NCBI GenBank assembly: GCA_029973975.1
Contig: JARKQF010000007.1
Location: 1-32,943, forward strand
DNA: 32,943 bases
Direction: 5' to 3'
Origin: Paludibacter sp.
GTDB lineage: Bacteria; Bacteroidota; Bacteroidia; Bacteroidales; Paludibacteraceae
In this document: positions 1-32,943 of the stretch, one piece after another
Position numbering within the stretch: the first letter of the stretch is position 1
Layout of the letters: every line of letters starts with the position of its first letter
The notes under the pieces: generated by a model
Database searches by the model: none
Told to the model about the DNA's origin: nothing
What the model saw: the letters and a program-made list of their open reading frames with translations, nothing else
Translations under genes and position numbers: made by a program

Positions 1-354
1 AAGGGGAATAACCTGTATGTTAGCCAATTGAGCCAGCGCAACCACATCGGCACCCGGGTCGGCAATGGCAGGACAACCGGCTTCTGAAAGCAATCCCACA
101 TCACTCCCCTGCTTTAGCGGTTGGATAAAAGACTGCAAATCAGCCGGAGATGTATGCTTATTCAGCACGAAGAAGGTAAGTTCATCAATATTGATAGCCG
201 GATCGCATTTCTTCAGGAACCTGCGTGCCGTACGCACATCCTCAACGATAAAATACCTGACTGTTGAAATCAGGGTGTTGTTATACACCGGCAATATCGT
301 GTTAAAATCAGTATCTCCCAGCTGAGTGGGAAAAAGAATCAGTTTTCCGACCAT
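1..354 (-). CDS. RsmI-like SAM-dependent methyltransferase, N-terminal part (cut by window edge)
   Basis: The reverse strand reads open from an ATG at 354 to the window edge, giving 118 residues (begins MVGKLILFPTQLGD). The segment LLSEAGCPAIADPGAD is the tetrapyrrole-methylase/RsmI signature, normally SDAGxPxISDPG. RsmI 2'-O-methylates C1402 of 16S rRNA with SAM. Bacteroidota often carry a short RsmI paralogue of less certain target, and this N-terminus lacks the usual glycine-rich RsmI opening, so it may be that paralogue. The start lies one base beyond the ABC-F stop codon, which implies translational coupling at the end of a three-gene operon. The C-terminal half lies outside the window, so full length and target cannot be judged. 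Confidence 0.75.
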   Translation of the reverse strand, partial: MVGKLILFPTQLGDTDFNTILPVYNNTLISTVRYFIVEDVRTARRFLKKCDPAINIDELTFFVLNKHTSPADLQSFIQPLKQGSDVGLLSEAGCPAIADPGADVVALAQLANIQVIPL

Positions 355-355
355 A

Positions 356-2296
356 TCAGTTATTTTTTATTTCTTCGAGGGCTTCACTTAAAATTTCCCA
401 CTCGTATAACTTCTGTTCCAGTTCTCGTTGCTTCTTCTGAAATAACATCACAAATTCACCATCCGAGGCTTTCTCAGGCTGCTGTAATTGTGACTCCATT
501 TGTTTAATCTCCGTCTCAAGAGCTGCTATTTGCATTTCAGCATCAGCCACTTCTTTCTCGGCTTTTCTGATTTTCCTGCTCAGCTCCTTGCGTGCTTCGT
601 AGTTTAGTTTGTTTTCCGAACTTGTCTTTTCCTCCTGTGCTGAATCTTTCTTTTGCTGAAGGGTATTGACTTCCAGTTCCTGCAGGTTTTGCATCTTTTT
701 ATACTGAAGAAAATCATAAATCCCACCGAGATGCTCCCTGACTTTCTTGTTTCCGAATTCATACACCTTGGTCACCAACCCATCCAGAAATTCACGGTCG
801 TGCGATACGACGATAGCCGTACCATTAAAAGCTTTGATAGCATCTTTCAGCACATCTTTCGAACGCATATCCAGGTGATTGGTCGGCTCATCGAGAATCA
901 GCAGATTGACAGGCTCCAGCAACAGCCGAATCATCGCGAGCCGGGAACGCTCACCACCTGAAAGCACCTTGACCTTCTTATCCGATGCTTCTCCGCCAAA
1001 CATAAATGCGCCGAGAATATCCCTTATTTTAGTACGGATCTCCCCTACCGCTACATTGTCGATGGTTTGAAAAACGGTCAGGTTTTCATCGAGCAATGAG
1101 GCCTGATTTTGGGCAAAATAGCCAATTCTCACCTGGTGACCTAATTTTAGTTTACCAGAGAAAGAAATTTCGTCCATGATACATTTTACCAGCGTACTTT
1201 TCCCTTCACCGTTCTTTCCGACAAAAGCCACTTTTTCTCCCCTGTTGATTATCATATCGATATTATCAAGCACCAAATGATCTCCGTAAGCTTTCGAGAG
1301 ATATTCAATTTCTACGGGGATGATACCGGAATGCGGAGCCGGAGGAAATTTCAGGTGAAGCCGGGAATTATCTTCCTGATCAACTTCAAGACGTTCCAGT
1401 TTTTCCAGTTGTTTGATGCGCGACTGTACCTGTACCGATTTGGTAGCCTTGTATCGAAAACGTTCGATAAATTCTTCCGTGTCCCGGATCATCTTCTGTT
1501 GGTTTTCGTAGGCCCTGACCTGTTGCTCATGCCTTTCTTTTCTCAATTCCACATATTTGGAATAATTCACCTGGTAGTCGTATATCTTGCCCAGCGAAAT
1601 TTCAATGGTTCTAGTGGTTACTGCATCGATAAAAGCCCTGTCGTGCGAAACCAGCACCACCGCGCTTCCTGAACCGATCAGGAAACTTTCGAGCCATTGA
1701 ATAGACTCTATATCCAGGTGATTTGTCGGCTCATCGAGCAACAGCAAATCCGGTCGTTGCAGAATAATCTTTGCCAGTTCGATACGCATCCGCCATCCTC
1801 CACTGAATTCAGCACACTGACGATTGAAATCGGAACGGTCGAAACCGAGTCCTACCAGCGTTTTTTCTATTTCTGCCTGATAATTACCACCATCAACTAT
1901 TTGAAGATACTCCTGCGTATGAGACAGTTTTTCAATGATGCGATGATAATCTTCACTTTCATAATCGGTTCTGGTAGCTAATTCAGTCCCCATGCGATCA
2001 ATATCCTGTTTAAGCTCTTTAATATGTTCAAAAGCTTTTTCGGTTTCCTGCATCACAGTAGTACCTTCGTTGTGAATCATGTGCTGAGGCAGGTAACCGA
2101 TAGTGAGATCTTTGGGAAGTACGATACGTCCTTTGGTTGGTAACATCTTCCCGGATATCAGCTTTAATAAAGTAGTTTTGCCCGCGCCGTTTTTTCCGAC
2201 GAGGGCAATTCTGTCTTTTGGATTAATAAGAAATCCTATATCATCGAATAGTGGAGAACCACCAAATTCAACCCGCAATTGTTCTATGGAAATCAT
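356..2296 (-). CDS. ABC-F family ATPase (duplicated ATP-binding cassette protein)
   Basis: This 646-residue protein has two ABC cassettes and no membrane segment, the layout of the ribosome-associated ABC-F family. Cassette 1 has Walker A GKNGAGKTT (near residue 35), signature SGGWRMR and Walker B LLLLDEPTNHLD. Cassette 2 has GKNGEGKS, LSGGERSRLAM and LLILDEPTNHLD. Between them is the charged helical linker (ABC_tran_Xtn), and residues from about 550 to the end are a Lys/Glu-rich coiled coil like that of YdiF/Uup-type members. ABC-F proteins bind the ribosomal E site and relieve stalled or drug-bound ribosomes; which subfamily this is, and whether it gives drug resistance, cannot be told here. 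Its ATG overlaps the stop of the CapD-like gene by 4 bp (ATGA). Confidence 0.93.
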   Translation of the reverse strand: MISIEQLRVEFGGSPLFDDIGFLINPKDRIALVGKNGAGKTTLLKLISGKMLPTKGRIVLPKDLTIGYLPQHMIHNEGTTVMQETEKAFEHIKELKQDIDRMGTELATRTDYESEDYHRIIEKLSHTQEYLQIVDGGNYQAEIEKTLVGLGFDRSDFNRQCAEFSGGWRMRIELAKIILQRPDLLLLDEPTNHLDIESIQWLESFLIGSGSAVVLVSHDRAFIDAVTTRTIEISLGKIYDYQVNYSKYVELRKERHEQQVRAYENQQKMIRDTEEFIERFRYKATKSVQVQSRIKQLEKLERLEVDQEDNSRLHLKFPPAPHSGIIPVEIEYLSKAYGDHLVLDNIDMIINRGEKVAFVGKNGEGKSTLVKCIMDEISFSGKLKLGHQVRIGYFAQNQASLLDENLTVFQTIDNVAVGEIRTKIRDILGAFMFGGEASDKKVKVLSGGERSRLAMIRLLLEPVNLLILDEPTNHLDMRSKDVLKDAIKAFNGTAIVVSHDREFLDGLVTKVYEFGNKKVREHLGGIYDFLQYKKMQNLQELEVNTLQQKKDSAQEEKTSSENKLNYEARKELSRKIRKAEKEVADAEMQIAALETEIKQMESQLQQPEKASDGEFVMLFQKKQRELEQKLYEWEILSEALEEIKNN

Positions 2297-4236
2297 ATAT
2301 CTAAGCGCTCATATTGAGAATTCTTACTTTTGAATTCTGGTACAATTTTTTTCATCGTTGCTACAGTCAGATAATCTTTGCAAAGTTTACTGTAGTTTAT
2401 CAGTTTATCAATCAATACCGAAACCTTGTCATAATCATATTGTTGCACATTGGCAATCATGATTTTGGGATGATGGGTATTTTGTGTGTATTCTTTTTTA
2501 TTCAACAACTCTTCGAATAACTTTTCTCCCGGACGAAGACCGGTAAATACAATTTTAATGTCTTCTTCCGGCACGAAACCGGCCAACCGGATCATTTTAC
2601 GTGCTAAGTCAACAATTTTCACCGGCTTACCCATATCAAAAATATAAATTTCACCGCCATTCCCCATCGAACCTGCTTCCATAACTAACATACAAGCCTC
2701 TGGAATAGTCATAAAATACCGGATTATTTCCGGATGTGTTACTGTTACCGGGCCTCCGTGTTCAATCTGTTTTTTGAAATACGGAATCACAGAACCACTT
2801 GAACCCAACACATTACCGAAACGGGTGGTAATAAATTTGGTGGTGGTTCCGTTCATGGTCGCATGCAATTTTCTGAAAAGCGACTGTACATAAATCTCAG
2901 CAATGCGTTTGGAAGCACCCATCACATTCGTAGGATTCACCGCTTTATCGGTAGAGACCATCACAAAACGTTCCACCCGGTATTTAACAGCCAAATCTGC
3001 AAGAATTTTAGTTCCAAGCACATTTACCTGCACGCTTTCAACCGGATAATCTTCCATCATGGGTACATGTTTATAGGCAGCCGCATGATAAATGATATCC
3101 GGCCGGTATAAATCCATCATATACTCCATTCTATCCCGGTTACGCACATCGCCCAGAAATACCGTAACATTCTTATCTTCATATTTTTCCTGCAAATCCA
3201 GCTTCAGGTCATGCATTTGAGATTCCGCATGGTCAAGCAATACAACCAATTTAGTGTCATATTTAAGCACCTGAAGAGCAATTTCACTTCCTATAGATCC
3301 CGCAGCACCGGTAACCAACACTACTTTATCTTTCAATTGCGAAGCTATATTATCAGTCGAAATGTTGATTTGAGGGCGTTCAAGCAAGTTTCCAATGGGA
3401 ATTGAACGGATTTCTCCAATACTGGGTATATCATTCTTCCAGATATTCATCGGAGGAAGAGATAGAATGGTGAGATTATTATCTATAAATTTCTCTAACA
3501 CATTGGAAGTATTTACCTGATTCAGTTTAACCGGAGAAATAATAATGGACTTACATTTTTTTACAATAATTTTTTTGAGCGTATCATCATTCAGGTGATA
3601 AACTTTAACCCCCATAATCATTTTCTCGCTGGCATTTTTATCATCATCGATAAATCCAACCAGTTTATATTTTGAACCTACCTGCTCAGACATGAGCATT
3701 TTTGCGATTCCGATAGCGGCGGATTTGGTTCCGTAAATCATTACCGGAGTAATATAATCTCCACGTTGCGTAAAGTAATCATAAGCTGTTTTGACAATTA
3801 ACCTGATCAGTAATAAGAACAGAAATGACAGTACTCCATAAACAATCAATTCTGTATAAAAAATCAACACCCCTTTTGAGAGCGAGGTCATTACCAGATT
3901 AATTAAACCAATAACAAAAACATTAAGTACAATAGCAAAGAATATTTTGGTAACGTCTACAAAACTAGCATAACGCAGTACACCTGAATAAGTATGGAAT
4001 AGCCCGAAAAGAACAACCTGAAAAGAAACGAGAACAATCATCCGCTGTATCTGATTTAACGAAACCGATGCCGAAGGTTCAATTTTTATTTTACCAGCAA
4101 CATAAACAGCGATTAAGAAAGCGATAATACTAAGTATTACATCCATTGAGAGGACAATCCACCTTGGAAGATACTTCATCGAAACAAATCCGGAAAGAAC
4201 AGCGTTATCTAGTAAATCAGGGTCTTGTTTTTTCAT
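2293..4236 (-). CDS. CapD/PglF/WbpM-type membrane nucleotide-sugar 4,6-dehydratase
   Basis: Using the start MKKQDPDLL the product is 647 residues. Four hydrophobic segments in about the first 150 residues are followed by a CoA-binding-like domain and a C-terminal extended SDR domain. The SDR part has the nucleotide-binding loop VTGAAGSIGSEI and the motif VSTDKAVNPTNVMGASKR, in which Met replaces the usual SDR tyrosine, as in the WbpM/FlaA1 group. Such enzymes make UDP-4-keto-6-deoxy sugars for capsule, O-antigen or protein glycans. An in-frame ATG 39 bases upstream (4275) would add 13 residues, but a strong promoter -7 box (4262-4269) lies inside those codons, so the 4236 start is preferred. 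It is the first gene of an operon with the ABC-F and RsmI-like genes. Confidence 0.9.
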   Translation of the reverse strand: MKKQDPDLLDNAVLSGFVSMKYLPRWIVLSMDVILSIIAFLIAVYVAGKIKIEPSASVSLNQIQRMIVLVSFQVVLFGLFHTYSGVLRYASFVDVTKIFFAIVLNVFVIGLINLVMTSLSKGVLIFYTELIVYGVLSFLFLLLIRLIVKTAYDYFTQRGDYITPVMIYGTKSAAIGIAKMLMSEQVGSKYKLVGFIDDDKNASEKMIMGVKVYHLNDDTLKKIIVKKCKSIIISPVKLNQVNTSNVLEKFIDNNLTILSLPPMNIWKNDIPSIGEIRSIPIGNLLERPQINISTDNIASQLKDKVVLVTGAAGSIGSEIALQVLKYDTKLVVLLDHAESQMHDLKLDLQEKYEDKNVTVFLGDVRNRDRMEYMMDLYRPDIIYHAAAYKHVPMMEDYPVESVQVNVLGTKILADLAVKYRVERFVMVSTDKAVNPTNVMGASKRIAEIYVQSLFRKLHATMNGTTTKFITTRFGNVLGSSGSVIPYFKKQIEHGGPVTVTHPEIIRYFMTIPEACMLVMEAGSMGNGGEIYIFDMGKPVKIVDLARKMIRLAGFVPEEDIKIVFTGLRPGEKLFEELLNKKEYTQNTHHPKIMIANVQQYDYDKVSVLIDKLINYSKLCKDYLTVATMKKIVPEFKSKNSQYERLDI

Positions 4237-4261
4237 ACGCAACGTATCATAAAAGTGGGTG

Positions 4262-4293
4262 CAAAGGTAAATCATTTATTTTACAAATAACAA
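4262..4293 (-). promoter_or_regulatory. Bacteroidota-type promoter for the capD-like operon
   Basis: On the reverse strand TTG (4293-4291) is followed after 21 bases by TACCTTTG (4269-4262), matching the Bacteroidota -33 TTG / -7 TAnnTTTG pattern. Predicted transcription starts near 4255, upstream of the ATG at 4236 but downstream of the alternative ATG at 4275. Confidence 0.7.
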
Positions 4294-4377
4294 CTAACTT
4301 TGCAGAAAAAGTTCAAAATTCATTTAGTTATATTCATATCTAAAATGAAACGTATATGTCTGTAAAAAATTGTATGA

Positions 4378-4407
4378 TTGATTTAAAAAATTAATTCTAT
4401 ATCTTTG
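4378..4407 (+). promoter_or_regulatory. Bacteroidota-type promoter for panB
   Basis: TTG at 4378-4380, a 19-base spacer, then TATCTTTG at 4400-4407 fit the TTG / TAnnTTTG consensus. The panB ATG is 24 bases past the -7 box, giving a short leader. It is divergent from the capD-like promoter about 85 bases away. Confidence 0.75.
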
Positions 4408-4430
4408 CAGCCTCATTCAAAACTTAAGTT

Positions 4431-5249
4431 ATGTCGATACACTTCGAAAATGTGCGCAGGGTCACGACCCAGCGATTAATTGAAATGAAAAAAAGAGGTG
4501 AGAAAATAAGTATGTTAACAGCTTATGATTACACCATGGGAAGCATTGTAGACCGTGCCGGAGTTGATGCAATTCTGGTAGGTGATTCAGCTTCCAATGT
4601 AATGTGCGGAAATGTCACTACTTTACCTATTACCCTGGATCAAATGATATTCCTGGCCAAGTCGGTTGTTCGTGGTGTAAAACGGGCACTTGTAGTGGTT
4701 GATATGCCTTTCGGAACTTATCAGGGAAATTCACGTGAAGCCATTACCTCGGCGATACGCATCATGAAAGAGACTCATGGCGATTGTCTCAAAATGGAAG
4801 GTGGTGAAGAAGTCATCGAATCCATTAAACGTGTTCTTAGCGCAGGTATTCCGGTTATGGGACATTTGGGGCTGATGCCTCAGTCTATCAACAAATATGG
4901 AACGTATGCAGTAAGAGCACAGGAGGAAGAAGAAGCTGAGAAATTGATTCGTGATGCTCACCTATTGGAAGACACCGGCTGTTTCGCACTTGTTCTGGAA
5001 AAAATACCTGCCAAATTAGCCAAACAGATAGCTTCTGAACTGACGATCCCGGTAATTGGAATTGGAGCCGGTGGCGGTGTGGATGGTCAGGTGTTAGTTA
5101 TTCATGATATGTTGGGACTGAATAATGATTTCTCTCCACGTTTCCTCAGAAGATACGCCAATCTGGAAGCAGTAATGGATAACGCTATCAAACATTATGT
5201 GGATGATGTGAAATCGGGTGATTTTCCGAATGAACAGGAGCAGTATTAA
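4431..5249 (+). CDS. panB: 3-methyl-2-oxobutanoate hydroxymethyltransferase (ketopantoate synthesis)
   Basis: At 272 residues this matches the usual PanB length. PanB adds a hydroxymethyl group from 5,10-methylene-THF to 2-oxoisovalerate, the first committed step to pantothenate and CoA. Family motifs are visible: [17 protein letters not shown], the metal-binding [18 protein letters not shown], the LKMEGG segment, GHLGLMPQS, and [12 protein letters not shown] carrying the catalytic glutamate. [20 protein letters not shown] closes the barrel. The gene stands alone between a divergent CapD operon and a terminator; panC and panD are not in the window. The start is supported by a canonical promoter just upstream. 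Nothing in it looks degenerate. Confidence 0.97.
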
Positions 5250-5290
5250 AGTTGCCGGACAAACATACTTGATGTAATAATTGGATAATT

Positions 5291-5331
5291 AAAAAGGGCT
5301 GATCAGGAATAAACCGAATCAGCCCTTTTTT
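5291..5331. terminator. Bidirectional intrinsic terminator between panB and gnd
   Basis: A 13-bp perfect stem pairs AAAAAGGGCTGAT (5291-5303) with ATCAGCCCTTTTT (5318-5330). The 3' side ends in a T-run on the plus strand and the 5' A-run gives a T-run on the minus strand. It lies between the convergent ends of panB and the long hexuronate operon and can serve both. Confidence 0.9.
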
Positions 5332-5390
5332 AGTCTGAAACATTTACCACCCCAAAAAATTGCAAATGGTAAATGATTTAATTATAAGCC

Positions 5391-6845
5391 CTACACTACA
5401 TAAGTCGTAGAAGCCGTTTCTCCTCCTCTACCCGTCCAGTTGGTATGGAAAAATTCGCCTCTTGGTTTATCTACGCGTTCGTAGGTATGTGCTCCGAAAT
5501 AATCACGCTGAGCCTGCAACAAGTTAGCAGGTAATCTCTCACTGCGGAAACCGTCGAAATAACAAAGTGCTGAAGTCAGTGCCGGAACAGGGATACCGTT
5601 GGTGAGAGCAGCCGCACAAACGCGACGCCAGCCAGCCTGAGCCTTTTCCACAATATCTTTGAAATACGGATCGAGCAATAAGTTCTCAAGCGTCGGATTT
5701 TTATCGAATGCTTTTTTGATGTCACCCAAGAATACGGAGCGGATGATACAACCACCACGCCACATCAACGCGATACCCCCATAATTCAAATTCCAACCAT
5801 ACTCCTTCGCAGCCTCCATCATCAGGTTATAGCCCTGTGCATAAGAAATAATCTTAGCTCCAAACAAAGCATCTTTTAAGTCAGCAATCAACTGAACCTT
5901 CTCTCCGGTAAAGTTTACTTTTGGACCACTGATTACTTTCGATGCTTTCACACGGATATCTTTTTGAGCAGACAAGCAACGAGCAAAAACCGATTCCCCG
6001 ATGAGTGTCAAAGGAATACCCAGATCAAGGGCAGTTACACCCGTCCATTTTCCGGTACCTTTTTGTCCGGCGGTATCCAGGATTTTTTCAACCAGAGGCT
6101 CACCGTCTTCATCTTTTACTGCTAAAATGTCACGTGTAATTTCAATCAAGTAAGAATCAAGATCACCTTTATTCCATTCTTTGAACACTTCATGCATTTC
6201 ATCAGCACTCATACCCAACAAGTCTTTCATTACCTGATATGCTTCATTGATGATTTGCATGTCGCCATATTCAATACCATTATGTACCATTTTCACAAAA
6301 TGACCTGCGCCACCTTCGCCTACCCAATCACAGCAGGGAACATTACCTTCTACTTTGGCAGAAATAGCCTGGAAAATATCTTTTACAGCAGGCCATGCAG
6401 CAGGCGAACCACCAGGCATGATTGACGGACCTAACAAAGCGCCTTCTTCTCCTCCCGAAACACCAGTTCCGATATACAGTAAACCTTTACTTTCAACATA
6501 CTTAGCACGGCGCACTGTATCAGGGAAATGCGTATTACCACCATCGATAATAATATCACCTTCTTCCAGATGCGGAAGCAGTTGTTCGATAAAATCATCC
6601 ACCGCCTTGCCGGCTTTCACCAACATCATCACTTTACGTGGTTTTTCCAATGAGTCACATAAATCTTTAATGGAATGAGCACCAATGAAATTTTTGCCGG
6701 CACCACGTCCGTTTACAAACTTATCCACTTTCTCCACGGTACGGTTGTAAACAGCTACCGTAAAGCCTTTACTTTCCATGTTTAGTACCAGGTTTTCGCC
6801 CATTACGGCTAACCCGATTAATCCAATGTCTGCTTTTTGTTTCAT
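5391..6845 (-). CDS. gnd: 6-phosphogluconate dehydrogenase, decarboxylating
   Basis: This 484-residue cytosolic enzyme converts 6-phosphogluconate to ribulose 5-phosphate and CO2. Motifs include the N-terminal dinucleotide fold GLAVMGENLVLNM, then VYNRT (the arginine typical of NADP binding), the catalytic segment HFVKMVHNGIEYGDMQ with Lys and Glu, and the family signature ILDTAGQKGTGKW. The C-terminal HTNWTGRGGE tail is also typical. It is the last gene of the minus-strand block, 37 bases after pdxB and before a terminator. No zwf or pgl is nearby. Its placement below hexuronate and LarA-like genes suggests, but does not prove, a role in using gluconate-type intermediates as well as the pentose phosphate pathway. 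Confidence 0.97.
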   Translation of the reverse strand: MKQKADIGLIGLAVMGENLVLNMESKGFTVAVYNRTVEKVDKFVNGRGAGKNFIGAHSIKDLCDSLEKPRKVMMLVKAGKAVDDFIEQLLPHLEEGDIIIDGGNTHFPDTVRRAKYVESKGLLYIGTGVSGGEEGALLGPSIMPGGSPAAWPAVKDIFQAISAKVEGNVPCCDWVGEGGAGHFVKMVHNGIEYGDMQIINEAYQVMKDLLGMSADEMHEVFKEWNKGDLDSYLIEITRDILAVKDEDGEPLVEKILDTAGQKGTGKWTGVTALDLGIPLTLIGESVFARCLSAQKDIRVKASKVISGPKVNFTGEKVQLIADLKDALFGAKIISYAQGYNLMMEAAKEYGWNLNYGGIALMWRGGCIIRSVFLGDIKKAFDKNPTLENLLLDPYFKDIVEKAQAGWRRVCAAALTNGIPVPALTSALCYFDGFRSERLPANLLQAQRDYFGAHTYERVDKPRGEFFHTNWTGRGGETASTTYVV

Positions 6846-6882
6846 AATGTATTACTGTTTTTGTTATCTGTTTTGTTTGTTA

Positions 6883-8010
6883 TCATCTTTTAATTCTAAA
6901 TCCCATCTTAATTAATTTCTCAATCGTTTTTTGATCAACTGATTTAGCTTCAATCGCATAAGCAGGGAATTCTCTTCTTGTCGGATAATCTCCTCTTTGC
7001 TTCTCAAAATCAGCAGGTTTACTTCTGAACAAAGTATCATCATTTCTGATATCATACGTGTGCAGGATGGTTTTAGCAATAATTTGCTGTTCAGTTAATC
7101 CAGAGCCATCAATTTGAATAACAGGTTGAGCTGGCATTTCAATGCCCTGGGGATGCCAGTTTTCAAGTCCGAGATTAAAAAAACTACTGATAGCCTGAAC
7201 GCTCATCAAGGTACCCGTAGCTTTGCCATCTTTAGAATATCCGGCAATGTGCGGGGTGGCCAGATATGTCATTTCAAGGAGTTCGAGGTCAATATCCGGT
7301 TCATTTTCCCAACAATCGCACACGAAATCAGTAATTTCCCCTTTGATCAACGCCAACTTAACTGATTCTGTTCGGACTACTTCTCCTCTGCATGAATTAA
7401 TCAGTACCGGCTTCTTCTTCAGTGAATTAAAAAATGCATCATCAGCCAGGTGATAGGTTGCATCTTCTCCCTTTATATTCAACGGTACATGCAGGGTAAT
7501 GATATCAGCTTCGTTTTTAATGCGCTCCAGGCTAACAAAATCAGCTGAACCCTCAACCCTTTCCCGTGGCGGATCATTCAACAAAACCCTCATTCCCAGC
7601 AACTCACATATACCGGCGACCTTACTTCCCACATTACCTACACCTACGACTCCAATCGTAAGTTCATTCAAATTAAGTCTTTTTTCTCCGGCCAATACCA
7701 TCAGTACAGATGCAATGTATTGTTCCACTGATTTGGAATTACAACCCGGTGCATTTGTCCATTTTATACCTGCCCTGTTACAATAATCCGTATCGATATG
7801 ATCGTATCCTATCGTGGCGGTAGCAATGAACTTAACAGCAGAACCTGCAAGCAATTTCTCATTACAGATGGTGCGTGTACGTGTAATAACCGCATCCGCA
7901 TCATGTACGACATTGGCTGTTGTTTTAGAACCAGGCAGATAAAGTACTTCTGCTACTTTTTCAAAAGCACCGCGGATATAGGGAATTTTATCGTCGATTA
8001 TGATTTTCAT
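6883..8010 (-). CDS. pdxB: Erythronate-4-phosphate dehydrogenase
   Basis: The 375-residue protein is close to the usual PdxB length. It oxidises 4-phospho-D-erythronate to 2-oxo-3-hydroxy-4-phosphobutanoate in DXP-dependent pyridoxal phosphate synthesis. It shows the D-2-hydroxyacid dehydrogenase layout: IATATIGYDHIDTDYC, NAD loop GVGNVGSKVAG, the arginine in NSCRGEVV, the glutamate in ENEPDID and the histidine in TPHIAGYS. A C-terminal dimerisation region follows (about 280-375), which separates PdxB from other family members. It starts 5 bases after the upstream Gfo/Idh gene stops and is followed by gnd. Why a vitamin B6 gene rides in a hexuronate operon is unclear; both it and gnd touch the pentose phosphate network. 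Confidence 0.93.
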   Translation of the reverse strand: MKIIIDDKIPYIRGAFEKVAEVLYLPGSKTTANVVHDADAVITRTRTICNEKLLAGSAVKFIATATIGYDHIDTDYCNRAGIKWTNAPGCNSKSVEQYIASVLMVLAGEKRLNLNELTIGVVGVGNVGSKVAGICELLGMRVLLNDPPRERVEGSADFVSLERIKNEADIITLHVPLNIKGEDATYHLADDAFFNSLKKKPVLINSCRGEVVRTESVKLALIKGEITDFVCDCWENEPDIDLELLEMTYLATPHIAGYSKDGKATGTLMSVQAISSFFNLGLENWHPQGIEMPAQPVIQIDGSGLTEQQIIAKTILHTYDIRNDDTLFRSKPADFEKQRGDYPTRREFPAYAIEAKSVDQKTIEKLIKMGFRIKR

Positions 8011-8015
8011 CTGGT

Positions 8016-9002
8016 TTATTTATAATACGATTTCACTATTTCTTCCATGATAAGACTGGTGCGGGCAGCAGTATACATAGTGCTGACGCAATTATTTTCT
8101 CCACGAAGCGCTCCGACAACCTGTTCAATCAAATAAAACGAGATATTTTCGTGATTTTGAAAGTTATAACTTGTTTTGCCTTTACTGTTAATCAATACCA
8201 CCTCACCCTTGTCGAAACAAGGAAAAGTAATTTTACCTGTGGTTCCCTGTATTTCAATGATATCTTCCTCATTGTTTTTGTCCACTACAAAACACCAACT
8301 TCCGGTTCCGATAACACCCGAATTAAATGTAAAAACAGCAGAAACCGTATCTTCCGCCGAATAAAAACCAGACCTATTAACTGCGCTCCCTTTGACTTCG
8401 GCTATTTCACCCAATACAAAGTCAAGATAATCAAGTTGATGAGAAGCTAAATCATAAAAGTGACCGGCACCTGCAATTTTCGGATTAACATGCCAGCTTT
8501 GTTGTTCCGGATATTGATCCTTAACACCAAAAGCTTTATGCAAACGGATATTTACAGTCAGCAATTTACCAATTGCACTCTCATCCAACAAGGCTTTTAC
8601 TTTCAGAAAAGCCGGCAAAGTCCGCCTGTAATAAGCCACATATAATGACATGCCAGTTTCTTCCGACACCCGTATCATCTCCTGACATTCGGCATAGGTG
8701 CGTGCCATAGGCTTTTCCACGTAAACAGGCTTACCCGCTCTCATAGCTTTGATAGCATACATCGCATGGGTATCAGGAGGAGTTGCCACGTAAACTGCAT
8801 TCACATCCGGGTCATCAATCAGCTCATCCGCATCCGTATAAAAATGGGGAACCTGATGTCTTCTCGCATAATCTTCAACCAATGCCTTATCGCGACGCAT
8901 CACGGCAACCAGCCGCGAATGCTCCACCTTATTGAATGCCGGACCACTTTTCAGTTCCGTGACATTTCCACAGCCAATGATACCCCAGTTGATCTTTTGC
9001 AT
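8016..9002 (-). CDS. Gfo/Idh/MocA-family NAD(P)-dependent sugar oxidoreductase
   Basis: The 328-residue product has the family N-terminal Rossmann fold (INWGIIGCGNVTE), the cofactor/active-site motif VEKPMA (Lys97) and the C-terminal segment HFYDLASHQLDYLDF with Asp184 and His188 in the usual catalytic positions. Members oxidise or reduce sugars, inositols or sugar acids; the substrate here is not readable from sequence. Its place between the LarA homologue and pdxB in the uronate operon suggests an aldonate, uronate or keto-sugar substrate. The spacing to pdxB is only 5 bases, while 50 bases with a strong hairpin separate it from the LarA gene. No signal peptide is seen, so it is cytosolic. 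Confidence 0.85.
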   Translation of the reverse strand: MQKINWGIIGCGNVTELKSGPAFNKVEHSRLVAVMRRDKALVEDYARRHQVPHFYTDADELIDDPDVNAVYVATPPDTHAMYAIKAMRAGKPVYVEKPMARTYAECQEMIRVSEETGMSLYVAYYRRTLPAFLKVKALLDESAIGKLLTVNIRLHKAFGVKDQYPEQQSWHVNPKIAGAGHFYDLASHQLDYLDFVLGEIAEVKGSAVNRSGFYSAEDTVSAVFTFNSGVIGTGSWCFVVDKNNEEDIIEIQGTTGKITFPCFDKGEVVLINSKGKTSYNFQNHENISFYLIEQVVGALRGENNCVSTMYTAARTSLIMEEIVKSYYK

Positions 9003-9021
9003 TTACTATTTTTATATTTAC

Positions 9022-9054
9022 AATTTACGATTTAATGCGTACAAATCGTAAATT
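9022..9054. repeat. Perfect 12-bp inverted repeat in the larA-like / Gfo-Idh gap (family core ATTTACGATTT)
   Basis: AATTTACGATTT (9022-9033) and AAATCGTAAATT (9043-9054) are perfect reverse complements around a 9-base loop. The right arm includes bases of the larA-like TAA stop (9053-9055). The same core, TTTACGATTTA, recurs in the gaps at 10349-10590 and 13911-14005 of this operon. No T-run follows on the minus strand, so it is not a standard terminator; an RNA hairpin or a remnant of an inserted repeat fits better. Confidence 0.8.
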
Positions 9055-10342
9055 AATATTTAAATCGCTCTCTATACGCCCACAGCCCCAGCGCCGGATT
9101 GGAAATATAGAATATCTCTTCTCCATCCGGCATGATGTTAAATCCATCCTTCAATTTTTCAGGGTTGTATCTGGCCGTGACTTCTTCAATATCAGCATAA
9201 TTGAATCCCACACTTTCAATTTCAGCTCGGGTCAGGTTTTCTTTTCCTTTACCCGGACAATAAGTCACGCTAAAACGACCTTCCGAAGAACCATGGATCA
9301 AATGTGCGGCAGCACTCAGGTTATTACGCAATTCCTCATTTTCGTCACAGGCCTTTAATGTAGCAGGCGTTCCAAAATATCCGTATTTACGAATCAGACG
9401 GTCAATTTCCTTATCTTCTCCAAATTCAACCAAGGCAGGCGCCAACACTATCAATTCACCATCATCATCAATCGCCATGCGGGTACGGTAAATGGATTTA
9501 TTTCCCAACCAGGTACTTTTAAACTCAGTAGGATCAAGGTACACAACCACCTTTTTCAAAGGTCTGTCGAGCATTTCGAAATTCACCTCTAACGCCAGTT
9601 TTGCAGCTTTATCAAACACTTCGAAGTCATCACCGATAAAAAGTCCGCGACATTTCACTTTACCGTCAGTTTTATCCAGTCCCACTACCGTTTGCACATA
9701 CACAATCGGCAAATGATTGGCAAAATGATCAGAAGCATAATTAAAGATGCGGCGTACCGGAGTATCAGCATGTCCCATCATACGTTCCATACCATAAGCA
9801 GCACCAACAAAGTGACTTTTATTGATACCTTCAACTCCACCGGTTCCGACAAAAATGTTTTTATTGTAATTCGCCATGCCGACCACCTCGTGTGGTACTA
9901 CCTGACCAATAGACAAAATTAAATCAAAATTTCCATCCCGCAACAGTTTATTTACCTGTGCCGGCCAGGGGAAATCGACAGCGCCTTCCGAGACTTCTTT
10001 AACAAATTCGGAAGGTACCAGTCCTAACGTTACCACATCATTTCGCCAGTCATGTTCCCGAATCAGAGATGCTGGCAGAGTTCCGAACATGTGGGCAATC
10101 TGATGATCCGTCATCGGCGAGTGAGTTCCCAATGCCGGTAACACATCCGTCAACACATCACCATAATACTGCCAGGCATATTCAGTGAGTTCACCTGCAC
10201 GACTTGGAAGTCGCGTATAATCCGGTGGAATAGCAAGCACTTTGTGCTTCTTTCCCATTTTTTCCAGCGCTTCGTACAATCCTTTTTTCAGGTCTGCAGA
10301 AGTCAGTTCTATATTGGTAGAACCCCTTTCGTAATATAACAT
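9053..10342 (-). CDS. LarA-superfamily nickel-pincer racemase/epimerase homologue
   Basis: The 429-residue product fits the LarA (DUF2088) family, which uses the nickel-pincer NPN cofactor to invert the carbon bearing the hydroxyl of 2-hydroxy acids. Family landmarks are present: DYTR with Arg44, GTHSPMTDHQI with His74, then His151, Lys161 and His177. The His-x9-Lys-x15-His spacing equals that of His174, Lys184 and His200 in lactate racemase, where Lys carries NPN and His200 binds nickel, so the enzyme looks active. Lactate is an unlikely substrate in an operon of uxaB, uxaA, uxaE and an aldonate dehydrogenase. An aldonate 2-epimerase (for example mannonate/gluconate) is my inference. larB, larC and larE for cofactor synthesis are not in the window. 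Confidence 0.88.
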   Translation of the reverse strand: MLYYERGSTNIELTSADLKKGLYEALEKMGKKHKVLAIPPDYTRLPSRAGELTEYAWQYYGDVLTDVLPALGTHSPMTDHQIAHMFGTLPASLIREHDWRNDVVTLGLVPSEFVKEVSEGAVDFPWPAQVNKLLRDGNFDLILSIGQVVPHEVVGMANYNKNIFVGTGGVEGINKSHFVGAAYGMERMMGHADTPVRRIFNYASDHFANHLPIVYVQTVVGLDKTDGKVKCRGLFIGDDFEVFDKAAKLALEVNFEMLDRPLKKVVVYLDPTEFKSTWLGNKSIYRTRMAIDDDGELIVLAPALVEFGEDKEIDRLIRKYGYFGTPATLKACDENEELRNNLSAAAHLIHGSSEGRFSVTYCPGKGKENLTRAEIESVGFNYADIEEVTARYNPEKLKDGFNIMPDGEEIFYISNPALGLWAYRERFKY

Positions 10343-10348
10343 GATCTT

Positions 10349-10590
10349 CGATTTACTATTTTTTATTTACGATTTACTATTTTTAGCATTTTACAATCTT
10401 TTATTTACGATTTACTATTTAGTTTTTTCTTTAGTGTAATTATGGAACTATGTTATCAGGTAAATTTTCTGATAATTTGATAATTCTCAAACCAAAAACC
10501 TTTAAACGTTTTTTCAATTCTTCTTTCGTCATCTCCAGTTCAGATTAAAATATAAACAAACCACACAAAAATAGTAAATCGTAAATAAAA
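10349..10590. repeat. AT-rich element with 22-bp direct and inverted repeats in the kinase / larA-like gap
   Basis: The same 22-mer, containing ATTTACGATTTACTATTT, occurs at 10361-10382 and 10399-10420. Its exact reverse complement lies at 10569-10590, and a partial copy starts at 10349. In the operon transcript the inverted copies can pair into a 22-bp stem around a loop of about 150 bases. That loop holds a 30-codon remnant resembling a four-helix-bundle protein (10440-10532). The core is shared with the repeats at 9022-9054 and 13911-14005. The layout recalls intervening sequences of 23S rRNA, where terminal inverted repeats enclose such a gene. Confidence 0.85.
10440..10532 (-). pseudogene. 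Truncated four-helix-bundle (23S rRNA intervening-sequence type) protein remnant
   Basis: An ATG at 10532 after a CTGGAG stretch opens a 30-codon frame, MTKEELKKRLKVFGLRIIKL followed by SENLPDNIVP and TAA. I recognise this as resembling the first helix of the S23/IVP four-helix-bundle family, whose members begin MxxEELKxRTKxFALxxIKL and run to about 115-130 residues. The conserved GxQLxRSGTSxxANYRA segment is absent in all frames that follow, so the gene has lost its 3' three quarters. It sits inside a pair of exact 22-bp inverted repeats. Family assignment rests on pattern memory over 30 residues, so it is tentative. Confidence 0.6.
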
Positions 10591-10605
10591 AAATTGTAAA
10601 TAATA

Positions 10606-11682
10606 CTATCGTTTCACTCTTGCATTTCCTCCCCAGATACTCCACACCTGTTCTTCATCAGCAGGTTGTGCGTAATCGGTCAGGAAGGTTGTTGCCAGTG
10701 CACCGGTTGCCCAACCGAATTGTGCCCATTTTTCTGATTCCCAACCTTTCAGGATAGCATATAACATACCGCCTACAAAGCCGTCACCACCACCAATACG
10801 GTCGAGTACATTGATTTTTCTGGGTTGAATAACATGCCAGTTTTGACCATCTAACAATATAGCCCCCCATAAATGTTCATTGGTACTGATAACCTGACGC
10901 AGTGTAGTAGCATAAACAGAGGCATTGGGGAACGCAGCTTTCACCCGTCCGATCATACCTTTAAATCCTTCAATCTCAGCTTCAATACCCTTACCTCCTG
11001 CTTCAGGGCCCTCAATACCCAAACATAACTGGAAATCCTCTTCATTTCCAATTAAAATATCTGATACAGAAGCTATTTCAGTAAATATCTCACGTAATTC
11101 TTTATCTCTTCCTTTCCAGAAAGAAGCCCGGTAATTCAGATCGAAAGAAATACGGGTACCAGTTTTTTTAGCATAGCGAGCCAATTGCAGACAGAAATTA
11201 CTGGTTTCGGGAGATAAGGCGCCAATCAATCCCGAAAGATGAAGAATTTGAACCCCTTCTTTTTCAAAAATACGTTCCAAATCAAAATCTTTGACGTTGA
11301 GTGTACGTCCCACCTCACCGGCACGATCATTCAACACACGGGGGCCGCGTGTTCCGAATCCACTGTCGGCAATATTGAACTGATGGCGATATCCCCACGG
11401 ATCACCCTGAGCAACTTCCGGGCCTTCATAATCCATATTACGACTACGCAAATCAGCCTTAATCAATTGAGCAATCGGACTATCTTTCACAAAGGTAGTC
11501 AGTACTTTAACTGGCAATCCAAGGAAAGATGCAATACTAGCCACATTGGTTTCAGCACTTGTTGCCTGCATTTCGAACAGCTTACTGCTGTGTACCGGTT
11601 GTCCGTTCAACGGAGTAATACGAATACCCATACTGGTTGCAACCATCAGGGAGTATTTAGAATTTTCTTTCAGTGTTATCAT
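10606..11682 (-). CDS. kdgK: PfkB-family sugar kinase, probable 2-dehydro-3-deoxygluconate kinase
   Basis: The 358-residue cytosolic protein has ribokinase/PfkB features: the sugar-binding N-terminal region, FDLNYRASFW (180-189), a motif typical of KDG kinases, and the C-terminal ATP/anion-hole motif DRIGGGDGFVGG (294-305) with Asp300 as the catalytic base. The second residue of that motif is Arg and the usual GAGD is GGGD, a variant that departs from the standard PfkB signature. KDG kinase phosphorylates 2-keto-3-deoxygluconate to KDPG before aldolase cleavage. Position in the operon after uxaA supports this role. A gluconate or other aldonate substrate cannot be excluded. It is longer than the approximately 310 residues of E. 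coli KdgK. Confidence 0.78.
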   Translation of the reverse strand: MITLKENSKYSLMVATSMGIRITPLNGQPVHSSKLFEMQATSAETNVASIASFLGLPVKVLTTFVKDSPIAQLIKADLRSRNMDYEGPEVAQGDPWGYRHQFNIADSGFGTRGPRVLNDRAGEVGRTLNVKDFDLERIFEKEGVQILHLSGLIGALSPETSNFCLQLARYAKKTGTRISFDLNYRASFWKGRDKELREIFTEIASVSDILIGNEEDFQLCLGIEGPEAGGKGIEAEIEGFKGMIGRVKAAFPNASVYATTLRQVISTNEHLWGAILLDGQNWHVIQPRKINVLDRIGGGDGFVGGMLYAILKGWESEKWAQFGWATGALATTFLTDYAQPADEEQVWSIWGGNARVKR

Positions 11683-11794
11683 AATTATTAGTGTTTGAAT
11701 TTTCCGGAAACCGGAGATGTTGTTGTTTTAGAACTTTCAGAAGTTATTGTATGATTGAATAACAAATGTTCACTATCACCTTAAATTTAAAATC

Positions 11795-12607
11795 TTAAAT
11801 CGCAAAAGCATCAAATCCGCCATCCACGACAGTCAGTGTACCAGTTACAAATTTCGATGCATCACTCGCCAACCAGTGCAAAGTTCCGAATAATTCCTCA
11901 GGCTGACCGAAACGGCCAAAAGGCGTATGATCAATAATTTTCTCACCACGAGCAGTTAATGAACCATCAGGATTAGTCATCAGTGTACGGTTTTGCTCTG
12001 TCAGGAAGAAACCCGGAGCCATGGCATTCACACGCAATCCTTCACCGAATTTAGTCGCAAGTTCAGTTGCCATGTATTTGGTGAAATTGGTAACCGCTGC
12101 TTTAGAGGCACTATAACCCACAACACGGGTAAGCGGACGAATAGCAGATTCTGAAGAGATATTGATTATGCTACCCTTTTTCTGTTTCACCATTACCTTA
12201 GCGAAAACCATAGTAGGTAGAACAGTGCCAAACAGGTTCAAATCAACTACTTTACGGAAAGCTTCAACTTCCAGATCAAAGATGGTTTTATCCGGCGGAA
12301 TGGTTGCACCGGCCATATTTCCCCCGGCAGCATTAACCAGCACATCAATGCGACCATATTTCGCCACAATCTGATTTGCTACTTCTTCCAGTTCCTCTTT
12401 TACAAGTACATCAGCACAATAGCTGGCAACATCATAACCTTTTACCCTCAATTCTTCTTCGAGATTTTTAGCTGCATCACGACATCTGTCGAGAATAACA
12501 ACTTTTGCACCTTGTGAACACATGTATTCCGACATGCCACGTCCCAATATACCACCACCTCCGGTAATTACGGTTACTAATCCTTTTACATTAAACAAGT
12601 TTTCCAT
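11795..12607 (-). CDS. SDR-family D-mannonate oxidoreductase (fructuronate reductase)
   Basis: This 270-residue classical SDR has the cofactor loop TGGGGILGRG (15-24), NAAGG (92-96) and the catalytic triad Ser152, Tyr165 and Lys169 in YSASK. It ends with GTLTVVDGGFDAF. Bacillus-type hexuronate clusters use an SDR (YjmF/UxuB) to interconvert D-fructuronate and D-mannonate, and the location directly after the tagaturonate/fructuronate epimerase gene (18 bases) makes that the best fit. The alternative is a gluconate 5-dehydrogenase or KduD-like dehydrogenase, which share this fold. The kinase gene follows after 112 bases. No mannonate dehydratase (UxuA) is in the window. Confidence 0.75.
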   Translation of the reverse strand: MENLFNVKGLVTVITGGGGILGRGMSEYMCSQGAKVVILDRCRDAAKNLEEELRVKGYDVASYCADVLVKEELEEVANQIVAKYGRIDVLVNAAGGNMAGATIPPDKTIFDLEVEAFRKVVDLNLFGTVLPTMVFAKVMVKQKKGSIINISSESAIRPLTRVVGYSASKAAVTNFTKYMATELATKFGEGLRVNAMAPGFFLTEQNRTLMTNPDGSLTARGEKIIDHTPFGRFGQPEELFGTLHWLASDASKFVTGTLTVVDGGFDAFAI

Positions 12608-12625
12608 GATGAATATTTTTATGAT

Positions 12626-13873
12626 TTATAAATTGAATAAACGTTTCAGATGACGGTCGTAAATATTTTCCTCAACACATCCACCGATTACCTCTGCATA
12701 TTTTTTCAACAGATTTGTGTATGTTTCGTCCATTTCTGCTGCCACTTTATATGCAACATGTATCAATTGACGGAAATTAGCATTATAATCCGGGTGACCG
12801 GGAATATGACGCAAAGTATTTACATATTTATCACTGTTCCAGGAATTTACTTCCTCTACAGATGGTAAAGCCGAACCATCGATTTCAATTACATCTGCAT
12901 AAGGAGCACATAACTCATCCTTGCGGTTGTACGAATTAGCATATATTTGTTTTGCAAGTACGAGTCCTTCGTCGCCTGCCTTTGCCAGTCCGATTACTTC
13001 TTCCAGCCAGGTTGTCCCCGCTGTTTTCAGGTGCAAACCTTTATCATATTTTTTGATGATATCAGCCATAATCGGGTAAATCGAGAACTTATCACTTCCC
13101 GAATGAACACTCAATTTAAGTTCTTTAGGCAGACCAAACTCTTTCACCGCATAATCAATAACCAATACATCTTCTTCAAACTCACGGGCAAATTGTTGTA
13201 AATCACCTTTATAATCTACACCTTTATTGAACCTTCCTGTAAATTTCGGAGCAATAGTCTGTGCCGGAACTCCTTTATCAGCAAGCATCTTCAGGATAAA
13301 AAGCATGTCAACCGGAGTTTGCGGACTTTCAACTTCATCCATCGATACTTCGGTAACAAAATTACCTTTACCTTTCTTTTCAACTAAATACTGATAAATA
13401 TCAGCAGCCTGTTGTGTAGCAGCTAAAAATTTTGCAGCAATTTCTCTTAACAATATTTCAGTAACCTGCAAAGGTTCTTTCATTCCGGGTATCTGCAAAG
13501 CACCTATGTATTTGGCACAGGAAGTAACAAAACTGTTTACATCAGCTTCACTGCTCGGTTTACCGATAAAAGCCGCCACATCAAGGGTGAAAAAGTCAGC
13601 TGTATCTACAAAAGGAGCTACGGTTGACAAATTAATGTGATCTGCATCAACAAAGTATTTACCCTTATATCCAAGCTTAGCCACAGCAGCATCAGCTTCT
13701 TTCCTCACATCTGAAGGATGAGAATGCACGTAAATATGTTCACGGTTAGATTTGTTCCATACCGGACTGATCTCCAGGCCTGATTCATTGGCCTTCATAA
13801 TGGCGCGCAATTGTGCAACACCCTGGTGGGCGAAACGGTCGCCGATACCGATACTGAATTTTCCTAATTCCAT
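12626..13873 (-). CDS. uxaE: Tagaturonate/fructuronate epimerase, UxaE family
   Basis: The 415-residue protein begins MELGKFSIGIGDRFAHQG and contains several conserved polar motifs, including KYFVDADHINLSTVAPF, APKFTGRFNKGVDYKG, LKLSVHSGSDKFSIYP and TAGTTWLEE. These mark the UxaE family, first characterised in Thermotoga as a C4 epimerase that converts D-tagaturonate to D-fructuronate. The His, Asp and Lys residues in those motifs look intact. It lies between uxaA and the SDR mannonate dehydrogenase, so it would divert galacturonate-derived tagaturonate into the fructuronate-mannonate branch. A repeat-bearing gap of 134 bases separates it from uxaA. The function rests on family recognition and context, not on a structure visible here. 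Confidence 0.8.
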   Translation of the reverse strand: MELGKFSIGIGDRFAHQGVAQLRAIMKANESGLEISPVWNKSNREHIYVHSHPSDVRKEADAAVAKLGYKGKYFVDADHINLSTVAPFVDTADFFTLDVAAFIGKPSSEADVNSFVTSCAKYIGALQIPGMKEPLQVTEILLREIAAKFLAATQQAADIYQYLVEKKGKGNFVTEVSMDEVESPQTPVDMLFILKMLADKGVPAQTIAPKFTGRFNKGVDYKGDLQQFAREFEEDVLVIDYAVKEFGLPKELKLSVHSGSDKFSIYPIMADIIKKYDKGLHLKTAGTTWLEEVIGLAKAGDEGLVLAKQIYANSYNRKDELCAPYADVIEIDGSALPSVEEVNSWNSDKYVNTLRHIPGHPDYNANFRQLIHVAYKVAAEMDETYTNLLKKYAEVIGGCVEENIYDRHLKRLFNL

Positions 13874-13910
13874 AATTATAATTTTATGTATTACTTTTTT
13901 ATTAATTTGT

Positions 13911-14005
13911 AATTTACAATTTATTCATTTACGATTTACTATTTATTTTCGGAAGCTGTTGGTTATTTTATGAAATCGTAAATTGTAAATAAAAGAATCG
14001 TAAAT
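13911..14005. repeat. AT-rich inverted-repeat element in the uxaA / uxaE gap
   Basis: ATTTACAATTTA (13912-13923) pairs with TAAATTGTAAAT (13979-13990), and inside it CGATTT (13932-13937) pairs with AAATCG (13973-13978), leaving a bulge. ATTTACGATTTACTATTT (13927-13944) is the same core found at 10361-10420 and 10569-10590. A further inverted copy, AATCGTAAAT, lies at 13996-14005. The 35-base centre has no recognisable gene. It looks like an empty or decayed relative of the larger element at 10349-10590. Confidence 0.8.
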
Positions 14006-14007
14006 CA

Positions 14008-15492
14008 TCAAAGTGTTACCCCAGTTTTAAAAATCGCTATTTCCCGGTAATTTTTCTTTTCGTTATTGACATAAGTTCCGTTTATCACGTCTGTTATGTA
14101 CGCGATAAATCGCTTGTTTACCTGTTCAATCGATTCATCCTCTACGATCGTACCTGCATTAAAATCAATCCAACCCGGTTTTTTTTCGTATAATGCCGTA
14201 TTGGTTGAAATTTTCATGGTAGGTACAAAAGTCCCGAATGGTGTCCCCCTGCCTGTTGTAAACAGCACCAAATGACAACCACTTGCTGCCAGCGCTGTCG
14301 CTGCAACCAGATCATTTCCGGGCGAACTGAGCAAATTCAGACCTTTGATTTTAAGTCGTTCGCCATACATCAACACATCCATCACCGGCGATTTACCACA
14401 TTTCTGGGTACAGCCCAGTGATTTTTCTTCTAAAGTCGAAATTCCTCCGGCTTTGTTTCCCGGTGAAGGATTCTCATATACAGGCTGGTTGTTTCTGATG
14501 AAATATTCTTTAAAATCATTGATCAGGAAGACTGTTTTTTCGAACATCTCCCTATTGACACAACGGTTCATCAAAATAGTTTCGGCACCAAACATTTCAG
14601 GTACTTCCGTTAAAACAGTTGTACCGCCCTGAGCTACCAGAAAGTCGGAGAACACTCCCAGTAAAGGGTTTGCCGTGATACCTGACAGACCATCGGAACC
14701 GCCGCATTTCAATCCTACTTTCAATTCCGAGAACGGAACATCTACTCTTTCATCTTTTGAGGCAACTGCATATATTTCACGAAGCAACTCCATACCGGTT
14801 TCCACTTCATCTTCCACTTTTTGGGTTTCCATGAATTTTACGCGAGTGTCATCAAAATCACCCAGCAGTTCCTTAAAAGCAGACACTTGGTTGTTTTCAC
14901 ATCCGAGTCCTACTACCAGCACACCTCCCGCATTAGGATGTTTCACCATGTTGCGAAGCACTTTCCGGGTATTTTCGTGGTCGTCACCCAATTGCGAGCA
15001 ACCATAATTATGCGGATAAGCAATCACAGCATCAACACCTCTCAACTGCGTTTCTTCTCTGAGTTGTTGCGCCAGTTCCTGAATCGTACCATTCACACAT
15101 CCGACAGTAGGAATAATCCAAATCTCATTACGAATTCCCACTTCACCATTACGTCTCCTGTATCCTTTGAAGGTATAATTCAAGTTTTGGATTTCAGGCA
15201 CTTCATTTACAGGATTATATGAATATTCAAGAACACCTTCAAGATTCGTTTTTACGGTCTTCTCGTTCACCCAGTCACCAACACTCACAGGTACAACTGC
15301 GTGCCCTATCGGATAACCATACTTGATAACATCCTCATTCACGGCAATATTCCGGATCGCAAATTTATGTCCCCGCGGAATATCCGCATTAAGCACTATA
15401 TCATTATCATCCAGGACAATGGACAGGCCAGACGGAAGATCCTCCAAGGCAACAGCCACATTATCAGCAATATTTATCTTTAAAAAATTCAT
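14008..15492 (-). CDS. uxaA: Altronate dehydratase
   Basis: The 494-residue product matches E. coli UxaA in length and layout. It has an N-terminal SAF domain (about 10-85, with GHKFAIRNIAVNEDVIKYG) and a catalytic UxaA domain with YPHNYGCSQLGDDHENT, GLGCENNQ, LKCGGSDGLSGITANP and EKSLGCTQKCGKSPV. The conserved cysteines and histidines of the iron-dependent dehydratase are all visible. It converts D-altronate to 2-keto-3-deoxygluconate, the product of the UxaB reaction being its substrate. It follows uxaB by 24 bases and precedes uxaE after a repeat-bearing gap. The galactarate/altronate dehydratase superfamily shares this fold, but the neighbours make altronate the natural assignment. Confidence 0.93.
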   Translation of the reverse strand: MNFLKINIADNVAVALEDLPSGLSIVLDDNDIVLNADIPRGHKFAIRNIAVNEDVIKYGYPIGHAVVPVSVGDWVNEKTVKTNLEGVLEYSYNPVNEVPEIQNLNYTFKGYRRRNGEVGIRNEIWIIPTVGCVNGTIQELAQQLREETQLRGVDAVIAYPHNYGCSQLGDDHENTRKVLRNMVKHPNAGGVLVVGLGCENNQVSAFKELLGDFDDTRVKFMETQKVEDEVETGMELLREIYAVASKDERVDVPFSELKVGLKCGGSDGLSGITANPLLGVFSDFLVAQGGTTVLTEVPEMFGAETILMNRCVNREMFEKTVFLINDFKEYFIRNNQPVYENPSPGNKAGGISTLEEKSLGCTQKCGKSPVMDVLMYGERLKIKGLNLLSSPGNDLVAATALAASGCHLVLFTTGRGTPFGTFVPTMKISTNTALYEKKPGWIDFNAGTIVEDESIEQVNKRFIAYITDVINGTYVNNEKKNYREIAIFKTGVTL

Positions 15493-15516
15493 TTTACTTA
15501 TTTGATTTTTTAACCA

Positions 15517-17010
15517 TTAATCAAAATGCGGCAATTCAAAGTCCATTTTCACTGACAAGTTAAAACGCTTAGAAACAATTGTTCTAACCGTTTCCTTCAT
15601 GCCGAACTCATCGATTAACTTCAAATAAAATGAAAGTTTGTCTGTCAAGCCCGGAATCTCATTCAGGTTTTCACCCCAGATAAATTCAGCAGCCAAGACG
15701 CACTGGGCAATCATATCGAAGTTATTGGTTGTCCAGAGAATTTTCAACAGATCCACAATTGCTTTATCATCGTTGGGAATTATATCCGTATTTCCCCGTT
15801 TCCCTCCTTTATAATAAGTTATGATAGCTGCTAATCCCAACACCAAACCTACCGGAAGTTCGCCTTTTCTTTCCAGATATATCTTTAATCCCGGCAAATC
15901 CCGGGTTTTAAATTTTGGGAAGGAATTCAGCATGATACTGGTCAGAAAATGATGCACAAAAGGATTATTAAAACGTTCAACCACGTCATTCGCAAATTTT
16001 TTCAATTCTTTCTGAGGCAAGTCGAGTGTGGCAATCAGCTCCTTGTACATCACCATATAGACATACTTTGAAATCACATCATCACGCAAACATTCTTTAA
16101 CAATGTTCAGTCCCGCCAAATAACCTACCGGAGCCAACACGGTATGCGGACCATTCAGCAGTGTAACTTTCCTTTCGTGATAAGGTTTTTCATCCGGTAC
16201 AAATAACACATTCAAACCGGCTTTATCAGCAGGAAATTCTTTGGCCACATTTTTGGGCGCTTCAATTACCAGCAAATGGAAAATTTCAGCCTTTACAACC
16301 AATTTATCTTCAAACTGAATGCGTTCCTGAATTTCATTAATCGTTTCACGCGGATATCCCGGCACAATACGATCTACCAAAGTCGAATACACTCCGCAGG
16401 CTGTATCAAACCAATTTTTAAATGCAGCCCCAAGCTCCCACAACTCAATATATTGATGAATACACTTCTTTAACTCCGTTCCGTTGTGGAAAATCAATTC
16501 ACATGGAAAAATAATAAATCCTTTGTCAGAAGCTCCGTTGAATGTTTTGAAGCGATGATAAAGCAACTGTGTCAGTTTACCCGGATAAGAAGAAGCGGGG
16601 GCATCATCCAGTTTACATGCCGGATCAAAAGCGATACCCGCCTCAGTTGTATTTGACACAATAAAACGCATTTCAGGATTCTCGGCAAGTTTCAGATAAT
16701 CTGCGAACTGCTCATACGGGTTCAAGGAGCGACTAATCACATCAATCAGTTCAACACTATCAACGATATTGCCGTGGTCAATTCCCTGCAAATTCACATG
16801 ATACAAACCATCCTGTTCATTCAACACATTAATCATTCCCTGTGGAAGGGGCTGAACCACTACCACACTGGAGTTAAAATCCACATTCTTGTTCATGCGG
16901 TATACCATCCAGTCGATAAAAGCACGTAAAAAGTTTCCTTCTCCAAACTGAATAATTCGCTCGGGGTACACCTGAGCTTGCTGAGCCGTTTTTCTGTTTA
17001 ATCTTTCCAT
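15517..17010 (-). CDS. uxaB: Tagaturonate reductase (altronate dehydrogenase)
   Basis: The 497-residue protein is a polyol/mannitol-dehydrogenase-type long-chain dehydrogenase. It shows the N-terminal cofactor segment QFGEGNFLRAFIDWM (21-35), VVVVQPLPQG, VSNTTEAGIAFD and the family active-site region ERKVTLLNGPHTVLAP with its conserved lysine, Asn and His. UxaB reduces D-tagaturonate to D-altronate with NADH in galacturonate catabolism. Its close relative UxuB (fructuronate reductase) shares the fold, but adjacency to uxaA and features such as the ELIFHNGTELKK segment favour UxaB. It lies 132 bases downstream of the LacI-type gene, and I see no TAnnTTTG box in that gap, so it may be read from the lacI promoter. 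UxaC is not in the window. Confidence 0.9.
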   Translation of the reverse strand: MERLNRKTAQQAQVYPERIIQFGEGNFLRAFIDWMVYRMNKNVDFNSSVVVVQPLPQGMINVLNEQDGLYHVNLQGIDHGNIVDSVELIDVISRSLNPYEQFADYLKLAENPEMRFIVSNTTEAGIAFDPACKLDDAPASSYPGKLTQLLYHRFKTFNGASDKGFIIFPCELIFHNGTELKKCIHQYIELWELGAAFKNWFDTACGVYSTLVDRIVPGYPRETINEIQERIQFEDKLVVKAEIFHLLVIEAPKNVAKEFPADKAGLNVLFVPDEKPYHERKVTLLNGPHTVLAPVGYLAGLNIVKECLRDDVISKYVYMVMYKELIATLDLPQKELKKFANDVVERFNNPFVHHFLTSIMLNSFPKFKTRDLPGLKIYLERKGELPVGLVLGLAAIITYYKGGKRGNTDIIPNDDKAIVDLLKILWTTNNFDMIAQCVLAAEFIWGENLNEIPGLTDKLSFYLKLIDEFGMKETVRTIVSKRFNLSVKMDFELPHFD

Positions 17011-17142
17011 TAAAAATTTAAATAATAACTAATACCTATATTGTTAAAAAAATCTTCCTTAAAATTACACCCTTCGTATGCCTTGTTTATCAGAAGTATA
17101 TGCGATATTTCCCTACGGATATCTCATTTTGGATACATGCAA

Positions 17143-18210
17143 TCAATCCCTGAAATCCATATAATACTCAATGTTTTCTTTCATCAGAATATCAATCGGC
17201 ATATAATTGATTTTTTGTACTTCTTTGTGAAATATAAGTTCGTTACACATATCCCTGACCGTAAAATAAGCCTGTTTTTCAGGACGTTGTGCAATAAGAT
17301 AAGAAATAGCCCCTTTCTTCATATAATCAATATTCTCCTGTAACAAGTCATACCCCAGCAACAATACATCCTGACGGTTGATTGCTGTGAAGAACTTTGC
17401 CAAACGAAAGACTTTAGAATTAAAGGTAATTGCAGCTTTCAGGTCCGGATGGTTTTCAAATGTATGATGAAGGATCAACCGATTAGCCTCTTCATTATCA
17501 TCGGTTAATTCAACACTAATTAGTTTGTAACTATTTTTTTGTTCATTCAGGTACTTTACAAACCCCTGATAGCGGCTCTCTGTCTGATTTGAATAAGACT
17601 CTCCTTTTCTTTTAAGCCTTATTACCAACATCTTAGAATTAAACGGCAGTGAATCGGCAAGTAATTTAGCCCCGATATAACCACTCTGAGATGAATGTTG
17701 ACCATAATAAGTCAAGAATGGCACTTCTTCAATTAAAGAGTCGATAAATGAAAACGGGATATTACGTTTATGTAATTCATCAGTCAGCCTAATTGTTTCT
17801 TGCCTGAAGATAGGCGCAATAAAAACAGCATCAGGAGTATCCTCAAGTACTGTATTTGAAACAGCAGTAAAAGAATGTTGGTCGTACTGATTAAAATATC
17901 GTTTTTCAACGTCAACATGATAATGAGAAAATTCTTTTGAAGCCTGATCAAATCCACTATCAACACTCTGCCAGTAATCTCCGGGGTTATGTGATGGTAT
18001 AATGCAGATAAACCGATATTGTTTTCTGGACGCAAGTGATCTGGCTAAGATATTCGGAGAGTAATCGATTTCGTGCAGGACTTTTTCAACAGCTTCACGA
18101 CTTTTCTGAGAAACTTCACCCCTGTTATGTAATACCCGATCCACTGTACCCTCTGATACACCGGCCATGACAGCTATATCTTTAATTCGAATTTTATCAT
18201 TTTTTTTCAT
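17143..18210 (-). CDS. LacI-family transcriptional regulator, probable hexuronate-operon regulator
   Basis: The 355-residue protein has an N-terminal LacI helix-turn-helix (IRIKDIAVMAGVSEGTVDRV, about 7-26), the hinge helix with ILARSLASR, and a periplasmic-binding-protein-like sensor domain to the end. The VDRVLHNRGEVS variant is common in Bacteroidota LacI proteins with sugar-acid or polysaccharide-linked targets. It is the first gene of the uxaB-uxaA-uxaE block on the same strand. Two similar CG-centred pseudopalindromes flank its promoter, so autoregulation together with the operon is likely. A hexuronate or a pathway intermediate is the expected effector; that is inference from context. 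Confidence 0.88.
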   Translation of the reverse strand: MKKNDKIRIKDIAVMAGVSEGTVDRVLHNRGEVSQKSREAVEKVLHEIDYSPNILARSLASRKQYRFICIIPSHNPGDYWQSVDSGFDQASKEFSHYHVDVEKRYFNQYDQHSFTAVSNTVLEDTPDAVFIAPIFRQETIRLTDELHKRNIPFSFIDSLIEEVPFLTYYGQHSSQSGYIGAKLLADSLPFNSKMLVIRLKRKGESYSNQTESRYQGFVKYLNEQKNSYKLISVELTDDNEEANRLILHHTFENHPDLKAAITFNSKVFRLAKFFTAINRQDVLLLGYDLLQENIDYMKKGAISYLIAQRPEKQAYFTVRDMCNELIFHKEVQKINYMPIDILMKENIEYYMDFRD

Positions 18211-18268
18211 TGTTTATATCTTTTATTTACTGTGTATACAATGTTATTTCCCTTCAAAGAAAACCTGT

Positions 18269-18282
18269 CGTGTGCGTACACA
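18269..18282. promoter_or_regulatory. Candidate LacI-type operator 1
   Basis: CGTGTGCGTACACA is a pseudopalindrome with a central CG, the hallmark of LacI-family sites (GTGT-n-CG-n-ACAC). It lies just downstream of the predicted lacI transcription start. An overlapping longer dyad pairs GTCGTGTG (18267-18274) with CACACGAC (18288-18295). Confidence 0.6.
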
Positions 18283-18294
18283 GTTAACACACGA

Positions 18295-18324
18295 CAAAAT
18301 TAATATTATTTTTTACATTACAAA
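18295..18324 (-). promoter_or_regulatory. Bacteroidota-type promoter of lacI and the hexuronate operon
   Basis: On the reverse strand TTTG (18324-18321), 18 bases, then TAATTTTG (18302-18295) match the -33/-7 consensus. Predicted initiation is near 18288, inside the operator-like dyad. The leader to the ATG at 18210 is about 80 bases. Confidence 0.65.
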
Positions 18325-18338
18325 ATAAATTATCTGTT

Positions 18339-18352
18339 CGTGTTCGGACACG
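18339..18352. promoter_or_regulatory. Candidate LacI-type operator 2
   Basis: CGTGTTCGGACACG is a pseudopalindrome with the same CGTGTkCGkACAC pattern and the same single mismatched pair as operator 1. It lies 15 bases upstream of the -33 element, so the two sites bracket the promoter about 70 bases apart. Confidence 0.6.
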
Positions 18353-18463
18353 GCGCAAACAAGACAAACATCCAACAGTGTAACAGACTGATTATAAACA
18401 AACTAATAAAACAGAAACAATTGAACTATGATGATTTTTTTAACAATAAAAAACAAATTAAAT

Positions 18464-18491
18464 ATCTGACTTATATGAAAGTAAATCAGAT
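18464..18491 (-). terminator. Possible weak terminator of the hybrid two-component gene
   Basis: ATCTGA (18464-18469) and TCAGAT (18486-18491) can pair, the right arm overlapping the TGA stop. On the reverse strand a T-rich stretch follows, including TTTTTT near 18450. The stem is short and imperfect. Confidence 0.25.
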
Positions 18492-21400
18492 TGAATTTCC
18501 CTGGTGTTTTTGCCTGTATTCAGATGGTGTGGTACCGAACTTTTGTTTGAAACAACGACTGAAATAGCGGGGATCTTCAATTCCCACCCTGTATGAAATC
18601 TCAGAGACAGTATATTGAGTATTACGAATATATTCAGCTGCTCTTTCAAAGCGGATTTCTCTTACAAATTCAACAGGTGAAAATCCGGTCAGACTTTTCA
18701 GTTTATTGAAAAATACCGTTCGGCTCATTCCCAGTTCTGAAGCCAGGAAATCAATATTCAATTCAAAATTATCGAGATTATCATTCATCAGTTTGATTAA
18801 CTTTTGCATAAACAACTCTTCCTGCGAGCTGATTTCAAGTGGCGGTAAACTGAAATCCGGTCGTGGAGACAACATCTGAGAGCGATAAAACTGCTGAAGT
18901 TGTGAACGTTGATTCATCAGATTCTCAATTCTAGCATGTAGAAATGCGGAACTGAAAGGCTTTGTAATATAATCATCTGCTCCGGCTTTCATTCCTGCAA
19001 GTTTACTTTCCATATCTGTGACAGCAGTAAGCAGAATTACCGGAATATGAGACGTCCGCTTATCTTCTTTAATTTTATCAAGCAACTGTAATCCATCCAT
19101 TTCCGGCATACGCAAATCTGCAATGATGAAATCCGGCATCAGGCGCTCTATCTTCTCCCATCCTATGAGTCCGTTTTCGGCTTCTTCCACCCGATAGTTG
19201 TTTTTCAGGCTGTTTCTCAGAAAATGCCGTAGTTCTTCATTGTCCTCAACGACTAAAATCAGTGGAATCACATTGCTGTGATGCGAATGGGCGTTATCAT
19301 TATCTTCCGTACTTTTCGTATTAGTTACACTTTCGATTTCACTTATATAACCAGACCTGGCCTGATCAGCCATAATGATATCCACATCACCGGCAAAATG
19401 CTCAATCCCCTGTCTGAACTCAATTTCAAATGTACTTCCTTTACCCGGCTGACTCTCAACCCTAATATTGGCATGATGTAAATCAACCAGTTTCTTTACG
19501 AGATCGAGACCGATACCCGTGCTTTTCTGTGCAATATTGCGTAAAGCAGGCACCGAAAAAAATCTATCGAAAATAAAATTGATTTTTTCCTGCGCGATGC
19601 CAATTCCTTCATCAATTACAGAGAGGACAGCCATATTTTGCCTGATGGAAGTTTTAACCGTAATCGACTTTCCGGAGGCTGTAAATTTAAACGCGTTTGA
19701 CAACAGGTTATAAATAATAGAATCAAATCGCTCTGGATCCAGCCAGATCCTCAAATGGTTTGTTTCATCTACAATCTTAAAATTGATATCCTTTGTATGG
19801 GCGGTTTCCATGAAGTTGTTGGCCGAATTTTTCACAAACTCTCCAAAGTTGATCTCTTCAACAGTCAATCGCATTTTATTATTCTGTAACTTACGGAAAT
19901 CCAGGATTTGATTGATGAGTCCCAAAACGCGATCAAGGTTACGCCTAACAAAGGTAAGCTGCTCTTTGATACCGGAATCGAGATTTTCCTGTAACAAATT
20001 GTCAACCGGCAAAGAAATGAGTGTGAGCGGAGTTCTCAACTCATGGGAAATATCGGTAAAGAAACGTAACTTCATGTCAGTCATCTGTTTCTCAATCTGT
20101 ACATTATGTTTCAGCTTATAGATAGTAAGGATAATCATCAGTGTAAGTCCGAAAATCAGCAGCACAAATACTACATACAGGAAACGAGCAAAACCGGACT
20201 GCCAGAATGAGGGCAGCATTTTCAACCTGATCGACCGTTCGTTTTCCAGCCAGATGCCTTCGCTGTCTGTCGATTTAACATAAAACTTATAATCGCCGGG
20301 AGGCAAAGCCGTATAAGTTGCAAAATGTTTATTTCGCACATAATTCCAGTCTTTATCAAAACCATCCAGCTTATAAGCATATTGAATTTTATCCGGTGCA
20401 CGCATATCAAGTGCGGCAAATTCGATTGTAAATACGTTTTGCCGGTGATTGAATATCAGTTCGTCTGTTTCATCAAGTTGTGTTTTAAGTAAAGTATTAT
20501 CACTGATGGTCACTTCCCTGTTAAACAACAATAATTTGGTAAACACGAGAGGCGCATCAATTTTTTTACGCACGACAGCTTCGGGTCTGAAGATATAGAA
20601 GCCTGATTTAGAACCTAAACATATTTCACCGGACTGAAGAGAACAGGCAGAAGCCTCTGAGAATTCCACATTTTCAAGTTCATTACCTTTTCCAAACACC
20701 TCAATATCGTTTGTTTTTTTATTGAACTTCACGATAGAATTATCAGTGGTAAGCCATAAATAACCCTGTTTGTCATCGACAATGGTATAAACCACATTAT
20801 TGGGCATACCCACAGAACGATTATATATCTCAAATTCAGGAAACTTTTCACCCCTACTCCGGCTTTTGAGTTTATTAAGTCCACCGCCAAAAGTTCCAAA
20901 CCACATTTCCGACTCCTCACTTTCATATATACAGTGAATATCATTAGCTCCCAGACCATTGGATTTGTTTTCGTTGTTATTATAATAATGGAAATGGATA
21001 CTCCCGGGGTCGTCAAACTTACTGCTGAAAAGCACAAAACCTTCGGTAGTTGCTACCCATATCTGATCTTTTGAATCCACAAAAACCTGTCTTACCCTGG
21101 AACAGTTGGCAATAGGATAATTTTTCAGATCATTATACGCATGAATAAAGCGAATATTGCCATTTTTTTGTTCCAGCAAATGCAATCCTCCACCAAAAGT
21201 AGCAGCCCAGATACGACCCGCTTTATCCTGTGTAACAGAATAAAAATCATTATGAGCCGGCGAATAGGGATCACCCGGTTTGTGTACGAAATTCTGAATG
21301 GTATAGGCATTTTCACCTCCTTTCTTCTTCAAGAGAAATAAACCCTGACGTTTCGTAGCCAACCAGATATTTCCCGATTGATCCTGAAAGAAATTATATA

Positions 21401-22904
21401 CAAATAATTCTTTTCTACCGCCCGGTTTAATACTTCCATCTGCATTAAGCGAACCTATTCTTTTCCGGTTCGAATCAAAAACATGCACAGTACCGTCTTT
21501 GGTCGCAACCCATAATCTGTTTTCATTATCTTCGAAAATAGCTCTGGTTTCGTTCGTAATGCTATAGACCGAATTATCCTGCAACAAATAATGACTAAAG
21601 TAATCGGGCAGAAAAGTACACTTAAAAATTCCGTTCCCCCGATTGGTGCTGATCCACAATACACCCTGAGAATCAGACAGTACATGGTTCACCCCATAAG
21701 AAAACAGCACATTGATATCTTCATTATACGCACTGTTAAAAGGGACCAATTTACCATTTGCCCTGTCGAACCACGAAAATGTTCCAAAATACGGTTGAAT
21801 CCAAAGCACATCCTTTTCATCTTCAAAAATGAGGTAATTAGGATTGGTTATCTGCCCTTCATTTATTTTGGTAGTTATACCGGCAATTATTTTATTTTGC
21901 GCATTAAAGTGCAGCACACCATGAGACTTGATTCCAAGCCAGATTTCACCGGATCTGTCGATATAGACATCCTGTATGTCATTCGTGGTCATAGCCGGGT
22001 ATTTATCTTTCGTAAAATGCTGTAAATCGTCCCGTATGACGTCATAAGTAAAAAAACCGTTATTATCAGCCGTAAACAAATAACTTCCCGGAGAAAAATT
22101 GACCATTTTTCTTACCTGAACGGGTTTATTTAATTCAATTGTTCTGAAATTTCTATTACGCTTTTCATAATGGATAATTTTACCTTTGCTACCGAATAGT
22201 ATTCTTTTATCACTTTCAACATGGGTATAGAAAGGTTGTTTTTCCTGGTAGAATATTTTCTTTCCGGTATTCTCAAAGAGTGCAATACCTCCGGCAGTAA
22301 GCACCCAAACATTCTTTTCTCTATCCTCAAAAATATCATTTATTTTGTCATCGGGCAAATGTTGTTGACGTTTCTCCAAATGCTCTACGGATAACTTATG
22401 GATAACCGGATCTGTCGTAACTTTTAGACATCCGTTGTTATAGGTAGTCAGCCAGATTTCGCCGGAAGGAAGAAAAAACAATTTATCTATTTTGTTATTG
22501 ATCTGCAATTCGCCGGGATGTGTTATCCGGATAAACTCTTCTGTTGATGGATCTAAGCGGTACACAAAATCATCGTATGTTTTAATCCATATATACCCCC
22601 AGTTATCTTCTTTGATAAGCAAAATCCTGTTACTCAAAACTGTTTGTCGCTGTTCTGGTTTTGAATTATAAATGGTGAAGTTATAGCCGTCGAATTTATT
22701 CAGACCATCCCGTGTTCCGAACCACATATAACCTTTGCTGTCCTTCATCATCGCTGTGATACCATTCTGAGACAGACCATTATCTGAGGTATAATGAGAA
22801 AAAGAGAACTGAAATTGTGCTTCTACAGAAAAAGACAATGCTATAAGTAAAATAAAAATAAGTGCTTTATTCATACGATTAGACTTTTTTTCTATTTGTC
22901 GCAT
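18486..22904 (-). CDS. Hybrid two-component system sensor/regulator (HTCS), pectin-responsive by context
   Basis: This 1472-residue protein joins a whole signalling path. A signal peptide (MNKALIFILLIALSFSVEAQ, 11-30) leads into a periplasmic sensor of many two-component propeller repeats (such as DSKGYMWFGTRDGLNKFDG), then a Y_Y_Y domain (about 815-880) and one membrane helix (908-929). The cytoplasmic part has HisKA with His954 in SHELRTP, HATPase_c (NAFKFT, DEGIGI, GIGLDLVKKL), a receiver with phospho-acceptor Asp1263 in ADLRMPEMDG, and a C-terminal AraC-type DNA-binding domain. HTCS proteins sense oligosaccharides and switch on nearby degradation genes, here pectin enzymes. Translation may start at Met11 (22874), which gives a cleaner signal peptide. 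No phosphorylation residue is missing. Confidence 0.95.
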   Translation of the reverse strand: MRQIEKKSNRMNKALIFILLIALSFSVEAQFQFSFSHYTSDNGLSQNGITAMMKDSKGYMWFGTRDGLNKFDGYNFTIYNSKPEQRQTVLSNRILLIKEDNWGYIWIKTYDDFVYRLDPSTEEFIRITHPGELQINNKIDKLFFLPSGEIWLTTYNNGCLKVTTDPVIHKLSVEHLEKRQQHLPDDKINDIFEDREKNVWVLTAGGIALFENTGKKIFYQEKQPFYTHVESDKRILFGSKGKIIHYEKRNRNFRTIELNKPVQVRKMVNFSPGSYLFTADNNGFFTYDVIRDDLQHFTKDKYPAMTTNDIQDVYIDRSGEIWLGIKSHGVLHFNAQNKIIAGITTKINEGQITNPNYLIFEDEKDVLWIQPYFGTFSWFDRANGKLVPFNSAYNEDINVLFSYGVNHVLSDSQGVLWISTNRGNGIFKCTFLPDYFSHYLLQDNSVYSITNETRAIFEDNENRLWVATKDGTVHVFDSNRKRIGSLNADGSIKPGGRKELFVYNFFQDQSGNIWLATKRQGLFLLKKKGGENAYTIQNFVHKPGDPYSPAHNDFYSVTQDKAGRIWAATFGGGLHLLEQKNGNIRFIHAYNDLKNYPIANCSRVRQVFVDSKDQIWVATTEGFVLFSSKFDDPGSIHFHYYNNNENKSNGLGANDIHCIYESEESEMWFGTFGGGLNKLKSRSRGEKFPEFEIYNRSVGMPNNVVYTIVDDKQGYLWLTTDNSIVKFNKKTNDIEVFGKGNELENVEFSEASACSLQSGEICLGSKSGFYIFRPEAVVRKKIDAPLVFTKLLLFNREVTISDNTLLKTQLDETDELIFNHRQNVFTIEFAALDMRAPDKIQYAYKLDGFDKDWNYVRNKHFATYTALPPGDYKFYVKSTDSEGIWLENERSIRLKMLPSFWQSGFARFLYVVFVLLIFGLTLMIILTIYKLKHNVQIEKQMTDMKLRFFTDISHELRTPLTLISLPVDNLLQENLDSGIKEQLTFVRRNLDRVLGLINQILDFRKLQNNKMRLTVEEINFGEFVKNSANNFMETAHTKDINFKIVDETNHLRIWLDPERFDSIIYNLLSNAFKFTASGKSITVKTSIRQNMAVLSVIDEGIGIAQEKINFIFDRFFSVPALRNIAQKSTGIGLDLVKKLVDLHHANIRVESQPGKGSTFEIEFRQGIEHFAGDVDIIMADQARSGYISEIESVTNTKSTEDNDNAHSHHSNVIPLILVVEDNEELRHFLRNSLKNNYRVEEAENGLIGWEKIERLMPDFIIADLRMPEMDGLQLLDKIKEDKRTSHIPVILLTAVTDMESKLAGMKAGADDYITKPFSSAFLHARIENLMNQRSQLQQFYRSQMLSPRPDFSLPPLEISSQEELFMQKLIKLMNDNLDNFELNIDFLASELGMSRTVFFNKLKSLTGFSPVEFVREIRFERAAEYIRNTQYTVSEISYRVGIEDPRYFSRCFKQKFGTTPSEYRQKHQGNSI

Positions 22905-22914
22905 GGAACTCTCG

Positions 22915-22967
22915 ATGAACTGATTTAATCATACACACAGGTGTAATAATTGATTAAATCAGTTCAT
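22915..22967. repeat. Perfect 17-bp inverted repeat upstream of the HTCS gene
   Basis: ATGAACTGATTTAATCA (22915-22931) and TGATTAAATCAGTTCAT (22951-22967) are exact reverse complements. Inside, TACAC (22932-22936) and GTGTA (22941-22945) also pair around ACAG, extending the hairpin with a 5-base bulge. It lies 10 bases before the first possible HTCS ATG, in the predicted leader, and lacks a T-run. It may be an operator (possibly autoregulatory) or an RNA control hairpin. Confidence 0.85.
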
Positions 22968-23103
22968 GTTCGTTTCATATTGATATTTAAGATTTCATTG
23001 AACAGCAGAACCTTATACAACATTAAACAATAATGAAATATCAATTGTTATTGTAACAGATTGAATTTTCAGGACTTAATGTTGATGTTCGCTTTGAATA
23101 ATG

Positions 23104-23132
23104 CAAAAATAAACAATTCAGGGGCAAAACAA
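23104..23132 (-). promoter_or_regulatory. Candidate HTCS promoter with a long leader
   Basis: On the reverse strand TTG (23132-23130), 18 bases, then TATTTTTG (23111-23104) fit the Bacteroidota consensus. Transcription from here would give a leader of about 190-220 bases that contains the 17-bp inverted repeat. Confidence 0.5.
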
Positions 23133-23217
23133 TCTATTTTGGGAAAGGAAAACACCAGCTTGTCAAAAAGTACACAGTTTTAATTAATTTCTCCACATCT
23201 GATAAACAGAACAAACT

Positions 23218-23225
23218 TACATTTG
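23218..23225 (+). promoter_or_regulatory. Candidate -7 box for the 262-residue secreted protein
   Basis: TACATTTG matches TAnnTTTG and lies 50 bases before the ATG at 23276. I see no good TTG at the -33 position, so the promoter may depend on an activator such as the neighbouring HTCS. Confidence 0.45.
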
Positions 23226-23275
23226 CAATATCAAAAAACAACACGAAATTTATTAATCATTAAAAATTAATCATT

Positions 23276-24064
23276 ATGAAAAAAACATTACTAATTGCAG
23301 TCGCAACTTTATTTATTACATCCGGAACGTTTGCCCAAAAAGTATGGGTTGTTGGAAATGATCCTGTAAACTTTCCTGTTAGTACCGGGATTGGAGCTGG
23401 TCCGGATTTAACTGTATACAAAGATGGACTAGGCATACATACAGGAACGGTTACGAATACCAACATGGGGCAAGTTGAAGCATCACATATTTCAAGTCCT
23501 AAAATATTTGGGGAAGCATCTTATCCAAACAGATTTAAATTCAATGGTGGAGGCTATTCTGGTGCTGCTACTTCAGACGAGACTCCAACCGTAAACATGC
23601 CAACACAAAGATATCTTACAATTACAGTCAGTGGCAACGGTACAATTAAAGTGCAGGGAATTTCAGGAAATAGTGGTGAAACGAGGAGATTATTTATTAC
23701 TGATGGAACAAAATTGATAGGAACAATGGTATATCCTGGAGGGAGCAACATTTCTGAAGAAACAGTTACTTATACGGGACCTGCCACGACTCTTTATCTT
23801 TTTACAAATCAAGCTATTAACCTTTACAGAATTGAGGCTTCATCTTATATTACAGCATCTGTCAACCAGGTTCTTGCCGATAAAGGTATTTCATACAACG
23901 GCAATGAAATTGTGAACCGCGACAAGATAGCCATAGAAATTTATGATGTATTAGGCAAAAGAATTGCCGCTTCAAACAACAATATATCGGTTAGCAATTA
24001 CGACAAAGGTGTTTATTTTGTTCGTGCAGCAGGTTCTAAAGAAACCTTGAAATTTAATCGGTAA
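23276..24064 (+). CDS. Secreted T9SS-sorted protein of unknown function with a carbohydrate-binding-like module
   Basis: The 262-residue product has a signal peptide (MKKTLLIAVATLFITSGTFA) and a C-terminal T9SS type A sorting domain (about 218-262: IAIEIYDVLGKRI to the final LKFNR). Between them is a single Gly/Thr/Ser-rich all-beta region. Its segments RYLTITVSGNGTIKVQG and TTLYLFTNQAINLYRIEAS look like the beta-sandwich modules attached to secreted pectin lyases in this phylum. No catalytic motif is recognised. It is divergent from the HTCS gene and starts 371 bases from it, a position typical of a regulated target. A small surface protein that binds pectin or oligogalacturonide is a reasonable guess, but no more. 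A strong terminator follows. Confidence 0.8.
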   Translation: MKKTLLIAVATLFITSGTFAQKVWVVGNDPVNFPVSTGIGAGPDLTVYKDGLGIHTGTVTNTNMGQVEASHISSPKIFGEASYPNRFKFNGGGYSGAATSDETPTVNMPTQRYLTITVSGNGTIKVQGISGNSGETRRLFITDGTKLIGTMVYPGGSNISEETVTYTGPATTLYLFTNQAINLYRIEASSYITASVNQVLADKGISYNGNEIVNRDKIAIEIYDVLGKRIAASNNNISVSNYDKGVYFVRAAGSKETLKFNR

Positions 24065-24102
24065 TTAAGTTTCTGTTTTTTAATAACCTCTCGTTTGAAT
24101 TG

Positions 24103-24136
24103 TACCCCAAAAGTTAGCTTTTGGGGTATATTTTTA
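24103..24136 (+). terminator. Intrinsic terminator of the 262-residue protein gene
   Basis: TACCCCAAAAG (24103-24113) and CTTTTGGGGTA (24118-24128) form a perfect 11-bp stem with loop TTAG, followed by TATTTTTA. It lies 39 bases after the stop codon. Confidence 0.9.
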
Positions 24137-24177
24137 TGGAAAAGTCAACCAACAGATGGACATTGGCGTTGCTACCA

Positions 24178-24214
24178 TTAGAAGTATTCTAACTTAGCAT
24201 TAGAGTCATTCTAA
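24178..24214. repeat. Two tandem short dyads (TTAGA...TTCTAA)
   Basis: TTAGAA-GTA-TTCTAA (24178-24192) is followed 7 bases later by TTAGA-GTCA-TTCTAA (24200-24214). Each is a near-perfect palindrome and the two are similar to each other. They lie in the non-coding gap between convergent genes; function unknown. Confidence 0.6.
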
Positions 24215-24234
24215 TTATGGAAGCCAGAAAAAAC

Positions 24235-24264
24235 AAAATCGGGTCATTCATACGACCCGATTTT
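24235..24264. terminator. Bidirectional intrinsic terminator between convergent genes
   Basis: AAAATCGGGTC (24235-24245) and GACCCGATTTT (24254-24264) form a perfect 11-bp stem around an 8-base loop, with T-runs on both strands. It can end the minus-strand gene at 24453-26444 or back up the terminator at 24103. Confidence 0.75.
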
Positions 24265-24273
24265 CATAAAGGT

Positions 24274-24418
24274 GCTGTTTCAAAAGTATTTTCACGCGAG
24301 AAACAGCCAAGGTGTTTCAGAAATGTTCAAATGCAAGGCGCTGATATTGAGGGAGAGGGAGCGTACTGAAGAGCACTTATATCGAAAGCAACGCGGCAAT
24401 TGGGCGCTTATGAGAAAC
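24274..24418. repeat. Non-coding imperfect palindromic element, probably a dispersed intergenic repeat
   Basis: This stretch is richer in G and C than the other gaps and has no credible gene. GCTGTTTC (24274-24281) pairs with GAAACAGC (24300-24307). A larger imperfect dyad of about 105 bases runs from GTTTC (24314) to GAAAC (24418), with internal matched blocks such as AAATGCAAGGCG against CGCGGCAATT. Elements of this style, with ...GCAAGGCGC...GGGAGCGTACTGAAG...GCAACGC..., recur in other bacterial genomes, but I can only see one copy here. Confidence 0.5.
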
Positions 24419-24452
24419 CGTCAACTCCAAACTTAGAAAAACAATAACCTGT

Positions 24453-26444
24453 TTATCTTGTAAGCGCAATCTTCATGACACCCGATTTCCCACGAATAAT
24501 ATAAATGCCTTTATTGAATGTACTCATATTGATGTCTTTATCTGAAGAAATGATGATTCTGCCGGACATGTCCATGACACGGATGAATTCGTTATTAGGA
24601 TTCCGAATCTGCATGTTTTCAAAAATAATATCACCTGAACTAACATTTTCAGTTGTTGTATAAACCGGAACAAACTGAGAACTAGTTAGCAAATAACTCA
24701 CCGCATTGTTAAAAAGGGTCAATGCATCATTGGTCATTTTGTCATAACTGTCATTTGCCAATGCTATTAAGATATACTTTGCCGTAATTGTTTCACCACG
24801 AACATTGCCCGGAACATCGTGAATAGCAATAGCATGATTTGAGTCACTCTTTGGGGCTGTAGCAACTGTTATACCACCAATTGACGCATCTGCCGGTTGA
24901 ATACCTTTGGCTGCGGCTCCGGTTAACAGATCCAACGTACCTCCATTTAAAGTAATTCCGGAAAAAACAGGATGTGTCGGTTGTGCAACCGTTACGGTGC
25001 CATTATTGGCCAGACCATTATCAGCAGTACCCCAGCCCCAGCGACCCGAGTTATACACAAATGATTTCAGATTCAGAATTGGTTTATTTATATTTTTTAA
25101 AGCAACAGCTTCTGCATTTGTACCTCCTACAATTTCGTTTAACACGACCAGGTCATAGGAATCGTAGAATGATATAGCCGGAGCTAAACCTGATGCTTGT
25201 TTAACCGTAACAACATAATTTGTATTTTCATTCAATAAAGGATACAATTTCGTATCCTGAGTAGAAGGTGTGACATCCGCGGTAAGATATAATATTGCCT
25301 TGGCTGTTACTGACTTAACAATTATATTTCCACCGATAGTAACATTACTGCCCGAATACCCACTTAAAGGATCAGCGGTTATCGTATAAGTAAAAGTTCC
25401 GGGAGTTACAGATTCGTTTACAGTTCCGGAGATTGTATAAGTTCCGGAGTTATAAACACCTGTTAAACCATTTGGTAGTCCCGTGACTTCAGCACCATCA
25501 GCATAAGTCAGTGAATAGACAACATTAGTTATCGGGCTACCCGCTTTAACTTGCTGGTTGTTATTTCCACTTGTAAGTTCAATTTCAGGTGCAGGTGTAA
25601 CATAAGCATCTACAACAACAGAACCTTCTATTGCATTTCCATTTTCTTCATTTATTGAAATTTTATAATAATAGGTTCCAACGATTGTGGGTGTTCCACT
25701 GATGGTTACAGTTTTTGCTTCTGTATTTTTTGCAATGGATAAACCAGCGGGCGCAGCTGTAAGTGTTGTGTATGTATTGTCTGTATACCAGTTATACAAT
25801 ACATTTGCATCATTTGCAACAGCAGTATATGTATATACAACAGGATCCATTTCGAGAGTTTCCATTGCAGGTGCCGGATTAACTCCTGAGGTCAATTCAA
25901 CAAGCGGTGTCAAACTGGCAACTTCATGGGTAATTTTAATTTCATCAAGTACAATCGTATGAGCACTTTCTGTTCTAAAATGGATATAAGATGTCGCCGT
26001 TCCTCCTGTAATAGCAAACACTTTTGTTGTAAATGTGGTTGGAGAACTACTACCAGCTTCATTCAGAATGCCTCCCATACCCGAGGTTCCGGTTTTGTCT
26101 ATGTCAATTTGGAATTTTTTTGTCGTACCTCCAATCAATTTGTAAGTTACATACAATTTCACATTATTACCACTTAAATCCAAGTTTTTTGTAGCAAAAC
26201 GGCCACCGGTAAGATTCATTGTTCCATCTTCAGAACATATCATAGTTGATCCACCTCCACCAACAACATAGCCGGTTTCATCTGTATTTCCCCCTGTTAA
26301 TGCATTTCCTGTAGTGTTACTTGTTGTCAATCCATTAAATGTTTCGTGAAACAAAGTTACTTCCACCTGACTTAACAACAGACCTGGAATGCTAATTAAA
26401 ATTACAAAAACAACTGTAATCAGTTTCGTAAATGATTTTTCCAT
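24453..26444 (-). CDS. Secreted multidomain T9SS protein with Ig-like modules and a GATase/ThuA-like domain
   Basis: From the start MEKSFTKLIT the product has 663 residues. After a signal peptide (to about 25) comes a beta-rich N-terminal module (26-180) and two putative Ig-like domains (about 185-385) with the characteristic APAGLSIAKN...VTISGTP and GLPNGLTG...TISGTV signatures. A region of about 190 residues (AILYLTADVTPSTQDTKLYP ... HPVFSG) resembles the class I amidotransferase-like/ThuA fold found in secreted bacterial proteins; I see no Cys-His-Glu triad. The end is a T9SS sorting tail (FIRVMDMSGRIIISS to IALTR). An ATG 33 bases upstream would sit only a few bases from the predicted transcription start, so 26444 is preferred. 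Function unknown; pectin-locus context suggests surface glycan binding. Confidence 0.75.
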   Translation of the reverse strand: MEKSFTKLITVVFVILISIPGLLLSQVEVTLFHETFNGLTTSNTTGNALTGGNTDETGYVVGGGGSTMICSEDGTMNLTGGRFATKNLDLSGNNVKLYVTYKLIGGTTKKFQIDIDKTGTSGMGGILNEAGSSSPTTFTTKVFAITGGTATSYIHFRTESAHTIVLDEIKITHEVASLTPLVELTSGVNPAPAMETLEMDPVVYTYTAVANDANVLYNWYTDNTYTTLTAAPAGLSIAKNTEAKTVTISGTPTIVGTYYYKISINEENGNAIEGSVVVDAYVTPAPEIELTSGNNNQQVKAGSPITNVVYSLTYADGAEVTGLPNGLTGVYNSGTYTISGTVNESVTPGTFTYTITADPLSGYSGSNVTIGGNIIVKSVTAKAILYLTADVTPSTQDTKLYPLLNENTNYVVTVKQASGLAPAISFYDSYDLVVLNEIVGGTNAEAVALKNINKPILNLKSFVYNSGRWGWGTADNGLANNGTVTVAQPTHPVFSGITLNGGTLDLLTGAAAKGIQPADASIGGITVATAPKSDSNHAIAIHDVPGNVRGETITAKYILIALANDSYDKMTNDALTLFNNAVSYLLTSSQFVPVYTTTENVSSGDIIFENMQIRNPNNEFIRVMDMSGRIIISSDKDINMSTFNKGIYIIRGKSGVMKIALTR

Positions 26445-26490
26445 AATGTATAAATTTAAAATGTTGACAATAAACAATTTTTATCAATTA

Positions 26491-26498
26491 CAAATTTA
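26491..26498 (-). promoter_or_regulatory. Candidate -7 box for the multidomain T9SS protein
   Basis: TAAATTTG on the reverse strand fits TAnnTTTG and lies 46 bases upstream of the 26444 ATG. A properly spaced -33 TTG is not obvious. Confidence 0.4.
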
Positions 26499-26562
26499 TG
26501 CACTACCAACATACTGATTGTGTAAAAATTGACGTAATATGTGGAGTAATTGGGATTTACAG

Positions 26563-26599
26563 AAAACGCCCTGACTTTCGTTGAAAATCAGGGCATTTT
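26563..26599. terminator. Intrinsic terminator after the GH105 gene
   Basis: GCCCTGA (26568-26574) pairs with TCAGGGC (26588-26594) around a 13-base loop, flanked by AAAAC and ATTTTG so that both strands have a short T-run. It lies about 45 bases past the GH105 stop at 26641. Confidence 0.75.
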
Positions 26600-26640
26600 G
26601 AATCTAATATCCGGAATCAATATAAATAACTCTCTTTAAT

Positions 26641-28008
26641 TTATCTGGATTTTTTACAACAAAACTGAAACAGTTTCTTTGATTTTGATTCGTTTTTATA
26701 TGGAATTTTGCGTGTCAGTTCGTACTCCAGACTAACCATGATAAACGGACCGAGCACTTTTCCTTCCGTATCATTATGTATTGTTACATCATTACCACAC
26801 AAGTAATAATTTGCATCACCCTTGCGTGTCCCACTCAATCCAGCTGACTCACAACTTTGTATGAGTTTAATTGTACCATTTTCTTCTTCTAAAACAAAGG
26901 TCTGTATAAATCCTTTATAGGCTTTATCTGCAACTGTTTGATAAATAGTTTTATCCAATACTCCCAGACGGATACCCTTGTAATATGCGTAGGTAAACAT
27001 AGCAGAAGCGGAAGATTCTAAATAATTGTGTACACCACAACCTGTTCCCTTGAGATTATTGTCGTACTGCAGAAGTTGATACCAACAGCCACTTGCTTTA
27101 TCCTGACGGTTTTTCAAACCCTCTGCAACCAAATTAGTATATGCTATCAGGCGCGCACGGGCCGGATAGTTTGATGGCATATACTCCAATACATCCACTA
27201 ATGCTGCAAAAAACCAACCTACTCCCCTGGCCCAGAACTCCTCAGATCTACCGGTAAGCGGATCAGCCCAGAATTTTGAAGCTTTGTTCAATGGTTCTGC
27301 CGACCAGGCATGGTAATTTAATTTTTTATCCGCATCCCAGGTATATTTGAATATTGTATCGAATTGCATCACGATGTCATCCCAGGACGCTTGATTATCT
27401 GCCTCATCCAATTCCTGCCCGAAATTACCCTGCCATTCAGCATACAAGGCCGGCCCCATATACAGCCCATCGAGCCACATCTGATTCACATACTGCAATT
27501 TATGCCAAAAACCACCGGAACCGGGCAAATGCACTCCTATGCGATTGTGATTATATTTCAAAGTATTACGGCATGTTGTGACATTGGCTTTATAAGTAGC
27601 TGCCTTATCTGTCTGACCTTTTTCCAAGGCACCTCGATACAGCTCGAAGAATATCTTTCCTGCATTCAAATCATCAATATTACTTTCTCCCAAATGCATT
27701 TGAACATGATCGGCATAGTCCTGTATACCTGTAAAATAATACGCACTCCAGGGTTCATGTTTATATTGCTCCCATGCCTTAATGATGGCTTTGGCTACCA
27801 GTCCGGGTACATAGTCCCAGTCAACATTCCGGATACTTGTTGGTGTCAGGAAATGACTTGTTTTGGTTTTGTTTCTGAAATCTCCCATCCTGGAATCAAT
27901 AACCCATTTTGAATATAAGGAATCAGCACGGAATGGTGCAGCAGTCAGGCTAAACGTGATAGCTGAAAAAATCAAAACTGAAAAAATTTTTATACTATTA
28001 TCTGTCAT
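26641..28008 (-). CDS. GH105 unsaturated uronyl (rhamnogalacturonyl/galacturonyl) hydrolase
   Basis: The 455-residue enzyme has a cleavable N-terminal signal (to about residue 24, ending LTAAPF) and the (alpha/alpha)6-barrel of family GH105 (YteR/YesR). Landmarks are NIDDLNAGKIFFELY (Asp112/113), NQMWLDGLYMGPALYAEW with the likely catalytic Asp180, EEFWARGVGWFFAALVDVLE and the C-terminal GTRKGDANYYLCGNDV. These enzymes hydrolyse the unsaturated uronic acid left at the non-reducing end by pectin lyases, releasing 5-keto-4-deoxyuronate. It lacks a T9SS tail, so it probably acts in the periplasm downstream of the exported lyases. It is followed by a terminator. GH88 is the main alternative, but the WLDGLYM motif favours GH105. 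Confidence 0.9.
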   Translation of the reverse strand: MTDNSIKIFSVLIFSAITFSLTAAPFRADSLYSKWVIDSRMGDFRNKTKTSHFLTPTSIRNVDWDYVPGLVAKAIIKAWEQYKHEPWSAYYFTGIQDYADHVQMHLGESNIDDLNAGKIFFELYRGALEKGQTDKAATYKANVTTCRNTLKYNHNRIGVHLPGSGGFWHKLQYVNQMWLDGLYMGPALYAEWQGNFGQELDEADNQASWDDIVMQFDTIFKYTWDADKKLNYHAWSAEPLNKASKFWADPLTGRSEEFWARGVGWFFAALVDVLEYMPSNYPARARLIAYTNLVAEGLKNRQDKASGCWYQLLQYDNNLKGTGCGVHNYLESSASAMFTYAYYKGIRLGVLDKTIYQTVADKAYKGFIQTFVLEEENGTIKLIQSCESAGLSGTRKGDANYYLCGNDVTIHNDTEGKVLGPFIMVSLEYELTRKIPYKNESKSKKLFQFCCKKSR

Positions 28009-28024
28009 AATGGAAATAATTTTA

Positions 28025-28032
28025 TACTTTTG
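28025..28032 (+). promoter_or_regulatory. Candidate -7 box for the toxin-antitoxin locus
   Basis: TACTTTTG matches TAnnTTTG and lies 33 bases before the antitoxin ATG at 28065. No clear TTG at -33 is seen. Confidence 0.45.
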
Positions 28033-28064
28033 TCAGACATACAAACCAACTAAATTTATCTGTT

Positions 28065-28247
28065 ATGAAAGCAATATTAATTGAAAGCAATTCAATGACC
28101 ACGAAAAAAACAAATACATTCAGGACTGTAAAGGTTAACACCGCTCCTTCGAATAAGTCTTCCAGACAATATGTGTCCGGAGATGAATTTGAGAAGCATG
28201 TTATTAACCGGATTAATCAGTTTTGTGATAAAAATGGTCTTTTATAG
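28065..28247 (+). CDS. Small antitoxin-like protein of a RelE/ParE-type locus
   Basis: The 60-residue protein (MKAILIESNSMTTKKTNTFR at the start, ending INQFCDKNGLL) is basic at the N-terminus and has an amphipathic C-terminal helix after YVSGDEFEKHV. An internal Met11 (28095) is an alternative start. It overlaps the downstream toxin frame by 14 bases, the arrangement common to coupled antitoxin/toxin pairs in Bacteroidota. I do not recognise a named antitoxin family with certainty; the call rests on size, overlap and the toxin-like remnant that follows. It appears intact even though its partner is broken. It is the only intact gene on the plus strand in the 24.4-32.9 kb region. Confidence 0.6.
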   Translation: MKAILIESNSMTTKKTNTFRTVKVNTAPSNKSSRQYVSGDEFEKHVINRINQFCDKNGLL

Positions 28248-28553
28248 TACAGATGCTGAGGATGATCTCACACAAATACTTATCGGATTAATTTATTGGA
28301 AGAAACATCCTCTCAGTCGTGAACATGCTATTAAGATGTTTCAAAAATCCGAATTATTTGTGACTCTATAGGTCAAAAATCCCAATATATTTCAACACGA
28401 AATGATTTGAAAGAATTTGGTTATTACACATATTATTACCGTCGTAATAAAAGTACTGTGTAGTTTATTATATATGATATATCGCAAAGTAATCATGTAT
28501 TTATTAATAGAATATTATCTTCTCATGAAATAGCTCTATTACATGATTTATAG
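28234..28553 (+). pseudogene. Degenerate RelE/ParE-superfamily toxin (frameshift plus in-frame TAG)
   Basis: The frame from ATG 28234 reads MVFYSTDAEDDLTQILIGLI and on to MFQ, then drifts and stops at 28371. Adding one A to the A5 run at 28343-28347 restores a long frame: MFQKIRIICDSIGQKSQYIS, a KEFGYYTYYYRRNKSTV stretch, TAG at 28461-28463, then FIIYDISQSNHVFINRIL, ending at TAG 28551-28553. The restored protein of about 106 residues has the ParE/RelE pattern TYYYRRNKST-W-xIIYD. The in-frame TAG stands where relatives have Trp (TGG). Two independent lesions mean the toxin is inactive unless recoding occurs. It overlaps the antitoxin-like gene start-to-stop by 14 bases. Confidence 0.8.
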
Positions 28554-28578
28554 CTTTATGCTGCAAAAATAAACCTTT

Positions 28579-31305
28579 TTATCTTTTTATAAACTTCTGA
28601 ACTGTTGTATTCCCTTTCACATCTTCAATTTGCACCATGTAAACGCCACTGTTCAGGTGAGCTATATTTACAATCTGCGACATAAACGACTGTGACACAA
28701 CAGCTCCTCTCAGGTCAATGATTTTCAATCTGGCAATGTCCTCAGCATACACGATGAGGGTGGTTTCTGTTTGATACATACGATGCAATATTTTAAGTTG
28801 TTCAATTTCCGGAACTGATGAAGGAATATCATAGGTCTTCACATAAAAATCATACATACGAATTCCTCCTGATGCAGATGTATTGATAAATTTTAGCGTT
28901 ACCGGTTTGGGGGTTGGTTCCAAACCAATTGCCAGCATCATATCCCAGTCGACCATCGTTTGTTTGCTCAATGATTCTGAGATCCATGTTCTGGTGACAT
29001 TATCGATGGTCCATTCTATCCTGAGGGTCCGGCTGCCTGTGAAATGAATATTCGATTTCAATTCAACCAAACTCGGCACTGTCCAGGAAACAGCACCTCC
29101 ACTTCTCTCCAGATTGATAGCTCCGACTGTGCATCCTGCCGGAACAGAACCACTTTCGGTATAGGTTGGATTCCAAACTGTAGGATAACTGCTGTTAGTT
29201 CCGTTTTGAATAGTGACAACACCTTGTAAGTCCAATGGAAGATTCTCATATTCATCCTGTATATGATACCACCCTCCGGTAAGTACCTTGTTTGGCAACA
29301 CGCGTGTGATGTTACAGTTAATATTTACCTGTGAGCCTTCCATACCACCAACCGTGCTGATAGTATAACTACCATCGGCAATCGGAATACCCGAAACAGT
29401 CAAGGTTTGTGCTGTTATGTCTTTTTCAGCATGTAAACCAGCCGGAAGCGTCGTGTACATTACATCGGAAGCACCACCACCCCAAGTGAAAACCTGAGTT
29501 TCCATCGAATTATTATGAAAAACTTCCTGCGAAGCTTTTCCTGATGTCAGCTGCAAAGTAGCAGGCGCTACCTGCGACACCCTAATCTCTGCACTGATTA
29601 TGATATGATTTGTTCCACCTATGTTAGTAACGGTGTATATTCCATCTCCAAGAGGAATTCCGGTAATTATAACTTTTTTTGCTGTCATGTCTTTTTCAGC
29701 CTGAAGTCCCTGAGGCAAATTTTCCACCAATACATCCGTGGCCGCCCCACCCCATTTATAAACGGTTTGCTGAATAGCAGTACCAGCATAAACATATTGA
29801 TCTTCCTTACCGGTTATCAGTCCGAGCGTTGCTGTAGTCGGATCTCCTGTCTCGAATGCCCCCATATCGGCACGCCCATCATTATACAGTATGAATACTG
29901 GAGATAATGTCCAACCACCGGGACTATGCGCCTGCGGAACTAAATTTTCAATATTTTCACCGGCATTGATAAAGAGACTGTTTGCTATCAAACGGGAAAA
30001 ATCATTTTCAGGCAAACTTCCGTCAATCTGACGTTCGGCCATAGCCAGATCGATGTTTAAATTTTTAAACTGATTTGTATAATCTTTTGCCCAGATACTC
30101 GTACTCCCGATTTTGTTCCCGTCTTTATACGGGTCACAACCATCGAAGGTAGTCCAGCTGTTAAAATCTGTATCAGGCACTTTAGAGCCTTCTTTGTTGG
30201 CCGATAAAAATTCGTGATTCAGTGTTGTCGCCCTGAAACCTATATTGTTTCTCATATACATAGTTCCGTAAGGAATCACGGTAGGAAAACGATAATTGTA
30301 AGCGCTACCCCAAGCCACATTATTGAACAAGTACATCGCTTCATAAGCATTATTCTGGTCGAATCCCTTATTGGTATTATTGAAAGAAACATTATTCGTA
30401 ACTACGTGTGCTCCTACCGATTGGGCAAAAGCAGCTCCACCGGATGTGCCACCACCACCAAGTTTAAAACCGTTTCCATTACCACGGGCAATACCATTCT
30501 GATCTTTACCACCATTCCATGCCCAGCAATTATTTATCACGATAGGATGATACACCATGTACAAATCCCAGTTATCGTCAGAATTGTTCCATGCCCGGCA
30601 ACCATGAAATTCTGTTCCCGGACCAGGAAAAAGCTTGGCTGCAAATCCATCTGCATCTCCACCATCATCAGAGCCGCTGAAAGACTTGCTGTCGTAGTTA
30701 TTCCATGCATCACAGTTAATAACTTTGTTGTATTTGGAATAGGTATATCCGGGGTTATAAGTAGGTTCGCCTGAAATTGGCAATGACCTGGTTTCTTCTA
30801 TTGAAAAATCTTTGTACATACCGATTTGCAAACCAGTGTCGTTATTTCCGTAAAACTTACAATTCTCTATAATGCAAAAACTTCCTTCGAGTTTCATACC
30901 ATTATCTTTGGCATTGCACATTTCAAGATTTTTAAAATGCCAGTAATCGCCAAAATGGTTAACATAAATACAACGGGCTTGTTTAAATTCATTTACATTA
31001 ACGGTAACAATCTGACTTCCGTCGATAATAACTCTTTCACCGGGGTAACCGAACAAAGAAATATAAGCATCTTCTCTGCCTGGTTTATCAATTTTAATTC
31101 TTTGAGATAGCCTGTAAGTACCACCGCGAACATATATAATATCGCCTGCTTCTGCCACATCAATGGCTTTTTGAATGTTCAGATAGGGAGTTGCCTCTGT
31201 TCCCGGACCGGAGTCGTTTCCGGTTGTAGAAACGAAAATTGTACGTGTCGCAGCAAAACTGTTGATGCAAAACAACAAAATAAAAAAGAATACCTGTTTT
31301 TTCAT
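28579..31305 (-). CDS. Family PL9 pectate lyase with tandem Ig-like modules and T9SS tail
   Basis: The 908-residue protein has a signal peptide (MKKQVFFFILLFCINSFA) and a parallel beta-helix catalytic domain (about 20-490). PL9 calcium ligands fit Asp219, Asp243, Asp244 and Asp247 (DADGFAAK; NNSDDNWDLY), with the same spacing as in Dickeya Pel9A, and Lys281 in GNGFKLGGG fits the catalytic base. Two tandem modules of about 87 residues (492-581 and 582-668) repeat the pattern LxSGKxxQ...WGGxAxDV...LPxGLxAEKDxTA...ISGIPxxDGxYT. A further beta module follows, then a T9SS sorting tail (about 835-908). It cleaves polygalacturonate by beta-elimination outside the cell. It starts 136 bases downstream of the CE8 gene. 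Confidence 0.92.
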   Translation of the reverse strand: MKKQVFFFILLFCINSFAATRTIFVSTTGNDSGPGTEATPYLNIQKAIDVAEAGDIIYVRGGTYRLSQRIKIDKPGREDAYISLFGYPGERVIIDGSQIVTVNVNEFKQARCIYVNHFGDYWHFKNLEMCNAKDNGMKLEGSFCIIENCKFYGNNDTGLQIGMYKDFSIEETRSLPISGEPTYNPGYTYSKYNKVINCDAWNNYDSKSFSGSDDGGDADGFAAKLFPGPGTEFHGCRAWNNSDDNWDLYMVYHPIVINNCWAWNGGKDQNGIARGNGNGFKLGGGGTSGGAAFAQSVGAHVVTNNVSFNNTNKGFDQNNAYEAMYLFNNVAWGSAYNYRFPTVIPYGTMYMRNNIGFRATTLNHEFLSANKEGSKVPDTDFNSWTTFDGCDPYKDGNKIGSTSIWAKDYTNQFKNLNIDLAMAERQIDGSLPENDFSRLIANSLFINAGENIENLVPQAHSPGGWTLSPVFILYNDGRADMGAFETGDPTTATLGLITGKEDQYVYAGTAIQQTVYKWGGAATDVLVENLPQGLQAEKDMTAKKVIITGIPLGDGIYTVTNIGGTNHIIISAEIRVSQVAPATLQLTSGKASQEVFHNNSMETQVFTWGGGASDVMYTTLPAGLHAEKDITAQTLTVSGIPIADGSYTISTVGGMEGSQVNINCNITRVLPNKVLTGGWYHIQDEYENLPLDLQGVVTIQNGTNSSYPTVWNPTYTESGSVPAGCTVGAINLERSGGAVSWTVPSLVELKSNIHFTGSRTLRIEWTIDNVTRTWISESLSKQTMVDWDMMLAIGLEPTPKPVTLKFINTSASGGIRMYDFYVKTYDIPSSVPEIEQLKILHRMYQTETTLIVYAEDIARLKIIDLRGAVVSQSFMSQIVNIAHLNSGVYMVQIEDVKGNTTVQKFIKR

Positions 31306-31441
31306 TAAAATCGGATTACATTTAAGGGTGGAATAAAATATAATTTTCGGCTAAAGTACACTTTAAGAGTAAATTTAATGTGGAAAAATCAACGAAACAT
31401 GTGTAAATTTTCCCTAAAAACATTGATCCCCGTAAAACAAT

Positions 31442-32395
31442 TTATTTTATTGGTTTCCAGTCATCAAACCCTTTTAAAACCAAATCAGGAATGAGTCTTT
31501 TTTGTTCTTTTGCAGTAATTTCGCGTGACCAGGCTACACGGTTTGTACGAATTGCCCCGGGACCGGTATTGTTGCTCTCAGCATACCGTACAGTTTTCTC
31601 ATTTTCCGGATTTCTCCAGTTATCCCAACCGGCCGGGACTATACCTTCGGGCAGATGGCAATGCATAAAAACAGTCATGGCAAAAGCTCGCCACGGACGG
31701 CCTAAATACACGGAGTCAACACCATTGGCAAGTTTAACCGTGCATTTATTAAAAATAAAACCGTGAGGAACCTGTTGAGGGGTATTCGCAGCTGTGATAT
31801 ATGAGTTCTTTTTGCAGAAAATAACACATTGTTCGAACCAGGCAGTGGCAGGACCAAATATAAAATCCGTGGTTCCTTCAATGTAGCAATTTTCAAAATA
31901 TTGGCGGGAGTTTTCCCTACCGGCATAAACTGTATCCTGATTTCCTAAAAACCTACAATTCCTGAATACGATGCGATCACCTTCCACATGTAATGCCACA
32001 GCCTGTGCCAGCGGAGCTGCCGAGTTTTCAACCGTCAGGTTCTCCATGACTATATCATTCCCACTGATTTTCAGCGTATAAGTTTTAAATGTACGCATAT
32101 TATCGATCAAAGCATGGTCATCATAGTTCAGGATGGTTTTTTCCTTGTCCTCTCCGATGATGTGCAGATTGCAAACATGAGTGGGAATTTCCAACTTTTC
32201 TTTATAAAAACCTTTTTTGATGAAAACAGTGACTTTCCCGGCCGGGTTATAAGCTCTTACTGAATCAATTGCCTGCTGAACGTTGCGAAAATGCCCCGTA
32301 CCATTACGATCTACAATGATAGCATCCGATGGTATCTGTGCCTTTGTCGTGAAAACAAAAGCAACAATGCATAGTATTAAGTAAAGTTGTTTCAT
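31442..32395 (-). CDS. Pectin methylesterase, carbohydrate esterase family 8
   Basis: The 317-residue protein has a signal peptide (MKQLYLILCIVAFVFTTKAQ) and the right-handed beta-helix of CE8. Catalytic residues are visible: Gln131 in AQAVAL, Gln153 and Asp154 in GNQDTVY, nucleophile Asp177 in GTTDFIFG, and Arg233/Trp235 in YLGRPWRAF. It removes methyl groups from homogalacturonan, which opens it to the pectate lyases encoded on either side. It has no T9SS tail or lipobox, so it probably acts in the periplasm or is exported by another route. Its ATG overlaps the stop of the upstream PL1-like gene by 4 bp, so the two are co-translated. Confidence 0.95.
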   Translation of the reverse strand: MKQLYLILCIVAFVFTTKAQIPSDAIIVDRNGTGHFRNVQQAIDSVRAYNPAGKVTVFIKKGFYKEKLEIPTHVCNLHIIGEDKEKTILNYDDHALIDNMRTFKTYTLKISGNDIVMENLTVENSAAPLAQAVALHVEGDRIVFRNCRFLGNQDTVYAGRENSRQYFENCYIEGTTDFIFGPATAWFEQCVIFCKKNSYITAANTPQQVPHGFIFNKCTVKLANGVDSVYLGRPWRAFAMTVFMHCHLPEGIVPAGWDNWRNPENEKTVRYAESNNTGPGAIRTNRVAWSREITAKEQKRLIPDLVLKGFDDWKPIK

Positions 32396-32943
32396 TTTAC
32401 CAACTTCCGGTTTATCTTACTTCCATCATCCAACAAAACCTGAATCATAAAGACGGCACTATTAAACCTATTCAGGTTCAATTTGTACTGATTATCAGCT
32501 GGCTTTTCGTTAACAAGTAATCTACCTGAAACATCAAAAACTTTTAAATTACTGATATTCTGCTCAGCTGTTAAAATAAATTGCTGTGTTACTGACTGAT
32601 ATGAAATCTGTACTTTAGCTTCTTCCAACGGATTTTTTACATTTGAGATAATGGTTCCAGAATCCTGGGATGCTACAATATGTTCTACTAAACTATTGAT
32701 ATAAACTTCCAGGTAAGTATAACCTTGCTCGTTCAAGTCGGTTGACTTTTTTCCCGGATAATTAGCAGCAAGCCAACCGTCGGGAATCCCGTCACCATCC
32801 GAATCATCCGGAGCCGTAGTCGATTGATATACAGGCCATCCTCCTACATCCGACGGTTTATCAATAATACCGGGACGTTTTGAAACCGAACCGGTGAAAG
32901 TTGCAGTGCCATTGCGCACTTCATCAGCAATTCTTGTATCAAT
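32392..32943 (-). CDS. C-terminal end of a probable PL1 pectate lyase with T9SS tail (cut by window edge)
   Basis: 184 codons are open from the window edge to TGA. The start reads IDTRIADEVRNGTATFTGS, then GIIDKPSDVGGWPVYQST, a calcium-binding DSDGDGIPDGW segment, and GYTYLEVYINSLV. This ending is typical of secreted PL1 pectate lyases of Bacteroidota, in which the ...DSDGDGMPD... stretch follows the beta-helix. The last 75 residues (ISNLKVFDVSGRLLVNE to the final KLVK) are a T9SS type A sorting domain. The catalytic beta-helix lies outside the window, so the family call rests on the C-terminal signature. It overlaps the CE8 gene by 4 bp. Confidence 0.75.
   Translation of the reverse strand: MDTRIADEVRNGTATFTGSVSKRPGIIDKPSDVGGWPVYQSTTAPDDSDGDGIPDGWLAANYPGKKSTDLNEQGYTYLEVYINSLVEHIVASQDSGTIISNVKNPLEEAKVQISYQSVTQQFILTAEQNISNLKVFDVSGRLLVNEKPADNQYKLNLNRFNSAVFMIQVLLDDGSKINRKLVK

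What the first reader, a model, noticed from the sequence alone, without database searches (positions are those of the whole stretch)
10349..10590. IVS-like element in an mRNA: exact 22-bp inverted repeats enclosing a four-helix-bundle gene remnant
Seen: two direct copies and one exact inverted copy of a 22-mer flank a 30-codon frame whose sequence looks like the start of an S23/IVP four-helix-bundle protein. Known: in 23S rRNA, intervening sequences have terminal inverted repeats around such genes, and the stem is cut by RNase III. Inferred: this may be the protein-coding-operon counterpart, inserted between a kinase and a LarA gene and now decaying. Its stem could cut or stabilise the polycistronic transcript.
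Basis: partly seen in the sequence, partly recalled or inferred. Interest (0 to 1): 0.72.

Follow-up and report, generated by a model that had tools for sequence, protein, structure and literature searches.

The report
Decayed four-helix gene between repeat arms
Between two genes of a sugar-acid operon lies the wreck of a small jumping-gene-like unit, a four-helix-bundle gene held between mirror-image arrays of short (mostly seven-letter) repeats, and intact units of the same build sit inside operons of unrelated bacteria.

Summary
A perfect 26-bp inverted repeat (10359-10384 / 10567-10592), plus an extra direct copy of one arm, encloses a 30-codon frame. The peptide is too short to hit a profile, but it is the N-terminus of a PF05635/TIGR02436 four-helix-bundle gene: 21/26 identical to an intact gene at the same kinase-LarA junction in a related genome. 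Across 30 fetched loci that junction varies: gene plus arms, another family member with other arms, gene-less hairpin, or nothing. The rule is wider. Of 90 PF05635 loci in the order, 59 have strong inverted arms, against 1 of 560 control ORFs. Arms are tandem repeats, mostly of 7 nt, with a unit that differs by locus; named loci of other phyla show it too. The genes lie in sense inside operons in 80 of 83 cases. Gene and arms occur together at new sites. Best reading: a small mobile unit, the operon relative of 23S rRNA intervening sequences. Arm pairing shows no sign of being kept at RNA level, so the RNase III part is unsupported. Ten literature searches found no paper describing this.

The parts
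10567..10601 (-). upstream (5', operon sense) arm: heptads ATTTACA..ATTTACG ATTTACT ATTT
   Evidence: inverted repeats I1/I2; same arm in same-site orthologues
10440..10532 (-). remnant of a four-helix-bundle (PF05635/TIGR02436) gene, about the first 28 codons, then stop
   Evidence: blastp 21/26 identical, E 6e-13 for the single comparison with the L062 protein; same position in orthologues
10421..10445 (-). possible remnant of the 3' end of the same gene, left by an internal deletion (roughly 80 codons, estimated)
   Evidence: 20/23 identical to the 3' part of the L060 element, 0/500 shuffles; not significant against five other orthologues: tentative
10388..10420 (-). downstream (3') arm, partner of 10569-10601
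   Evidence: 33 nt, 85% complementary; 0 of 9999 permutations of arms among 12 loci reach the own-species complementarity
10344..10385 (-). extra tandem copy of the downstream arm; its 10359-10384 stretch is the exact 26-bp complement of 10567-10592
10606..11682 (-). PfkB-family sugar kinase, upstream operon neighbour
   Evidence: PF00294 9.1e-20
9053..10342 (-). LarA-type gene (NCBIfam: nickel-dependent putative hexonate epimerase), downstream operon neighbour
   Evidence: NF052594 5.7e-198; Lar_N 2.9e-06
13898..14016 (.). gene-less hairpin of the same heptads in another gap of the same gene cluster
9016..9033 (.). array of the same heptads in the gap after the LarA gene; in relative G033 an open copy of the unit sits directly after LarA

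Best explanation
The window holds a decayed copy of a small mobile unit. The unit is one gene for a four-helix-bundle protein (PF05635, the 23S rRNA intervening-sequence protein family), with no transposase inside it, enclosed by inverted arrays of a degenerate tandem repeat, usually of 7 nt. It sits in gaps between co-directional genes, in sense, so it is probably expressed from the host operon (inferred). Close relatives of one gene type occur in different operons with the same kind of arms (shown), so gene and arms seem to move as one unit. Between distant family members the arm sequence has no relation left, while the two arms of one locus stay complementary (shown). Complementarity is most likely kept at DNA level, either because the inverted ends are what the mobility machinery acts on or because arms correct each other by template switching (inferred). 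The protein most likely acts on the folded arms by structure or period rather than exact sequence (inferred; weakest step). Loss of the gene by internal deletion leaves hairpin relics such as this one (seen in the window and, by eye, in L071; other gene-less hairpins may have other origins).
For: Same junction in 30 loci (own plus 29 relatives): 8 carry a type-A gene with ATTTAC arms (6 open, 2 disrupted), 2 another family member between 6-nt GGCTTA repeats, 4 an ATTTAC hairpin without gene, 7 no element; the other 9 are the own relic, 3 with other repeats, 1 with an unrelated gap and 4 unresolved. Arms: inverted-repeat score >=16 in 59 of 90 loci against 1 of 286 and 0 of 274 control ORFs; named loci 34 of 78 against 24 of 6006 cross pairs. 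Best period 7 in 109 of 182 and 94 of 156 flanks, 11 and 8 after shuffling. Sense between co-directional genes in 80 of 83, control ORFs 162 of 273. Movement: type-A copies 80-88% identical to L062 in three other contexts, two with clear inverted ATTTAC arms and one with a clear 5' and weak 3' array; 37 of 108 pairs >=60% identical without a shared neighbour gene share arm words, against 9 of 3942 below 60%, 0 of 1999 permutations. Own-species arm complementarity beats cross-species, 0 of 9999 permutations.
Against: No excision, insertion or target duplication was seen. Over the whole range protein and arm similarity are not correlated (Mantel r -0.03, 906 of 999 permutations at or above), which speaks against sequence-specific binding. 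31 of 90 related and 44 of 78 named loci do not reach the arm score used. Many sites are orthologous, so counts are not independent. Named loci are less strict in orientation (57 of 73 sense, 5 antisense, 11 mixed), although at least L207 and L228 among these exceptions read as sense by eye. Two genomes (G020, G005) have many ATTTAC arrays and no type-A gene.
Confidence: 0.7

Rival explanations
1. RNA-level intervening sequence: the arms pair in the polycistronic mRNA, RNase III cuts the stem, the gene segment is excised and the cistrons are separated, as in 23S rRNA.
For: The Coxiella 23S rRNA IVS has the same kind of gene and terminal inverted repeats, is cut by RNase III in vitro, and has tandem heptamers before its S23p frame (PMC4990558, passages). 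Sense orientation 80 of 83. The window element folds with z -4.11, 0 of 200 shuffles.
Against: Arm mismatches show no G-U excess over A-C: 181:161 (two-sided p 0.30), 60:89 (p 0.02, the other way), 8:10. Sense bias is explained equally well by lack of an own promoter. No RNA data.
Confidence: 0.25
2. The heptad hairpins are primary: they arise and spread by slippage and template switching or a trans-acting transposase, and the four-helix genes are passengers that settle in hairpins.
For: ATTTAC arrays outnumber type-A genes (up to 89 matches in one genome), and none of 51 array loci checked holds a family gene. Y1 transposases match in 33 of 40 genus genomes. One control gene, AraC-like by eye, also sits in such arms. 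G020 and G005 have many arrays and no type-A gene.
Against: Only 1 of 560 control ORFs has such arms, so this gene family is specifically linked. Genomes with a type-A gene hold more arrays (median 29, n=13, against 4, n=26; identity cut chosen after seeing the hits, not corrected for phylogeny). G033 has the unit and no Y1 match. The window, and by eye L071, are deletion relics.
Confidence: 0.2
3. Domesticated regulator: the protein binds the arms in its own mRNA and tunes operon expression for the host.
For: Recurrent sites in operons that look central, e.g. a junction read by eye as sdhA-sdhB.
Against: Presence varies between related species, with internal stops, an interruption and relics; arms have no conserved sequence.
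Confidence: 0.08
4. Chance AT-rich repeats and a meaningless short frame.
For: The peptide alone hits no IVP profile.
Against: Core repeats 10 against at most 2 in shuffles; orthologous genes at the same site.
Confidence: 0.01

Closest known systems
Intervening sequences (IVS) of 23S rRNA with S23/IVP gene (e.g. Coxiella; passages of PMC4990558)
   Same: S23/IVP gene; terminal inverted repeats; about 0.4-0.5 kb; tandem heptamers before the gene reported for Coxiella; gene decaying there too
   Different: lies between protein genes of an operon, not in rRNA; arms are locus-specific repeat arrays; RNase III excision unknown; several copies in many genomes
Heptanucleotide repeats: TAACTGA arrays (PMC4679880, passages) and cyanobacterial STRRs (recalled)
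   Same: intergenic tandem heptads, patchy spread, horizontal transfer suspected with no mechanism evident
   Different: described there as direct repeats; S23, IVP and four helix do not occur in that text; here inverted pairs enclosing a four-helix-bundle gene
REPIN/RAYT and MITEs (recalled; PMC3116915 seen only in a search listing)
   Same: short dispersed inverted-repeat elements, with gene-less forms
   Different: no Y1 transposase in the unit; arms are tandem repeats of changing sequence
Avd of diversity-generating retroelements
   Same: weak, below-cut-off profile relation of two family proteins (NF033474 E 0.007 for L001; PF22296 E 0.001 for L055)
   Different: no room for a reverse transcriptase or template repeat in the 446-537-nt gaps of the open copies L057, L060, L062 and L065

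Membership tests
23S rRNA intervening sequence | insertion within a 23S rRNA gene | tested here: not met
   lies between kinase and LarA genes; no Rfam match in the window
23S rRNA intervening sequence | terminal inverted repeats able to form a stem | tested here: met
23S rRNA intervening sequence | encloses an S23/IVP (PF05635) gene | tested here: met
   remnant in the window by homology; open at the same site in relatives, PF05635 1e-16 for L062; the remnant itself gives no profile hit
23S rRNA intervening sequence | excision by RNase III | not testable with these tools
   needs RNA; the G-U test gives no support
PF05635 / TIGR02436 four-helix-bundle protein | profile match above cut-off | tested here: inconclusive
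   30-aa remnant: none; same-site orthologue L062: 61.4 bits over 33.8 and 91.8 over 24
REPIN/RAYT | Y1 (RAYT-like) transposase in the genome | tested here: inconclusive
   3 Y1 matches in G000 and matches in 33 of 40 genus genomes; G033 and G006 have PF05635 genes without any Y1 match
REPIN/RAYT | conserved palindromic REP sequence with a tag tetranucleotide (recalled) | not tested
   arms were seen to be tandem repeats of changing sequence

The most novel reading that the evidence does not exclude
Most PF05635 'four helix bundle' genes of bacteria are the cargo of one unrecognised class of selfish elements whose ends are inverted tandem heptads, rewritten over time while kept complementary. 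23S rRNA intervening sequences and dispersed heptad repeats would be its rRNA-lodged and gene-less forms. It spreads through operon gaps without a transposase of its own.
Probability: 0.45. Interest if true: 0.88.

Novelty: new variant of a known kind. Interest (0 to 1): 0.76.

Why it matters
It would tie together three loose ends: orphan four-helix-bundle genes in bacterial genomes, the intervening sequences of 23S rRNA whose origin is unclear (PMC4990558, passages), and intergenic heptad repeats for whose spread no mechanism was evident (PMC4679880, passages). It predicts how to find such units (inverted heptads around PF05635 genes), where (in sense, inside operons) and what is left when they die. 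It also makes a concrete question testable: how does a unit with no recognisable transposase move, and how do its two ends stay complementary while their sequence is replaced?

Tried and rejected
Sequence-specific co-evolution of protein and arms over the whole family: rejected (Mantel r -0.03); only pairs >=60% identical share arm words. RNA stem selection by the G-U/A-C test: no support. Members inside rRNA: 20 of the 23 named loci without two sense neighbours gave no Rfam match, so the rRNA link rests on the Coxiella paper passages. First control ORFs came from one genome (G016), which lacks ATTTAC arrays; a second control from 13 other genomes gave 0 of 274. C-terminal remnant of the window gene: significant against one of six orthologues, kept as tentative. 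Rows dropped: 2 of 92 related and 2 of 80 named loci with short flanks; loci with arm score under 14 left out of the G-U test (68 of 90, 44 of 78 and 10 of 11 used; L068 of the 12 loci was not given); own genome left out of the array-count comparison. Gene calls in the scripts are mechanical and err in GC-rich loci.

Full report
OBSERVATION. The repeats are real and far beyond chance: a 26-bp perfect inverted pair at 10359-10384 and 10567-10592, a direct second copy ending at 10420, and 10 core matches in the window against at most 2 in 100 shuffles. The repeat is a tandem heptad, ATTTACN. In this genome ATTTACGATTTAC has 17 matches, with 0 for the reversed control. The 30-codon frame lies at 10440-10532 on the minus strand, between a PfkB-type kinase and a LarA-type gene.

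WHAT THE FRAME IS. Alone it matches no IVP profile. I therefore fetched the LarA gene from the genus: 33 of 40 genomes match, and 30 loci including the own one were held. The kinase-LarA junction is highly variable. Eight loci carry a four-helix-bundle gene of one type ('type A', MT.DELKKRLKVFALRIIKLSES..., PF05635 1e-16 for L062) in ATTTAC arms: L057, L060, L062, L065, L073 (seen as L246) and L078 open, L066 and L070 disrupted. Two (L055, L077) carry another member of the family between 6-nt GGCTTA repeats. Four (L068, L071, L072, L076) are ATTTAC hairpins without a gene. L075 has mixed arrays and no gene. L051 and L063 have other short inverted repeats. Seven (L052, L053, L061, L064, L067, L069, L074) have no element, with gaps of 7-129 nt. 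L079 has an unrelated 440-nt gap. Four (L054, L056, L058, L059) were not resolved or lack the kinase. With the own relic these make 30. The window peptide is 21/26 identical to the L062 protein and aligns with the orthologues at DNA level. A 25-nt stretch just before the 3' arm resembles the 3' part of the L060 element (20/23, 0 of 500 shuffles), though not five others. The window copy thus looks like a gene that lost its middle.

THE GENERAL RULE. PF05635 matches occur in 50 of 60 genomes (own included), 0 to 15 per genome. I examined 92 of these loci: 2 own, 30 returned by the search, 60 fetched from its listed, length-cut table. Of these, 90 had enough flank. A local alignment of the left flank with the reverse complement of the right flank reached 16 in 59 of 90, against 1 of 286 ORFs of G016 and 0 of 274 ORFs from 13 other genomes. 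Tandem repeats of period 6-10 lay in at least one flank of 46 of 90 loci, against 5 of 286 and 13 of 274 control ORFs. The unit differs from locus to locus: GTTACGA, AGAACCA, AGTTGAC and many others. The best period is 7 in 109 of 182 flanks (11 after shuffling), with 8 and 9 next. Clear cases lie outside Bacteroidota, for example in Thiohalocapsa, Bosea, Ruminococcus, Anaerolineae and Patescibacteria. Loci sharing a site are not independent, so these counts overstate the number of separate events.

PLACE AND DIRECTION. Of 83 related loci with both neighbours called, 80 lie in sense between two co-directional genes, 0 in antisense, 3 elsewhere. Control ORFs: 162 sense, 16 antisense, 95 mixed of 273. 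Named loci: 57 of 73 sense, 5 antisense, 11 mixed; at least L228 and L207, called exceptions by the script, read as sense by eye. ATTTAC arrays of G014, G025 and the own genome form 56 clusters in 51 loci, none with a family gene. Of 53 classified and outside ORFs, 44 lie in co-directional gaps, 7 in convergent, 2 in divergent; control gaps of at least 40 nt: 138, 29 and 30 of 197. The avoidance of divergent gaps is nominally significant (p 0.034), the co-directional excess is not (p 0.08).

MOVEMENT WITH ARMS. Type-A genes 88, 85 and 80% identical to L062 lie in other contexts (neighbours read by eye): directly after LarA and before a gene that reads as pdxB (G033), before the same kind of gene but behind another one (G035, with an internal stop), and behind a kinase with no LarA following in the held sequence (G009). 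The first two have clear inverted ATTTAC arms; the third has a clear 5' array and a weak 3' one. Two more distant copies (59 and 57%; G015, G002) lie before a gene that reads as an aldolase and have related repeats, in both directions, on both sides. In the related set, pairs at least 60% identical and sharing no neighbour gene have more arm 8-mers in common (0.033 against 0.016 permuted, 0 of 1999; 37 of 108 pairs over 0.04 against 9 of 3942 below 60%). Below that identity no relation remains. The arms therefore seem to be carried along at first and then replaced. Genomes with a type-A gene (at least 57% identity, a cut chosen after seeing the hits) hold more ATTTAC arrays (median 29, n=13) than others (median 4, n=26; p 7.6e-4; own genome left out, phylogeny not corrected). 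The reversed-pattern control was 0-5 per genome, except 12 in G035. This fits gene-bearing and gene-less forms of one element, but G020 and G005 have many arrays without a type-A gene.

WHY THE ARMS STAY COMPLEMENTARY. At the LarA site, each species' left arm fits its own right arm better than other species' (mean 20.2 against 16.4, 0 of 9999 permutations, 12 loci). If the pairing mattered in the sense RNA, surviving mismatches should favour G-U over A-C. They do not: 181 to 161 in 68 related loci, 60 to 89 in 44 named loci, 8 to 10 in 10 loci of the LarA site. This points to DNA, through ends acted on during movement or arms correcting each other, rather than to an RNA stem under selection. 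The transcript of the window element would still fold (z -4.11).

COMPARISON AND NOVELTY. The nearest known thing is the intervening sequence of 23S rRNA. In passages of PMC4990558 the Coxiella element has terminal inverted repeats, an S23p gene, RNase III cleavage in vitro and tandem heptamers before the gene, and its origin from transposition is discussed. TAACTGA heptad arrays (PMC4679880, passages) were thought to spread horizontally with no mechanism evident; S23, IVP and four helix do not occur in that text. Two genome papers list four-helix-bundle genes without comment on repeats in the passages I saw (PMC5524665, PMC8700078). Ten literature searches listed no paper that I recognised as linking PF05635 genes outside rRNA with inverted heptad arrays; most subscription journals are not in that library. 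Solved relatives are 2GSC and 2RLD. By membership the window element is not a 23S rRNA IVS, because it is not in rRNA. By anatomy it is built like one. I rate it a new variant of a known kind.

VERDICT. The finding was right in substance and pointed at something larger than itself. Shown: relic, orthologues, arms, period, orientation, occurrence of one gene type with like arms in different operons. Inferred: DNA-level maintenance, expression from the host operon, action of the protein on the arms, and movement itself, which was not observed.

Noticed in passing
L021-L024, L026-L028; L234: A junction read by eye as sdhA-sdhB (fumarate reductase / succinate dehydrogenase) is a recurrent site of four-helix-bundle genes, with different repeats in different species; Capnocytophaga felis has one before a gene that reads as sdhB.
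   Followed up: partly
L097 (reverse strand 7430-7990): The one control gene with strong inverted arms (CTGTTCACTGATAA type) looks by eye like an AraC-type regulator.
   Followed up: no
L228:2001-2312; L219:2001-2312: In Bosea sp. OK403 the unit lies directly before a gene that reads as nuoD, in an Anaerolineae genome before one that reads as pheS (read by eye).
   Followed up: no
L308:1491-1580: Array of about a dozen ATTTACN heptads in one direction in G025, a possible place of array growth.
   Followed up: no
L066:2785-3403: The type-A gene at the LarA junction is interrupted near codon 17 by about 120 nt with inverted ends (AGTTTATACT / AGTATAAACT, by eye), itself like a miniature inverted-repeat element.
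   Followed up: no
G034:C9:57459-57779: PF05635-like match inside a 345-residue open frame, possibly a fusion.
   Followed up: no
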